Positions 1-64,000 of a stretch of 64,000 nt of DNA are shown here, in pieces (the stretch's first letter is position 1; each line of letters begins with the position of its first letter). A model generated the notes under the pieces. It ran no database searches, had not been told where the DNA came from, and worked only from the letters and a program-made list of their open reading frames with translations. The position numbers and the translations under genes are program-made. Source of the stretch: Gimesia sp. (GTDB taxonomy: Bacteria > Planctomycetota > Planctomycetia > Planctomycetales > Planctomycetaceae); NCBI RefSeq assembly GCF_040219335.1, contig NZ_JAVJSQ010000029.1:434001-498000 (forward strand). The letters are read 5' to 3'.

Positions 1-1512
1 GTGGTTGTATTCCACAGGGATGGTCGGTGTTTCGCGGTAAGCCACACGGGGTTCACCCACGATACATTCGACTTTGTATTCGCGTTTGATACGTTCGATG
101 TAAACATCGAGGTGCAACTGACCCATACCAGCGATGATGGTCTGATTGGTTTCTTCATCAGTCATCACGTGGAAGGTGGGGTCTTCGCGGTTGAATCGCT
201 GAATCGCTTTAGCCAGACGATCGGCACCGTCCCGGTCGAGTGGTTCGATCGAGAGACGAATCACAGGCTCAGGTACAAAGATACTTTCCAGAGCGTAGTT
301 TTCACCATCGCTACAGAACGTATCCCCGGAGGCACACTCCATACCTACAGCTGCGATAATGTCACCAGCTTCACCTACATCAACGTCTTCACGGCTGTCA
401 GCGTGCATACGCACCAACCGGCCGAAGCGGGTAGAGTTCCCGGTTCGGGTGTTGACGTAGCTCTGACCTTTTTCAATTTTACCCTGATAGATTCGCATGT
501 AGGTCAGCTGACCGAAGGTTTCGTCGACAATCTTGAAGGCCATGGCGACCAGAGGTTTGTCGGAAGAGTGAGACAGCTTCGTACGGAACGAATCGCTGTG
601 AGTATCTTCTGCTCCTTCTTTGATGGCTTTCTGCTGGGCGTCCAGGTCAATCGCGGAGATTTCACGATCGAGCGGGCTGGGCAGGAAGCGAACCACGGCG
701 TCAAGCAGAGTCTGCACACCTTTGTTTTTGAAAGCTGTTCCCATCATGACGGGGGTGATTTCGTGAGACAGAGTCGCTTCACGAATGACTTTGTAAATGT
801 CGTCAACGGGAATTTCTGCCTCTTCCAGCAGGGCGACCATCAGGTCGTCGCTGAACATGGAGAGGGTTTCCAGCATCGCGGCGCGAGCTTCTTCAGCAGC
901 AGCTTTGAACTGCTCAGGAATTTCGCCGAGGACTTCTTTTTCACCCTGTTCGCCTTCGTAGGTGACAGCCTGCATGGTTACGAGGTCAACCACACCATCG
1001 AACTGAGCACCTTCGCCCATCGGAATCTGCAGCGGCAGAGGGACAACGTGCAGCTTTTCTTCGATCTGCTTGATTACACTGGCAGAATCAGCACCGGTAC
1101 GGTCCATCTTGTTGATGAAGGCAATACGGGGGACGCCATAACGTTTCATCTGACGGTCAACGGTCAGAGACTGGCTCTGTACACCGCCTACCGAGCAGAG
1201 AACCAGAACGGCACCGTCCAGTACGCGAAGACTACGTTCCACTTCCACGGTAAAGTCAACGTGGCCCGGGGTATCGATGATGTTGACAGTATAGTCTCTC
1301 CACTGCACCTGTGTGGCGGCAGAAGCGATGGTAATCCCACGCTCACGCTCCAGGTCCATACTGTCCATGGTTGCTCCACCGTCACCCCCTCGCACTTCAC
1401 GCACTTTGTGGATTCGGCCTGAGTAGTACAGAATCCGTTCGGTAAGTGTGGTTTTACCAGAGTCGATGTGAGCCGAAATACCAATGTTTCGATACTTGTC
1501 CAGATTTTTCAT
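1..1512 (-). CDS. fusA: Elongation factor G, mitochondrial/spd-type (3' end beyond window)
   Basis: Ribosomal translocase GTPase. The first 504 residues are present and the C-terminal third lies outside the window. Visible motifs are the P-loop AHIDSGKT (residues 14-21), the switch I segment ending RGIT, DTPGH (80-84) and NKMD (134-137), followed by domain II. The P-loop has Ser where ordinary bacterial EF-G has Ala. The region after it (a GGDG insert, then MDSMDLERERGIT) and the EIPEQF and GTAFKNKGVQTLLDAV segments resemble mitochondrial EFG1 and the spd (spirochaete-planctomycete-delta) EF-G subfamily more than standard FusA. The start is the ATG at 1510-1512; reading continues unbroken to the window edge. 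The gene stands alone, downstream of ppdK on the same strand. It is certainly an EF-G; the subfamily call is inference from motif resemblance. Confidence 0.95.
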   Translation of the reverse strand, partial: MKNLDKYRNIGISAHIDSGKTTLTERILYYSGRIHKVREVRGGDGGATMDSMDLERERGITIASAATQVQWRDYTVNIIDTPGHVDFTVEVERSLRVLDGAVLVLCSVGGVQSQSLTVDRQMKRYGVPRIAFINKMDRTGADSASVIKQIEEKLHVVPLPLQIPMGEGAQFDGVVDLVTMQAVTYEGEQGEKEVLGEIPEQFKAAAEEARAAMLETLSMFSDDLMVALLEEAEIPVDDIYKVIREATLSHEITPVMMGTAFKNKGVQTLLDAVVRFLPSPLDREISAIDLDAQQKAIKEGAEDTHSDSFRTKLSHSSDKPLVAMAFKIVDETFGQLTYMRIYQGKIEKGQSYVNTRTGNSTRFGRLVRMHADSREDVDVGEAGDIIAAVGMECASGDTFCSDGENYALESIFVPEPVIRLSIEPLDRDGADRLAKAIQRFNREDPTFHVMTDEETNQTIIAGMGQLHLDVYIERIKREYKVECIVGEPRVAYRETPTIPVEYNH

Positions 1513-1938
1513 GGCTTTAGTGCAGGTTTACTTTAGGGAACGTGTTATGGATACAAAATGATCGGCAACGTACCGACCTTGATCAAGAGCTCAATATTAT
1601 TCGGAACTTTTGAGAAGAAGCTCTCAAGTTTTACAGGGAGGCAGGCCCCGCAAATCGCATCACTCTACTGGTGTGATGGTTGACCCGGCAGGTTTTCACA
1701 ACAAGGGATCACTGACATCCGATACATTCGCAAGTAGATAATCTGAGCGTAAGGTGTGAGCGTAGAATCTTATCGTTGTATCGACTTCGGGGGAAGAGGA
1801 TTTTTGGTTAAATTCCGAAAACTCCCTGATTTATTGCCTCAACATTGTATACGTCAGAAGCCGAATGTGAAAGGGAAAAAAACAGGGAGAATTTCAGATG
1901 AAATTCTCCCTGCAGGTAAGTTCAAACTTTAACTAAGC
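1513..1938. other. Intergenic region between ppdK and EF-G gene
   Basis: This 426-base gap holds the ppdK terminator hairpin at its left end as the minus strand runs (1876-1912), and presumably the EF-G promoter near 1513-1700. I saw no convincing ORF, tRNA or promoter hexamer pair in it. Confidence 0.5.
1876..1912 (-). terminator. Rho-independent terminator of ppdK
   Basis: A perfect 12-bp inverted repeat (1883-1894 with 1901-1912, 6-base loop) lies 27 bases past the ppdK stop. On the minus strand it is followed by seven T residues (1876-1882). It is the clearest intrinsic terminator in this part of the window. Confidence 0.9.
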
Positions 1939-4671
<2,733 letters not shown>

Positions 4672-5290
4672 ACTTAATTCCTCTAAATGTTAATCAATCA
4701 GCTTGTCGGTCCCTTCACGCAAAGAAACCGGACGCTGACTAGTACATATCTATTGTTCAGAAGCTCGCAGCTTCCCAGTAAGATGCGGGACTGAAGATTC
4801 AGTCCCTCTCCTGCTCAATTCCTAACACGCGACAGTCGGCAAGAATTTGCCAGCTGCTGATTATTTTGTTGGAAGACAGACTCGTCTCTGGCGGTTGCTA
4901 TCCAGTGATTCCGATGGGACCTCGTTCGAAGTCGTTCCGTCCGGGCAATCTGCTGTTAGTAGCGGATGTGGTAGCTGTACGTTAAGCCATCGGATTGCAG
5001 CATATTTACTAGGGACACTACCATTGCTCCGTCTGGCCGTCAAGCGACTGGATAGATTCGGGTTAAACGCTCCCGGAAATCCTCTGAATCATCACCAAAG
5101 CTGACGTAATCAGCGCTGGCAGCGGGTTGATTCTCCTGAAGTGAGCAGAATTAGCGTGGAAATTTGCTTCAGCTGTGATAACATTTAATTGAGCGCTTGT
5201 GATTCCGGGCAGGGGGCCGATCTCGGGATCATGTTAACTCACTTCCATTTCTTCACTTACAAATCTCGAGTTCTCGACGCGGGCTGTACC
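4672..5290. other. Divergent intergenic region, no gene seen
   Basis: This 619-base gap lies between divergent ppdK and the FHA gene and should hold both promoters. Short open frames at 4847-5104 (+) and 4861-5043 (-) overlap each other, have no ribosome binding site and resemble no family I know. An upstream in-frame ATG at 5231 could extend the FHA protein, but the added residues are not FHA-like. Confidence 0.45.
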
Positions 5291-5716
5291 ATGATAGCGA
5301 AACTGATTCCATTAAATGGTGGTCAGCCGATTCTGATTGATAAAGACGTTACAGTGGTCGGTCGGAAATCGGACCTGTGTGACGTTCAAATCGATAAAAA
5401 TAGCATCTCTAAGATTCATTGCGTGATTATCAAAACGGACGGTCTTCTATTCGTGAGAGATCTGTGCAGCACGAACGGGACTCGTGTGAACGGTCAGAAA
5501 ATCACCCGCGGTGCTCTACTGCCAGGGGATGAACTCTCGATTGCTTCGACCCGTTTCGAGGTAGAACTGACTGGCAAGCACAAAAAACAACAGGTCTCGG
5601 TGGAGGAGAATAACCTGCATACCGAGATGCTGACCGCGTTTAACCTGGAAGTCGAGAGCGTGGATGAAAAGCCAGAGTCCGATGGTGACAGTGAGATGAA
5701 ACTGGCGTCAGAATAA
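5291..5716 (+). CDS. Small FHA-domain protein
   Basis: 141-residue cytoplasmic protein that is almost only a forkhead-associated domain, a phosphothreonine-peptide reader. The FHA signature residues are all there: VGRKSD, then SISKIHC and CSTNGTRVNG. After the domain comes a short charged tail rich in Glu and Ser. The ATG at 5291 was chosen because it places the domain start (MIAKLIPLNGG) at the N-terminus as in other FHA proteins; ATGs further upstream at 5231 or a start at 5189 would add a non-homologous leader. It converges on lpxI, with only 9 bases between the stops. Its partner kinase is not in the window. It may work with the PP2C and FHA-phosphatase proteins further along. Confidence 0.85.
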   Translation: MIAKLIPLNGGQPILIDKDVTVVGRKSDLCDVQIDKNSISKIHCVIIKTDGLLFVRDLCSTNGTRVNGQKITRGALLPGDELSIASTRFEVELTGKHKKQQVSVEENNLHTEMLTAFNLEVESVDEKPESDGDSEMKLASE

Positions 5717-5725
5717 ACTGCTAAC

Positions 5726-6619
5726 TCAGCCAGCCAGTTGCAGTGAGAGTTCTTCTTCGTTGAGTGAAACGATCGCGATTCCCAGTTTGTCTGCCAGGTC
5801 GGCAACTTCCTGTTGATCGATCATGATCGTCTGGTTGCTTTCAATTGCCAGAACCCGTCCGCCTGCTTCGTGCATGGTCTGTAGTGTTTTGATACCGACC
5901 GTTGGGACATCAAATCGACGATCCTGCTGAGGTTTAGCAACTTTGACGACGGTAAAACCGCCTCGTTTACAAAGCTGGCCGGCCCGTTGAATCGCACGAT
6001 CAGTCCCTTCAATCGCTTCAACAGCGATGATGGCTTTATCGTTCACGACAATACTTTGTCCAATGTCTAACTGGCCCATCTGCTTGGCAATATCCCAACC
6101 CATTTTAATGTCTTCCCACTGTGAGTGGCTGGGACGTCGTTTTGTCAGAAATCCGTGTTTCACAAGTAACTCCGGGCAATAATCCAGTGCTGATTCGAAA
6201 AATAGATCGTCACGCTCAAATTCTTTGATCACCGCCAGGAGCAAAGTATCGTCTTTACGATCTTCCCTGGCGTAACGATACCACATATGCAGCGTGCGGA
6301 AATCGGGTAACAGTTTGAAAATTCGAAACGGGCTGAACAGGACGGTTTTTTCAATCTTGCCCGCCATCACAATGCGTTTGACTTGTTCCCGTTTGAACAA
6401 TTTGATTGCCCGGCCGATGCGTGCCAGGGGAATCCAGTGGAACGTATCGCAGATGTCCATCAGTTCGTCACTGGCCATGCCGAAGATGCCCAGGCAACAG
6501 ACGGAATAACCCTGTTGCTGTGCCTGCTCCGCGAAGACGATTGGGAAGCGGCCTGCACCAGCCAGCAATCCGATCTGTCGTCGGGTATCGGGAGGGGGAG
6601 TTTGTAATGTATTCATCAT
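5726..6619 (-). CDS. lpxI: UDP-2,3-diacylglucosamine diphosphatase LpxI
   Basis: 297-residue LpxI (DUF1009 family), which hydrolyses UDP-2,3-diacylglucosamine to lipid X and UMP in lipid A synthesis; it replaces LpxH in many bacteria. Typical segments are IGLLAGAGRFPIVFAEQA at the N-terminus, the MAGKIEKT segment, and the C-terminal domain with IVVNDKAIIAVEAIEGTD and FDVPTVG. Length is close to characterised LpxI proteins (about 270-290). It follows lpxD by 43 bases on the same strand, so the two are probably co-transcribed. Two adjacent ATG codons (6617-6619 and 6614-6616) could serve as start. Confidence 0.93.
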   Translation of the reverse strand: MMNTLQTPPPDTRRQIGLLAGAGRFPIVFAEQAQQQGYSVCCLGIFGMASDELMDICDTFHWIPLARIGRAIKLFKREQVKRIVMAGKIEKTVLFSPFRIFKLLPDFRTLHMWYRYAREDRKDDTLLLAVIKEFERDDLFFESALDYCPELLVKHGFLTKRRPSHSQWEDIKMGWDIAKQMGQLDIGQSIVVNDKAIIAVEAIEGTDRAIQRAGQLCKRGGFTVVKVAKPQQDRRFDVPTVGIKTLQTMHEAGGRVLAIESNQTIMIDQQEVADLADKLGIAIVSLNEEELSLQLAG

Positions 6620-6662
6620 GAATCAGTCAGTTTCACGTTGAAACGGGTTTTGAAATGAAGAC

Positions 6663-7763
6663 TCAGGTAAGCGCTGATTTGTCGTTGATCTGATTCGAAT
6701 CGTTCAGAGCTTCGAACTGCTGTGTGAGTGCTTTAAGTTGCTGTTCCAGTTCACGGATCTGTTTCCGCATTTCAGGAACCTTGCGGATAGACATCACAAT
6801 TTTCCGTTGTTCTTTTTCAGGCGCTGCAGGTGTTCCGATATGGACTTCGCCGGCCGGGATATCGCGGTGGACACCAGCCCGGGCGCCCAGCGTAGCCTGA
6901 TCACCGATGTGCACGTGGTCTGCGATACCGACCTGTCCTGCACAGCGAACGTAATCTCCTGTGGTAATCGAACCGGCAAAACCGACTTGTGAAGCAAACG
7001 CGTTATGTTTTCCGATTTCGCAGTTATGGGCGATCATCACCTGATTATCGATCTTAGTTCCCAGACCGATGACTGTTGGGCCGATCATACCCCGGTCGAT
7101 GGTTGTTCCGGCACCAATTTCCACGTCATCTTCAATACGCACACTGCCCAGATGAGGAATCTTGACGTACCGACCATTTTCGAAGCGATATCCAAAGCCG
7201 TCACATCCCAGGACAGCTGCTGCGTGAATTAAAACCCGGTCAGCGATTTTGACATCCGGGTAAAGAACTGTATTGGCATGAATGGTCACATCGTCACCGA
7301 GGACGCAATCATCACCGATGTAGACGCCAGGGTAAATCCGGCAGTTGTTTCCAATTTTGACACCAGGGCGAATCGTGACCCGCGGATAAATGTGACAGTT
7401 CTGACCGATTGTGGCCTGGTCACTGATATCAGCTGCAGGAGAAATGCCGATTTCGGGAAGCTCCCGAGCAGGGCGGAGTTTTTGAATGACTTTGATGAAG
7501 GCAGCCTGGGCATCCACCACGGTCAGGGAGGTCATCGGGGTGGATTCAAAAGCTTTCTGGAACGACTCTTCCAGGCGTTGCTCAATGATCACGGCGCCAG
7601 CCTGACTCGACTTGAGGCGTTTCAGGTTGAGTTCATCGCCCACAAAAGTGATATCATGAGGACCCGCTTTAAGAACGGATTCCGCTCCATGTATTTCCAG
7701 CCTCTGATTGCCACGGGCCGGGCAATTCAGTTCTTGGGCGATCCACTCCACCGTCGTCGACAT
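6663..7763 (-). CDS. lpxD: UDP-3-O-acylglucosamine N-acyltransferase LpxD
   Basis: 366-residue LpxD, which adds the N-linked hydroxyacyl chain in the third step of lipid A synthesis. It has an N-terminal uridine-binding domain, a left-handed beta-helix of hexapeptide repeats (roughly residues 100-310) and a C-terminal helix that ends in a coiled tail. [36 protein letters not shown] and IAHNCEIG match the family, the last containing the catalytic His. The ATG at 7761-7763 is preferred to the in-frame TTG three bases before it. It is the first gene of an lpxD-lpxI pair. Together they indicate that this organism makes a lipid A-type outer membrane lipid. Confidence 0.95.
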
Positions 7764-8163
7764 CAAGGAGTCCTTTCCGAGAGATGTACGTTTGCGATTT
7801 CAATTGTCTGATTGAATACGGGAAAATGAGATACCATCCTGGCACTCTTAGAATCCTGATTTCCCGGAATCGGATGATTTTTACCTGATTTTACAAAAGT
7901 AACGCAAGAGCATTTTTTAACTGAGACGGAAATTGTTTCCACATCTTGAGATGATAAGCAGGGCGGTGAGCTGTGCTGCTTCTTTGTCTTGTGGTCGGAG
8001 TCTCCTCAGAATTCAGGAATGCCACTGGTAGCCAACAGCCGAAGAATTAGTTAGGATGTTATTTTGATGGAATAGGCTTAATTTACGTTGATCAGGTTGC
8101 ATGGGCTGATTCGTATGTTCAGTTGTGCGGCAGAAGATTTTTCAGGAATGCTTGGTAATAACG
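7764..8163. other. Divergent intergenic region, no gene seen
   Basis: This 400-base gap lies between divergent lpxD and aroH. It is AT-rich near 7880-7930 and presumably carries the two promoters. I found no clear hexamer pair, repeat or small ORF with a ribosome binding site. Confidence 0.4.
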
Positions 8164-8535
8164 ATGTCGGTACGTGGAATTCGTGGTGCAACAACAGTGA
8201 CTCAGGACGTTTCAGCAGAGGTTTTGTCTGCGACACGTGAACTGCTGGAACAACTGCTCAAAGCGAATCGGATTGAAAACTACGAAGACATTGTCTCCGT
8301 ATTTTTTACCACCACGCCTGACCTGACATCCGCCTTTCCGGCAGAGGCAGCCCGTGAGCTGGGAATGAAATCGGTCCCTCTGATTTGTGCCTCTGAAATC
8401 GCCGTAAAAGGTGCGATGCCTCGCTGTATTCGTGTGATGATTCACGTAAATACTGACCAGAAACAGTCCGAAGTGGTACACGTTTACCTGAATGAAGCTC
8501 AAAAACTGCGGCCGGACGTCGCCGCAGCTCAATAG
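8164..8535 (+). CDS. aroH: Chorismate mutase, AroH type
   Basis: 123-residue monofunctional chorismate mutase, converting chorismate to prephenate for Phe/Tyr synthesis. It matches the Bacillus AroH fold family position for position: RGIRGATTV at the start, [10 protein letters not shown] in the middle, RCIRVMIHV and [15 protein letters not shown] at the end. The known active-site residues fall at the same numbers (Arg7, Glu78, Arg90, Tyr108). The ATG at 8164 was chosen because it puts Arg at position 7; an upstream in-frame start at 8125 would add 13 residues not found in the family. It converges on the lipoprotein gene with 6 bases between stops. Confidence 0.96.
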
Positions 8536-8541
8536 GTCCTC

Positions 8542-9378
8542 TTACTGAATCCGGGTTTGTTCCGGTTCGGGGTCTGGCTCATCGTTGCCAATAATTGCAT
8601 TAGTCGAAGTCCAGTGCAGCAGCTCGTCCGCGTCGTCCTCTGGGAAGGTGAAGGGAATCCCTCTTTCTTCCAGGATGTCGCTGAGTTCATCCAGCGGATT
8701 TTTCAGGAACTCCGGAGGAAGAACTTTCTGTAATTCATCCCAGTGGGCTCTAACGAGATTCATGTTTTCCGGGGGAACCTGTATCAGGTGTTCGGCCCGG
8801 TTTACCCGGGAAATCCACATGGCTTCATGCAAAGTGCGGTGACGCTCTTCCAGGGAGAGCGAAGAGAAAGGGCGTTTATCCAGTTTCAACTGATGAATCG
8901 TTTTATTACCCTTTTCAATGACTTCCTCCAGGTCCTGATCCTCGCGCAGCTGATTTCGGCTGGCCGCCAGGCCCAGTGCAAGCGTGTAGCAGATAAACTG
9001 TTCTTTCGACATGTCCCGTCTGCGGAGTGCTTTCTTCAGGCTGCGATTGCGAAGTCCGAACTGATCCCCAATGCGATTCACATCCCAGAGCAGTGACAGG
9101 TTATTCTGCTCGCTGTGAACCAGATCCTCGATCGGCAGCGACCGGATGTGGCTCCAGGATGGCGCCGGAGCATAAACCGATGGGAAGGCAGGCAGCTTCT
9201 GTTGTGGCAGAAGCTCAATGACTTTGAGGTAACGCTTGAGTTCTGCCTCAGTCACCTTCTCATTGACCTGCTTGAGTTCGGTGAATTCCAGGGAGTCGTC
9301 CGCACATCCCGCACTCAAAAACAGAACCATGCACAGGCAGTTGAGTGTAGAAAGGAAACCGAGTTTAAACTTCGCCAT
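8542..9378 (-). CDS. Lipoprotein of unknown function
   Basis: 278-residue predicted lipoprotein. A hydrophobic signal segment ends in the lipobox LSAGC, with the lipidated Cys at residue 25. The rest is a soluble, helix-rich, highly charged region with no family I recognise; it includes an acidic C-terminus (DEPDPEPEQ). The ATG at 9376-9378 is preferred to a TTG nine bases upstream. It stands between aroH (convergent) and a membrane glycosyltransferase-like gene on the same strand 257 bases upstream, so it is probably transcribed alone. Confidence 0.75.
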   Translation of the reverse strand: MAKFKLGFLSTLNCLCMVLFLSAGCADDSLEFTELKQVNEKVTEAELKRYLKVIELLPQQKLPAFPSVYAPAPSWSHIRSLPIEDLVHSEQNNLSLLWDVNRIGDQFGLRNRSLKKALRRRDMSKEQFICYTLALGLAASRNQLREDQDLEEVIEKGNKTIHQLKLDKRPFSSLSLEERHRTLHEAMWISRVNRAEHLIQVPPENMNLVRAHWDELQKVLPPEFLKNPLDELSDILEERGIPFTFPEDDADELLHWTSTNAIIGNDEPDPEPEQTRIQ

Positions 9379-9635
9379 GAGAGGCAACCTGCAGTCTGGC
9401 TCTGGAAGTATTCGGGGTTGAAACTAAACGGTCAAGGGAGACACCTCTATCAGTTCAGGCAGCGGCAAACCACAGTTACAGAACTGGACCGCAGCGATTG
9501 ATCAGGCAGGGCGCACACAATGCTTATCGTCGGAAACTGTGAATTGGGAAGACTGTTTTGCCGGGAATTCCGACTTATCGGGTTGTAGGGAATATAGCGG
9601 ATCGCGACGCTGGAGTTAAATCGCTCTGGAGATAT

Positions 9636-11216
9636 CTAACCTGGGGGGAAATGAAAACCGGTGATACGAAAGACCGTCGCGACGCAGACAATTGCCTGAG
9701 CGACCAGAGTACCAATCCAGAAAGTCTGCTGTCTGAGAGAGGAAGGAGGCTGTTCTTGAGAAACCTCAAATTGCTGCTGGCGAAGCTGCCAGACAGGAAT
9801 GGTCATCAAGAGGAACCAGGGAAGAAAGATGAGCCAGAGGCGAGCGGCTTCTCCCATGTTTTTGCCAGAGAGCCAGAGTAGTCCGAGCACAAGCAGACAG
9901 GAATATAACAGGGGATACACGGAGGTCGCGTGGGTTGATCCTGTTTTGAGATCTGGATCAGGGCGCCGACATAGTGACTTGAGAACCAGCCAGATAACAG
10001 GTAGCCCGATTGATAGACTGATCTCCAGGGGATTCAGCAACAGCCACTTCCAGTATGTGCGGGGATATTCATCATAGAAGCCGGCATGGTTTTGGAGATT
10101 CAGAATCCAGACCCGAGGCAGATTGAGCTGAAACAGAACCGCACACAGGATCAGCGGGACAGCAAATCCCAGGAGGCTCCAGCCTGCCGCTGCAAACAAT
10201 CGTTTCCAGGGGAATTGATGTGGAGTTGTTTCTGCTCTCTGTTTCCATGCGGAGAGTAGTGAATAAAGAACGGCACACAGCGCAACCGGTAGAAAGGCGA
10301 GCGTTAGAAACAAACCACTCCAGATCAATAGTCCCGCCAGGATAAAGCAGGCTGCAGACTTCCGACGCCAGGCGGCAACCCAGCAGTAAAGAAACGATAC
10401 CGCCAGAACGGAATAAAGTGCATCTGACTTAGGTTGAAAGATGAGTGCTGCAGGTATCAGTGGCCAGAATGCAACGACCTGCCAGCTGATTCTGCGCGAA
10501 CAGAATTCGTGGGCAAGTAGAAAAAGGGGAATCACGGCCAGTGCAGAAGCGAGCAGGGTGATCAGGGTCGCCAGCCAGAGTACGGCCCGATCCCGTTGGG
10601 TCAGTGGATCAGGAGTGACCGCGGTCGTCTCTGCAATAATTTCACAGGCGATCTGAAAGGACGCTGGTTGCGTTTCGACTAGGAAGGACTGCAGTCCCGG
10701 CCAGGTGTCACAGAGCCAGATCAACGATCGATAGAACAGGGGCAGACCGGGAGGGTGCGTCCCTTCGTGCAGTACGTCTCCTCCCTCCATTTTGGTTTCG
10801 TATTCAGAGAGGTAGGTGGCAACGTCTTTGATGTTGGTATTTGCTTCTGTGAAGTATCCGGAAGATCCTTTGTAGTACAACACGAAAGGAGCCTTGGAGA
10901 GAGAGTATTCCGCCGGGGGGCTGTCCTGCAGGTAGAATGACCAGGTCAGGCTGGCGATGACTAATCCTGTGAGCCAGGCAAGCAACTCGCCACGACGGCA
11001 GTTACTGATACGCGTATGGCCCCAGACAACCAGCAAGAGATATGCGGCGAGAATCAGGCCGGCGACTATGACACCGAACAGGACGCTTGGTCCTGTGAAA
11101 GGGATTCGTTGCCAGCTCCATTCTCCGGGGATACCCAGTGAGATGGAATCAGAATAAAACAGACCCAGTGTAAGCAGAATGGCGATCAGAAACGGGATGA
11201 AGGATCGGACTCGCAT
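9636..11216 (-). CDS. Polytopic membrane protein, GT-C glycosyltransferase-like
   Basis: 526-residue integral membrane protein with about ten or more hydrophobic helices spread over its whole length. A large loop after the second or third helix (near residues 100-160) holds YKGSSGYFTEANTN and EGTHPPGLPLFY. An acidic residue plus HPPG in the first large external loop is typical of GT-C transferases that use polyprenyl-phosphate sugars (PMT/ArnT-like), so this may glycosylate a lipid or protein on the outer face of the membrane. I cannot name a substrate. It lies 87 bases downstream of the PP2C gene on the same strand, a possible but unproven operon. General role moderately sure, exact function unknown. 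Confidence 0.65.
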   Translation of the reverse strand: MRVRSFIPFLIAILLTLGLFYSDSISLGIPGEWSWQRIPFTGPSVLFGVIVAGLILAAYLLLVVWGHTRISNCRRGELLAWLTGLVIASLTWSFYLQDSPPAEYSLSKAPFVLYYKGSSGYFTEANTNIKDVATYLSEYETKMEGGDVLHEGTHPPGLPLFYRSLIWLCDTWPGLQSFLVETQPASFQIACEIIAETTAVTPDPLTQRDRAVLWLATLITLLASALAVIPLFLLAHEFCSRRISWQVVAFWPLIPAALIFQPKSDALYSVLAVSFLYCWVAAWRRKSAACFILAGLLIWSGLFLTLAFLPVALCAVLYSLLSAWKQRAETTPHQFPWKRLFAAAGWSLLGFAVPLILCAVLFQLNLPRVWILNLQNHAGFYDEYPRTYWKWLLLNPLEISLSIGLPVIWLVLKSLCRRPDPDLKTGSTHATSVYPLLYSCLLVLGLLWLSGKNMGEAARLWLIFLPWFLLMTIPVWQLRQQQFEVSQEQPPSSLRQQTFWIGTLVAQAIVCVATVFRITGFHFPPG

Positions 11217-11303
11217 TGATCAGCCAGATAGAAAACAGGGCGTCGACGAAAAAGGGCTCCGTTGCCGCTGCCGGATATGAACCGGCATTTCTGAAAGGGG
11301 GGG

Positions 11304-12044
11304 TCAGCTGACGTGCAGCACAATACAGGTGATGTTATCTTTCGAGCCACCTTCCTGGGCCGACTTGACAATTTCTTCAGCCGCCTGTTGCGGGTCGTCA
11401 TACTGACTGAGCAGTTCCTGCAGTTTCTCGTCGGGAATTCCGTCGGTAACACCATCCGAACAGAGAATGATGCGATCCTGTGGCTGCGGTGCCAGTTGCT
11501 GGGCCTGGGTTCCTGCACTGCCATCTTTGGTTCCCAGGTACCGATAAAGCACATTTTTATAACGGTGCGTTAATGCTTCTTCCGGGGTGATTGTGCCTGC
11601 ATCGACCAGTGCCTGGGTCAGTGAATGGTCGGTGGTAAGCTGATGCAGTTTTCCGTCTCGGAGCAGGTAAACTCGACTATCACCGACTCCGCCAATAAAG
11701 AGCTCTCCGCCAACCTGAACCACGAAGACAATCGTTGTCCCCATGCTGCGACAATTGGGATCCAATTCGCCCAGAGCCATGATCTCACCATTGGCATGCG
11801 CAACAGCTTTATCGATCGACTGCACAACCTCTCCTGTGGGAGTGGAATTAAAGTCGATGAGCTCATCCAGTCGTTTGGGAATCAACTCAACTGCTAACTG
11901 GCTGGCTTTCTCTCCGGCACATTGTCCGCCCATACCGTCGGCAACCAGAAAATACTTCCGCGATTCATCAATGAAGAAATTATCTTCATTGTTCTCCCGG
12001 AAATTTCCCGTGATGCTGACTTTGCCGTAACGAATTTCAACCAT
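11304..12044 (-). CDS. PP2C-family protein Ser/Thr phosphatase
   Basis: 246-residue stand-alone PPM/PP2C phosphatase of the Stp/PrpC type, removing phosphate from Ser/Thr of kinase targets, metal-dependent and cytoplasmic. The metal and phosphate motifs are complete: [10 protein letters not shown] (residues 15-24), VADGMGG (34-40), [14 protein letters not shown] (118-131), [10 protein letters not shown] (194-203) and DNIT (236-239). Length matches the family. No kinase gene adjoins it. Its natural partners would be Hanks-type kinases and the FHA proteins elsewhere in the window. ATG at 12042-12044. Confidence 0.93.
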
Positions 12045-12211
12045 TAATGAGCCTGTATGTGCGTCGATAAAAAATCAAAAAGTGGCTACTCAATCCCGAT
12101 GTCCGTAGGGGACACATGTGCGATTTCTGATAATATCATAACATCTTTTTATGACGATGGAAATTTTAATAATGCCGTATCTGCTGGTTTTTTAGTGTCT
12201 TATGAAGCATT

Positions 12212-12943
12212 TCAGGGGCAGACCGTTTGTACCAGATCCCGGACTCCCAGGGTCGTGGCACAGATGAAGAGTTCACCTGCTTCAAAACCGGCACTGGTGC
12301 CGACCAGCCTGTTCTGGCTCTCGACCAGCCGGTAGACACGTTTCTTTTCTGGGGGAAACTGCGACTGATAGGCGCGAATCGATTCCAGTTTCTGGTCCAT
12401 CGTTTCGGAAATATCGACCACGAACTGCCCGCTGCCTTCCGGGTAATTCAGTGAGCCGAAGCCGAGGGGGTACCAGACCTGCTTCTGAATGGTATGCGGC
12501 TCTGTGTGACTGAAGTGCTCATTCCATTTTGTCAGACGCGAATAGAAAACTGCGGCGTCCGTGATCTGCATCGCCTGCCAGTGATCAGGGGAGGCCATGG
12601 GGGTTTTACCTGCCAGGCCCAGGACGACTTTGGGGCGGTATTTGCGAAACAGCGTTGCCAGTGCGACACGATTTTCAAAACTGTCAAATAACCGCCGGTT
12701 GGTCAGTTCCAGGGTTTCCCGGACATGAATTCCCAGAATCTCTGCAGCCTTTCGGGCTTCCTCGAGACGATGTTCAGGCCCGGGGCTGAGAGGAGTGGGT
12801 TCACCATCAGTCAGATCGATAATGCCCACCCGGTATCCCTGCTGGACCAGTTTGGCCAGAGTACCGCCACAGGCAATTTCGACATCATCGGGATGGGCAC
12901 CTACGGCAATTACATCCAGCGGTTCAGGCAGTTCTACGTTCAT
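12212..12943 (-). CDS. PIG-L/LmbE-family deacetylase
   Basis: 243-residue zinc-dependent N-acetyl-sugar deacetylase of the LmbE family, close in organisation to BshB1 of bacillithiol synthesis. The zinc motif AHPDD sits at residues 16-20 with downstream His121 in [18 protein letters not shown] and [13 protein letters not shown] are typical of the BshB-like branch. Bacillithiol involvement is inference: no bshA or bshC gene is in the window, and other members act on lipid- or peptide-linked amino sugars. It is transcribed alone, 167 bases upstream of the PP2C gene in the same direction. Confidence 0.85.
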
Positions 12944-13248
12944 GGCGGTTATTCTTTATCACGTTCAGATATGATTGATGTTGATCGTTTTAATTCTTTG
13001 CCCGTTTGTTTTCTGGTAGGGGCGCCCTGTACAGAACTTGATTGTGAGCATGGTTTCAGACAGGGGCGAAAGTTCGAGCAGTGAAAACTATTCTTTGTGC
13101 TTGAGACAGATTCGTCAATGATGTCTGTCGGATTATCTCAGGAAACGGATCAATCGAGTCCCGGACAGATTTCGATGTGACTGCAGGATGAATTTCAGAT
13201 GAATCATCAGGGACACAGAGAACCGGCTGAGCTCACTGGTGACGAATG

Positions 13249-13956
13249 TTACTGTTCTGCAACCTGTTTTTCCGCTTCGATGATCACCTGTCTGGTCTCC
13301 TGAGGAGAGTTTGCCTCGCGCAGCAGATCAACAAAATCGGGAAGTTGCAGCATTCGTCCCAGTCGCGCCAGAACAGAGAGGTGTGTCGCTGTGTCCGAGC
13401 AGATCACCAGGAAAAAGATGTCCGTCAGACCGCCTCTGTCTGAGCCAAAAGGGATTCCTGTGAGTGTTCTGCCATAAGCGATGACCGGTTCTCCGACGGC
13501 ATCAGAGAGTGGATTACGGGGGTGTGGGATTGCAACGCCGTTATCAAAGGCGGTCGGGTACGCTTCTTCACGTTCCTGGATAGCGGTCAGGACGGCTGAC
13601 GGCTCCCAGATCTGCCAGGTTCGACCGGCAATTTCGATCAGACTTTCCAGAACGGAGCGTTTGGTGCGGGCATCCAGGGGGACTTCCATCAACTCTTCAG
13701 GCATCAGGCTGCTGATCAAGTGCTCTGAATCCAATTGAGTCGTGGGGTGGGTCTGTTCTACAAGTTCCAGCTCGGTTGTGGAGTAGCTCCGCATCTCCTG
13801 CTCAAGCCAGTGTGTGATTTCGGTCGAGTTGAACAGCCATTCTCCGTTAACCTTACGGCCGGGAATTCTGCCCCGGCTCACCAGTTTTTCCAACTCGCGT
13901 TTGTCACGACCTAGCTGTCTTGCTAAATCATCCAGGCTGTAAGATTCATGCTCCAT
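13249..13956 (-). CDS. Excisionase-like HTH domain fused to PTS EIIA (type 2)
   Basis: 235-residue two-domain protein. Residues 5-55 form a MerR/excisionase-type helix-turn-helix (YSLDDLARQLGRDK, then RGRIPGRKVNGEWLF). Residues 85-235 form a fructose/PtsN-type EIIA domain with the phosphoryl-accepting His145 in GVAIPHPRNPL. EIIA proteins normally take phosphate from HPr; fusion to a DNA-binding-like domain suggests phosphorylation-dependent gene control rather than sugar uptake. No EI, HPr or EIIB/C gene is in the window. ATG at 13954-13956. Flanked by a PIG-L deacetylase gene and a TIM-barrel gene on the same strand, each more than 280 bases away. Confidence 0.87.
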   Translation of the reverse strand: MEHESYSLDDLARQLGRDKRELEKLVSRGRIPGRKVNGEWLFNSTEITHWLEQEMRSYSTTELELVEQTHPTTQLDSEHLISSLMPEELMEVPLDARTKRSVLESLIEIAGRTWQIWEPSAVLTAIQEREEAYPTAFDNGVAIPHPRNPLSDAVGEPVIAYGRTLTGIPFGSDRGGLTDIFFLVICSDTATHLSVLARLGRMLQLPDFVDLLREANSPQETRQVIIEAEKQVAEQ

Positions 13957-14240
13957 TGCTGGTTACCATGTCTGTGAGTGGGACCGAGACGGACTGATTC
14001 GGGGTATTTCTTCACCGCATACTGGAGAGCGGGGAATTGCATCAACTCAAGAGACATTCTGCTTACCAACAAAAGCAGGGAGTATGCGGGGAGGAATAAA
14101 CTGGCTGGAATTTAGAAGTTGGTGTGCTGCATGTGCAGATCGTCTCTGTCAACCATGGTAAACCAACTGGGAGCCCGGAATCAATCTACAGACGCGATGA
14201 TTCCCAGCAGTTCCGGGGAATGGGGGCGGTTGCTGTACGA

Positions 14241-15125
14241 CTATTCGTAGCGGGAAGACTCTACCTGAGTGAGTTGTCGCACACGGCTCAACAGGGATTC
14301 GTAGTCGGATTGCCAGACTTCTTCGGACCAGATTTCCAGGTCATAGAAACCTTTGTAGCCGGAATCATGGATCATCTCGAGCAACTGGTACTGAGGGAAC
14401 TCGTCGGTCAGTTCTTCAGAGATGTCCCCGTCGGAAACTTGAACTGAGGCAATGAGTGGCATGATTTCGGAGAGTAACTGCTCTGGATTATCTTCGTTGA
14501 GCAGCAATGCCGGTTCCAGTGCCAGGCCAACTGCAGGATGCCCGCAGGCATCAATCAGTTCCAGGTTCGCATGCAGAGAATTCAGAAATGTCCAGTGGCG
14601 GGACTGCGGGGATCGCATTGTTTTGAGTGCCAACCGGGTCCCGGTGAGTGAGGCAACATCCCCCAGTCGTTTGAGAGCTTCCGTGGTCAAGTCACGGGCG
14701 TGATTGAGTGTGTGTCCCGCTCGAGGTCCACTGGCGATCTGGATGGCGGAGGCATTAACCTGACCACCGAAGCAGATCAGTTGGATCGCATCAGCAATGG
14801 CATCTTCAAACGCATATTCATTGCAGCCTGTAAAACCTCCAGCGAGGGAGACTGAGGAGACCTTCATTCCGGAATCGATGACCAGTTCCGCTGCCTCTGC
14901 AGGTTCGAGGTCCAGAACTTTTCGATTCCACAGACCAATCGCAGGGATGCCTGCCGAAAGCAGGCCGTTCAAACTTTCTTTGAACGACCAGTGATAGGTG
15001 GTTATCTGGTTGATTGAAATGCGCTCTGACAGCGAGAGTGACGGGCTGGCATGATCTGGTTTTATTGAGGAAGCTGGAGTTGAGAACGAACTGACTTTTT
15101 GCTGTGAGAGAAGCTCTTTAGTCAC
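14241..15125 (-). CDS. Sugar phosphate isomerase/epimerase-like TIM-barrel protein
   Basis: 294-residue protein of the AP-endonuclease-2/xylose isomerase-like TIM-barrel superfamily, which contains sugar isomerases, epimerases and dehydratases. Segments of the barrel are visible: GIPAIGLWN, MKVSSVSLAGGF, a QIASGP strand, LALKTM, VGLALEPALLL, SVQVSDG and GYKGFYDLEIWSEE with the C-terminal acidic residues. The substrate is unknown. The start is GTG (15123-15125) with an AGGTGA ribosome binding site in register upstream. About 40 N-terminal residues are Ser/Lys-rich and not part of the barrel. Transcribed alone. Confidence 0.8.
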   Translation of the reverse strand: MTKELLSQQKVSSFSTPASSIKPDHASPSLSLSERISINQITTYHWSFKESLNGLLSAGIPAIGLWNRKVLDLEPAEAAELVIDSGMKVSSVSLAGGFTGCNEYAFEDAIADAIQLICFGGQVNASAIQIASGPRAGHTLNHARDLTTEALKRLGDVASLTGTRLALKTMRSPQSRHWTFLNSLHANLELIDACGHPAVGLALEPALLLNEDNPEQLLSEIMPLIASVQVSDGDISEELTDEFPQYQLLEMIHDSGYKGFYDLEIWSEEVWQSDYESLLSRVRQLTQVESSRYE

Positions 15126-15825
15126 TCGGTCACCTGCTGTCTGGAGAGTAGATCAGGTCTATATTTACAATCAGAAAAAAGATTCCGATTGTGAATAACA
15201 AAAGTATCTGCCAGGGCTGCCCGGCTTTTACGCTGTCAGATTTTTTATTCTGCTGACAGCGAAACTGATACGGCAGAGCGTATCATAAGTAATCGCAATT
15301 ATTTTTCCATACTAAAACTGGAAAACAAGAATTGCTATCAACCAATATTGTCTATCGCGACAGAAAGTCAACCGACATCAAACAAGGTTTTAATGAGTTG
15401 AAAGAACTTTCTGTTTCTCTTCTGTTAGCCTGGGAAATATTTTTTCTGCGCTTGAATTATTCATGAGTTTCCGATTGCACTAAATTTTTTGCAGTTGATT
15501 CATGACTATTCGAAACGGGAATCAAGGCAGGGATACAACACGCTTAGTGATTAGTTTCGATGTGGATTGATCATCAGTTTTACGTGGTGAAAATGATGAC
15601 GTGCACCCGTAGCGGTGAGTTATGTAGACCGAGGCCCGCATACTCAACCGCTCATTTATTTTCCACTGGTGGCTTATACTTTGCCCGGCAGTGGGCAATT
15701 GTGGGCGCACTGTGATCCCGGTTTTTCTGTAAAGATGAAAAGCCACTTAGCGTTGTCAATTCAGTGGAAGTGAACGACAGAAGCAGGGGCTGGAATTCAG
15801 TCCCCTGCGGCGCACATTCGCTTAA
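15126..15825. other. 700-base gap without a convincing gene
   Basis: AT-rich gap. It contains a hairpin with a 9-bp stem (15231-15239 with 15253-15261). An open frame at 15522-15746 (-) codes for 74 residues with no recognisable family, no good ribosome binding site and a composition unlike the neighbours, so I do not call it. A degraded gene cannot be excluded. Confidence 0.4.
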
Positions 15826-16881
15826 TTAAGTGGTGGTGATCTTCGTTTTGGGATCATCTGATACGTTGACCCACACATGAACGTGGGGGGCACCGCGGTA
15901 ATGCCAGACGAAGGAAGGACCTTCCAGCCGCCAGATGTCCCAGGTTTCATCATTGCCGATATCTCCGGACTGATAGAATGAGACTCGGCACTGGTCCAGT
16001 CCACCCTGGGTGTCAATGCACTTGCGCACTTCCTGCTGGTCTGAGGTTCGGAACGGTTCCAATAACAGGCTGAGAACACTCTGCATTTCCTGTTTCTGGT
16101 CCTTAGTCATATCGGCAATCTGCAGACCGGTGATCTGGTTTGCTGACTTTTTGAATTGCACCCGTGATTCCTGGGGGGCTTGAGCAATCAGTGCCTCTTT
16201 GCGTTGTTTCCCATCAAGGATTTTATAAACCTGATTGGCTTTGAGTGCCTGTTGCCAGAAAACATTTCCCGGATGATCCGGTTTTTCATTGAAGTCTTCA
16301 GCAGCATGACCGTAGAAGATGGGGCCACCAAATGCCAGATGCTCGGCGCTGTCACCATCGCAGCGAACCGTTGTGTGTCGGCCGGTCATGACAAACTGAA
16401 ACCGATCTGTACCAGGGGTTCCAAAAATGGCAATCGACTGTTCTTCACCGTAGCCTCCCTGGTCATCCAGGAGCTGCTGACGGATATTTTTGTGCCAGCT
16501 CGGGTCGAAGTGGCCGAAGAAGATGGCTTCAATCAACTCCTGCTGGTCTTTGGTGTAGAAATCACTGGTAACATAAGGCTTGGTGATGTTCCAGTTAGCT
16601 TGAATCTTCTGGCGGAGCAATCCTGATTTGCTCTTATGATCCCAGTCGAAACAGACTTTGGATTTCTGGGCCGGTGTGAGGCTTTCAAATAATTGTTTAA
16701 CCAGTGGTTCTGGAGCAGATGTTTTGGCCGGAGGATCCGACTGGCCTGCCAGCAGATGCTCTGCACCCAGTAGTGGAGATCCTGCCAGGGCGGCTCCCAT
16801 GGTCCTGACGAAGTGCCGTCGAGAGATCTGCAGAAATTCGGGAGATTTATTATCAGGGGAGGAGCCAGGATTAAATTGCAT
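15826..16881 (-). CDS. Tat-exported DUF3500-like protein
   Basis: 351-residue exported protein. The N-terminus has a twin-arginine signal (SRRHFVRTMG, residues 20-29) followed by a hydrophobic, Ala-rich stretch, as in many planctomycete exported proteins. The mature part resembles DUF3500: a helical start, the FVMTGRHTTVRCDG strand and the closing DIWRLEGPSFVWHYRG and HVHVWVNVS segments. The conserved His residues suggest a metal site, but the function is not known. ATG at 16879-16881 with GGAG upstream on the minus strand. It stands alone. Confidence 0.78.
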   Translation of the reverse strand: MQFNPGSSPDNKSPEFLQISRRHFVRTMGAALAGSPLLGAEHLLAGQSDPPAKTSAPEPLVKQLFESLTPAQKSKVCFDWDHKSKSGLLRQKIQANWNITKPYVTSDFYTKDQQELIEAIFFGHFDPSWHKNIRQQLLDDQGGYGEEQSIAIFGTPGTDRFQFVMTGRHTTVRCDGDSAEHLAFGGPIFYGHAAEDFNEKPDHPGNVFWQQALKANQVYKILDGKQRKEALIAQAPQESRVQFKKSANQITGLQIADMTKDQKQEMQSVLSLLLEPFRTSDQQEVRKCIDTQGGLDQCRVSFYQSGDIGNDETWDIWRLEGPSFVWHYRGAPHVHVWVNVSDDPKTKITTT

Positions 16882-17284
16882 GAGAGCACCAATCTTTTTT
16901 AAAGGAGAGAGGGTAGATTGTTCCGGTTCTTAGAACAGTTTATCAATCCCGGAACTTGACCGTCAAATAAAATTCACAGATCGCTGGAGATTGGAAGTTC
17001 GGTGCAGGCTTTGGTGGGCTGCCTGACAGACCCATTTAATCGTTATAGAAGTTCCCGAATGTAGCGAAATGCATGGAATTGGTACTGGTATCCCCTCCGG
17101 GCCATTGTTAGTCTGATGGTGTGGCTTTGTGTTCAGAGAATGGGGAGGCAGGCCATTTTTGAAAACTGGCAGATGGAGCGCCGGCCATAATTGAATGTTG
17201 ATGAATGTGGGCTTAGAATAATTTGTTCTTTATCTACATTTCCATAATCAGGTTCTTTTAACAGTCAAGTCGGGCAAAATCAGC
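16882..17284. other. Divergent intergenic region, no gene seen
   Basis: This 403-base gap separates the divergent DUF3500-like and DUF1080 genes and should carry their promoters. It contains no repeat or ORF that I can support. Confidence 0.4.
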
Positions 17285-18148
17285 GTGTTGTATTTCCATC
17301 ATCGATCTCGGGAGAAGTGGAGGCGGGGGACTGTCTGCGCCAGACCAGGTTTCTTGATCAGGAGATGGTCTTCACTTTTATTGTCCATGGCGGCACTCTG
17401 TTTTCTCTGTAGTCCTGAAACAGTTTGGGCACAGTCTTCTACACCGGCTGAAGCACCGACTGAAAGCGAGAAAAAGACTCCGGAACCTGAAGCGAAAAAA
17501 GCACCACCCGCTCCCAAGACTTTGCCAGGACCTGAGAAACTGCTCAATGGAGGTGATTTCTGGGATCACTGGAAGTTCGTCAGTGAAGAATCGAAGGAAA
17601 CTGATCCGAACGTAACCTGGAAAGTGGTGAGTGGCGGGCAGGATCAACCCAGCGTTTTAACGTGTACCGGGAAGCCTTACGGTTACATTCGCACCCAGAA
17701 GACATACGAAAATTTTCAGTTCAGCATGGAGTGGATGTATCCGGGTGATCCCAATGCCAATAGTGGCATCCTGCTTTTCACAGCAGAGCCTGATAAGGTC
17801 TGGCCTAAAGCATTTCAGGTACAGTTGCATCGACCGGAAGCTGGTTTCGTGTTTCCTACTCCCGGAAGTGGTGCGAAATCTGCCAACAAGCTTTCGCCGA
17901 CTACTCCGCTGGATCTGCCTGTCGGGAAATGGCACAAGTGTGTGTTGACCTGTCGCTCCGGAAGTATTTCGGTGATGATCAACGGCATCAAGCTGGGAGA
18001 GGTCACAGGTTGCGACCCCAGCAAAGGGGCTATCGCACTGCAGAGTGAAGGTTCCGAAATTCACTTTCGTAATCTGGTTGTGGAAGAACTGGCTCCCGCC
18101 CCTGCACCGGAATCTCCCGCCAAGCCAAAGAAAAACGGCGAATCCTGA
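17285..18148 (+). CDS. Exported DUF1080 (3-keto-disaccharide hydrolase-like) protein
   Basis: 287-residue exported protein with one DUF1080 domain, a concanavalin-like beta-sandwich often linked to sugar breakdown in Planctomycetes. Signal peptide: RRWSSLLLSMAALCFLCS with cleavage near VWAQS. A Pro/Glu/Lys-rich linker follows, then the domain with GGDFWDHWKF, FQFSMEWMYPGDPNANSGIL, FQVQLHRP, GKWHKCVLTC and IHFRNLVVEEL. It ends in a Pro/Ala-rich tail. The start is uncertain: GTG at 17285 gives a long positively charged leader, while TTG at 17354 would start directly at the signal peptide. It converges on the universal stress protein gene (10 bases apart). Confidence 0.85.
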   Translation: MLYFHHRSREKWRRGTVCARPGFLIRRWSSLLLSMAALCFLCSPETVWAQSSTPAEAPTESEKKTPEPEAKKAPPAPKTLPGPEKLLNGGDFWDHWKFVSEESKETDPNVTWKVVSGGQDQPSVLTCTGKPYGYIRTQKTYENFQFSMEWMYPGDPNANSGILLFTAEPDKVWPKAFQVQLHRPEAGFVFPTPGSGAKSANKLSPTTPLDLPVGKWHKCVLTCRSGSISVMINGIKLGEVTGCDPSKGAIALQSEGSEIHFRNLVVEELAPAPAPESPAKPKKNGES

Positions 18149-18158
18149 AAAGCGAAAT

Positions 18159-18596
18159 TCAGGGTTTGGGTTGTCTCAGTACCAGCGTCGGGCAGGGGGC
18201 ATGTCGCAGGACCCGCTCAGCTACAGATCCCAGTGCCAGTCGGGTGATGCCGGTATAACCGTGTGAGGGGATGACAATCAGGTCCATCCCCTTTTCTTTC
18301 GCGAAGTCGGCGATTTTAATTCCAGGGTCTCCGATCAGGGTTTCGAAGGTGATACCTTCAATCTGATGCTTCGCGAATTCTTCTTTTGCCAGTTTGTTGA
18401 CGTGGTCAGTTCGTTTTTCATCGGTCAGTCCGCCGAACAGCACGCCAGGGGAAACCAGGTCCAGCGGGATCATCACATGCACGACGGTCACCAGTGCCGG
18501 GTCTTCTGCAATTTCAATGGCTTTCTTGATGGCTTCCAGAGAGGTTTCTGAGAAATCGACGGGAACCAGAATTTTTTTGCCATGAAAGTAGCTCAT
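18159..18596 (-). CDS. Universal stress protein (UspA family)
   Basis: 145-residue single-domain Usp, normal length for the family. The start KKILVPVDFSETS and the C-terminal nucleotide-binding pattern SHGYTGITRLALGSVAERVLRHAPCPTLVLR are typical of the ATP-binding subgroup. Usp proteins respond to starvation and oxidative stress; the molecular role varies. Transcribed alone, 104 bases downstream of the symporter gene on the same strand. Confidence 0.94.
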   Translation of the reverse strand: MSYFHGKKILVPVDFSETSLEAIKKAIEIAEDPALVTVVHVMIPLDLVSPGVLFGGLTDEKRTDHVNKLAKEEFAKHQIEGITFETLIGDPGIKIADFAKEKGMDLIVIPSHGYTGITRLALGSVAERVLRHAPCPTLVLRQPKP

Positions 18597-18699
18597 GATG
18601 TCATGCTTTCCTGAATGGGAGAGAGTGAAAACAAACGACTGATTTAATTATATGTAATCGACGTCAGGGGCAACAGCACTGTTCGAAATTTACGACAGG

Positions 18700-20406
18700 T
18701 CAATTACTGGCCTGCTCATCGAATTCCCCTGACTTATAACGGCTCCAGTATTTATCCAGTTCCTGTTTGACCCTGTTAGAGAGCAGCAGCACACCCAGGA
18801 TGTTGGGGAAGGCCATGCCCAGGATCATCAGGTCACCGAAGTCAAGTACGTTGGTCGCCGAGACAATCGAGCCCAGGACTACAAATACCAGGAACAGAAT
18901 TCGATAAGCCATGGATACTTTCTGGCTGTCGCCGAACAGAAACGCCCAGCATCGTTCTCCATAGTAAGACCAGGAGATCATTGTTGAGTAGGCAAAGAGA
19001 ATCACTGAGACAGAGAGCACGTATTTAAAATACGGTATCTGTGAGTCCATTGCTTCTGCTGTCAGGGCAGCACCTTCATTGGACGCGATCAGGTCTGCAT
19101 ATTGCGGATCGTTATAAGCACCCGTGATGATAATAACCAGTGCGGTCATTGTGCAGATCACAATGGTGTCGATGAAGGGGCCCAGTGAGGCTACGATTCC
19201 CTCACGGACAGGATATTCGGTTTTAGCGGCTGAGTGGGCAATCGCTGCCGACCCGACGCCGGCTTCGTTGGAGAAAGCCGCACGCTGGAAGCCGATGATC
19301 AGCACGCCCATGATTCCACCATACAGCGCGTCCGGGGCAAAGGCACCTTCGATGATGGCCATAAACGATGCCGGGACTTTCTGGATATTCAGGATGATGA
19401 TCGCCATTCCAGCCAACACATAAATACCGCACATGAAGGGGACGATCTTTTCCGTAGTTCGGGCAATGCTGCGAATTCCACCGATAATCACAATTCCGAC
19501 AAAGATCGCCATTAACAGACCATACACCCAGCTGTTTTCTTTCAGTAAGGGAAAGGTCTCTGCTACGGCACCCAGAGATAGTTTAACCTGAAAGGCATTT
19601 CCCCCTGCCAGTGAGCCGCCGATACACATGACGGCAAACAGGATGGACAGGATACCTCCGAGGCCTTTTAAAAAAGCATTGCCGGGGAACTGTTGAGTTA
19701 ATCCGGTAGACAGGTAGCACATCGGTCCCCCCATCACGCGGCCATCGGGATTAATGCGTCGATAGATCTGGGCGAGAGTACATTCTGCGAATTTCGAAGT
19801 CATGCCCAGCAGGCCGGCGAGCATCATCCAGAACATGGCGCCCGGACCACCCGTGCTGATCGCCACAGCCACCCCGGCAATGTTTCCCAGGCCCACAGTG
19901 GCAGACAGGGCAGCGGTTAAAGCCTGGAAGTGAGTGACTTCCCCTTCGTCTTCAGGGTTATCATATTTCCCCAGAACCAGCAGAATTGCGTGCTTGAAGG
20001 CGCGGATATTAATGAAGTTCATTCGTAATGTGAAATATGTGGCACCGATCACCAGCCAGAGTACCGCCAGCGGGACTCCCGTTCCCTTTTCGATTTGCGT
20101 CGGTGTGATGGGGACAGGATAAAAAATGATTTTCGCCAGAATACCGTTGAACTTTCCGAATAGCTCATCCACCTTTTGTTCAACCAGGGCAAACCCACCT
20201 GTGGCAGGTTTGTCTGCCTCGGCTTCAGCTTTCTCCAAAGCGGCTTCCAGTGATTCGGATTGCTGTTCCGCTTTGGCTGGCTGCTCGGCGGGGGAGTCAT
20301 CCTGTGCCTGGCTTGGGGAGGCTAACCATCCACAGAAGATGAGGATTAAAGCTGTCATAAACAGGGGACGCAAGATAACAGGGGCAGGTAGCCTTTGGTA
20401 TTTCAT
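18700..20406 (-). CDS. Sodium:alanine/glycine symporter (AGCS family)
   Basis: 568-residue inner membrane transporter of the AGCS family, importing alanine or glycine with Na+. Family hallmarks are ALSATVGLGNIAGVAVAI, GPGAMFWMMLAGLLGM and FSNEAGVGSAAIAHSAAKT. About ten or eleven membrane helices follow. Unusual is the N-terminus: a signal-peptide-like helix (LFMTALILIFCGWLASPSQA) and then an Ala/Glu/Gln-rich acidic segment of about 50 residues before the conserved part. ATG at 20404-20406 is preferred; an in-frame ATG at 20434-20436 is possible. The glycine cleavage genes lie far away, so no direct link is claimed. Confidence 0.92.
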   Translation of the reverse strand: MKYQRLPAPVILRPLFMTALILIFCGWLASPSQAQDDSPAEQPAKAEQQSESLEAALEKAEAEADKPATGGFALVEQKVDELFGKFNGILAKIIFYPVPITPTQIEKGTGVPLAVLWLVIGATYFTLRMNFINIRAFKHAILLVLGKYDNPEDEGEVTHFQALTAALSATVGLGNIAGVAVAISTGGPGAMFWMMLAGLLGMTSKFAECTLAQIYRRINPDGRVMGGPMCYLSTGLTQQFPGNAFLKGLGGILSILFAVMCIGGSLAGGNAFQVKLSLGAVAETFPLLKENSWVYGLLMAIFVGIVIIGGIRSIARTTEKIVPFMCGIYVLAGMAIIILNIQKVPASFMAIIEGAFAPDALYGGIMGVLIIGFQRAAFSNEAGVGSAAIAHSAAKTEYPVREGIVASLGPFIDTIVICTMTALVIIITGAYNDPQYADLIASNEGAALTAEAMDSQIPYFKYVLSVSVILFAYSTMISWSYYGERCWAFLFGDSQKVSMAYRILFLVFVVLGSIVSATNVLDFGDLMILGMAFPNILGVLLLSNRVKQELDKYWSRYKSGEFDEQASN

Positions 20407-20865
20407 TTTCAGTCGGTTCCCATTTGCAGGTAACATTGGTCGGCGATTGACTCCGATTTCATCCGTTGTCTGTCTTCAGGTACAGTTCCCAGCGACAGAG
20501 TTTGAGTGGTGTTACAGCATTTCTTGAGAAAATGAGTTCAGGATGGTAGTAAAGTGGGTCTGGTGTAGGACCAGGTTTGAGTGGTCCTGAAAAGCGCTAC
20601 TCCGAATCAGGCGACCCTGATTGTTGTATGATACTATCAAATATAGATTTACGCTCCAAGGCGATTCTGGAAAAACGGGCGAATTCCAAGGTGATTTTGA
20701 AACTGGATCTCAATTGATGAATTTTGACAATATTGGTTGTCAAAAATAATAAATCTGCCTACGATGCTGATATAAAGAACGAGTCAAACAGGTGCTGGCT
20801 TCCGGCATAATCCGAAGTAGGCGAGCCTGATAAGTTTTCTCGAAACTGTTACCCCTTATTACTTT
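20407..20865. other. Divergent regulatory region upstream of sufR
   Basis: This 459-base gap separates the AGCS symporter gene from sufR. It contains the SufR-like palindrome at 20722-20745 with a TTGACA hexamer inside it. No ORF is supported. Confidence 0.5.
20722..20745 (+). promoter_or_regulatory. Putative SufR operator overlapping a -35 box
   Basis: A perfect inverted repeat, TTTTGACAA-N6-TTGTCAAAA, lies about 120-135 bases upstream of sufR. A TTGACA hexamer (20724-20729) lies within its left arm; a weak TAATAA sits 17 bases downstream. Cyanobacterial SufR is known to bind CAAC-N6-GTTG, which has the same spacer and a nearly identical core. Autoregulation of the suf cluster is inferred. 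Confidence 0.6.
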
Positions 20866-21504
20866 ATGAGAGCACGACCAATGCGCGTTTCAATTGATGA
20901 AAATGATCGTAGCTTTCTGCTGGGGCTCAATCGTCTCAAGTCTGCCACTATTCAAGACATTTGTGATCAGGAAGGCGTGACGGCAACGGCAGTCCGTCAA
21001 CGGCTTGTGCGTTTACAGGGATTAGACCTGATTGCACGCACCCAGGTGAAAGAAGGACGAGGTCGTCCCCATTATACTTATTCCGTGACCAGTCTGGGCA
21101 TGCGGCTGTTGGGCGATAACTACGCTGAGTTGGCCAACATCCTCTGGGATGAGCTCAAGGGTATCGAGAACGAAGAATTACGCTGCCGCCTGGCTTCCCG
21201 TATTCAGACAGCACTGGTGCAGCAGTATGGGAAACATGTGGATGCACCTTCCCTGCAGGGGCGGATGGAGCAGTTGAAACAGGCTCTGGAAGAACGCGGT
21301 TTCGTCGTAGAACTGGATCATACCGGCCCATTACCGATCCTCCGGGAACATAACTGTCCCTATCACGATATTGCCAGTGCAGATGCTTCGATCTGTGAAC
21401 TGGAGCAAAGAGTTTTTGAACGCGTGCTCGGCACCAAGATGCATCTCTCGGAATGTTGTCTGGACGGGCATCATTGCTGTGAATTTGAAGCACAGACAAG
21501 TTAA
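20866..21504 (+). CDS. sufR: SufR-like Fe-S sensing repressor of the suf operon
   Basis: 212-residue winged-helix regulator. The DNA-binding part (residues 15-85) reads SATIQDICDQEGVTATAVRQ, then a wing GRGRPHYTYSVT. The C-terminal part carries Cys164, 177, 197, 198, 204 and 205; the spacing C164-x12-C177 and the CCLDG...CCEF end match SufR proteins, whose cysteines hold a [4Fe-4S] cluster. With cluster bound, SufR represses suf genes. It is first in the suf cluster, 72 bases before sufC. Starts at 20866 and 20881 are both possible; neither has a clear ribosome binding site. Confidence 0.88.
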   Translation: MRARPMRVSIDENDRSFLLGLNRLKSATIQDICDQEGVTATAVRQRLVRLQGLDLIARTQVKEGRGRPHYTYSVTSLGMRLLGDNYAELANILWDELKGIENEELRCRLASRIQTALVQQYGKHVDAPSLQGRMEQLKQALEERGFVVELDHTGPLPILREHNCPYHDIASADASICELEQRVFERVLGTKMHLSECCLDGHHCCEFEAQTS

Positions 21505-21576
21505 TTGAACACAATTCCGTTTTATGAGGTTTCCGAATTCGAGTCGAATTCTGAATGACAGGATGAATTACGAAAA

Positions 21577-22383
21577 ATGAGTTTGTTGAAAATTACCGAC
21601 CTGCATGTCTCAGTCAGTGGTACACCGATCCTCAAGGGGGTCAATCTGGAAATCAAACAGGGTGAGATTCACGCTTTGATGGGGCCTAACGGTTCCGGTA
21701 AAAGTACGCTGGCCTATGCAATGGCTGGTCATCCTAGTTACGAGATTACTCAGGGTAAAATCGAAATCGATGGCACGGATATTTCGGAGCTCGATCCGAA
21801 TGAACGTGCTCGCCTCGGGCTGTTTCTGGCGTTCCAGTATCCTGTCGTGATTCCAGGAGTCAAAGTCGCCGACTTCCTGCGGCATGCGATGTCAAACGTT
21901 CGGGATCCGGAACGGAAAGAAGGCGAAAAGCTGATTCCGATGCGTGAGTTCCGTAAGGAACTGCGTGAGCAGATGAACGATCTGGGCATGGATCTCGAGA
22001 TGGCCCGTCGATACCTGAATGAAGGGTTTTCAGGTGGTGAAAAGAAGCGGATGGAAATCCTGCAACTGGCCCTGCTCAAACCCAAGTTCGCTGTACTGGA
22101 TGAAACTGACAGTGGTCTGGACAGCGATGCGGTAAAAGTCGTGAGTGAAGGCCTGAGTCGTCTCTCCGGTCCGGAGATGGGCGTCTTGATCATTACGCAC
22201 CACGAGCGGCTTCTGGAATTCAACGAACCGCAGTTTACACATGTGATGCTGGCAGGTCGGATTGTGGAAACCGGCGATGCCCGGCTGGCTGCTGAGCTTC
22301 ACGAACACGGCTATACGAGTATTCGCGAACGTCATCCCGAAGCGGCTGCAGAGGAAGTTTCTGAAACCGTTGAGCCTGTGTAG
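21577..22383 (+). CDS. sufC: Fe-S cluster assembly ATPase SufC
   Basis: 268-residue ABC-type ATPase of the SufBC2D scaffold complex; cytoplasmic. Walker A GPNGSGKS (residues 36-43), the signature FSGGEKKRMEI, Walker B FAVLDETDSGLD and the H-loop ITHHERLL are all intact. The E-T-D-S-G-L-D form after Walker B is specific to SufC. It precedes sufB by 106 bases. The C-terminal extension after the ABC domain (ERHPEAAAEEVSETVEPV) is acidic and slightly longer than usual. Confidence 0.97.
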   Translation: MSLLKITDLHVSVSGTPILKGVNLEIKQGEIHALMGPNGSGKSTLAYAMAGHPSYEITQGKIEIDGTDISELDPNERARLGLFLAFQYPVVIPGVKVADFLRHAMSNVRDPERKEGEKLIPMREFRKELREQMNDLGMDLEMARRYLNEGFSGGEKKRMEILQLALLKPKFAVLDETDSGLDSDAVKVVSEGLSRLSGPEMGVLIITHHERLLEFNEPQFTHVMLAGRIVETGDARLAAELHEHGYTSIRERHPEAAAEEVSETVEPV

Positions 22384-22489
22384 TTGACTGGCAGACTTTT
22401 GGTAGCAGATAAAAAAGCGATTGAGTTTAAAACTAAACATCCTCAACATTGAGAGATGTATCCGTTAATACAAAGTGGGAGAAGTTGAA

Positions 22490-23914
22490 ATGGCAACCAG
22501 GTTGGATACCAATTCGGAAAATGAAAGCGTTGATATTGGTGAATACCAATACGGGTTTCATGATCCCACCGACAAATATGTATTTACCGGCAAAAAAGGT
22601 TTGAATGCGGAAGTCGTCGCACAGATTTCCGAGATGAAAAACGAACCGGCCTGGATGCGTGAATTTCGTTTGAAGTCATTTGAGATTTTCGAACAGAAAC
22701 CGACACCTGAGTGGGGGGGGAATTTATCTGAGCTGAATTACCAGGACATTCACTATTTCGTCCGCGCCTCGGAAGGGCAGGGACGCAGCTGGGATGAAGT
22801 GCCTGATGACATTCGGAAAACTTACGACCGCCTGGGGATCCCCGAAGCGGAAAAGAAATTCCTCTCGGGAGTCAAGGCACAGTATGAATCCGAAGTGGTA
22901 TATGGAAGCCTCCAGGAAGACCTGGCTAAGCAGGGCGTGATCTTTACCGATACCGATTCGGCACTGCGTGATCATCCCGAGCTGTTGAAAGAATATTTCG
23001 GCACCATCATTCCACCCAATGACAATAAGTATGCTGCTTTGAATTCGGCTGTCTGGTCAGGTGGTTCATTCGTGTATGTGCCGCCCGGAGTTCACATCGA
23101 ATTTCCTCTGCAGGCCTACTTCCGGATTAACTCGGAAAACATGGGGCAGTTTGAGCGGACGCTGGTAATCGTCGATGAAGGGGCTTCCTGCCATTACGTC
23201 GAAGGTTGTACCGCTCCGACTTACAGCTCGGAAAGTCTGCACTCTGCTGTCGTGGAAATCATCGTGAAAAAAGGCGGACGCTTCCGCTATACCACGATTC
23301 AGAACTGGTCGAACAATGTTTATAACCTGGTGACCAAGCGGGCGTTTGCCTATGAAGATTCGCTGATGGAGTGGGTTGACGGTAACCTCGGTTCTAAATT
23401 GACCATGAAATATCCCGCCATCTATCTGATGGGAGAAGGTGCCCGTGGAGAGACTCTCTCTATTGCCTTTGCCGGCAAGGGACAGCATCAGGACGCTGGT
23501 GCGAAAATGGTGCACTGTGCTCCGAATACGTCCAGCCGCATTATTTCCAAGAGTATTTCCAAGGATGGCGGCCGTTCCAGCTATCGTGGTCTGGTGAAGG
23601 TTGATCCTAAAGCGGATCACTGTAAATCCAACGTGGTTTGCGATGCCCTGCTGCTCGATCCGGAAAGCCGTAGTGATACTTATCCTTACATTGAGATCGA
23701 AGACAATGATGTGGCAATCGAGCACGAGGCCAGCGTTTCCAAGATTGGTGAAGAACAGCTGTTCTACCTCATGAGCCGCGGCTTAACCGAGGCGGAAGCA
23801 TCATCCATGATTGTCACTGGATTCATTGAACCTCTCGTTAAAGAATTGCCTATGGAATATGCAGTCGAAATGAACCGACTGATTGAATTACAGATGGAAG
23901 GTTCGATTGGTTAA
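22490..23914 (+). CDS. sufB: Fe-S cluster scaffold protein SufB
   Basis: 474-residue SufB, the scaffold subunit on which Fe-S clusters are built with SufC and SufD. Conserved blocks include KYGF-like [58 protein letters not shown]-type sequence, and the ending [29 protein letters not shown]. The ATG at 22490 has a GGGAGAAG ribosome binding site; the in-frame GTG at 22475 lies upstream of it. Where E. coli has Cys405 this protein has Ser, as in Bacillus-type SufB. A hairpin follows the stop directly. Confidence 0.97.
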
Positions 23915-23915
23915 T

Positions 23916-23935
23916 TCCCGAGATAAGTCTCGGGA
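23916..23935 (+). terminator. Hairpin between sufB and sufD
   Basis: An 8-bp perfect stem with a four-base loop begins one base after the sufB stop codon, followed by only three T residues. It could be a partial terminator or an mRNA end stabiliser inside the operon, lowering sufD output relative to sufB. Confidence 0.5.
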
Positions 23936-23985
23936 TTTCAGTTCCATTATTCAAGTCATCAACTGGTTGTCAGCGAGCATGGCCC

Positions 23986-25380
23986 GTGGCCGAATTGACT
24001 CGTACTGATTCCGATATTGAAAGTATAACAGAGAGTACAATGAGCACTCCGTCCGTGAATACGTCTGCTGAAATTCCCGCCGGTTTTGGTGAAGCAGCAT
24101 TTGAAGCATTTCTGGCCACGCGCGACGAGCCGGCCTGGGTTACCGAATCCCGACGTCAGGCATTTCAGCGTTACCGCGAGCTTCTGGAAACGGAACTTGA
24201 TCCGGAAGAGTGGAGACGTGTCGATTTACGTGCCCTGCGTCCGGACCGGTTTCAGCTGTGTACCAGACAGACTGAACAGTCAGTTGCACCGGAAACGGAA
24301 ACACTGCTCACTGGACAGGCTGATTTTGCTGGTCATGTGAAGCACACGGACGGGCAGTTGATCTCCAGCGAAATGTCGGAAGAACTGGCTGCCAAAGGAG
24401 TGATTTTTGGCGACCTGGCGACAGTGGTTCGCGAACATGGCGAATTGATTCAGCCCTATTTTATGACCCGGGCCGTTGACAGTCAGCGGGACCGTTTTTC
24501 CGCATGGCATGCTGCATTCTGGACCGGTGGTACTGTTCTGTATGTGCCTCGTAATGTAGTCGTGGACGCTCCGCTTCACAGTCTGATCACACTTCAAGCT
24601 GACAAGGCGGCTGACCTGAGTCACACGCTGGTCATTTTGGAAGAGGGGGCCTCCGCAACTCTGTTGGAAGAAACCACTTCCGTGAGCGATGATCTGCTCG
24701 GGCTGCATGTGGGGGCCGTTGAACTGCTTCTCGCCAAAGAGGCACGCCTGCGATACGTCCAGTTGCAGAATTGGAATCATAAGGTGTGGCATGTTGCCCA
24801 TCAGGCGGGGCGAGTCGAAAACAACGGCTTCCTGCAGTGGACCGTCGGAGGAATTGGTGCCAAGCTGGCTCACATCCATCAGGATGTCGTTCTGGATGGC
24901 CGCGGCTCAGAAGCTGAAGTCAATGGTGTCACCTTCTCGACTGATAATCAGATCCATTCGTTCTACACACAACAGTCACATAACGCGGCTGAAACACGTT
25001 CTGACCTGCTGTATAAGCAGGTACTGCGGGATCAGGCCCGTTCCATCTGGCGTGGGATGATCCGTGTCGAAAAAGAAGGCCAGCAGACAAACGGCTATCA
25101 ACGTAACGATTCTCTCATGCTTTCGCCCACCTGTCGGGCCGATGCGATTCCAGGGCTGGAGATCGAGGCAGATGATGTACGATGTACACACGGTGCGACG
25201 GCCGGGCGCGTTGATGAAGAGCAGATCTTCTATTGTATGTCACGAGGCATGTCCGAATATGAGGCCATGCATATGATCGTGGAAGGGTTTTTCCAGACCG
25301 TATTCGATCGAATCCCTGTCGAGGCCGTCCGTGAGACGCTGAATCAGGCGATTATCAAAAAATTAGGTTTTGGTCGGTAA
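23986..25380 (+). CDS. sufD: Fe-S cluster assembly protein SufD
   Basis: 464-residue SufD, partner of SufB and SufC, needed for iron entry into the scaffold. The N-terminal helical region contains RDEPAWVTESRRQAFQRY. The beta-helix core shows WTGGTVLYVPRNVVVDAPLH and VILEEGASATLLEE. The end reads DVRCTHGATAGRVDEEQIFYCMSRGMSE, where the His corresponds to functionally important His360 of E. coli SufD. Start: GTG at 23986 or ATG at 24040; the region between is Ser/Thr-rich and not conserved-looking. It sits 36 bases before the Rieske gene. Confidence 0.94.
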   Translation: MAELTRTDSDIESITESTMSTPSVNTSAEIPAGFGEAAFEAFLATRDEPAWVTESRRQAFQRYRELLETELDPEEWRRVDLRALRPDRFQLCTRQTEQSVAPETETLLTGQADFAGHVKHTDGQLISSEMSEELAAKGVIFGDLATVVREHGELIQPYFMTRAVDSQRDRFSAWHAAFWTGGTVLYVPRNVVVDAPLHSLITLQADKAADLSHTLVILEEGASATLLEETTSVSDDLLGLHVGAVELLLAKEARLRYVQLQNWNHKVWHVAHQAGRVENNGFLQWTVGGIGAKLAHIHQDVVLDGRGSEAEVNGVTFSTDNQIHSFYTQQSHNAAETRSDLLYKQVLRDQARSIWRGMIRVEKEGQQTNGYQRNDSLMLSPTCRADAIPGLEIEADDVRCTHGATAGRVDEEQIFYCMSRGMSEYEAMHMIVEGFFQTVFDRIPVEAVRETLNQAIIKKLGFGR

Positions 25381-25416
25381 ATTTTCACTGGATACAGACA
25401 ATAGAGTAATAGACAA

Positions 25417-25728
25417 ATGCTCGACTTTGAAGAAATCGCATCCATTGACGATTTTCAGGATGCTGACCGTCTGGAAGTATTCGTAGAAGATACTCCCGTG
25501 CTGCTGATTCGTGCGGGGGACCAGTACTTCGCGATTGAAGATGTGTGTACGCATGATGGTCAGCCATTGACTGATGGGTGTATTGAAGAGGGGGCGATCG
25601 TTTGTCCCCGCCATGGTGCTCGGTTTGATTTACAGACCGGTAAGGCACTCTGTATGCCTGCCACCAAGCCCGTACGTACATTTGAGGTAGAAGTCAGAGA
25701 TCATAAGATTTTTGCTAGACCTAACTAA
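25417..25728 (+). CDS. Rieske [2Fe-2S] ferredoxin
   Basis: 103-residue soluble Rieske ferredoxin of the BphF/NirD-like type. Cluster ligands are in CTHDG (Cys44, His46) and CPRHG (Cys63, His66), with hallmark DVCTHDGQPLTDG and ARFDLQTGKAL. It carries electrons, probably to a redox step of cluster building or repair; that role is inferred only from its place directly after sufD. In many suf operons a cysteine desulfurase gene (sufS) is at this place; none is present here. Confidence 0.95.
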   Translation: MLDFEEIASIDDFQDADRLEVFVEDTPVLLIRAGDQYFAIEDVCTHDGQPLTDGCIEEGAIVCPRHGARFDLQTGKALCMPATKPVRTFEVEVRDHKIFARPN

Positions 25729-25940
25729 AGACTTCTTGTGCGTATTTTATCGGGCTTTTTCAGGTCGTATTCAATTAAAGCAAGAACTAATGCCTCTTTG
25801 AGGCTGTATTCTAATAATCATATTATTAAGCAGAATTACTGAGTTTTCTTCGCAAACTTGTAAGGTTCTGTTTGGTATCAGGTAAATTTAATAAGTGATC
25901 GAAACAGGGCGTCATCACTTTCAAGAGGAGAAGCAGAACC

Positions 25941-26327
25941 ATGTCCGATGAATCCAGAGACGAGACTGGAGAAAAGAAAGAAGAGAATCAGCTACCGGTA
26001 TTCTCTGCATTCAAAGGGGTCGGCGGCGATGATGCGCTGGTTGAAGCGTTGAAGCAGGTCATTGATCCCGAATTAAACATCAATATCGTGGATCTGGGAC
26101 TCGTTTATGAAATTCTTCGGTCGGAAGAAGATCCGTCCAAGGTCACGGTTTCTATGACGTTAACCAGTCCTGCCTGTCCTGCCGGTCCACAGATTATCAC
26201 GCAGGCCAAGATGGCGCTGGAGAGAGTGGATGATGTGAATGAAGCAACCATCCAACTGACAATGACTCCGCCCTGGTCGCCTGACTTGATGACCGACGAC
26301 GCCCGAGATGAACTGGGGATTTTCTAG
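25941..26327 (+). CDS. sufT: SufT/MIP18-family Fe-S assembly factor (DUF59)
   Basis: 128-residue DUF59 protein. The domain starts after a 25-residue acidic leader and has VIDPELNINIVDLGLVYEI (the DPE motif at 42-44) and SPACPAGP with the conserved reactive Cys79. SufT-type proteins help in maturation of Fe-S enzymes. ATG at 25941 with a strong AGAGGAG ribosome binding site. A 212-base gap separates it from the Rieske gene, so it may have its own promoter while belonging functionally to the suf group. A PaaD-like role is less likely because no phenylacetate genes are present. Confidence 0.9.
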   Translation: MSDESRDETGEKKEENQLPVFSAFKGVGGDDALVEALKQVIDPELNINIVDLGLVYEILRSEEDPSKVTVSMTLTSPACPAGPQIITQAKMALERVDDVNEATIQLTMTPPWSPDLMTDDARDELGIF

Positions 26328-26344
26328 ACGCGATGTTTGGCGAC

Positions 26345-26371
26345 GAATGGCTGAATGCTCGCCAGCCATTC
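26345..26371. terminator. Hairpin between convergent sufT and gatB
   Basis: A 9-bp perfect stem (26345-26353 with 26363-26371, 9-base loop) lies 17 bases past the sufT stop, in the gap between two converging genes. No T-run follows on either strand, so it may be a weak or factor-dependent terminator serving sufT, gatB or both. Confidence 0.45.
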
Positions 26372-26419
26372 CTGTTGCCTGTCTGAACGATGCCGCCGCT
26401 CGTTTGGATATAGCCGTGT

Positions 26420-27898
26420 TCAGCTCATTTTCTTGATCAGGAGTTCTCTGACAACTTTTGCATCAGCTCCTTTGATTTCCCGCATTACCTGGCCAATCAA
26501 CGCTCCGACCGCAGCCTGTTTGCCGCTCTGGAAGTCGGCGACTGCTTTCTCGTTTTTCGCGACAACAGCCTCGACGATCGCTTCCAGTTCTCCGGTATCT
26601 GATACCAGGCCCAAGCCTTTTTCATCAATCACAGCCTGAATTCTCTCGACGCTTGCGGCGTCTTCTTCCAGCAGGACCTGAAATACGGTGCGGGCACTTT
26701 TGATTGTGATCTCACTGGCTTCGACCTTCTGGAGTAAGGCTGCCAGCACTTCAGGGCGGATGGGGAAGTCAGCGATCTGACAGCTCCGCTCGTTTAATTC
26801 CCGCTGAACGTCCTGAGTGACCCAGTTCGCTGCCTGTTTACCGTTGCCACATCCCTGGGCTACCGTCTCAAAATAGTCTGCAACAGCAAGCCCCTGGTCG
26901 ATGATGACTGCAGCGTCGTAGGTAGAAAGCCCATAGTCGGCTTCGAAGCGGTTTCTGCGGTTCGCGGGGCGTTCGCAAAGTTCGTTCATAACTTCTTCGC
27001 GTTCCGCATCGGTTACCGTAACCGGGGCCAGATCGGGATCCGGGAAGTAGCGATAGTCGGCTGCTTCTTCTTTGCCGCGCTGACCCAGTGTAACCCCTCG
27101 GTCTGCGTCCCAGCCCCGAGTTTCTTTGGGGACGTCTTTTATGCTCTGGCCTGTCTTCTGCCATTCTTCCCACTGGCGTCTGACTTCGTACTCGATCGCC
27201 TGTTCGACCCCTCGGAAGCTGTTGAGGTTTTTGATTTCGACAATTGGCGTGGCGATCGCATCGCCGTTTTCCTGGTGGATGTGCAGGTTCACGTTGGCAT
27301 CACAGCGCAGGCTCCCTTCCTGCATATTACAGTCGGAGACGTCAATGTAAGTCAGGAGCAGTTTCAGTTCTTCCAGGTATTTACGTGCTTCCTGTGCCGA
27401 ACGCAGATCGGGTTCGGAAACAATCTCCACCAGGGGAGTACCACACCGGTTGAGGTCGACTTTACTGTCCTGGCCCCTTCCTGATTCATCGTGACTGTTT
27501 TTTCCGGCATCTTCTTCGAGGTGGGCACGGATGATGCCCACTTTTTTCGTTTCACAAGTTTCCGGATCGATTTCGATTTCCAGCCAGCCATTCTGGCTCA
27601 TGGGGAGATCGTACTGGCTGATCTGATAGGCTTTGGGCAGGTCTGGATAATAATACTGTTTACGGTCCCATTTGGTGAAGGATGGGATTTCACAGTTGAT
27701 GGCCAGACCGGTTTTCATGCCTAAGCGAAATGCTTCACGGTTCAGCACTGGTAGTGCGCCGGGCAATCCCAGGCAGACAGGGCAGGTCTGTGTGTTGGGC
27801 TGGTCCGGGTTAAACTTCGTAGAGCAACCGCAGAAAAGTTTGGTTCTGGTCTGTAACTGCACGTGGACTTCAAGACCGATAATCACCGTATAGTCCAT
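26420..27898 (-). CDS. gatB: Asp-tRNA(Asn)/Glu-tRNA(Gln) amidotransferase subunit B
   Basis: 492-residue GatB, the kinase/amidating subunit of the GatCAB complex that turns mischarged Glu-tRNA(Gln) or Asp-tRNA(Asn) into the correct aminoacyl-tRNA. N-terminal [17 protein letters not shown] with the zinc-binding cysteines (CGCS and CPVCLG), the [17 protein letters not shown] block and a C-terminal YqeY-like tail ([21 protein letters not shown]). Last gene of the rpmB-gatC-gatA-gatB run; 78 bases after gatA. ATG at 27896-27898. Confidence 0.97.
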
Positions 27899-27976
27899 GA
27901 TGTCACGCTACCCTTTATATCAATGTCTGAGAAATTCAAAATTCGTATTGTCTGGTTTGCCAATAGTTGTTGCGGG

Positions 27977-29434
27977 TCAGGCTGGTCGTCGCTGGTGCCA
28001 GTCTGTTTCCCGTTCGAACATGCGGGCAGCTCGCAGGAGCCGCTCTTCTTCCAGCGGCGGTGCGAGCAGTTGCAGTCCAATTGGTAGCTGGTCCTGGCTC
28101 ATGCCTGCGGGAATGGAAATGCCGGGAACTCCTGACAGGTTGGCACTGGTGGTGAAAATGTCAGCCAAATACATTGCCAATGGGTCATCGATCAGTTCGC
28201 CAATCTTGAAGGCCGGAGTGGGAGTGACCGGCGTGGCAATAATGTCAACATTCTGGAACGCCTGTTCGAAGTCATTGCGGATCAGGCGTCTGACTTTGAG
28301 TGCCTTGAGGTAATAGGCATCGTAATAGCCTGATGACAGGGCATAAGTCCCCAGCATGATCCGGCGTTTCACTTCGTCACCAAATGCTTCTCCCCGACTG
28401 GCGGCATACATGTCGACCATGTCTTCAAACTGGTCAGCGCGACGCCCGTAGTGCACCCCGTCATACCGGGCGAGGTTACTTGAGGCTTCTGAAGGGGCAA
28501 TAATGTAATAGGTGGCAACGCAGTATTTCGCGTGTGGTAATTCAATCGGAATCAGTTCCGCGCCCAGAGATTTATAAACATCCAGAGCCGCCTGCGTGGC
28601 TGCTTTGACCTCTTGGTTCAGGCCCTCGACATGTTGATCTTCCAAATAGCCGACTTTGAGGTTTTCCAGTGGCTGTTCCAGGTTTGTCGTATACTCGGGG
28701 ACGGGGGAGTCCAGGCTGGTAGTATCCCGCTGATCTTTTCCTGCAATCACTTCCAGCAGCAGGGCAGCGTCAGTGACGTCTCGTGAAAAGGGGCCGATCT
28801 GGTCGAGTGAGCTGGCGAATGCGACCAGGCCATAACGGGAGACGCGGCCATATGTTGGCTTCAATCCCACAACCCCACAAAAGCTGGCTGGCTGACGAAT
28901 TGAACCACCGGTGTCGCTGCCCAGCGATAGAGGACTGAACCCGGCAGCAACCGCAGCAGCAGAACCACCGCTGGATCCCCCGGCGGCGTGAGCTGTGTTC
29001 CAGGGGTTGGCGGTCGTTTTAAAAGCGGAGTTTTCGGTTGAAGAACCCATGGCGAATTCATCGAGGTTGGTTTTGCCAATCAGAATGGCGTCAGCAGCTT
29101 TGAGTTGCTCGACGATGTGAGCATCATAGGGTGGCTGAAACTGTTCCAGCATCCGACTGGCACACGTTGTGGCGCTCCCCTTTGAGCAGATGTTGTCTTT
29201 AACTGCGACCGGGATCCCCGCCAGCTTTCCCAGCGGTTCACCTGCCTGACGTTTGCGGTCCACTTCGCGAGCTGCATTCAAAGCGGCTTCCTGCTGGATA
29301 GAAAGGAATGCATTGATTTCACGATCGCGCTGAGAAATCGCTTCCAGGCAGGCGGCGGTGATCGCTTCGCTCGTGAGTTCTCCCGCGTTCATTTTTGCCA
29401 GCAGAGCGCTGGCAGTGGCTGACGTGATTGACAT
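27977..29434 (-). CDS. gatA: Aspartyl/glutamyl-tRNA amidotransferase subunit A
   Basis: 485-residue amidase subunit of GatCAB, producing ammonia from glutamine. The Lys-cisSer-Ser catalytic set is visible in GIPVAVKDNICSKG, GSSGGSAAAVAAG and SDTGGSIRQPASFCG. The ATG at 29432-29434 (MSITSATASAL) was chosen since the frame upstream to 29524 runs through the gatC-gatA gap and is not family-like. A hairpin lies in that gap about 30 bases before the start, so gatA may be translated from a partly attenuated message. Confidence 0.96.
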   Translation of the reverse strand: MSITSATASALLAKMNAGELTSEAITAACLEAISQRDREINAFLSIQQEAALNAAREVDRKRQAGEPLGKLAGIPVAVKDNICSKGSATTCASRMLEQFQPPYDAHIVEQLKAADAILIGKTNLDEFAMGSSTENSAFKTTANPWNTAHAAGGSSGGSAAAVAAGFSPLSLGSDTGGSIRQPASFCGVVGLKPTYGRVSRYGLVAFASSLDQIGPFSRDVTDAALLLEVIAGKDQRDTTSLDSPVPEYTTNLEQPLENLKVGYLEDQHVEGLNQEVKAATQAALDVYKSLGAELIPIELPHAKYCVATYYIIAPSEASSNLARYDGVHYGRRADQFEDMVDMYAASRGEAFGDEVKRRIMLGTYALSSGYYDAYYLKALKVRRLIRNDFEQAFQNVDIIATPVTPTPAFKIGELIDDPLAMYLADIFTTSANLSGVPGISIPAGMSQDQLPIGLQLLAPPLEEERLLRAARMFERETDWHQRRPA

Positions 29435-29463
29435 GGGATGTTCGGTCTCCCTGAAAGTTGGAA

Positions 29464-29491
29464 AGGCCCGACTTGTCAGCAAGTCGGGCCT
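29464..29491 (-). terminator. Hairpin between gatC and gatA
   Basis: An 11-bp perfect GC-rich stem (29464-29474 with 29481-29491, 6-base loop). On the minus strand it is followed by TTTCC only. It sits inside the gat operon 45 bases past the gatC stop, so it is read as a leaky terminator or processing site rather than a full stop. Confidence 0.55.
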
Positions 29492-29536
29492 GGAGATGAT
29501 TGCTTTGATGTACTCAATGTTCAAGCCGCCGGCCGA

Positions 29537-29827
29537 TTACAGGATCGCGGGTACGAGGAAGTACTTTCCATCGGTCTGGGGAGCATTGGACAGTGCCTGT
29601 TCCCGGGGCAGGCTTTCGCGAAGTTCGTCTTCCCGAAAGACGTTGGAGATCTCGATTGCATGCGCCATCGGCTCGACAGACGATGTATCCAACTCATCCA
29701 GCATGGCGATGTATTTCAGGACGGACCCCATCTGTGTTCCCAAGGCCTCCAGCTCTGTTTCGGAGAGCTTCAGGCGGGAAAGGCTCGCCACTTTTCCAAC
29801 TTCTTCACGGTTGAGTTGCGTGCTCAT
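29537..29827 (-). CDS. gatC: Aspartyl/glutamyl-tRNA amidotransferase subunit C
   Basis: 96-residue GatC, the small belt subunit that stabilises GatA on GatB. Typical features: REEVGKVASLSRLKLSETEL at the start, YIAMLDELDTSSVEPMAHA in the middle and LRESLPREQALSNAPQTDGKYF-type ending. Normal length for the family. It lies 28 bases after rpmB and 102 bases before gatA. Confidence 0.95.
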   Translation of the reverse strand: MSTQLNREEVGKVASLSRLKLSETELEALGTQMGSVLKYIAMLDELDTSSVEPMAHAIEISNVFREDELRESLPREQALSNAPQTDGKYFLVPAIL

Positions 29828-29855
29828 CGTGTGTGGCTTTCAGCAGAAGGGCCTG

Positions 29856-30116
29856 TTAGGTGGCAGGCAGGCTGAATGGCTTACGAGCGACGGCTTTGGT
29901 CACTTTGCCAGAGCGGATGCACTGAGTGCAGACCCGCTGTGTCTGTACGCTGCCACCAACCTGAACCCGGATTTTCTGCAGGTTCGGACGGAATACGCGC
30001 TTCGAAACACCGGTTGTCTGACGACCGTTACCACCCAGATACTTATATTTACCACGCTGGCGAACGCGATTACCGATTACGGGAGTTTTGCCACAGGCAT
30101 CACACTTTTGACCCAT
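29856..30116 (-). CDS. rpmB: 50S ribosomal protein L28
   Basis: 86-residue L28 of the large ribosomal subunit. MGQKCDACGKTPVIGNRV and the RRFRPNLQ-like KRVFRPNLQKIRV block are diagnostic. Two CxxC pairs (CDAC and CTQC) make it the zinc-binding (C+) form. It heads the gatCAB genes; the usual partner rpmG is not present. ATG at 30114-30116. Confidence 0.95.
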   Translation of the reverse strand: MGQKCDACGKTPVIGNRVRQRGKYKYLGGNGRQTTGVSKRVFRPNLQKIRVQVGGSVQTQRVCTQCIRSGKVTKAVARKPFSLPAT

Positions 30117-30591
30117 TTGTACACTCTTTGTCTATCTAGTGGGTTCTGAAATTATTCAGCTCGAGCTGATTTCAATTGACGTAAAGCGACCGCAGACGAA
30201 TAGATTCGGCCATTTGAAGAACCCAATAGTATATTTGCCCGGTCTGAGAATGCAACCGATGCTGCTGACTTATCATTTACTGCACCGGGAAAAATTGAAA
30301 AATGTGTCCCCAAAATGATTCTGGAGAATTGAAAATTGTACTATTGGGGACAGTTTTTTTGAAATTCGCCCCCATCGCATTCATGACCAGCAGGAATTGA
30401 AAATGTGGTAAGTCACTATGGGAAAGTGAGTTACGGAAAATGTGAAAAGGAATCTCTGTGATTGGCACGCGAATCGCATTTGTCTTTATGGCATGAGACA
30501 TGAGTCGCTTGTGGACAAGTCGACTTTGACTCAGGTAAACCAAACTATGACAACCAGATTCAGTTTAAATAATAAGTAAGGAGTGATGATC
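30117..30591. other. Divergent rpmB-csrA intergenic region with repeat-like element
   Basis: A 475-base gap holding the rpmB promoter side, a spaced inverted repeat at 30305-30360 (separate entry) and the csrA leader. The leader ends in a strong AAGGAG (30578-30583) 8 bases before the csrA ATG. No ORF is supported. Confidence 0.5.
30305..30360. repeat. Spaced inverted repeat, possible REP/RAYT-type remnant
   Basis: TGTCCCCA (30305-30312) and its exact complement TGGGGACA (30345-30352) are separated by 32 bases that include ATTCTGGAGAAT and AAAATTGTAC, and are followed by seven T residues. GTGTCCCC...GGGGACA ends with AATTGTAC-like interiors occur in short repeats tied to REP-associated tyrosine transposases; this comparison is from memory. 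No gene upstream would need a terminator here. Confidence 0.4.
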
Positions 30592-30867
30592 ATGCTGGTT
30601 TTGACACGGAAGTTGGCTGAAGGAATCCGAATTGGTGACGACATCCTGGTGAAAGTGATTCGGACGGGAAAAGGTTCCATCAAAATCGGCATTGATGCAC
30701 CCGACGACATGCGTGTGGTTCGTGCAGAACTGCTTGACGAGGAAATGGAGATTGAGAGCAAGCCGGTCGTCAAAAGCCTGGGAAAGCATCAGGACAGCGA
30801 CGGCCTGTCTGAGACCAATACCCTGGGGACGCTGTCTGTCGTCGAGGCAGCCCGTCTGGTTTGTTAA
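30592..30867 (+). CDS. csrA: Carbon storage regulator CsrA
   Basis: 91-residue RNA-binding translational regulator. MLVLTRKLAEGIRIGDDI and VKVIRTGKGSIKIGIDAP are diagnostic; CsrA dimers bind GGA motifs in mRNA leaders. The ATG at 30592 gives the canonical N-terminus and sits 8 bases after AAGGAG. After the core (about residue 55) there is an extra 30-residue tail (ESKPVVKSLGKHQDSDGLSE) not found in short enterobacterial CsrA. The flagellar genes that often adjoin csrA are absent here. Confidence 0.95.
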   Translation: MLVLTRKLAEGIRIGDDILVKVIRTGKGSIKIGIDAPDDMRVVRAELLDEEMEIESKPVVKSLGKHQDSDGLSETNTLGTLSVVEAARLVC

Positions 30868-31124
30868 TCCATGAACAGATCGCTGCTGACATGGCATTGC
30901 CCAGGGGGGGATTTTTACCAGGGTGGTTGTGTTCCGAGGAGTCAAGGCAGCTCTGACGAGTAGTAGCGATGCGGTGAGGAAGAGATGTACGACGAAGCAG
31001 GGGACTGTCGTGACAGGAGTGGCTTGGATGGGTTGTTAACGTGAAGTGACAAGTTATTCCGGTTGACTGCAGCTCTTTGCGGGCAGGAAATGATCGAATC
31101 CTGATGGTTTTCTGTGTTGTCATT

Positions 31125-31206
31125 AATTACCGGGTGTTCCAATCTGATGGTCAGTGTGTATGTGGGGTAGGTTGACTGTCATTTGAAGAACACCCGGTAA
31201 TTTTTT
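31125..31206. repeat. 15-bp perfect inverted repeat around 48 bases, T-run after it
   Basis: Left arm 31125-31139 and right arm 31188-31202 are perfect complements over 15 bases (core TTACCGGGTGTTC). A run of six T follows (31201-31206). This could be a long-loop terminator of csrA or the ends of a miniature mobile element; the arms are longer than a usual terminator stem. Confidence 0.55.
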
Positions 31207-31249
31207 GCGCGCTGGAAAAATAGAGAACAGCTGCCTGGTGGACGCTCCC

Positions 31250-31274
31250 TGCCAATCGCGATTGACGATTGGCA
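31250..31274 (+). repeat. 9-bp stem hairpin upstream of solA
   Basis: TGCCAATCG (31250-31258) pairs with CGATTGGCA (31266-31274) across a 7-base loop. It lies about 90 bases before the solA start, in the likely leader or promoter region, and could be an operator or RNA hairpin. Confidence 0.45.
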
Positions 31275-31364
31275 TCTCGAGTGATCATAATCAAATAGAG
31301 GGGTTGAGATGCGCTGTAGAACTCATTCACCACTTATCTGACATTAGAAAAGGCGGATTCCGCG

Positions 31365-32507
31365 ATGCCCGTTCACGTAGATTATCTGGTGCTGGGCTTA
31401 GGGGGCATGGGGAGCAGTGCCCTGTATCATTTAGCGCGTCGGGGCTTGAAGGTGCTCGGGGTCGAGCAGTTTGGCATCGCCCATGACCGGGGCAGCTCGC
31501 ACGGTGAAACGCGTATCATTCGCAAAGCATATTTCGAGCATCCCGATTACATCCCTCTCCTGCAGCGGGCTTATACTCTGTGGGAAGATCTCGCGCAGGA
31601 ATCCGGAAAGTCGCTGTTGAATCTCTGTGGTTTGATGGTCGCCGGTCCTCCTGAAGGCGATGTCATTAAAGGAGTGCATCTCGCCGAGGAGAGGCACGAC
31701 GTCCAGGTGGAAACACTGGAGACTGCCGAGGCACGGAGACGCTTCCCCGGCTTTCAGCTTCCAGAAGGCTTTGAAGTCACATTTGAACCCGAGGCTGGTT
31801 TCCTGCGCGTCGAGGACTGTGTGCAGGCTCACATGGATTGTGCACTCGCTCAAGGTGCACAGATTGTGTTGCACGAGCCCATTGAATCGTTACTTGTGAC
31901 TGAAACAGAAATCGAGATTCAGACGGCAAATCAGCACTGGGTGGCTGAGGGCGTAATTGTCACTGCGGGGGCCTGGGCTGGTGAATGTCTCAAGGACCTG
32001 CAGCTTCCACTGGAAGTTGCCCGCAAGGTACTGTTCTGGAATCCGGTTCAGAGTCCGGTATACAATTTGGACCAGGGAGGATGCGGTTTCCTCTGCCAGA
32101 TGCCCTTTGGCGAGTTTTATGGTTTCCCTTCGCTGGATGGGAAAACGGTTAAGCTGGCGGAGCATACCGGTGGTGACCTGGTGACCGATCCGACCAACGT
32201 GAACCGGGAGCTTCAAGAGGCGGACTCCACGTCTGTCAGCCGTTTTGTGGGCGAAGTGATGTCAGGGCTGAGCCCTGAACCCGAGCGGCACGCCGTCTGT
32301 ATGTATACACGTTCTGCCGACAGACACTTTATTATTGATCAGCATCCCCGGAACCAGCGGCTGGTATATGGAGCCGGTTTTTCAGGGCACGGATTTAAAT
32401 TCGCCTCGGTGATGGGCGAAATCCTGGCCGATCTGGTGACCGAGGGAAAAACCAGTCACCCGATCGATTTTCTGAGAGCGGGGCGATTTCAGAAAGAAGA
32501 CACCTAG
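31365..32507 (+). CDS. solA: Monomeric sarcosine oxidase / N-methyl amino acid oxidase
   Basis: 380-residue flavoenzyme of the MSOX/MTOX family, oxidising sarcosine or another N-methyl amino acid to formaldehyde, the free amine and H2O2. The Rossmann start is VDYLVLGLGGMGSSALYHLARRG; RGSSHGETRIIRKAYFEHPDY is typical; and VCMYTRSADRHFIIDQHP holds the Cys that binds FAD covalently in this family. The exact substrate is not clear from sequence. Its TAG stop overlaps the ribBA stop in a shared CTAG (32504-32507). Confidence 0.9.
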   Translation: MPVHVDYLVLGLGGMGSSALYHLARRGLKVLGVEQFGIAHDRGSSHGETRIIRKAYFEHPDYIPLLQRAYTLWEDLAQESGKSLLNLCGLMVAGPPEGDVIKGVHLAEERHDVQVETLETAEARRRFPGFQLPEGFEVTFEPEAGFLRVEDCVQAHMDCALAQGAQIVLHEPIESLLVTETEIEIQTANQHWVAEGVIVTAGAWAGECLKDLQLPLEVARKVLFWNPVQSPVYNLDQGGCGFLCQMPFGEFYGFPSLDGKTVKLAEHTGGDLVTDPTNVNRELQEADSTSVSRFVGEVMSGLSPEPERHAVCMYTRSADRHFIIDQHPRNQRLVYGAGFSGHGFKFASVMGEILADLVTEGKTSHPIDFLRAGRFQKEDT

Positions 32508-33754
32508 TCAGCTGGACTGGCGGGGAGGATGTGTCCCATTTTATCCCGTTTGGTCTGCAGGTAGAATTCTCGATCTTTGTGTGGCGGTGCTACAATCGGC
32601 ACCTGCTCTACCACTTCCAGATTGAATCCGGTGTAGACATCGGAATCGGTCTTCTTGGGATTGTTCGTCAGCAGCCGGACTCGAGTCAGTCCCAGATCTT
32701 TGAGGATCTGCACTCCCACGGTGAAGTCGCGGCTGTCCGCTTTAAAGCCGAGCTGGATATTGGCTTCAACAGTGTCATATCCTTCGTCCTGCAATACGTA
32801 GGCTTTCAGCTTGGGGATTAATCCAATGCCACGGCCCTCCTGCGGGAGATATACTACAGCACCGGTTTTTTCGCGACAGATTGCGTCCATTGCCATGTGC
32901 AACTGGTCGCCACAGTCGCAGCGAAGCGAATCCAGCAGGTCCCCGGTAAAGCAGGATGAATGCATACGGATCAGGGGCGCTTCCACGGATGAGAGATCGC
33001 CCCAGACCAGCGCCACAGGTTGCTGACCTTCATGCTCTACAGAGTAACCAATAACCTGGACAGTACCATAATTCTTGGTATTAATAGGAACTTCAACTTC
33101 GCGGTGAACCAGTTTTTCGCTGATGTAGCGATGTCGGATCACCTCGGCGGTGGAAATGATGGGGATGTCAAACTCTTCAGAAATCTCTTTGAGTTCCTCG
33201 GCATCCGCCATGCCGAACCCCTTTTGGCTCAATATTTCAATCAGCACACCAACCGGTTTCATGCCTGCCATCTGTAAGAGATCGCCTGTAGCTTCAGTGT
33301 GACCGGCTCGACGGAGAATTCCGCCCTGTTTGGCAAGCAGGGGGTGAATGTGCCCCGGACGGACAAAGTCGCTGGCCTGGGCGTTCTCATCACTGAGTGC
33401 CTTGATTGTAATGGCACGGCACTCAGCACTGACTCCGGTGCCACTGTCCTTGTGGTCGATGGGAATCAGAAACTGGGTCTGGTTGGGGGCCGTATTTTCT
33501 TCAGGGCCGACAATCGGGTTTAACTGCAGGCGGTTTGCAACCTCTTCGGGCAGCGAAACGCAAAGCTCGCCGCTCCCATATCGCAGCAGGAACTGCACGA
33601 TTTGAGGTGTGATTGCCTCAGCGGCGACAATGAAATCCCCTTCGTTTTCCCGCTCGCTGGAGTCCGTCACAATGACCGGTTTACCTGCCTGCAACTGTTT
33701 GAAGACACGCTGGATTTTGGGAAGCGGGGAATCTTGTTTGGTAGAATCAGACAT
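32504..33754 (-). CDS. ribBA: Bifunctional DHBP synthase / GTP cyclohydrolase II
   Basis: 416-residue riboflavin enzyme. Residues 1-210 are RibB, making 3,4-dihydroxy-2-butanone 4-phosphate (SSERENEGDFIVAAEAIT, RAGHTEATGDL). Residues 215-400 are RibA, GTP cyclohydrolase II, with zinc cysteines in HSSCFTGDLLDSLRCDCGD and the LPQEGRGIGL loop. Both active sites look complete. No FMN riboswitch is recognisable in the upstream 150 bases. Transcribed alone. Confidence 0.97.
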   Translation of the reverse strand: MSDSTKQDSPLPKIQRVFKQLQAGKPVIVTDSSERENEGDFIVAAEAITPQIVQFLLRYGSGELCVSLPEEVANRLQLNPIVGPEENTAPNQTQFLIPIDHKDSGTGVSAECRAITIKALSDENAQASDFVRPGHIHPLLAKQGGILRRAGHTEATGDLLQMAGMKPVGVLIEILSQKGFGMADAEELKEISEEFDIPIISTAEVIRHRYISEKLVHREVEVPINTKNYGTVQVIGYSVEHEGQQPVALVWGDLSSVEAPLIRMHSSCFTGDLLDSLRCDCGDQLHMAMDAICREKTGAVVYLPQEGRGIGLIPKLKAYVLQDEGYDTVEANIQLGFKADSRDFTVGVQILKDLGLTRVRLLTNNPKKTDSDVYTGFNLEVVEQVPIVAPPHKDREFYLQTKRDKMGHILPASPAD

Positions 33755-34359
33755 GGGAGTGCTTCAATGCCGCCAGTAATTGAAAAAATGTGGAATCTTA
33801 AAAAATTCTCCTGCAGAAAGATCTGACAGGAAAATCTATGCTAACTTTATTCTATAGAAGTGTGTTTGACTGGCAATCATAGAAATCCGCTTTTTGTCAG
33901 AACGCTTTGATTCAAACTGAAAAATGGAGTTTCGCCCCTGTTTTAAAGAGGGGAGACTTTGGTCTGGATCTGCCACCCGGGAGATTTCAACTGGTTATAC
34001 CAGTCATGACGCTTTCCGTTGTGTCTGAGTTCAGTTTGACTTGTTTCAGATTCAAGTGTGTTCATATGTTCGTAAATATATGAGAAGCGGTTTTAAAATA
34101 TTGACAATTCAATCAACTTTGATACATTGAAGTATTAGGAAAACTCTGTTAAGAAATTAGAGTGCTCCTGCCCGCAACAATTAGCCAGACGGTGAGGACT
34201 GTCTGGTGAACTTACCTAAAAAAGCTTACCTGACCAAAACCAACCAAAGCGTTTGCCATAATCAATCGTAATTGAGAGTAGCGTCTGCCTGAGATCTCGC
34301 AAACTGGATTGCCGACAGACCTCATCAAAGAACAACTCAGTCACACAGGAGTTTGACGT
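33755..34359. other. Divergent 605-base regulatory gap
   Basis: The gap separates divergent ribBA and the DUF1549/1553 gene. It contains a promoter-like hexamer pair at 34101-34128 and a short CCCCT...AGGGG hairpin near 33935-33953. No ORF is supported. Confidence 0.45.
34101..34128 (+). promoter_or_regulatory. Putative sigma-70 promoter of the DUF1549/1553 gene
   Basis: A perfect -35 TTGACA (34101-34106) and a TACATT -10-like box (34123-34128) with 16-base spacing, in an AT-rich stretch 230 bases before the start codon. A long 5' leader would follow. Called from hexamers only. Confidence 0.4.
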
Positions 34360-36894
34360 ATGGACTTCCGAATTCAAGGCTCTCGGACCCCTCAGATCCT
34401 TATGCTCAGCGGCGTGCTGGTCCTGTTGCTTGCCAGTGGGGCAGGTATTACAGAAGTTCACGCTGCCACCGCAGAAAAAGCAAAAGTGGATTTCAAGGAA
34501 CTCCAGATCGGTCCGCATGCAGGTGGTTTTGAAAAACTGCAACTGCGGGGGCCGGACTCACGTCAGCAGGTCATTGTGACCGGCGTGCTGCCGACTGGCA
34601 AACTGCTGGATGTGACTCGTGACGTCACCTTCAAAGTTGCCAACCCGGAAATGGCAACGATTTCCAGCGACGGCTATCTCACTCCACTGAAAGATGGCGA
34701 GACCAGCTTGGTCGCGACATCGAAAGATGGCAAGACCGCTTCGATTCCTGTCGCCATCAGTGGCATCGCGACTCCGGATGCCATCAACTTCAAAAACCAG
34801 GTTGTGCCCATCTTTACCAAGTTGACCTGTAACAGTGGTGGCTGCCATGGTAAGGCCAGTGGCCAGAATGGATTCAAACTGTCACTTCTCGGTTTTTATC
34901 CTGAAGATGATTATGAGTTCCTAGTAAAAGAAGGCCGCGGTCGTCGTCTGTTTCCAACTTCACCAGCGGAAAGCCTGCTGTTGATGAAGGGAACTGGTGT
35001 GACTCCTCATGGAGGCGGAAAGCTGGTTAAACAGGATTCATACGAATATCGACTGCTCTACCGTTGGATTGAGCAGGGCATGCCTTACGGGAATGAAAGT
35101 GACCGGAGCGTTGCTTCAATCAAATGCTATCCTCCTACTCGTACCATGGGCCAGGAAGAAGAACAGCAGATTTCAGTCATCGCGACTTACTCAGATGGTT
35201 CTACAGAAGACGTGACCCGGATGGCTCTGTTTGAAGCCAACGATACGGAAATGGCCGAAGTCAACAAAACCGGTCTGGTCAAAACATTGAAGCTCTCTGG
35301 TGAAGTCGCCATCATGGCACGTTATCAGGGCCAGGTCTCTACCTTCCGTGCTACAATTCCCCTGGGTATCGAAGTAGCAAATCTTCCGGAAAAGAAGAAT
35401 CTGATCGACGAGGCCGTATTTGGTAAACTGAAAGAACTGGGTATTCCACCTTCACCAGTTGCCGATGATGCGACCTTCATGCGTCGCGTGTATATCGATA
35501 TCACAGGCGGTACTCCGAGTGAAGACGAAGTAAAGAGCTTCCTGGCCGACAAGGATCCTGCCAAGCGGGATAAGCTGATTGATAAATTGATCGACAGCCC
35601 TGCCTATGCGGATTACTTTGCCAACAAGTGGAATATGGTTCTGCGGAATAAAAAACTGCAGCCCGTTGATATCGCTGGTACCAACGCCTTCTATCAGTGG
35701 ATCTGGGACAGCCTTTACGAAAACAAGCCTTATAACGAATTCGTCGGTGACATTCTCTCCGCTTCTGGTGAGTTCCGTCAGAATCCGGCTGTAGTCTGGT
35801 ATCGTGAAGTAAATACAGTTGAAGAGCAGGTTGAAGATACCGCCCAGTTATTCCTGGGTCTGCGTATTCAGTGTGCCCGTTGTCATCACCATCCCTTCGA
35901 AAAATGGAGCCAGGATGACTACTATGGTCTGGCTGCCTTCTTCAGTCGGGTGGGTAGCAAGGATCCCACTATTGGTTCAATTGGAACCCGTGGATTCCGC
36001 GACAAGCGCGTGTACCACAAAGAAGGGGTTGCGACAGCCAAGAATATCCGTTCTGGTGAAAGCCTGAAGCCAACCGCGCTGGGAATGCAGCCCATGGAAA
36101 TCAGTCCGGAACGTGATCCCCGTGTCGCTCTGGTACAATGGCTTTCACGGACGGACAATCCGTTCTTCGCGAAAGCATTGGTTAACCGCTACTGGAAACA
36201 TTTCTTCGGTCGCGGCATTGTTGAGCCTGAAGATGATATGCGGGCCACAAATCCACCTGCAAACCCCGAACTGCTGGATGGTCTGGCCAAACACTTTGTG
36301 GAGAGTGGTTTTGACCTGAAAGAACTGGTACGTCAGATTTGTCGTTCTAATGCTTACCAGCTCAGTTCTCTTCCCAACGAATATAACCTGAAAGACAAAC
36401 AGAACTTCTCCCGTTATTACCCCAAACGACTTACAGCAGAAGTGCTGTATGATGTCTTCCATCAGGTAACGAACTCCTCGCAGCGATTCTCTGGTCTGCC
36501 CGCTGAAACTAAGGCAATTCAGATTACCGATGCGACTTCTGCTCCTTACTTCCTCAAGGTGTTCGGTCAGCCACAGGCAGATACTGCCTGCGAGTGCGAA
36601 CGTTCTCAAAGTGCCAACCTGGCTCAGAGTCTGCACCTGTTGAACAGTAAGGAAGTCCAGGACAAAATCACCGGTGCTTCCGGTCGGGCTGCCATGCTTG
36701 CCAAGGATACGAAACGTACCGATGAAGAAAAGGTCAATGAATTGTATCGCTGGGTTTATGCCCGTGCTCCTAAGGATGAAGAAATGAAATTTGCTCTGTC
36801 CTACATCGCACGGCATAAAGAGAAACCACAGATCGCCTACGAAGATATTATCTGGGCGCTGATCAACACTAAAGAATTTCTGTTTAACCACTAA
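34360..36894 (+). CDS. Exported DUF1549/DUF1553 protein with Ig-like and cytochrome-like segments
   Basis: 844-residue exported protein of a class expanded in Planctomycetes, function unknown. Order: signal peptide (to about residue 36); Ig-like BIG2 domain (45-135); a planctomycete cytochrome-like segment with CNSGGCH (Cys157, Cys162, His163) and HGGGKLVKQ; a second BIG2-like domain (245-335); DUF1549 (350-560) with DATFMRRVYIDITGGTPS and, near 504, CARCHHHPFEKW; DUF1553 (590-840) with LVNRYWKHFFGRGIVEPEDDMR and CECERSQSANLAQSLHLLNS. The first motif is Cx4CH, not the standard CxxCH heme site; the second, CARCH, is standard. It has its own terminator, so it is not simply one operon with the next gene. 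Confidence 0.9.
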   Translation: MDFRIQGSRTPQILMLSGVLVLLLASGAGITEVHAATAEKAKVDFKELQIGPHAGGFEKLQLRGPDSRQQVIVTGVLPTGKLLDVTRDVTFKVANPEMATISSDGYLTPLKDGETSLVATSKDGKTASIPVAISGIATPDAINFKNQVVPIFTKLTCNSGGCHGKASGQNGFKLSLLGFYPEDDYEFLVKEGRGRRLFPTSPAESLLLMKGTGVTPHGGGKLVKQDSYEYRLLYRWIEQGMPYGNESDRSVASIKCYPPTRTMGQEEEQQISVIATYSDGSTEDVTRMALFEANDTEMAEVNKTGLVKTLKLSGEVAIMARYQGQVSTFRATIPLGIEVANLPEKKNLIDEAVFGKLKELGIPPSPVADDATFMRRVYIDITGGTPSEDEVKSFLADKDPAKRDKLIDKLIDSPAYADYFANKWNMVLRNKKLQPVDIAGTNAFYQWIWDSLYENKPYNEFVGDILSASGEFRQNPAVVWYREVNTVEEQVEDTAQLFLGLRIQCARCHHHPFEKWSQDDYYGLAAFFSRVGSKDPTIGSIGTRGFRDKRVYHKEGVATAKNIRSGESLKPTALGMQPMEISPERDPRVALVQWLSRTDNPFFAKALVNRYWKHFFGRGIVEPEDDMRATNPPANPELLDGLAKHFVESGFDLKELVRQICRSNAYQLSSLPNEYNLKDKQNFSRYYPKRLTAEVLYDVFHQVTNSSQRFSGLPAETKAIQITDATSAPYFLKVFGQPQADTACECERSQSANLAQSLHLLNSKEVQDKITGASGRAAMLAKDTKRTDEEKVNELYRWVYARAPKDEEMKFALSYIARHKEKPQIAYEDIIWALINTKEFLFNH

Positions 36895-36925
36895 ATTGGA
36901 ATTCTGATAAATCTCTCTGAAATTT

Positions 36926-36971
36926 AAGCTGACAGCCATTTTAGGTTTAGACAGGGGCTGTCAGCTTTTTT
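36926..36971 (+). terminator. Intrinsic terminator of the DUF1549/1553 gene
   Basis: A perfect 12-bp stem (36926-36937 with 36956-36967) is followed by six T residues (36966-36971). It starts 32 bases after the stop codon. Confidence 0.88.
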
Positions 36972-37077
36972 AGAATAAAGTTCAGTAATCCCAGACTGAC
37001 GGAATCCACTCTCGTTGGTATGGGTACCCTCCTGATATCCTCCCGAAACTTCCATCCAGAAAATTGGTAGCAGTATC

Positions 37078-39879
37078 ATGACGCATACGCGATTTTTTGA
37101 CGGACGTCGTTTAGTTGCGAAGCTCGTTTGTTTTCTTGCTGCAGGGATTGGAACGTTTTCCTTAATGAATCCGCCCACTGCAGAGGCACAGTTACCTCAG
37201 ACAACCATCTATGCTCTGTTCCCAACGGGAGGGCAGAAAGGCCAGACCGTTGAAGTGCGGGTGACCGATGGTAAGGATCTGGACGAACTGGACGGCCTTT
37301 GGTTCAGTCATCCCGGCATCAACGCCGTTGCAAAAACTCAGGACAGCAATGGGAAGAAGATTCCCGTTGCTAATACCTTCCTGGTGACGATCGGAAAAGA
37401 TGTACCTGCAGGCGTCTATGATGTGCGGGCACATGGACTGTTCGGTATTAGTAACCCTCGATCATTTGTCGTAGGGGATCTTCCGGAAAAAGCGGAAGCC
37501 GAACCCAATAATACACCGGCACAACCAACGGCAATGGCCATGGATTCGGTCATCAATGCGACTCTGCAAAGTGCAACTGATGTCGATTACTTCTCTTTTC
37601 CCGGTAAAAAGGGAGAGAAGGTTTCCGTCAACTGTCGGGCAGCACGCATCGATTCTCCAATGGTGGCGCTTGTGGAAGTCTATGGGCCCGATCAGCGGCG
37701 TCTGGTCAGCGAACGTGATACGTTCCGTCACGACCCCTATATCAACCTGACTCTGCCTCAGGATGGAACTTATCTGGTGAAAGTGCATGACCTGACTTAT
37801 TCAGGTGGAGCTCAGTATATTTATCGTCTGGGAGTTCATAAAAAACCGCACATCGAATTCATCATGCCTCCTTCAGGTACGCCGGGAGCCACGGAGCAGT
37901 TCACTCTGTATGGTTATAACCTGCCAGGCGGAAAACTCTCGGACTGGAGTATTGATGATAAACCACTCCAGGAAGTGCAGGTGTCCGTCGCGCTGCCCGC
38001 GAAAGCCACTACACTCGAAATGGGAGAACAGGGCTTTCCACATGAAGTCAGTGCCGATGGTTTCTCGTATGTCTGGAATTCACCCGCCGGAAGTTCTAAC
38101 CCTGTGACAATCTATTTTGCTGATGGCAAAATTATTCGGGATGAACAGACCAAAGAAGAAACTCTGACTCTGCCCGGTGAATTTGTCGGTCAGTTTGAAG
38201 CTAAGAATGACACCGACGCGTTCCGGTTTCAGGGGAAAGCAAAACAGAAATATTCCATTGAAGTCTTTGGTCAGCGAAACGGAATCGTCATGGATCCGGT
38301 GATTGTCGTTGACCAGGTAATCAAAGATAAAGACGGCAAAGAGACTTTCAAGCGGATTGCGAACGTTGGAGCCACCAGCGTCTTTCCTGATCTGGGAGAC
38401 AAACTGTTCGACACACGCACGGACGATCCTTATTACCTGTTTACTGCACCTGCAGATGGGGAGTACCGGGTCACTCTGCGGGACCTGCAGTTCGAGACAC
38501 GCGGTCATCCCCGGATGGTTTATCGAGCAGTCATTCGCGAACCCAAGCCGGACTTCCGTCTGGCGGCGTTGCCCCTGTATCCCCAGGCGGTAAATACAGG
38601 GGGTGCTCCAGCCGGGATCACCTTACGCAAAGGGGATTCATTCAAGATCGACATCATGGCGCTCAAGCAGGATGGTTTCAACGAGACGATCGAACTTTCA
38701 GTCAAAGGACTGCCTGCCGGAGTTACCTGTAAAGCAGCCACGATTGGTCCCGGAGACAATACCGCGGAAATGATTCTCACAGCAGACGAATCTGCCAAGC
38801 CGTGGTCAGGACCGATTGAAATCGTGGGGACTGCAACTGGCGCTGATTCCCAAAAACTGGAACGAGTTGCCCGAGCTGCTACAGTTTTGCGTCCCGTTGC
38901 TAATAATATTCGTGCGGAAGCCCGCATTGCCCGCTCACTGGTGCTGTCCGTGATTGATGAAGTCGCCCCCTATCAGGTGGTTGCCGATGTTGCTGAAGTC
39001 AAAGCACATCAGGGACGTCAGATCCTGGTACCCGTCAAAGTTCTGAAGCGGACCGGTTTTGATGAAGCTGTCGCCCTGGCATGGAATGGAGTTCCCAAGA
39101 ACAGCAACATCACAACGCAAAACAAAACGATCGCCAAAGGCAAGCAGGACGAACTCTTCCAGGTATTCGTCAAAGAAAATGCGAAACCCGGGGTTTATAC
39201 CACCTACCTGCAATCAACAGTCGACGTTTCTTATCGGCGGAATCCCGCGCAGGTTGATGAAGCCAAAAAAGAGCAGGCCGAAGCAGACAAAAAACTGAAA
39301 GATGCGCAAGCTGCTCTGGCTGCTGCGAAGAAAAAACGGGAAGAAATCGCCAAGGCCTCTGACAAAACAGCAGAACAGAAAAAGATAGAGCAGGCCAAGG
39401 CTGATGAAGAAATCAAAATCGCGGATGCACAGGTGAAAGCCGCTGATGCTGCGAAGAAAGCCGCTGATAAGAAGGTGGCGGATGCCGAAAAGGCTGCCGC
39501 ACCTAAGAAAATTAAAGTCTACGCACCTTCGACACCGCTTGTGATCCGAGTACAGCCTGCACCGGTGACTCTGAGTCTGAATGTGCCGGGTGGGGGAGCT
39601 CTTAAAAAAGGAGCTTCCATCGATGTCAAAGCAACGATCAAGCGTATCAACGATTTTAAAGGACCGGTCGAGCTGACCTTGCCTCTCCCTCCGGGAGTGA
39701 CCGGGGTTACCGCAGAGACTGTGCAGATACCGGCCGATAAAACGGAAGTTACCATTCCAATTAAGGCTGCTGCAGATGCCACTGAAGGCGATCTGGCGAA
39801 TATGGTTGTGCGTGCTAAGGCTGACTTCTCAGGAGAAGCACTGGTAGACGCACCCATTAAGCTGAAAGTGACCAAGTAA
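37078..39879 (+). CDS. Exported PPC-domain protein with C-terminal coiled coil
   Basis: 933-residue exported protein. The signal peptide runs to about residue 37 (LVCFLAAGIGTFSLM...AEA). An Ig-like beta domain (40-140) is followed by two or more bacterial pre-peptidase C-terminal-type beta domains (EAEPNNTPAQPT, DVDYFSFPGKKGEKVSV near 150-240 and DTDAFRFQGKAKQKYSIEV near 380-480). A Lys/Ala/Glu-rich coiled coil with heptads covers about 724-811 and ends before a final beta domain. Such proteins are common in Planctomycetes and are thought to be surface or periplasmic; the function is unknown. The WD40 gene follows 81 bases later, probably on the same message. Confidence 0.85.
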   Translation: MTHTRFFDGRRLVAKLVCFLAAGIGTFSLMNPPTAEAQLPQTTIYALFPTGGQKGQTVEVRVTDGKDLDELDGLWFSHPGINAVAKTQDSNGKKIPVANTFLVTIGKDVPAGVYDVRAHGLFGISNPRSFVVGDLPEKAEAEPNNTPAQPTAMAMDSVINATLQSATDVDYFSFPGKKGEKVSVNCRAARIDSPMVALVEVYGPDQRRLVSERDTFRHDPYINLTLPQDGTYLVKVHDLTYSGGAQYIYRLGVHKKPHIEFIMPPSGTPGATEQFTLYGYNLPGGKLSDWSIDDKPLQEVQVSVALPAKATTLEMGEQGFPHEVSADGFSYVWNSPAGSSNPVTIYFADGKIIRDEQTKEETLTLPGEFVGQFEAKNDTDAFRFQGKAKQKYSIEVFGQRNGIVMDPVIVVDQVIKDKDGKETFKRIANVGATSVFPDLGDKLFDTRTDDPYYLFTAPADGEYRVTLRDLQFETRGHPRMVYRAVIREPKPDFRLAALPLYPQAVNTGGAPAGITLRKGDSFKIDIMALKQDGFNETIELSVKGLPAGVTCKAATIGPGDNTAEMILTADESAKPWSGPIEIVGTATGADSQKLERVARAATVLRPVANNIRAEARIARSLVLSVIDEVAPYQVVADVAEVKAHQGRQILVPVKVLKRTGFDEAVALAWNGVPKNSNITTQNKTIAKGKQDELFQVFVKENAKPGVYTTYLQSTVDVSYRRNPAQVDEAKKEQAEADKKLKDAQAALAAAKKKREEIAKASDKTAEQKKIEQAKADEEIKIADAQVKAADAAKKAADKKVADAEKAAAPKKIKVYAPSTPLVIRVQPAPVTLSLNVPGGGALKKGASIDVKATIKRINDFKGPVELTLPLPPGVTGVTAETVQIPADKTEVTIPIKAAADATEGDLANMVVRAKADFSGEALVDAPIKLKVTK

Positions 39880-39960
39880 GAAATCCAAACTTATAGAGAT
39901 TCCAATACAGACAGTTGTTTGTTTACAGCTGTTGAAACAGTGATATCAGAGGGGCATGTT

Positions 39961-42900
39961 ATGCGGAACCGGTTTGCCAGTTTAGGTGTGATGTTGGCTG
40001 CAGTCTTTGTTGCCACCAGTGTGGCAGTGGCGGAAGAAAAGCCGATCAAACCAGAAAAAGTCGATTTAGGCCGTCCTGTCAGCTTTGAAAAGGATGTCTT
40101 TCCCATTCTGGATGCAAACTGCATCGCCTGTCATAACGTTGCCAAAAAAGAGGGCTCACTCGTTCTGGAGAACGTTGAAGACCTCATCAAAGGGGGCGAC
40201 AGTGGTGCTTCCGTCGTTCCCGGCAAGCCGGACGACAGCTACCTCTATCAGGTTGCTTCCCGTACCGAAGAGAGCTTCATGCCGCCACTTCCAAACAAAG
40301 TTGGCGCCAAGGCACTGACTCCCAAAGAAGTCTGGATTCTGCGTCAGTGGATTCTTGAAGGGGCTAAATCCAGCGGCAAGTCGGCTGATGCCGGAGTTGC
40401 CTGGCAGTCACTACCCCCGGGATTGAACTCGATTTACAGTACCGCACTTTCACCCTGGGCCCGTTATGCAGCCGTTGGTCGGGCAAACCGAATTGCCATT
40501 TACGATCTGGCTGCTGGTAGTGAAGTCGCCGTCCTGAATGATCCAGCATTGTTGAAACTGCAGAAAGACGGTAAACCCTTCTATCCGCAGGGAGCCGCTC
40601 ATCGTGACTTTGTTCATTCACTGGCATTTAACAACGATGGCAGCCTGCTCGCCTCAGGTGGGTATCGCGTTGTTAAGCTCTGGAAAAAATCACTGGGGAA
40701 TGTGGTCAAGAAAGTAGATCTGCCTGCTGCTGTGACCGGGATTGCTCTCAATGCGGACCGAAGCGTTCTGGCGGTTGCAACCGCTGACAATACAGTTTCA
40801 CTCTGGAAACTGCCTGAAGGAACGAAGCTGATCGATCTCAAAGGGCACACAGGAGCCGTTCAGGGACTGGCTTTCACTCCCGATCGTTCTAAAGTTGTGA
40901 CCTCCTCGGCTGATCAGAGCCTGCGGGTCTGGAATGCGGCCGATGGAAAACAGATTTCAACCATGAAAACTCCTGCGGTAATCAGCGCCCTGACCGTCAG
41001 TAAAGACGGTTCACAGGTGATTGCCGGTAGTGCCAATAACAGCATTTACGTCTGGCCTATGACGATTCCTGCTCCCAAAGAAGGGGAGAAGGCTCCGGAA
41101 ACACCCGCTCCCCTGTTTGAACTAAAAGGACATGCAAAACCAGTCTCGTCTTTGAAACTGGTCCTGCCCGCCGGTACACAACTTGTCTCTGGTAGTGAAG
41201 ACGGTACGGTGCGTGTCTGGGATCTGGCTGGTAAGAAGCAGATTCGTTCAATCAGCCATGGTGCTCCTGTGACTGATGTTGATGTCAGTCCAGATGGGAA
41301 AAACCTTGTTTCTGTCTCAGTCAACGGTACCGGTAAAATCTGGCAGTTGAGTGATGGCAAAATGCTGAAAGAGTTCCGTGGAGACTTGAGTAAGGAACGT
41401 CAGCTGGTACTGGCAACCGAAACACAGACCGTTACCAAACAGCAAGTGGCCCTGGCAGATGCCGCCGTCAAGGCAGCAGACAAGAACGTTAAGGACCGTG
41501 AAGCAGAGTTGAAAAAACGGAATGAAGAACTGGATGCTGCGAAAAAAGCACTTCCGGAAGCCAAGAAGAAATCCGATGAAGCTGCCCAGAAATTGAAAGC
41601 GGCTCAGGATGAACTGGCCAAGCTGATTGCTGATCATAAGAAGAAAGGTGAAGACGCTGTCAAAGCTGCGGCTGCACTGAAGGCAGCTGCGGATAAAGCA
41701 GTTGCTGATGCAGAAGCCAAGCTGAAAACGACCAATGAGCAGAATCAGCAGGCGATTGCCGCTGTTCAGAAAGAAGTCGATGCTGCCAAGAAGGCCCTGG
41801 ATGCAGCTAATGCGACCAAACCCGATCCAGCGGATAAAGAAGGCGAGCAGAAAAAGAAGGACGCCGTCGCAAAAGCTCAGGTAGACTTCGATACAGTTCA
41901 GAAAAAGCTGACAGCTGCTCAGCAGAAAAAGACCAACGATGAAAAGACCGTGACACAGGCAATCCAGACAGCCAAACAGGCTGTGCCCAAAGCGGATGCC
42001 GCGGTTGTTGCTGCGAAGAAACTGGCTGAGTCTAAACCGGATACCAAAGCTGCCGATAAAAAAGTTGCTGATGCAGATGCTGCAGCCAAGAAAGAGGCGG
42101 AAGCGGTTACTGCAGCAGAAAAGAAGATTACCTCTGCAGAGCGCTCGGTCAAAGTGGCTGAAAGTACTCTGACCAAAATTAAAGGTCAGCTGACAGAACG
42201 GACTAATGAAAAGACCTCCTTGGATGAAACAGCCAAGAACGTCGACGCTGCCCTCGAAGAAGCGAAAAAACAGGCTGCTGTGCTGACGCCGATCAAGTCT
42301 GTTGCATTCTCTGAAGATGGGAAGCAGGTAGTCACTGGCGATGACAGCCAGCAGGTTAGACTGTGGAGTGTCGAGTCGGGTAAAGAGCTGGATACTCTCT
42401 CTGGTCACACGGGAGCGATTTCTGCTGTTGCTTACACAACACGAACCACTGTTGCTTCCGGTAGTGTTGATAAGAGCATTCTGATCCAGAGCATTCAACC
42501 TGTCTGGTCTCTGATTGCTCAACTGGGAGCCGATCCCAAAGATTCCAGCAAAGTAGGCGCTTCCCCCATTTCTAATCGGGCACTCTGTCTGGATTTCAGC
42601 CCGGATGGCAAACTGCTGGCCGTCGGTGGGGGAGATCCGTCACGAAGTGGTGAGGTCATCCTGTTTGATGTCGCCTCCGGCAGTGTAGTGAAAAAACTGG
42701 GAGATGCTCATAGTGATACCGTTTTGGGAATCCGCTTCTCCCGTTCTGGAAAGCAATTACTCACCGGTGCAGCTGATAAGTTTGTCAAAATCTTTGATGT
42801 CGCATCCGGGAAATTCGTGAAATCATTCGAAGGTCATACCCACCATGTGCTGGACGTGGCCTGGAAAGCGGATGAATCCACAATCGTGAGTGCGGGTGCA

Positions 42901-43254
42901 GATAACGTGATCAAAGTCTGGAATATCGAGACCGGCGAACAGAAGCGTACGATTTCAGGTTATTCCAAGCAGGTCACCTCAATCGCATTTATGGGACTGG
43001 GTGACAACATCATCAGCGGTGGCGGAGACAAGACCGTTCGGATGCACCTGACGACTAACGGCTCTAATTTCCGCAATCTGAGCGGATCTACTGATTACGT
43101 TTACAGCGTCGCATCCAGCCGGGATGAAACGGTTGCGATAGCCGGTGGTGAAGATGGCGTCCTGCGGGTCTGGGATGCCAAAACGGGTAAACTGCTCCAT
43201 AGCTTTAATCCGCCTCCCGTTCCTCAGGAACAGCAGGCCAGTGCCGGTAAATAA
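39961..43254 (+). CDS. Exported cytochrome c / WD40 beta-propeller protein with long coiled coil
   Basis: 1097-residue exported protein. A signal peptide (MRNRFASLGVMLAAVFVATS) is followed by a planctomycete-type cytochrome c domain with the heme motif CIACH (Cys54, Cys57, His58) and a likely axial Met107 in SFMPPLP. WD40 repeats fill about 155-470 (for example GHTGAVQGLAFTPDRSKVVT, SGSEDGTVRVWD). A roughly 300-residue Lys/Ala/Glu-rich coiled coil covers 475-775, and a second WD40 block follows (780-1085). ATG at 39961 with an AGAGGGG ribosome binding site; an upstream in-frame start at 39919 would mask the signal peptide. Probably a periplasmic electron-transfer or docking protein; function unknown. 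Confidence 0.9.
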   Translation: MRNRFASLGVMLAAVFVATSVAVAEEKPIKPEKVDLGRPVSFEKDVFPILDANCIACHNVAKKEGSLVLENVEDLIKGGDSGASVVPGKPDDSYLYQVASRTEESFMPPLPNKVGAKALTPKEVWILRQWILEGAKSSGKSADAGVAWQSLPPGLNSIYSTALSPWARYAAVGRANRIAIYDLAAGSEVAVLNDPALLKLQKDGKPFYPQGAAHRDFVHSLAFNNDGSLLASGGYRVVKLWKKSLGNVVKKVDLPAAVTGIALNADRSVLAVATADNTVSLWKLPEGTKLIDLKGHTGAVQGLAFTPDRSKVVTSSADQSLRVWNAADGKQISTMKTPAVISALTVSKDGSQVIAGSANNSIYVWPMTIPAPKEGEKAPETPAPLFELKGHAKPVSSLKLVLPAGTQLVSGSEDGTVRVWDLAGKKQIRSISHGAPVTDVDVSPDGKNLVSVSVNGTGKIWQLSDGKMLKEFRGDLSKERQLVLATETQTVTKQQVALADAAVKAADKNVKDREAELKKRNEELDAAKKALPEAKKKSDEAAQKLKAAQDELAKLIADHKKKGEDAVKAAAALKAAADKAVADAEAKLKTTNEQNQQAIAAVQKEVDAAKKALDAANATKPDPADKEGEQKKKDAVAKAQVDFDTVQKKLTAAQQKKTNDEKTVTQAIQTAKQAVPKADAAVVAAKKLAESKPDTKAADKKVADADAAAKKEAEAVTAAEKKITSAERSVKVAESTLTKIKGQLTERTNEKTSLDETAKNVDAALEEAKKQAAVLTPIKSVAFSEDGKQVVTGDDSQQVRLWSVESGKELDTLSGHTGAISAVAYTTRTTVASGSVDKSILIQSIQPVWSLIAQLGADPKDSSKVGASPISNRALCLDFSPDGKLLAVGGGDPSRSGEVILFDVASGSVVKKLGDAHSDTVLGIRFSRSGKQLLTGAADKFVKIFDVASGKFVKSFEGHTHHVLDVAWKADESTIVSAGADNVIKVWNIETGEQKRTISGYSKQVTSIAFMGLGDNIISGGGDKTVRMHLTTNGSNFRNLSGSTDYVYSVASSRDETVAIAGGEDGVLRVWDAKTGKLLHSFNPPPVPQEQQASAGK

Positions 43255-43286
43255 TACTCAGCCTGACTGATTTCGCTGCTTTTTCC

Positions 43287-43325
43287 AGGCGGTTCCACGA
43301 TTCTAATCGTGGGACCGCCTTTTTT
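43287..43325 (+). terminator. Intrinsic terminator of the WD40 gene
   Basis: A 14-bp stem (43287-43300 with 43307-43320, one G-T pair, 6-base loop) is followed by a run of T to 43325, 32 bases after the stop. It closes the PPC-WD40 transcript. Confidence 0.9.
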
Positions 43326-43444
43326 ATGCAATTTGGTTGATAGGTTGGGGCGGAAATCACCGCCTGATTGCACTGTCTCAGCGGACTGAGTATATTCGCA
43401 GGCTGGTTAGAATTATCTTTAGAAACAGCAGGAACTATTACATC

Positions 43445-44725
43445 ATGTCTGATCAATTGAGCAAGCGTATTTTCGCCGAATTAGAGAGTCTCGTTCTGAT
43501 CGATCCTCATACCCATATTAATCCCCATGCAGCCGCCTCAACTACGCTGGCCGATATCATGGGATATCATTATTACACTGAACTGGCCCATTCTGCTGGA
43601 CTTCCTAAGGAGCAGATTGAAGAGCCGGGACTGGATCCAAAAGAAAAAGTCGGTCGACTGGTCAAGCAACTGGGGGATCTGGATAACACCATTCAGCTCA
43701 GCTGGCTGTTGGATATCTGTAGTGAATTCTTCGGTTTTGAAGAGGAAGCGATCACCGAATCTAACTGGGAAAAACTTTACGACACTGCTGCCGAAAAGAT
43801 GGCACAGCCGGACTGGGAACAGCAGGTTCTCAAGCAAAGTGGTCTTGAGCAGGTCTTCCTGACGAACGATTTCGACGATCCATTAGAGGGCTTCGACACG
43901 AATCTGTATATCCCCTGTCTGCGTACAGATGATCTGGTGTTCCACTTAGGCAAAAGCGAAACACGCAAACGCCTGGCAATAGCCACAAACCTGGATATCG
44001 GTTGCGCCCACACACTCCGCGATGCAATCGCCAATTTGTTTGAGCATTTCACATCCCGAGGCGCCCGCGCCTGTGCAATCTCACTGCCTCCCGATTTCTC
44101 TCCGACAGCAGTCATGCCTGAAGAAGCGGATGCCGTCGTGCGCTCGCTGTATGCAGGTAATGAGCTGAGCTGTGATGAATCGAAACTGCTCAGCCAGTAT
44201 GTATTCTGGACCCTGGCTGAGTATTGTGCCGTCCACAACCTGCCTTTCGATCTGATGATCGGTGTCAATCGCCGGGTTTATGAAGCGGGCGTTTACCAGG
44301 GGCAGGACCTGTACGACAAACGGACTTCACTGATTCAGTATAAAGAACTGTTCAATGCCTTCCCCAATGTGACTTTTCCGGTCTCAGTCCTGACCAGTAC
44401 CAGCAACCAGGAACTGGTCAGCTACAGCTGGATTTTCCCTAACGTCGTCATCAATGGACACTGGTGGTATTCAAATACACCTGCGTTCATTACGTTTGAC
44501 TGTAAAAGCCGGCTGGAAGCCGTCCCCAAAACCAAGCAGATCGGTTACTACAGCGACATGTACAAGCTGGAATTCGCACTCCCGAAATTCCGCATGTATC
44601 GTCGCGTTCTGGCGAATGTGCTGGCCAGTGACTTTGTGATCGGCCGCAGCTGGTCAGAAGAGCGGGCCATCGAACTCGGCAAGCTGGTTCTGAGAGGGAA
44701 CGTTGAGACCATTTTTGGTCGTTAA
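43445..44725 (+). CDS. Uronate isomerase-like amidohydrolase
   Basis: 426-residue protein of the amidohydrolase superfamily, closest by feel to uronate isomerase (UxaC), which converts glucuronate to fructuronate. The metal motif HTHINPH lies near the N-terminus (about residue 19-25), RGARACAISLPPDF is a barrel strand, and INGHWWYSNTPAFI corresponds to the AWWFND-like region of UxaC. It is about 40 residues shorter than UxaC and lacks obvious other uronate genes nearby, so the substrate may differ. ATG at 43445 was chosen; the frame extends upstream to 43337 across the preceding terminator. Confidence 0.78.
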   Translation: MSDQLSKRIFAELESLVLIDPHTHINPHAAASTTLADIMGYHYYTELAHSAGLPKEQIEEPGLDPKEKVGRLVKQLGDLDNTIQLSWLLDICSEFFGFEEEAITESNWEKLYDTAAEKMAQPDWEQQVLKQSGLEQVFLTNDFDDPLEGFDTNLYIPCLRTDDLVFHLGKSETRKRLAIATNLDIGCAHTLRDAIANLFEHFTSRGARACAISLPPDFSPTAVMPEEADAVVRSLYAGNELSCDESKLLSQYVFWTLAEYCAVHNLPFDLMIGVNRRVYEAGVYQGQDLYDKRTSLIQYKELFNAFPNVTFPVSVLTSTSNQELVSYSWIFPNVVINGHWWYSNTPAFITFDCKSRLEAVPKTKQIGYYSDMYKLEFALPKFRMYRRVLANVLASDFVIGRSWSEERAIELGKLVLRGNVETIFGR

Positions 44726-44838
44726 TCGGCCAGAGGGGAATCAGACGGTGATTGCATCGAGGGCTGGATCATTTTAAAATAAGGATCAGATCCCTTTTTT
44801 ATCATATCATTTATCGTTTCGTCACAAGGGCTTCATTT

Positions 44839-46521
44839 ATGGCGACTCTAGTCATGCTACAGGCGGGCCAGGCGGTCTCTTATTCCCTTTCGGGTGATGA
44901 GATGGTGATTGGCAGGCATCCTGACTGCCAGATCCAGCTTGATTCCAATATGGTTTCCCGTCGACATGCTCAGGTTGTCGGTGATGGCGATCAGTTTTTC
45001 GTTGAAGACCTGGGCAGTGGAAACGGGACTTTCGTCAATGGTAAGAAGATTGACGGAAGGACCCTACTGGCACATGAAGATCGTCTGAAAGTCGGTCCCA
45101 TTCTGTTCCGCTTCGAAGCAGATAACAAAGCGGGCGGAAAAAAGTCCTCGGCCATGATGCAGGTCGAGAGCGGCTTTGATATCGGTTTTGCTACTGATGA
45201 AGATGGTGGCGCCGGTGCCACTATTATGGGGGCGGTATCCGGAGTCGGTGGATTCGGGGGGCTCGATGTGCGTCCCGAGGCCAAGCTGAAGGCGGTCATT
45301 GAGATCAGTCGTAGTCTGGCAGGAACCGTCGATCTGGAAAAGCTGCTGCCCCAGATCCTGACGACGCTGTTTCATATCTTCCCCGCTGCCGACCGCGGCT
45401 GTATCCTGCTCAAGGATGAAGAGTCAGGAGAGATGGTTCCCCGTGCGTTCAAGCATCGTCGCGAAGGCGAAGATGCAACTGTCAAGCTGAGTCGGACAAT
45501 TGTAAATAAAGTGCTCGAGGAGAAAACTGGTATTCTGTCGGCCGATGCCGCCAGTGATTCCCAGTTTGATGCCAGTGAGTCAATTTCGAATCTGTCGATT
45601 CGTTCCATGATGTGTGTTCCGATGCTGGGGCTGTCGGAAGAGCCGATCGGGATTATCAACATAGATACGCAGAACCCGCTGCAGCAGTTTCAGGAAGAAG
45701 ATCTGGACCTGCTGATGTCCGTTGCAGGCCAGGCGGCTCTTTCCTATGAAGGGGCCCGGCTGATGAACTCCTATCTGGAGAAACAAAAGCAGGACAACGA
45801 GATGAACATCGCTCGCGGGGTACAGCAGGGGTTGTTGCCCAGTTCGGTACCGGAAGTGGACGGGTATGAGTTCTTCGCGTCCTATCATTCCGCACAGGCC
45901 GTGGGTGGTGACTATTATGACATCTTCGAACTGCCGGATGGAAAGATCGGTCTCTCCTTCGGCGATGTTGCCGGTAAAGGGGTCCCCGGGGCAATGATCA
46001 TGGCTCGTATGTCGAGCTGCGTGCAGCACACAATGCGGTTTCTGCATGAAGTCGGACCCGCGGTGGAGGCAATTAACGACCACATGTGCGACAGTGCTGT
46101 CGAGGGACGTTTTGTGACCTACGTGCTGGCTATTCTGGATCCCCAGACGCATCACATTTCGCTGGTCAACGCAGGGCATATGTCACCCATGATTCTGAAG
46201 CCGGATGGTTCGATCGATGAGTTTCCTGAAGACAGTATCGGCGTTCCGATTGGTGTGATGGAAGGCTTTCCGTTTGAAGTGGTCGAACGGGATCTGGCAC
46301 CAGGCGAGATTGTGGTTCTGTTTACTGACGGCGTAGATGAAGCGATGAATCCGGAAGGGGAGTTGTATACCCTGGACCGGATGCGGGAATTCATCAAGGC
46401 CAATCGTGAAAAGAATGCTGCTGAACTGGGGCAGGCACTGCTGGCCGATGTCCGCCGGCATGCGAATGGTCGCCCCCAGAATGACGACATTACCATCATG
46501 ACTTTCGGGCGTGTTTCCTGA
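44839..46521 (+). CDS. FHA-GAF-SpoIIE (PP2C-type) Ser phosphatase, copy 1
   Basis: 560-residue cytoplasmic signalling protein. FHA domain at 1-100 ([34 protein letters not shown]); Gly/Asp-rich linker; GAF domain about 150-320 ([37 protein letters not shown]); SpoIIE/RsbU-type phosphatase 345-560 ([56 protein letters not shown]). All metal Asp/Gly motifs are intact. Such proteins act in partner-switch control of sigma factors; no anti-sigma antagonist gene adjoins it. ATG at 44839 puts the FHA domain at the N-terminus. The next gene is a paralogue 37 bases away. Confidence 0.93.
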
Positions 46522-46558
46522 AAGTGAAATTTCCAGTCACCCAGTCTATGGCCTCATC

Positions 46559-48256
46559 ATGTCCGCCAGTCTGTTTATGCAAAATAACGGCAGTTCGTCC
46601 AGGCTGGAGATAACGGGCGACCAGATGACGCTTGGTCGTCATCCGGACTGTGATATCTGTCTCAAGTCAAATACGGTTTCGCGTTATCATGCGAGAATCT
46701 CTGTGCTTGATGAGGAACGATTCGAACTGGAAGATCTGGGAAGTGGTAACGGCACGTTTGTGAACAACCAGCCGGTCAATGATCCGGTGCTGTTACAGTC
46801 CGGAGATCAGATTTCGATAGGTCCCTTTCTGCTGGAATTCTCCAGTGATGCCGAGTACGAGGCCGAGCAGCATGAGGGGCTCTTGACCGCATACGGTTTG
46901 ATTCCTTCTTTGAAGAATGTCTCCGTGAAGCCACCAGCAGTCGATAAGAGTACGATCCTGCGGTCCAGCGGTTCGAATGGCGATTTTGATCAATACCAGG
47001 TCAAACCAGAAATCAAGCTGAAGGCGATCCTGGAGATCAGCCGTACGATTGCGACGGCTTCTGACTTGGATATGATGGCCGAACGGGTTCTTGAGGGGTT
47101 GTTTCATATTTTTCCGGCAGCAGATCGGGGCTGTATTTTACTGCATGACAGAAACAATCAACGGTTTCTGCCTAAAGCGGTTCGCCATCGCAGGGATGAC
47201 GATCAGGAAGCGCTACAGCTCAGCCGCACTGTTCTCAAAGCGGTCATCGATAATAAAACCGGGGTGCTTTCTGCCGATGCGGCGAATGATGAACGCTTTG
47301 AAAAAAGTGAATCCGTTTCGACACTCACGATCCGCTCGATTCTGTGTGCTCCGATGCTGGGATTAGACGGGAGTGTGATTGGAATCATCAACCTTGATAC
47401 TCAGCTGGCAGGGCAGATGTTTTCCAATGATGACCTGGAGCTCCTGATGGTTATCGCCAGCCAGACGGCACTTTCGTATGAAAGTGCCCGGTTGATGATC
47501 TCGCATGTGGAAAAGCAGCGTTACGATAACGAAATGGAAATAGCGGCCCGTGTCCAGAAAGGTCTGCTGCCAGCAAAAATTCCTGAAGTTCCCGGCTATG
47601 AATTTTTCGTGTCATACGAAGCAGCTCGGGCTGTTGGCGGCGACTACTATGACCTGATCCAGACCGAGGATGATCTCGTCTGGTTTGCATTGGGGGATGT
47701 GGCCGGTAAAGGAGTCCCCGCTTCGCTGGTGATGTCCCGAGTCTGCAGTGCGGTACGCAGTACTGTTGAGTTTGTTCCCGATGTTGCCGATGCAGTGCAC
47801 CGTGTAAATCATCACATTGATGAGGCAGCCCATGATGGTCGCTTTATCACGTTTATTCTGGGGCAAATCAGACTCAACCGGGATCTGGTTACTTTCGTCA
47901 ACGCGGGACATCTGGAACCGCTGTTGCTGCAGGCTGATGGGTCGCTTCGTGAACTTTCAGCCGATCAGCCAAGTATTCCGCTGGGGGTGATGGATGACTA
48001 CGAATACGAGGCTTTGACCCATGTGTTGCAGCCGGGAGAACAATTGATTCTCTATACCGATGGTGTCACAGAAGCGATGAATGAGGACCGAGAAATGTTC
48101 GGAATCGAACGACTCAAGTCTGCGATACTGGAGTCAGCAGCGAGTCCCGCTGAGCTAGGCCCCCAGATTCTACAGGCCGTAAAACAGTTTGTCGGTCAGC
48201 ACGAACAGTATGACGATCTCACGCTGGTGATCATCGGTAAGTCTGCCGCGCAATGA
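46559..48256 (+). CDS. FHA-GAF-SpoIIE (PP2C-type) Ser phosphatase, copy 2
   Basis: 565-residue paralogue of the preceding gene with the same domain order: FHA ([33 protein letters not shown]), GAF ([27 protein letters not shown]) and SpoIIE phosphatase ([59 protein letters not shown]). About half the residues are identical to copy 1 by eye over GAF and phosphatase; the FHA-GAF linkers differ. Tandem duplication with separate evolution of the sensor part is inferred. ATG at 46559; the frame reaches back to 46511 inside copy 1. Confidence 0.92.
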   Translation: MSASLFMQNNGSSSRLEITGDQMTLGRHPDCDICLKSNTVSRYHARISVLDEERFELEDLGSGNGTFVNNQPVNDPVLLQSGDQISIGPFLLEFSSDAEYEAEQHEGLLTAYGLIPSLKNVSVKPPAVDKSTILRSSGSNGDFDQYQVKPEIKLKAILEISRTIATASDLDMMAERVLEGLFHIFPAADRGCILLHDRNNQRFLPKAVRHRRDDDQEALQLSRTVLKAVIDNKTGVLSADAANDERFEKSESVSTLTIRSILCAPMLGLDGSVIGIINLDTQLAGQMFSNDDLELLMVIASQTALSYESARLMISHVEKQRYDNEMEIAARVQKGLLPAKIPEVPGYEFFVSYEAARAVGGDYYDLIQTEDDLVWFALGDVAGKGVPASLVMSRVCSAVRSTVEFVPDVADAVHRVNHHIDEAAHDGRFITFILGQIRLNRDLVTFVNAGHLEPLLLQADGSLRELSADQPSIPLGVMDDYEYEALTHVLQPGEQLILYTDGVTEAMNEDREMFGIERLKSAILESAASPAELGPQILQAVKQFVGQHEQYDDLTLVIIGKSAAQ

Positions 48257-48290
48257 AAAAGGTGGGAAGCGAATAAATCACATCCCACCT
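48256..48290 (-). terminator. Intrinsic terminator of the small Arg-rich gene
   Basis: An 8-bp perfect stem (48260-48267 with 48283-48290, 15-base loop). On the minus strand it is followed by five T residues (48256-48260), 28 bases past the stop of the gene at 48318-48632. It touches the stop codon of the converging phosphatase gene. Confidence 0.75.
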
Positions 48291-48317
48291 GCAGGTTAGA
48301 CCTTATTTGTTTTGAGA

Positions 48318-48632
48318 TCAGAGCGAAATATCTGTTGGTTCAGCAACCTTGCGATAGCCCATACTGTGGAGGACTTCCAGTACTTCACTCCAAGTAGGGA
48401 ACTGCCGACCGCTGCGTCGTTTGTAATCATCCATGGCTTTCATGAAATCGATTTCCTGTTCGCTGTAGTCGCGTTCGCAGGTGGTTGGATCGATCTGGCG
48501 GCGACGCTCAATTTTCCGCTCATCCACAACGCCATGCTTCTCATGAATGGTACCTTTGCTGCCGGAAACTCTACGATTAACACGACGACGGTCAACAACC
48601 AGTTCAGAGGGGGGATCGAGTTGATTTACCAT
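48318..48632 (-). CDS. Small Arg-rich protein of unknown function
   Basis: 104-residue protein with a basic, Arg-rich N-terminal half ([23 protein letters not shown]) and a compact, aromatic C-terminal half ([37 protein letters not shown]). No family recognised; the C-terminal motif suggests a small helical domain, and the basic half could bind nucleic acid. It has its own terminator and an ATG at 48630-48632 (a TTG six bases upstream is in frame), which with the normal codon use supports a real gene. I believe similar small proteins occur in other Planctomycetes, but this could not be checked. Confidence 0.7.
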
Positions 48633-48984
48633 ATTCAATTTCAGCTTTCTTTGAGGGAGTTCAATTACCTGAGGCTTTCACATATACACCAGTGTTGAGA
48701 AAAAGGTCCGATACAAAAGGACTCCCATTCATTCTCACACAATCCGTTCATATGCTTTGGGGAAGAATTTCTCCACGATTCCAAAATAGTTCTGGCCCGA
48801 GTCGGAAAGTGGAGCTAACTTACTCAATTATTCCCACCAAAATCCGGATTGGGAGATTTGTTTAAAATAATTAACACCGATAAGCATGATCGACCATGCC
48901 GATTGAGTAGTCATCCCGATTATGAGGATTATCGGGCAGCTCCTGCCGTGCTTTGTTCAGAATTGTGTACAGAGTTGAGATTGC
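48633..48984. other. Gap between two minus-strand genes
   Basis: This 352-base AT-rich gap lies between the 604-residue secreted-protein gene and the Arg-rich gene. It has a 6-bp CCCGAT/ATCGGG hairpin near 48915-48936, which may end the ECF operon, and no supported ORF. Confidence 0.4.
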
Positions 48985-50796
48985 TCACCGTCTCGGTGAG
49001 AGTGATCCCAGACCGATGACGATCCGGACCTGTGTTTTTTGCAGTCCTGCCGCCAGAAAGACTCCATCAAATGATTCCAGCAGGCTTTTGAGCCCTGCCA
49101 GCTTGCTTTTACCCTTCGCCAGATCACTGTCTTGCTGTCTTGAGAGTTGTTCCGCCAGAAAATCGGAATTCTGCTCGATAAAAGTGCGAATCGAAGAAAT
49201 GTTCAGGAAGCAGAGCTGTTTCTCTTCCTGGAAAAAAGTCTCCTTCCAGGATTGAAACAGGGGAAGTGCTGCAAGACTGTCCTCGGACTTCAAGGTGAAA
49301 AACTCACGGACGAGATCCGGGGAACTGGCCAGGACCAGCTGTTGATCACTGATGCCATAAGCGGGCTGGTACGGTCCCAGGTGGTCGATCCAGCGTAGAT
49401 GATATAAATCATGATCTTCCACCTTGAGAATCGCTGGTTCATCCTTGTGCTTCGCATCCGTATTGTGCTGGACAAGCACGCTGTTCATCAGGAAGTGGGC
49501 TACATTCTCGAGAGCCAGATGATAACTGGATTTTTCTGATGAGGATGATGCATTCTCAGGAGGAGAGAGCTGCATGGCGATCAGACCGTCGAATGAGATC
49601 GCATCGAAGGACAGTTGCTGGCGGGGAACCGAATAAAACAGGACGTTAGGCCCCAGGGCACTGGCAATATCGGTAATCGGATCCAGACCTCCCAGCAGGC
49701 CAACACTGGCCGCATGAATTTTTTTCCACTTTTCCGGGTGTTTCTGGGCATAGAAATCAACAAACTTTTGCGTCAACAACTGCAGGTTCAACTGGCCAGC
49801 CATCACCGCCAGGGCCTTCTGTGGAATCAGCGTGTAGGGATCCGGAGTGCTGGCTGAAGTCTGCAGAATATTGAGCAGCGGCAGATCGATCACTTCGGAA
49901 TTGAACAAAATCACGGTCTCCAGGGCGAGTGTGTTTTTCAGATGCAGACCTGCGATCAGTGCACCGGTTTTCTGCCACCAGTTAACAATTCCCTGTTCGA
50001 CTTCATTGCGCGGAGGTTTGATAAATTCATCCCAGGCCCGTGGGTTCAGGAAGGCGGAACCTGTGGCATCATCGGCGAGCACTGCACGCGCTCGCTGGTA
50101 CATCTTGAGATTGTAGAGGCAGTTCTGCTCCTTAAGAGGTTTCCCCTCCTGCAAAGCGGCAAAGAGTGCGACACTGGAGTGGAGCAGGTTCTCATTTTCA
50201 GAGAGAATCAGAGTTTGTTCCAGAAACGTATAATGGATCCCAGCAGAAGCGTTTTCGGCATCCTCTGTTTGTTGGCTGGCAGTAAAGCAGGGAATATCAA
50301 GATGAGTTGATTCCGTCACTTTAACGCCTGTCTTTTGAAACCAGTCTGCAAACAGAGCACGGGTTGCAGCGGGATCCTTAACATCGGTTAATAGCAATAT
50401 GGAGGGATTCTGATCCGGGCCGTTATTAAATACTGCCAGGCCAACCGATTCTCCGAAGAGATCCCGTAGCAGGGGAAGTAACGGGCGTTGAGTCAATGTT
50501 TCCAACTGAGTGAGGCCCTGTTTCAGGTTTTTCACATCCTGGCTGCGAAGCCAGTGCTGGAAGACCTCTGTCTCACGAAAGCGAGATGCGAGCTGGGAAT
50601 GCAGGAACTGCTTTATATGTTGATCCAGCTGTGTGGCTTCAAGATACAGCCCCGCTTTCTGGTCGACGAGTTGACTGAGTGGCCTGGCTGCGAAGGCTGT
50701 ATGGGCGGAAAGACAACAGAGTAGACTCAGGAGGAGGGCTGGCACGAACCGAAGTGTGGTCAAGCGTCTGCAATTGACTAATGGATTTGGTTTCAT
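48985..50796 (-). CDS. Secreted protein of unknown function, ECF operon member
   Basis: 604-residue exported protein. The signal peptide has a basic start (NCRRLTTLRF) and a hydrophobic core (VPALLLSLLCCLSA), with cleavage near AFAAR. The mature protein is a long alpha/beta fold with no named domain that I recognise; it somewhat resembles planctomycete DUF3352-type proteins. ATG at 50794-50796 with AGGAA upstream. It is the last gene after the ECF sigma and anti-sigma genes, 41 bases from the latter, so it is likely controlled by or feeding into that sigma system. Confidence 0.75.
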   Translation of the reverse strand: MKPNPLVNCRRLTTLRFVPALLLSLLCCLSAHTAFAARPLSQLVDQKAGLYLEATQLDQHIKQFLHSQLASRFRETEVFQHWLRSQDVKNLKQGLTQLETLTQRPLLPLLRDLFGESVGLAVFNNGPDQNPSILLLTDVKDPAATRALFADWFQKTGVKVTESTHLDIPCFTASQQTEDAENASAGIHYTFLEQTLILSENENLLHSSVALFAALQEGKPLKEQNCLYNLKMYQRARAVLADDATGSAFLNPRAWDEFIKPPRNEVEQGIVNWWQKTGALIAGLHLKNTLALETVILFNSEVIDLPLLNILQTSASTPDPYTLIPQKALAVMAGQLNLQLLTQKFVDFYAQKHPEKWKKIHAASVGLLGGLDPITDIASALGPNVLFYSVPRQQLSFDAISFDGLIAMQLSPPENASSSSEKSSYHLALENVAHFLMNSVLVQHNTDAKHKDEPAILKVEDHDLYHLRWIDHLGPYQPAYGISDQQLVLASSPDLVREFFTLKSEDSLAALPLFQSWKETFFQEEKQLCFLNISSIRTFIEQNSDFLAEQLSRQQDSDLAKGKSKLAGLKSLLESFDGVFLAAGLQKTQVRIVIGLGSLSPRR

Positions 50797-50837
50797 GGAC
50801 TGTATTCCTGATGAGACTCTGCGCGAATTGAAAAGAA

Positions 50838-51524
50838 TCAAATTTTCGTTGATGACTCGGGGACGGAATGAATTATAAAGTTCCAGGCGTGATTGAACTG
50901 ATCTTTAATGGGTTGCATTTCTGAATTGATATCATCAACCCAGTTGGATTCAGAAGGAAGCGTATCTACAGACTGAGGGGCCGACGGTGAAACCGGGACC
51001 AGGGTGACAGCCTCCGACATCGCTCCGGCTGTACTTTGGGCAAGTCCCCACGAAGCAGCGCCTGCATTTTTCAGCAGCTGATTCAGATCGTGCGGAGCGG
51101 TGGGCTGTTTAGCTGCAGGCTCGGGAGTCGAAGGGCTGGTAGCTACCGGGATGCCGGTTTCCTTTTCTGATCGATTAGTGAAAAACGGAATCACAATCGC
51201 CGTCAGCAAGCCGGCGGCCGCCAGACTGGTCCAGATCCAGGAAGTGGAAAGACGATGAGGACGGGCGATTATCTCTGTGCTCACAGATGGCAGGTCACTA
51301 TTGCCCGATGTGTCAGTAAACTGGGCCAGCACCGCATCAACCAGATCAATCTCAGGCATGGTCTGTTCCCATACGGGGAGTGCCTGTTCCAGGATGAGAA
51401 AATCTTCCCAGAGCCGCTGATGTTCCGGGGAAAGTGCGGACTGTTTTTCCAGTTGGGAACGTTGATCGAAGCACTGTGATTCGATCATGGATTCCAGTTT
51501 CGATTGATATTCAACGAGATTCAT
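50838..51524 (-). CDS. Probable membrane-bound anti-sigma factor
   Basis: 228-residue protein with a short cytoplasmic N-terminal part (1-95), one membrane helix (WIWTSLAAAGLLTAIVIPFF, near 100-120) and a Pro/Ser/Thr-rich periplasmic part. Gene order and the 14-base overlap with the ECF sigma gene mark it as the cognate anti-sigma factor. The zinc-type ZAS motif (HxxxCxxC) is not visible, so it would be a non-ZAS type. ATG at 51522-51524. Called by context and topology rather than by a domain. Confidence 0.7.
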   Translation of the reverse strand: MNLVEYQSKLESMIESQCFDQRSQLEKQSALSPEHQRLWEDFLILEQALPVWEQTMPEIDLVDAVLAQFTDTSGNSDLPSVSTEIIARPHRLSTSWIWTSLAAAGLLTAIVIPFFTNRSEKETGIPVATSPSTPEPAAKQPTAPHDLNQLLKNAGAASWGLAQSTAGAMSEAVTLVPVSPSAPQSVDTLPSESNWVDDINSEMQPIKDQFNHAWNFIIHSVPESSTKI

Positions 51525-52098
51525 GTCTGACCTCTGGTACGATTCCACGTTGTCTCAAGGTAGATGCCAGTTCCTGACGGGATCGGTGTAGCCAGGTTTT
51601 GATGGTCCCTTCCGGACGTTCCAGCACTTCTCCAATCTCCTGACAACTTAAATTTTCCTGGTGAAACAGAATAAAGCAGGTACGGTGGTTTTCCCGCAAC
51701 TGACTGATGGCATTTTGAAGTTCTTCTCCCAGATCCTGCAACTCTTCAGACGACTGACTGACGGCCAGTTCCGATGCAAATTCAGCAGGAACGGGGCGAC
51801 GGGACCGTTGACTGAGGAAAGTCCGACAACGATTGGCAGCGATCGTCAGTAACCAGGGCTTTAAAGTCCTGGTCGGATCCCACTGATGCAGGCTGCGAAA
51901 GGCGCGGACGAAGACTTCCTGAGCCACATCCTCCGCGTCCTGGCGATGCCCCAGCATCCGATAGCACAAACCAAAGATGGAACTCTGAAACCGTGCTACG
52001 AACGCGCGCATCTCCGCTGTATTACCTTCCAGGCAACTTTGGACCAGTACCGCATCTTCTTCGTTCACGGAAAAATCCCGTTTCGACTTGCACAACAA
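51511..52098 (-). CDS. ECF-family RNA polymerase sigma factor
   Basis: 195-residue sigma-70 family protein with region 2 (FQSSIFGLCYRMLGHRQDAEDVAQEVFVRAF and WLLTIAANRCRTFL) and region 4 (LRENHRTCFILFHQENLSCQEIGEVLERPEGTIKTWLHRSRQEL). It directs transcription of a small regulon. The first listed start is TTG (52096-52098); GTG at 52066-52068 is equally plausible and closer to the family's usual N-terminus. Translationally coupled to the anti-sigma gene by a 14-base overlap. Confidence 0.93.
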   Translation of the reverse strand: MLCKSKRDFSVNEEDAVLVQSCLEGNTAEMRAFVARFQSSIFGLCYRMLGHRQDAEDVAQEVFVRAFRSLHQWDPTRTLKPWLLTIAANRCRTFLSQRSRRPVPAEFASELAVSQSSEELQDLGEELQNAISQLRENHRTCFILFHQENLSCQEIGEVLERPEGTIKTWLHRSRQELASTLRQRGIVPEVRHESR

Positions 52099-52510
52099 CA
52101 GAATTCGGAATCAGAACTTCATTCGATTTCACTAACTATACCAGTTTTCTGCTGTGGGAGTTTCAGAGGAGGTTAAAAATTCGGTCCGGTTTTCGTCAGG
52201 GGGCCAGGCGAAGCAAAAAGGGATTGCAGCATACTGACAGTGAGTAGTGATCATATGGATGTGTGTGGTGTGTGCCTGATTTTTTAGACGCTACTATTCT
52301 AGGTTTATCGATCTTATTAGCTTGAAATTGTTCAAGTAGTCGAATGTGCGGGTTATTGTGAGGTCTAAGTCCCTATCTGAAAAACCTTTAAATCTGAAAG
52401 TTGACAACCTTCGATAAGCATCCGAAACTTATTATATATCATTTAATAATATGTTCTAAATTAACGGTTTATTATTAAAAGATATGTTTTATTAATCTGT
52501 ATTTTTAAGG
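52099..52510. other. Divergent AT-rich gap upstream of DUF1559 gene
   Basis: This 412-base gap separates the ECF sigma gene and the DUF1559 gene. It is very AT-rich after 52400, with a TTGACA at 52401-52406 but no well-spaced -10 box. It probably holds both promoters. No ORF. Confidence 0.4.
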
Positions 52511-53467
52511 ATGTTCAAAATGAGGCACTTGAGAACCTTCCCCGGAAAGCGTGGATTTACGTTGATTGAGTTACTGGTGGTTATCGCGATTATTGCCATT
52601 CTGATTGCGCTGTTGTTACCAGCCGTGCAGCAGGCTCGTGAGGCAGCCCGACGGAGTACATGTAAGAACAGTGTGAAACAGATTGCCTTGGCAATGCATA
52701 ACTACCACGAAACCCACGGCTGCTTTCCCTACGCTCACATGGCACATTATTCAGGGTATCCTCAATACTGCCATAATCGGGATACTTGGTTTCACCGTCT
52801 ACTGCCTTTCGTTGATCAGGCACCCATGTATAATCAATATGAAGGCGATTGTGCGAATGTGTCGGCCAGCACCAGTAACCATGTCCACAATATTTCGAGC
52901 AGCAAGGTATTTGTCAAAACGGCGTTGCCGGTTTTCATGTGTCCTTCTGATATTGGACCTGCTTTTGCTGAGAATTCTGGTGTGCGTTGGGGAGGAAATT
53001 ACCTTGCCTGTATAGGTTGGGCAAATAATCGTTCTACTGGCACGGACAATGGGATGTTCGGTCAGAATACCAAGACTCGATTTAGGGATGTGAAAGACGG
53101 GACTTCGAATACGATGATGCTCAGCGAGTCTGTGCAACGCGTAGAGGTTCCCAGTGGTTTTTCCTGGGGATGCCCGGGTTGTTATTGGATTGGAGGGGCT
53201 CACGGTGAAGTGACATTCACTGCATACGAAACCCCTAATACTAAGGCAGCCGATCAGAATTATCTCTGTAAGTCGACTACCGATGTGAATGCACCCTGTG
53301 TGACTAATCAAACAGACCGTTGGAATTATGCACGCAGTCAACATGTAGGTGGTGTACACGTTGGAATGGCTGATGGTGCCGTTCGTTTTATTTCTAACAA
53401 TATTGATCTCAATAACTATCGAGCTCTGTCAACGCGTTCGGGGCATGAAGTGGTGGGTGAGTTTTAA
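52511..53467 (+). CDS. DUF1559 pilin-like exported protein
   Basis: 318-residue DUF1559 protein, a family greatly expanded in Planctomycetes. It starts with a type IV prepilin signal KRG-FTLIELLVVIAIIAIL (cleavage after Gly15, Glu20 at position +5) and continues as a long hydrophobic N-helix, QQAREAARRSTCKNSVKQIALA. The C-terminal half shows DVKDGTSNTMMLSESV and HVGGVHVGMADGAVRFIS, typical of the family. Probably assembled into or near a pseudopilus-like structure; no secretion genes are near. ATG at 52511 with AAGGA upstream. A lipoprotein gene follows 75 bases later. Confidence 0.95.
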   Translation: MFKMRHLRTFPGKRGFTLIELLVVIAIIAILIALLLPAVQQAREAARRSTCKNSVKQIALAMHNYHETHGCFPYAHMAHYSGYPQYCHNRDTWFHRLLPFVDQAPMYNQYEGDCANVSASTSNHVHNISSSKVFVKTALPVFMCPSDIGPAFAENSGVRWGGNYLACIGWANNRSTGTDNGMFGQNTKTRFRDVKDGTSNTMMLSESVQRVEVPSGFSWGCPGCYWIGGAHGEVTFTAYETPNTKAADQNYLCKSTTDVNAPCVTNQTDRWNYARSQHVGGVHVGMADGAVRFISNNIDLNNYRALSTRSGHEVVGEF

Positions 53468-53542
53468 TCGTCTCTAGTTAAGGAATTCTGTCTGCCCCGA
53501 CAGAGTTAGTGCGAGGCAGGCAGAGCTTACAGGAAAAAGTCA

Positions 53543-53968
53543 ATGAAAACAGTTGCGTATTATCTGATGTTGGCCTGCACTGCAGGTGTGCTTGCTGGAT
53601 GTGGCGGTGGTGAGTCAGGACCGACTAATTATCCTGTCTCTGGTAAAGTAACCGTAGATGGAGAACCTCTGGCAGAAGGGGATATTATTTTCCGCGATGC
53701 AGAGGGGAAAGCGACCAGTGGTGCTGGCAAGATTGAAGAGGGGGCATTCTCATTTGAAACCGTTGCGGGTAAAAAAGCTGTTGTGATTACTGCTACACGT
53801 GAGATTCCCGGTAAGACCGTGGCTGGTGGCGCTCCCGGGGAGCCAGCAGTACCTGCCGTGGAGCAGTATCTGCCTGCGGAGTATAATGAGAAGACCACAC
53901 TGGAAGCTGAAGTCAGCGAGTCCGGGCCAAATGAATTTACTTTCGAATTGAAGACTAAAGCAGAGTAA
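53543..53968 (+). CDS. Lipoprotein with Ig/transthyretin-like fold, DUF1559 partner
   Basis: 141-residue lipoprotein with lipobox VLAGC (Cys20) and a Gly-rich linker, then a single beta domain (YPVSGKVTVDGEPLAEGDIIFRD) of the carboxypeptidase-regulatory/transthyretin-like type. Genes like this regularly follow DUF1559 genes in Planctomycetes, which suggests joint function at the cell envelope. AGGAAA ribosome binding site before the ATG at 53543. Terminated by the hairpin at 54025-54058. Confidence 0.88.
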   Translation: MKTVAYYLMLACTAGVLAGCGGGESGPTNYPVSGKVTVDGEPLAEGDIIFRDAEGKATSGAGKIEEGAFSFETVAGKKAVVITATREIPGKTVAGGAPGEPAVPAVEQYLPAEYNEKTTLEAEVSESGPNEFTFELKTKAE

Positions 53969-54024
53969 TCCCTGCTGTCATGGCAGGGGCAAGTGTCACC
54001 TCTGTCTGAGCTTTAGTTAAACGT

Positions 54025-54058
54025 AAAAAAAGCCGCACCTGCCTGGTGTGGCTTTTTT
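54025..54058. terminator. Bidirectional intrinsic terminator
   Basis: A GC-rich stem flanked by six A residues on the left and six T residues on the right (54025-54039 with 54045-54058, 5-base loop, one G-T pair). It can end both the plus-strand lipoprotein gene and the minus-strand gene at 54099-54308. Confidence 0.9.
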
Positions 54059-54098
54059 ATTGATACTGGCCCAGAGCGAATCTGATTCGGTAGATCAG

Positions 54099-54308
54099 TT
54101 ATTTCTGAATGCATTCCCGAGCGAGGATGCGAGCCTGCTTGAAAGCATGTTTGATGGTATAGGCGCGCGCCTCGACCTGCTCTTCGGTATAATATTTACC
54201 GTGATCACTGGCAGGGAGTCCTGCAAGTGACAGGGTCAACGGCAGTAGATCGAGAAATTCACGATAACGACGCTGGATATCATTGCTGGCACTGGCTGAG
54301 TCATTCAC
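54099..54308 (-). CDS. 69-residue protein of unknown function
   Basis: Small soluble protein: a charged N-terminus (NDIQRRYREFLDLLPLTLSLAGLP), then SDHGKYYTEEQVEARAYTIKHAFKQARILARECIQ, probably three helices. No family recognised. Support for a real gene: clean ATG start, helical amphipathic composition, and a bidirectional terminator 40 bases past its stop. The gap to the FHA gene is 228 bases, so it is probably transcribed alone. From memory it looks like a planctomycete-specific family. Confidence 0.7.
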   Translation of the reverse strand: MNDSASASNDIQRRYREFLDLLPLTLSLAGLPASDHGKYYTEEQVEARAYTIKHAFKQARILARECIQK

Positions 54309-54536
54309 TGAAAGTATCTCCCTTTGGAATTCGTCCTGGTTCGCATAGTCTTGTAAACCTGCTTAATGATTCTGATTTTCCCAAACAGGAATCAGAAAAG
54401 CAATGGGCAGTTCGCAGAATGACGCATTCTCAAGCGGAAACGGAGGTCAATATACCTATAAAAAGAGAGATGAGAACTGAAAGCTCAGCGTCTCATCTCT
54501 GATCTGACTGGATTCTGGTTGAAGCTTCAGAGTGGG

Positions 54537-55364
54537 TTATTCTTTATTCTTCAGCCCGGTTTCCTCAGGTTTTGGTAGAGTCACTGGTGGGAGATCAGGG
54601 ACACCTGATTGCCCTTGTTCCCCCTGTTGTTCCTGGGGTTGTTGAGGTGGCTGCTGCGGGTAACCCTGTGGCGGCATCTGGTATTGTTGAGGGTATGCCG
54701 GCATGGGTTGTTGTGGATATCCCTGCTGCGGATAATACTGAGGCGGCATGGGATATGGATAAGGCATCTGCTGCGGGGGATAACCATAAGGTTGCTGTGG
54801 GTAACCCTGCTGTTGGGCGGCCTGATCGTAGGCCTGCTGAGCCTGCTGCTGTTGCTCTGCAGTCAGGATCTGGGTGTCTCCTTCATAGACCCCGGGAGCA
54901 TCAGGTGTATCTGTCGCAGGTGCAGCTTCACTTTCAGTGGCTTCTGGCTCTACTTTAGCCTCTCTGGTTTCCTCTTTATGAACGGGGATATCGAAGACCG
55001 TATCGGAGCCGGTGAGGATATCACTTCCCGGAGCTGCTCCCGCTGGAGCCTCTTTCGCATCCGGACTGTGTGAGATTACAATTTCAAAGTCCAGCTTGCC
55101 TACCTGGATTTTGTCTCCATGTGACAGTTGAACTTCACCTTTGATGCGTTTGCCGTTGACCAGTGTCCCGTTGGTGCTGCCGAAATCTCGCAAGCGTACG
55201 CTGTATTCATCGACCGTAAAGACGCAATGGTGACGACTGACCATATCACTGTTAGGTCGTAGATGGCAATCTTCTTCACGCCCAATGAGGAATTTTTTAC
55301 CCTTAATGGGAATCTGTTTGCCATCATGGCGACCGCCAATGACTTTCAGAGAAAGCTGTAACAT
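54537..55364 (-). CDS. FHA-domain protein with Pro/Gln/Tyr-rich tail
   Basis: 275-residue protein. Residues 1-100 form an FHA domain (IGREEDCHLRP, MVSRHHCVF, FGSTNGTLVNGKRI). Residues 105-165 are acidic and Ala/Thr-rich. Residues 166-262 are low-complexity, with repeated YPQQ, PQQ and YPP units, followed by a charged end. The tail is disorder-prone and resembles sticky low-complexity segments that assemble or condense. Binding to phosphothreonine partners is expected from the FHA domain. ATG at 55362-55364. Confidence 0.9.
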   Translation of the reverse strand: MLQLSLKVIGGRHDGKQIPIKGKKFLIGREEDCHLRPNSDMVSRHHCVFTVDEYSVRLRDFGSTNGTLVNGKRIKGEVQLSHGDKIQVGKLDFEIVISHSPDAKEAPAGAAPGSDILTGSDTVFDIPVHKEETREAKVEPEATESEAAPATDTPDAPGVYEGDTQILTAEQQQQAQQAYDQAAQQQGYPQQPYGYPPQQMPYPYPMPPQYYPQQGYPQQPMPAYPQQYQMPPQGYPQQPPQQPQEQQGEQGQSGVPDLPPVTLPKPEETGLKNKE

Positions 55365-55800
55365 AAATCATTCACTCCGTGGGTGCCCGCAGAACGTGTT
55401 AATGTTCTGGATTGTGGAATGGCGATAACACGCACCATTCTAACTCAGGTGACTTGTTTTCATTTTGACAGAAGAAAGGAGACAGGAATCGAAAATGAAC
55501 AAGAAACAGAAATGAGTGAAAAACTTCTCGTCAATAAATGGAAGGAGCAAATAACAATGCCCTTTTGGCCCGCATTGTGTGGTTTGTCTCACTTCATCGT
55601 AAGCAAAGATCCACTACTTCTTTCCGTTACACACAATTTTTAAACTGCTGAAAGAAAATAAAATAAGAGCTTTATATATGTAACGCTATCAGGGATTTGA
55701 CGGTATGTCAACAAGTATCAATCCTGCATCCAATACGTAAATAATTTATTAATAACGTATCGATTTTGTTTGATTTTAGTAACTGCTGAATTCTCAACCG
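55365..55800. other. AT-rich gap between FHA and lipM genes
   Basis: This 436-base gap lies upstream of the FHA gene and downstream of lipM (both minus). A 43-codon frame from 55512 (+) has no clear ribosome binding site of its own and no known family, so I leave it uncalled. The region 55660-55800 is very AT-rich. Confidence 0.4.
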
Positions 55801-56604
55801 CTAAACCTGTTTTTTGCGGCTGGTCCAACTGTCTTGTGAATATTTTTCTTTTTCCAGTGTACGGGCTCGCAGGGATTCTTCGTCAGTCAGGTTTCCAGAC
55901 TGGAGCGGTAATTTTAATGCTGTCGAAATTGCCTGTGAGAAGTCTGAGGTGAGCGCGTTGAGAAATTCTTCACTGTAGCGACCGGGTTGCTCAACCAGAT
56001 TCAAAAGTCCGGGAAATTCGGGAGCGTACTCTGAGGTCAACAGGAGCAGGCTGCCATGCTGAACGATGGCCCCTCGCCGGCGTCGCTGTGCACTCCCCAG
56101 TATTTTCTGGCCCTGGTACACCAGATCCCTTTCATCTCCACGTCCAAAACAGAGAAATGGTTCTGAGGCGGAACGGTATGTAATTCCCCGGAATTCTACA
56201 TTCAGACCATGTGCCGCCAGTACTTCGATTAGAGGCTGGTGGATGGCGATATACAACTCTGGTGGTGATTTGGCGAGAGGGTGATTGGCGGGTACTGTAA
56301 ATGAGTAAGTCAGCTCATGATGATGTAAAATCGCACCTCCGCCTGAAAGGCGACGGACACGAGGGAGTCCTTCCCAGGGCCCCTGTTGAGCGTCGTTGTC
56401 ATTCTGCTGAAAGTAACCCAGAGAGATCGTTGCCTGATCCCAGCGGTACCAGCGTAGCGAGCAGACCTGGTCTGACACGGCTGATTCCAGCAGGGATTCA
56501 TCCACAGCCATATTCCAGCTTCCCGGCTGGGGGGCTGGTTCATTGAGCAGTCGACAGTGATCTGGAAGAGGAGAAGCTGTCATGCCGGGAAGCAGTTCAT
56601 TCAA
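55801..56604 (-). CDS. lipM: Octanoyltransferase LipM-like (lipoate ligase family)
   Basis: 267-residue protein of the biotin/lipoate A/B ligase family. RRLSGGGAILHHHELTYS is the substrate-binding motif. Cys152 in PFLCFGRGD falls where Bacillus LipM has its catalytic Cys, and QGQKILGSAQRRR...IVQHGS with Lys167 follows in the same spacing. LipM moves octanoyl from ACP to GcvH. Alternative: a lipoate-protein ligase. It lies directly after gcvPB (24 bases), as lipM (yqhM) lies close to gcvPB in Bacillus, which supports the call. Confidence 0.82.
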   Translation of the reverse strand: MNELLPGMTASPLPDHCRLLNEPAPQPGSWNMAVDESLLESAVSDQVCSLRWYRWDQATISLGYFQQNDNDAQQGPWEGLPRVRRLSGGGAILHHHELTYSFTVPANHPLAKSPPELYIAIHQPLIEVLAAHGLNVEFRGITYRSASEPFLCFGRGDERDLVYQGQKILGSAQRRRRGAIVQHGSLLLLTSEYAPEFPGLLNLVEQPGRYSEEFLNALTSDFSQAISTALKLPLQSGNLTDEESLRARTLEKEKYSQDSWTSRKKQV

Positions 56605-56628
56605 GAATACAACAAGCGGGTCGTTTTG

Positions 56629-58098
56629 TTATTCCGACTCGCAGCATTGGAGAATTGGATTACGCGCCGCAACCACTTCGTCTGGTCGACTGACGTCTGT
56701 AGAGTGCGGAGCCTGATGGATGAACTCGGGATCTTCCTGCAGGATTTTAACAATCGTCTCAGCGAAGGCATCCAGAGTCTCTTTGGATTCTGTTTCGGTC
56801 GGCTCAACCATGATGGCTTCGGGCACTACCAGTGGGAAGTAGACTGTGGGAGCATGGAAACCAAAATCAAGCAGCCGCTTGGCGATGTCCATGGCTGTGA
56901 TTCCATTGGCTGCTTTGCTTTTGGACGCGGAGGCCACGAACTCATGCATGCACAGATCACCGTTGGGAACAGGCAGTACGTCTTTGAGCAGGGCCTTGAG
57001 GTAATTCGCGTTCAAGACCGCATTTTCAGAAACCGCTTTTAATCCTGCTGCACCCAGTGTGCGCAGATAGCAGTAGCCCCGTACCAGAATGCCGATGTTG
57101 CCGTAGAAGGAGCGGACACGACCGATTGATTTGGGTGGTGTTACAAGCTGGTATGCTTCGCCTTCTTCAGCGGAAGTATCATGGCTGATGACGGGGCCGG
57201 GGAGGAAGTCGGCCAGGAAGTCACGAACGGCGATTGGACCGGAACCAGGTCCACCTGCTCCGTGAGGACCAGTGAAGGTTTTATGCACATTGAAATGCAT
57301 CATGTCGCCGCCAAAGTCTCCCGGACGGGTATAGCCCAGGATCGCGTTCATATTGGCACCATCAATGTAGACCAGGCCGCCTACGTCGTGAACCATCTGA
57401 GCGATCTGTTTAATGTCTTTCTCGAACAGTCCCAGTGTGTTGGGGTTGGTGACCATGAAAACGGCGGTCTGATCATCCAGGTGTGATTTCAGATCTTCCA
57501 GGTCGACCAGTCCCTCTTTACTGCTGGCCAGCTGGACACAGTCAAAACCTGCGATTGCGGCACTGGCCGGGTTGGTGCCGTGAGCACTGTTGGGGAACAG
57601 AACCTTGGTTCGTTTTTCCCCTTTGTCCTCAAAGTAGGCTTTCGCTGTCAGCAGGGCAGTGAATTCTCCCTGGGCACCAGCGGCTGGCTGCAGGGAAACC
57701 GCAGGTAGTCCTGAGATTTCTGCCAGCATTTCCTGCATCTCATAAAGCAGACCGAGCATGCCCTGCAGGTCAGCCTGATTCTGGTAGGGATGCAGGTCGA
57801 CGATTCCGGGCAGACTGGAAAGCCGTTCGTGTCGCTTGGGGTTGTATTTCATCGTACAACTGCCCAGCGGATAAAAGTGAGTGTCCACACACATGTTTAA
57901 GGTGGAGAGATTGACAAAGTGCCGAATCACGTCAGATTCGGTGACTTCAGGCAACCCTGTGGGTTCGGTGGCCAGTGCCTGCGCGGGAATCAGCTCTTCA
58001 AGCGGTTTAACTGGAACATCAGCAGCAGGAAACTGCGCACCGCGACGTCCGGGCTGAGAGAGAGCAAATAATGATTGAGTGGCCAGTTTGTTTCGCAT
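56629..58098 (-). CDS. gcvPB: Glycine dehydrogenase (decarboxylating) subunit 2
   Basis: 489-residue C-terminal-half P-protein of the glycine cleavage system, decarboxylating glycine and passing the aminomethyl group to lipoylated GcvH. The PLP lysine is in NVHKTFTGPHGAGGPGSGP; YPLGSCTMKYNPK and YIDGANMNAILGYTRPGDFG are typical. Split P-protein (A+B) is the Bacillus/archaeal form. It follows gcvPA by 65 bases and precedes lipM. Confidence 0.97.
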   Translation of the reverse strand: MRNKLATQSLFALSQPGRRGAQFPAADVPVKPLEELIPAQALATEPTGLPEVTESDVIRHFVNLSTLNMCVDTHFYPLGSCTMKYNPKRHERLSSLPGIVDLHPYQNQADLQGMLGLLYEMQEMLAEISGLPAVSLQPAAGAQGEFTALLTAKAYFEDKGEKRTKVLFPNSAHGTNPASAAIAGFDCVQLASSKEGLVDLEDLKSHLDDQTAVFMVTNPNTLGLFEKDIKQIAQMVHDVGGLVYIDGANMNAILGYTRPGDFGGDMMHFNVHKTFTGPHGAGGPGSGPIAVRDFLADFLPGPVISHDTSAEEGEAYQLVTPPKSIGRVRSFYGNIGILVRGYCYLRTLGAAGLKAVSENAVLNANYLKALLKDVLPVPNGDLCMHEFVASASKSKAANGITAMDIAKRLLDFGFHAPTVYFPLVVPEAIMVEPTETESKETLDAFAETIVKILQEDPEFIHQAPHSTDVSRPDEVVAARNPILQCCESE

Positions 58099-58163
58099 GG
58101 TAGTAGTTATCGCTTCGAAATAATTGACGATTGAAACGGTGAACGCGGAGTCGAGCGTCGCGT

Positions 58164-59519
58164 TTATGCCTTGAGTGCGGTCACCAGGCGATCAATTTCT
58201 TCCCGGGTGCGCTGTTCTGTGATCGCTACCAGTACGGCGGTTTGATAGCTTTCTGGATTATTTTCAAAGGTAAAGCGGGAAAGCTCCGGTCCCAGATCGA
58301 AGCCTGCCTGACGCGCTTTTCGCAGCAGAAAGTCAGCTCCTTCCGAACAACTGACGGCAAACTCTTTGAAGAAGGGACGCACAGGAAAGAGCAGTTCAAT
58401 ACCTTCCACACTCGAAAGTTGGTCTGCTGCGTAGTGAGCTTTCTGGCAGGAAAGTTCAGCGACTTCCCGGATGCCCTGTTTACCCAGCAGGGAGAGATAG
58501 ACGGCAGCCCGGATTGCAATCAGTCCCTGGTTACTGCAGATGTTACTGGTTGCTTTGTCGCGACGAATATGCTGCTCGCGTGCCTGGAGATTTAAAACAT
58601 AACAGCGTTTACCGTTGCGGTCGACCGTCTGGCCAATCAGACGACCAGGCATGCGGCGGACGAATTTCTCACTGCAGGAGAACAGGCCCAGATAGGGGCC
58701 ACCAAATTGCAGAGGAGTGCCCAGTGACTGACCTTCGGCGATCGCGATATCGGCTCCATAGTCGCCGGGACGACTCAGGATTCCAAGGCTGATTGGATCG
58801 TAGGAAACTACAGAGAGTGCTCCGTAGCGATGTGCGATCTCGGTCAGCTCAGCAGCTTCTTCCAGAGTACCGAAGAAGTTGGGATGTTGAATGACCAGGC
58901 AAGCGGTCTGATCATCCATGGCTGCGTCGACATCGGCAGGATCGACAGAACCGTCTTTGCAGGGAACGATCACCACTTCGCAGTTGAGGTGTTTCAGATA
59001 GGTTTCCACGACCTGTCGATATTCCGGGTGCAATGATCCAAGCAGGACAACCCGATTGTGTCGATTCGTGACCCGCATTGCCATGAAGGCGGCTTCACTG
59101 ACACAAGTTCCCCCCTCGTACAGGCTCGCATTGGAAACGTCCATGCCAGTGAGCTGGCAGATCAGAGACTGGAATTCGAAGAAGGTCTGCAGGCTTCCCT
59201 GACTGGCTTCAGCCTGATAGGGAGTGTAAGCGGTGTAAAACTCACCCCGACGGGCAATTTCATCAACGGCTGCCGGCACAAAATGGTCATAGGCTCCACC
59301 GCCCAGCATGCAGACGCGGTCCGCGGGACCGACATTCTGACTGGCCAGTTTAGAGAAGTGCGCCTGCAGTTCCATTTCTGTCAGAGCAGGGGGGAGATCC
59401 AGAGGGCGATCCAGTCGCAGGTCTGATGGAATGGTTGAGAACAGGGCTTCCAGTGAGTTGACGCCGATGGTCTGCAGCATCTGTTGCTGCTGTTCTGGTG
59501 TGTTGAAGAGATAAGACAC
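58164..59519 (-). CDS. gcvPA: Glycine dehydrogenase (decarboxylating) subunit 1
   Basis: 451-residue N-terminal-half P-protein. Typical: MLQTIGVNSLEALFSTIP, CMLGGGAYDHFVPAAVDEI, FYTAYTPYQAEASQGSLQ and DVSNASLYEGGTCVSEA. It pairs with GcvPB. Upstream (on the minus strand) the gcvH gene is 188 bases away with a hairpin in between; gcvT is not in the window and must be elsewhere or missing. Confidence 0.97.
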   Translation of the reverse strand: MSYLFNTPEQQQQMLQTIGVNSLEALFSTIPSDLRLDRPLDLPPALTEMELQAHFSKLASQNVGPADRVCMLGGGAYDHFVPAAVDEIARRGEFYTAYTPYQAEASQGSLQTFFEFQSLICQLTGMDVSNASLYEGGTCVSEAAFMAMRVTNRHNRVVLLGSLHPEYRQVVETYLKHLNCEVVIVPCKDGSVDPADVDAAMDDQTACLVIQHPNFFGTLEEAAELTEIAHRYGALSVVSYDPISLGILSRPGDYGADIAIAEGQSLGTPLQFGGPYLGLFSCSEKFVRRMPGRLIGQTVDRNGKRCYVLNLQAREQHIRRDKATSNICSNQGLIAIRAAVYLSLLGKQGIREVAELSCQKAHYAADQLSSVEGIELLFPVRPFFKEFAVSCSEGADFLLRKARQAGFDLGPELSRFTFENNPESYQTAVLVAITEQRTREEIDRLVTALKA

Positions 59520-59642
59520 GGTTCACTCAATCATAAATGTAGAGGGTGATGATAGCTGAAGCTTCAGCCTGAGGGTTTATAGTAGGGCTGGATATATTGG
59601 TAATCTGTTTTTTCCAATTTGCCACGAAATCATGATCCGAAA

Positions 59643-59667
59643 GGCAGGCTGTCTATTTCAGCCTGCC
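59643..59667 (-). terminator. Hairpin downstream of gcvH
   Basis: A perfect 9-bp stem (59643-59651 with 59659-59667, 7-base loop) lies 40 bases past the gcvH stop. Only a short TTTC follows on the minus strand. It may partly end the gcvH message before gcvPA, letting gcvH be made in excess. Confidence 0.5.
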
Positions 59668-59707
59668 GCAGTGGAATGCAGGAAGATTGCCGGTGGTGGA
59701 GCAACTC

Positions 59708-60094
59708 TCAGTGCGCTTCGGATTCGCAGAATTTTTTGTATTCGTCTGCATCCATGAATTGTTCGAGCTCAGCCGGGTTGGACATTTTGATTTTAGTAAT
59801 CCAACCGGTGCCAAACGGATCGTCAGAAAGCGGAGCCTGATCATCAACCAGTGATTCGTTGACTTCTGCAATTTCTCCACTGACGGGTGAGTAGAGGTCA
59901 CTGACTGCTTTAACGCTCTCGACTTCGCCGAAAACTTTTCCTGCTTCGCAGGTTGAGCCAACTGCTGGCAGGTCAATATAGACCAGGTCGGTTAACTGAT
60001 TGACGGCGAAATCCGTGATTCCTACTGTTGCCAGTTCGCCTTCAACGCCGACCCATTCGTGAGTTTTTGTAAATTTTAAATTGGCCTGATCCAT
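59708..60094 (-). CDS. gcvH: Glycine cleavage system H protein
   Basis: 128-residue lipoyl carrier of the glycine cleavage system; it shuttles the aminomethyl group between P, T and L proteins. FTKTHEWVGVEGELATVGITDFA and GEVESVKAVSDLYSPVSGE show the family, with lipoyl-Lys62. The ATG at 60092-60094 is chosen; the frame extends upstream to 60166 but those residues are not H-protein-like. Its leader region (60095-60382) looks structured. Confidence 0.96.
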   Translation of the reverse strand: MDQANLKFTKTHEWVGVEGELATVGITDFAVNQLTDLVYIDLPAVGSTCEAGKVFGEVESVKAVSDLYSPVSGEIAEVNESLVDDQAPLSDDPFGTGWITKIKMSNPAELEQFMDADEYKKFCESEAH

Positions 60095-60382
60095 GATCGT
60101 AAAACCCTCTGTGTAAGTTCTTTTTCCCAGAAATTGAACAGCGGAAATCTGGAAAAAAGAGGTCAAAAAATCCCTGATATCTCTCTGTTGACGATACAGA
60201 GATTTGATCCATTTGAAAAGGATTCAGTGAGGGAAATTCTACGACTACTGAGGACTATCTTGTAGAGGCCACGGAAGAGTCTCACAGGTGAAACCTGCCG
60301 CAGGATGGTGATTTCCGAAGGTTGGATGGACACAGGCGACGGGCGCAAGCAGAACCGGTGAAAACCCTGTCCGCTGCGCTGC
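60095..60382 (-). other. Structured-looking leader between rpiB and gcvH
   Basis: This 288-base region contains nested inverted repeats: GTGAG (60227-60231) with CTCAC (60281-60285), enclosing TCTAC (60238-60242) with GTAGA (60262-60266); the palindrome CCTGC-C-GCAGG (60294-60304); CAGG-CCTG (60285-60297); and GGACACAGG (60328-60336) with CCTGTCC (60366-60372). It does not fit the glycine riboswitch consensus on either strand. An unknown RNA element or overlapping terminators are possible. Confidence 0.4.
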
Positions 60383-60847
60383 CTAGGATTCTTCGTGAGG
60401 ATGCATGGTCTCTTCTTCGACCTTGTGGAGTTTTTCCAGTCGACGTGCGTGCCGGCCCCCCTCAAATTCTTCCTTAAGCCAGATTTCTACCATGCGATTG
60501 ACAAGCCGGTCCCCCAGCAGGTCGGCTGAAAGGCAAAGAACGTTGGAATCGTTATGCAGGCGGCTCATTTGGGCAGTGATGTCGTCGTGACACGGTGTCG
60601 CCCGGACTCCCGGAAATTTGTTGGCTACGATGCACATGCCCATGCCGGTACCACAGATCAGAATTCCCCGATCTATGGACTTGTCGCCGATGGCTTTTGC
60701 CACTTTCACTGCGTAGTCAGGGTAGTCGACGCACTCTCCATCTTCCGGGCCATAATCGTAAGCGACATGTCCCAACTGGTTAAGGAGTGTGAGGATCTTG
60801 GCTTTGGTGGAGAATCCCCGGTGATCGCTGGCAACTGCAATTTTCAT
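60383..60847 (-). CDS. rpiB: Ribose-5-phosphate isomerase B
   Basis: 154-residue RpiB, interconverting ribose 5-phosphate and ribulose 5-phosphate. MKIAVASDHRGFSTK is the typical start, catalytic Cys65 lies in ILICGTGMGM, and ANKFPGVRATPCHD plus LHNDSNVLCLSADLLG follow. It lies 302 bases downstream of the YrdC-phosphatase fusion on the same strand, the same relative order as ywlC/ywlE/ywlF in Bacillus subtilis. Confidence 0.96.
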   Translation of the reverse strand: MKIAVASDHRGFSTKAKILTLLNQLGHVAYDYGPEDGECVDYPDYAVKVAKAIGDKSIDRGILICGTGMGMCIVANKFPGVRATPCHDDITAQMSRLHNDSNVLCLSADLLGDRLVNRMVEIWLKEEFEGGRHARRLEKLHKVEEETMHPHEES

Positions 60848-61149
60848 CGAAACTCTTTGATATTTGGATGATCAAAAAAAGAGAGCCCTCTGCACAGGCT
60901 CCATGCAACCTAATTGGATTATGGCAGGCTGCTGAGCTTAGGACGCCTGGCTAACAGGCTCGCTGGCCAGGCTGAGACTCTATTCACCGTGCGTGAAATG
61001 AGCTCGCGGGTGCAGAGTTAACAGTATCTTCATAAAGGTAAGGTTAATGATTACTAATCTATTATAGCAAGCGAGTGCCTGCTGCTGTTAGGTATATTTT
61101 GTCGTAAAAATGAGAACTCAGGCGGGTGGATATTCAGTCCGGTCAATTT
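60848..61149. other. Gap between rpiB and the YrdC-phosphatase gene
   Basis: A 302-base gap with a 7-bp GCCTGGC/GCCAGGC hairpin at 60945-60951 and 60966-60972 (14-base loop). No supported ORF; the rpiB promoter is probably here if the genes are not co-transcribed. Confidence 0.4.
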
Positions 61150-62256
61150 TCACTCAGGGAGATGGAGTTGAGTGACAATCGTCTTTAAACAGTTTTCAAT
61201 TTCTTGTTTACAGTCTACGTAGCACTGATAGCCACCACCGATCGGGTCTGAAATATCTTTCCCATTGGGTGAGAGCAATCTGACGGTTTCTGCCAGATCG
61301 GGGCGTTCCGCGAGAATCGCGGATCGATGCCCTTGTGTCATCGTATAAAGATGATCGGACTGGTCAAGTAGGCGTTCGGTCAGTGGTTGACTTTCATGAG
61401 CCTGAATATCAATGCCCTGTTCAGCCAGAATCGAGACTCCTTCGGGGCTGGGAGGGGCTCCCATTGCAGCTGCGAGTCCCGCTGAGGCGACAATATAGCC
61501 ACGATCCGACAGTTCATCTTCCTGGCAGCCCAGTTTATCAGAGAGCAGTTTTCGGAACAGGCCTTCAGCCATCGGGCTTCTGCAGGTGTTTCCTGTGCAG
61601 ACGAACAGATAGATTTCGCTGGAAAGTCGCTTCAGTGTTGTATCGGTGACGACGCCCGGTTGGAGAATGCTCCATTGATTGTCCTTGATAGAGACCAGGG
61701 TAGACTGATCTCCGAAGCGGGATGGGCCATCATCGATCACCAGGGCGATCTGGTCTCCGAACGCCTCAGTCACGGCGTCTGCTGTCTGCAAACGAGCGTC
61801 TTCATTGAGTAGAACCAGTGGTGAAGGAGAGAGCCGCATGGTCTGAAAAATAATCTCATGTGCCGGGGCACGCAGTCTGATACGCTCTGCAGGGCAGATC
61901 TGCTGCTGTACTTCAGTAGGCAACTCAGAGAACAGCGTGTCAGGACCGGGGCGATCGAGTTCCAGTACGACCGGGCCGGGCCAGCAGCGTTTTGAGAGTT
62001 TGCGGGCAATCGGAGGCATTTCCGGCAGATAATCCTGTGCTTCGTCAAAATCTTTGACACAGAGCACCAGCGGATCTGCATTCCCGGCAAGATCTTTAAG
62101 TTTTTGCATGCCATCCGGACTCAAAGCCTGTCCTGCAATGACATAAGCGGTTGCCGTTGGAAACGCAACTAATTCGCCTTTAGCAAGGTACTGGACTGCC
62201 AGATGGATCACATCACGGATATCGTCAGTCTGTTTTAAATTGATCCGTTCGGTCAT
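61150..62256 (-). CDS. Fusion of a degenerate YrdC/Sua5 domain and a YwlE-like phosphatase
   Basis: 368-residue fusion. Residues 10-200 are a YrdC/Sua5-like domain (GELVAFPTATAY, RCWPGPVVLELDRPG, RIRLRAPAH, LVIDDGPSRFGDQSTLVSI, and a LQPG ending). The usual PTETVYGLG is PTATAYVIAG, and the KGRP-NPL loop is LAGNADPL, so threonylcarbamoyl-AMP synthase activity is doubtful. Residues 215-365 are a low-molecular-weight phosphatase with a complete P-loop (Cys220 to Arg226, FVCTGNTCRSPMAEGL) and general acid Asp337 in DISDPIGGG. Thr224 in the P-loop and the DP-x-GG end match Bacillus YwlE, a protein-arginine phosphatase, rather than tyrosine phosphatases. ATG at 62254-62256. Confidence 0.85.
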   Translation of the reverse strand: MTERINLKQTDDIRDVIHLAVQYLAKGELVAFPTATAYVIAGQALSPDGMQKLKDLAGNADPLVLCVKDFDEAQDYLPEMPPIARKLSKRCWPGPVVLELDRPGPDTLFSELPTEVQQQICPAERIRLRAPAHEIIFQTMRLSPSPLVLLNEDARLQTADAVTEAFGDQIALVIDDGPSRFGDQSTLVSIKDNQWSILQPGVVTDTTLKRLSSEIYLFVCTGNTCRSPMAEGLFRKLLSDKLGCQEDELSDRGYIVASAGLAAAMGAPPSPEGVSILAEQGIDIQAHESQPLTERLLDQSDHLYTMTQGHRSAILAERPDLAETVRLLSPNGKDISDPIGGGYQCYVDCKQEIENCLKTIVTQLHLPE

Positions 62257-62634
62257 TGAACAATTTAAGCCTTAGATTTTCTGCAGAAATTGTTTTGCGG
62301 CGCAATTCAACGGTCAAAAAAGTAAGATTTTCGATCCCGCGACGAATCACGATTCAGGTCTAACTGCTTAGGAAATACTGATTTGAATCTGTCCCAATGC
62401 ACTTGATCATAACCGGCGCAATTCGATTGATCAAGCTGCTGGAATAATTGACTCTCTTAAGGTATTATCATTAGGAAGTTTATAACGCTTGCGTAAAAAG
62501 TGTTCTTACGTGATTTTTAAGAAATCAGGAATACCTGACGCGTTGACCAGGGCCCCTTGTTAGGATGGGGGACTGTTTCAGTCCTGCATCTGCTCTAAAC
62601 AGCATTCCTTCCGGTTTCACAAGCACAGTGCACT
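62257..62634. other. Divergent gap upstream of the methyltransferase gene
   Basis: This 378-base gap between divergent genes should hold two promoters. I see a short GACTG/CAGTC hairpin near 62570 and no convincing hexamer pair or ORF. Confidence 0.4.
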
Positions 62635-63420
62635 ATGGCTCCATTAAGTTCTCCCCAAAAAAATAATCCAAAGCGGCAACGCCTCAAACAATCCATTCGC
62701 TCACTGATCGAATTTCGTGGTGCTTCTGAATTGGATCAGAACCAGTTTCAGTCGACTGCTCGGAAATTATATGACGGTCCGGCAGGAGCAGTGCTCTATC
62801 TGGCCAGTAAACTATCACTGCATGATCCTCTGGTAGGGCGGATTCTCAAAACTCGTCGTTTCGATGTGACCGAGTTTCGGAATATCCTGGATATCGGCGC
62901 TGGTGCCGGACAGATTTTGGGACATCTGCTGCGGGAAACGCATCCCGAAGCAAGATTAGTCGCCTGTGATCTCTCACACCAGATGTTGAAACGGGCGCGA
63001 ACCCGTATGGGAAGTCCACGTCCGGATTATCTTTCAGCAGATTTGACCTGTCTGCCATTTCAGGATGAATCTTTTGACTGTGTTACCTGTGGCTGGGTGC
63101 TGGAATACTTGACGGATCCCCGCCATGGCCTGTCAGAAATTCACCGTGTTCTGCAGCCCGGTGGCAGCCTGTTTCTGATGGCTACCGAAGATCGTCTGTC
63201 CGGAATGCTCAACAGTGCAACCTGGAAGTGCAAAACCTATAATCGGATTGAGCTCCAGCAGGCCTTCGAAGAGACCGGGCTGCCCTGGAAAGAGCAGCAC
63301 TGGTTCACACCGATCCATCAGTTCCTGAAACTGGGCGGAATCATTGTCGAAGCGACTAAACCGCTGGAGGCTTCTGAAGAACTTACAGCAGATACCGTTT
63401 CCGCGACAACTCAGTCCTGA
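62635..63420 (+). CDS. Class I SAM-dependent methyltransferase (UbiE/Methyltransf_11 type)
   Basis: 261-residue methyltransferase. Motif I is ILDIGAGAGQ (Asp86), motif II-like LVACDLSHQML, then DYLSADLTCLPFQDESFDCVTCGWVLEYL and EIHRVLQPGGSLFLMATED, the usual order for small-molecule methyltransferases. The substrate is not evident; it does not show UbiE/MenG hallmark sequence. An extra N-terminal segment of about 80 residues precedes the core. The stop overlaps the converging gene by 10 bases. Confidence 0.87.
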   Translation: MAPLSSPQKNNPKRQRLKQSIRSLIEFRGASELDQNQFQSTARKLYDGPAGAVLYLASKLSLHDPLVGRILKTRRFDVTEFRNILDIGAGAGQILGHLLRETHPEARLVACDLSHQMLKRARTRMGSPRPDYLSADLTCLPFQDESFDCVTCGWVLEYLTDPRHGLSEIHRVLQPGGSLFLMATEDRLSGMLNSATWKCKTYNRIELQQAFEETGLPWKEQHWFTPIHQFLKLGGIIVEATKPLEASEELTADTVSATTQS

Positions 63421-64000
63421 TAACGGACCTGACTCCAGTCTTTTGCCAGTTCACAGAGTGTTTTTAACGTCTCTGGATTGGCGCTGCAGGCGGTGATACC
63501 GGGCAGACGCAGCATGTCAGCCCGCTCGTCGAGCCAGTGTTCGTGAAAGTTGACCGGTTCGCCATTGTGTACCCAGACCGCATCGCCACCCAGAATGCGG
63601 GCGATGTGCAGTGAGACCGGAAAGTCGTAGACATTCGGGGTGTGGATCAGCGAACCGCCAAAGGCCCCTGTTGCCAGGTGGTCGTAGATACTGCCTGGCA
63701 TTTCATCCGGTGGGACTCCCTGCAGTCCGGTTTCGGTCACCAATCGGGCGTTCGATGTATCTTTATCCTGGAAGCCGATCAGGTAGATGCGTGGTGAATC
63801 GGGGCGGGTCTGAGGATCGATGACAGGCATCGCATCCAGCACTTCCCGGGCGGGGCGGCTCAGGTCATCTGGACCACAGATCACTTTTTTGTGTACTGCT
63901 TCTACCCAGGTGCCCTGTTCTCCTGTTTCCGGAATATAAACCAGTGAATAGTGGACTGTTTCACTATCGCGCAGATGAACCATGACACAGTAACCGTTGG
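63411..64000 (-). CDS. Partial gene, possible inositol monophosphatase-like protein
   Basis: At least 196 residues of a protein whose N-terminus lies beyond the window edge; reading stays open to position 64000. HYSLVYIPETGEQGTWVEAV followed by RLVTETGLQGV, TGAFGGSLIHTPNVYDFPVSLHIARILGGDAVW and ITACSANPETLKTLCEL resemble the C-terminal half of inositol-monophosphatase-family enzymes (strand, Gly-rich turn, acidic-to-hydrophobic DFP-VSLHIARILGG), but the metal-binding N-terminal motifs are out of view. Function therefore tentative. It converges on the methyltransferase gene. Confidence 0.55.
   Translation of the reverse strand, partial: NGYCVMVHLRDSETVHYSLVYIPETGEQGTWVEAVHKKVICGPDDLSRPAREVLDAMPVIDPQTRPDSPRIYLIGFQDKDTSNARLVTETGLQGVPPDEMPGSIYDHLATGAFGGSLIHTPNVYDFPVSLHIARILGGDAVWVHNGEPVNFHEHWLDERADMLRLPGITACSANPETLKTLCELAKDWSQVRYQD

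Follow-up and report, generated by a model that had tools for sequence, protein, structure and literature searches.

A putative phospho-arginine phosphatase fused to a degenerate TsaC domain in the planctomycete Gimesia

In Bacillus subtilis, the arginine kinase McsB and the phosphatase YwlE control the stability of TsaD, the enzyme that follows TsaC in the synthesis of the tRNA modification t6A. They do so via phospho-arginine and ClpCP, and t6A and arginine phosphorylation are thereby already linked in Bacillus (PMC7546277). A threonine at position PX5 of the P-loop selects phospho-arginine in YwlE and PtpB (PMC8001253). On the t6A side, mutational work on the yeast threonylcarbamoyl-AMP (TC-AMP) synthase Sua5 shows that its conserved residues are required (PMC10321239). 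Here we describe a protein of Gimesia sp. that joins a TsaC-like half and a YwlE-like half in one chain. It is quite probably a phospho-arginine phosphatase that derives from an ancestral fusion of two enzymes, of which the TsaC half has been inactivated: it became redundant beside Sua5, lost its catalytic residues and would now be a scaffold or docking arm.

Architecture of the fusion protein and its genome

The window (the whole stretch of 64,000 nucleotides that was analysed) belongs to a genome of 7.93 Mb in 45 contigs. It contains an ORF of 368 residues with an ATG start (61150–62256, reverse strand, as are all other features of the window given below), which consists of a degenerate YrdC/TsaC half followed by a putative YwlE-type arginine phosphatase half. 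Two Pfam models match it well above cut-off, PF01300 (Sua5/YciO/YrdC) at residues 23–201 with 75 bits and PF01451 (low-molecular-weight, LMW, phosphatase) at residues 217–359 with 84 bits. The AlphaFold2 model is confident (pLDDT 96.2, pTM 0.89) and has nearly no linker between the halves. The N-terminal half (residues 13–205, 61642–62220) is predicted to fold like Sua5 and superimposes on the P. abyssi Sua5 structure with a Z-score of 25.4 and an rmsd of 2.2 Å over 202 residues. The nearest solved structures of the C-terminal half (residues 216–364, 61165–61611) are those of YwlE (PDB ids: 4etn, 4kk3 and 4kk4, Z-score ~24.5). A sequencing or annotation artefact was rejected, as the ORF is open in ten genomes of the same genus and its omega is low.

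The N-terminal half appears catalytically dead when its sequence is aligned to that of P. abyssi Sua5. The initial annotation had claimed that the PTETVYGLG and K-x-R-P motifs of TC-AMP synthases were lost, and the alignment bears this out. The first motif has become PTATAYVIA (within FPTATAYVIA, residues 32–41, 62134–62163), K-x-R reads A57-G-N59 (62080–62088) and S-x-N reads N151-E152 with a deletion (61801–61806), both of these loops being shortened. The substrate-binding arginine of Sua5 (R195 in P. abyssi) is replaced by Q199 (61660–61662). PMC10321239 names seven substrate-binding positions (T33, K56, R58, S143, N145, S181 and R195, P. abyssi numbering), which correspond to T34, A57, N59, N151, a gap, S185 and Q199. 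Two of the seven catalytic residues (T33 and S181) are kept, and the lysine, both arginines and the serine and asparagine of S-x-N are lost. As read from this alignment, the ATP/pyrophosphate motifs are gone and the threonine side of the pocket partly remains, with T34, T36, Y38, S185 and T186 retained (T33, T35, Y37, S181 and T182 in P. abyssi).

The C-terminal half has both the LMW-PTP fold and the C(X)5R P-loop. The latter was correctly read in the initial annotation as CTGNTCR with Thr224 (C220-T-G-N-T224-C-R226, 61579–61599), which places Thr at PX5. The general-acid loop DPIGG carries Asp337 (61234–61248), and D337 and P338 are invariant in 121 fusions. The prediction of a phospho-arginine phosphatase, also made in the initial annotation, is well supported by the PX5 Thr (PMC8001253), by YwlE as the closest structures and by the presence of McsB, McsA-like and ClpC proteins in the genome. 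Thr occupies PX5 in 166 of 195 fusions, including 81 of the 86 with low scores for the TsaC catalytic residues (in two of the remaining five the P-loop was not read). Some intact fusions (L151, L168, L172, L179, L155, L178, L199 and L200) have Leu or Ile at this position (CTGNLCR, CTGNICR), as tyrosine phosphatases do, and their specificity may differ from that of the Thr-bearing majority. In family f60 (L152, L154, L157 and L167), the P-loop is CTGNTDR or CAGNTDR, with Asp in place of the second cysteine. This cysteine is thought to be important for redox control.

The genome encodes what both pathways would need. PF01300 is found at three places: in a canonical Sua5 of 324 residues with a SUA5 domain (contig 10), in a long, HypF-sized ORF and in the fusion. 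There is one McsB, the best PDB matches of which are McsB arginine kinases (E 1e-86), an McsA-like zinc-finger/UVR protein and ClpC, as well as TsaD and a TsaB-like protein. Because of these proteins and the separate Sua5, the arginine-phosphorylation and t6A sets are full even if the fusion's YrdC half is left out of account. Both the second TsaC/Sua5 and the McsB-type kinase had been singled out in the initial annotation as genes to look for, and the lack of any other TsaC, named there as an argument against its reading, is not what the genome presents. The McsB, McsA-like and ClpC genes (L004, L296 and L297) lie at three separate places, on contigs 30, 4 and 10. Downstream of the fusion is its conserved neighbour rpiB (ribose-5-phosphate isomerase B, 60383–60847, PF02502 with 176 bits), and a glycine-cleavage group adjoins the locus (55801–60166), with gcvH, split gcvPA/gcvPB (the GcvP halves are named from sequence) and a lipoate-ligase-like protein. 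An ORF of 190 residues at 63411–63983 has no Pfam match.

Other activities of the two halves are far less probable than those given above. It is hardly credible that the YrdC half, with its altered residues, has remained a working TC-AMP synthase or is a carbamoyltransferase. Its fold and a portion of the threonine pocket are preserved, but the equivalents of K56, R58, S143, N145 and R195 are all gone and loops are deleted, the conserved residues are required in the yeast enzyme (PMC10321239), and a canonical Sua5 is encoded elsewhere in the genome. A C-terminal half that is mainly a phospho-tyrosine phosphatase or an arsenate reductase is very unlikely. The Wzb and ArsC models do match it, at low scores far below their cut-offs; however, PX5 is Thr and not Ile (PMC8001253), the best relatives are YwlE proteins and McsB is found in 187 of 199 Planctomycetota genomes. 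Furthermore, the sole other LMW phosphatase of the genome is a separate ArsC-like protein (L006), whose gene adjoins that of a probable arsenite permease. With sub-cutoff matches only, identity as an arsenate reductase was rejected.

Distribution of the fusion and decay of its TsaC half

The fusion is common in Planctomycetota and nearly always lies beside rpiB. The search matched 184 of 199 genomes of the phylum, mostly with full-length fusions and in a few cases with a separate Sua5 only; at the class level all 119 genomes matched, a few of them solely via a separate Sua5. In a scan of named genomes, the best 80 matches listed were all labelled as planctomycetes or 'bacterium'. Of the 55 fusion loci that have flanks, 52 have rpiB next to the fusion on the same strand. 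The fusion would be an ancestral, phylum-wide two-enzyme protein.

Separate Sua5 proteins, marked by the SUA5 domain (PF03481), are present in 96 of the 119 class genomes and 40 of the 199 phylum genomes. The seven catalytic positions were scored in 195 fusions, which were called intact with at least five of the seven residues and decayed with four or fewer. Of the 93 fusions in genomes with Sua5, 85 are decayed. In genomes without Sua5, 101 of 102 keep at least five residues, and the exception is a fragment at a contig edge (101 of 101 among complete fusions). In some Sua5-less fusions R58 appears lost, yet many of these loops hold a shifted Arg or Lys, and this 'loss', being at least partly an alignment effect, was not counted as decay. 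All 30 members of the family to which the Gimesia fusion belongs have Sua5 and keep zero to two residues. Nine families hold both states, and the score is lower with Sua5 in seven of them, equal in two and higher in none (sign test, p 0.016). Contrasts at the family level were used because the phosphatase-half tree is too short to resolve independent decay events; poorly resolved as it is, this tree gives 6 supported independent contrasts, with a mean of 3.4 for decay with Sua5 and 0 against.

In 40 Sua5-less genomes, PF01300 is confined to the fusion, except that some have it in one additional long ORF as well. These ORFs are 762–992 residues long (HypF size), apart from one weak sub-cutoff match in a frame of 614 residues, and in about half of the 40 genomes the fusion alone carries PF01300. 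As far as these domain matches go, these organisms have no other candidate for TC-AMP synthase than the fusion, which must be the synthase if they make t6A at all. At the other extreme, four genomes (G260, G272, G261 and G305), all with Sua5, have entirely lost the YrdC half and have kept the phosphatase beside rpiB. Gain of Sua5 does not force immediate decay, since eight Sua5-bearing genomes retain an intact fusion with five to seven of the seven residues (L061, L052, L073, L053, L090, L133, L135 and L136); these are possibly recent gains of Sua5 and lend themselves well to dating the decay.

Since fusions that are the only TsaC of their genome always have an intact YrdC half, the best explanation for the decay of this half in the Gimesia protein is that a second Sua5 made it redundant. 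The N-terminal half would descend from a working TC-AMP synthase. Judging by the motifs, the fusion of the Planctomycetota ancestor would have made TC-AMP for tRNA t6A and dephosphorylated protein arginines, as it probably still does in most of the phylum. In the Gimesia lineage, the presence of a separate full-length Sua5 would have made the TsaC half redundant, after which this half would have lost the residues for ATP binding and catalysis. The YwlE-type phosphatase would continue to counteract the McsB kinase of the genome.

Possible roles of the inactivated half

The dead YrdC half is under purifying selection. Its omega within the genus has a median of 0.090 (range about 0.04–0.13), compared to 0.038 for the phosphatase half and 0.018–0.048 for the intact YrdC halves of family f2. 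Because of this selection and the predicted Sua5-like fold, the half probably has some role, most likely that of a scaffold or docking arm. As such, it would be packed on the phosphatase and might still keep it near the t6A enzymes. A scaffold or docking function is favoured over a sensor because the pocket residues vary between genera and some relatives can dispense with the half, although the four genomes that manage without it count against a scaffold, too.

The initial annotation had proposed a repurposed sensor, i.e. a YrdC fold that binds another small molecule (threonine-like, a nucleotide or RNA) and regulates the arginine phosphatase. Part of this proposal finds support in purifying selection, in the retained threonine-side residues and in the former pocket segments, in which 41 of 60 sites are invariant throughout the genus versus 66 of 133 elsewhere in the half (p 0.019). 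Nevertheless, a sensor is unlikely, as the pocket is not constant among the genera of the family, the domain has been lost outright in four genomes, and packing can account for the conservation that is seen. A broader proposal, also rather unlikely, is that the dead domain is a regulatory module of the phosphatase (a ligand sensor or a dock for TsaD, tRNA or McsB), which would preserve a physical link between t6A and arginine phosphorylation after the enzymatic activity was lost. Progressive decay, the four complete losses and the fact that in several decayed groups the YrdC half evolves faster than the phosphatase would suit a non-functional relic that is being removed. With an omega of about 0.04–0.13 and a confident fold, most amino-acid changes are still purged, and a relic is quite unlikely. 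A scaffold or docking arm is thus the role that we prefer for the YrdC half.

Relation to known systems

The initial annotation regarded the combination of the two domains as undescribed. The fusion turns out to be widespread in the phylum, and no description of it or of its decay pattern was found in the literature searched, which was covered in part. Both halves belong to known families, and the architecture itself is probably in domain databases. No relevant paper on McsB in planctomycetes emerged from literature searches, and PMC10321239 does not name Planctomycetota. The fusion points to a McsB/McsA/ClpC system of arginine phosphorylation in a Gram-negative phylum for which it is hardly mentioned in the literature searched. 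The control of TsaD stability by McsB and YwlE (PMC7546277) offers a reason for joining the TsaC and YwlE activities, and by analogy with Bacillus a TsaC–YwlE fusion would put the eraser beside t6A synthesis. One phylum-wide protein would in this way link the initial step of a universal tRNA modification with the removal of phosphate from protein arginines. Nature has provided an experiment on the reason for the fusion, in that one half has repeatedly decayed wherever the genome has a second Sua5. A word of caution is also due, as proteins of this kind that are annotated as threonylcarbamoyl-AMP synthases can be inactive.

The closest relatives of the Gimesia protein are the intact TsaC–YwlE fusions of other Planctomycetota (e.g. 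L055 and L022), which have the same architecture and the same rpiB-adjoining locus and show 25–54% sequence identity outside the genus. Unlike the Gimesia fusion, they keep T33, K56, R58, S143, N145, S181 and R195 and are the sole TC-AMP synthase candidates of their genomes. With YwlE of Bacillus and Geobacillus (PDB ids: 4kk3 and 4pic), the Gimesia protein shares the fold, the CTGNTCR P-loop with Thr at PX5, the DP-x-GG acid loop and an McsB in the genome, but YwlE is a stand-alone protein of 150 residues, whereas the fusion adds an N-terminal YrdC-fold half with almost no linker. In Bacillus, rpiB lies downstream of ywlE, as it does at the fusion locus. The fold of Sua5/TsaC (P. abyssi, PDB ids: 6f87 and 6f89; T. 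maritima TsaC2) is common to residues 1–213 of the fusion (Z-score 25, rmsd 2.2 Å), which differs from these proteins in that it lacks the SUA5 domain and the ATP- and pyrophosphate-binding residues and carries a phosphatase. Lastly, the YrdC half resembles YciO, a TsaC paralogue that does not replace TsaC in vivo. However, YciO mostly retains the active-site residues of TsaC and its surface carries a basic patch (PMC12506659), whereas the YrdC half of the Gimesia protein has lost these residues and forms one chain with a phosphatase.
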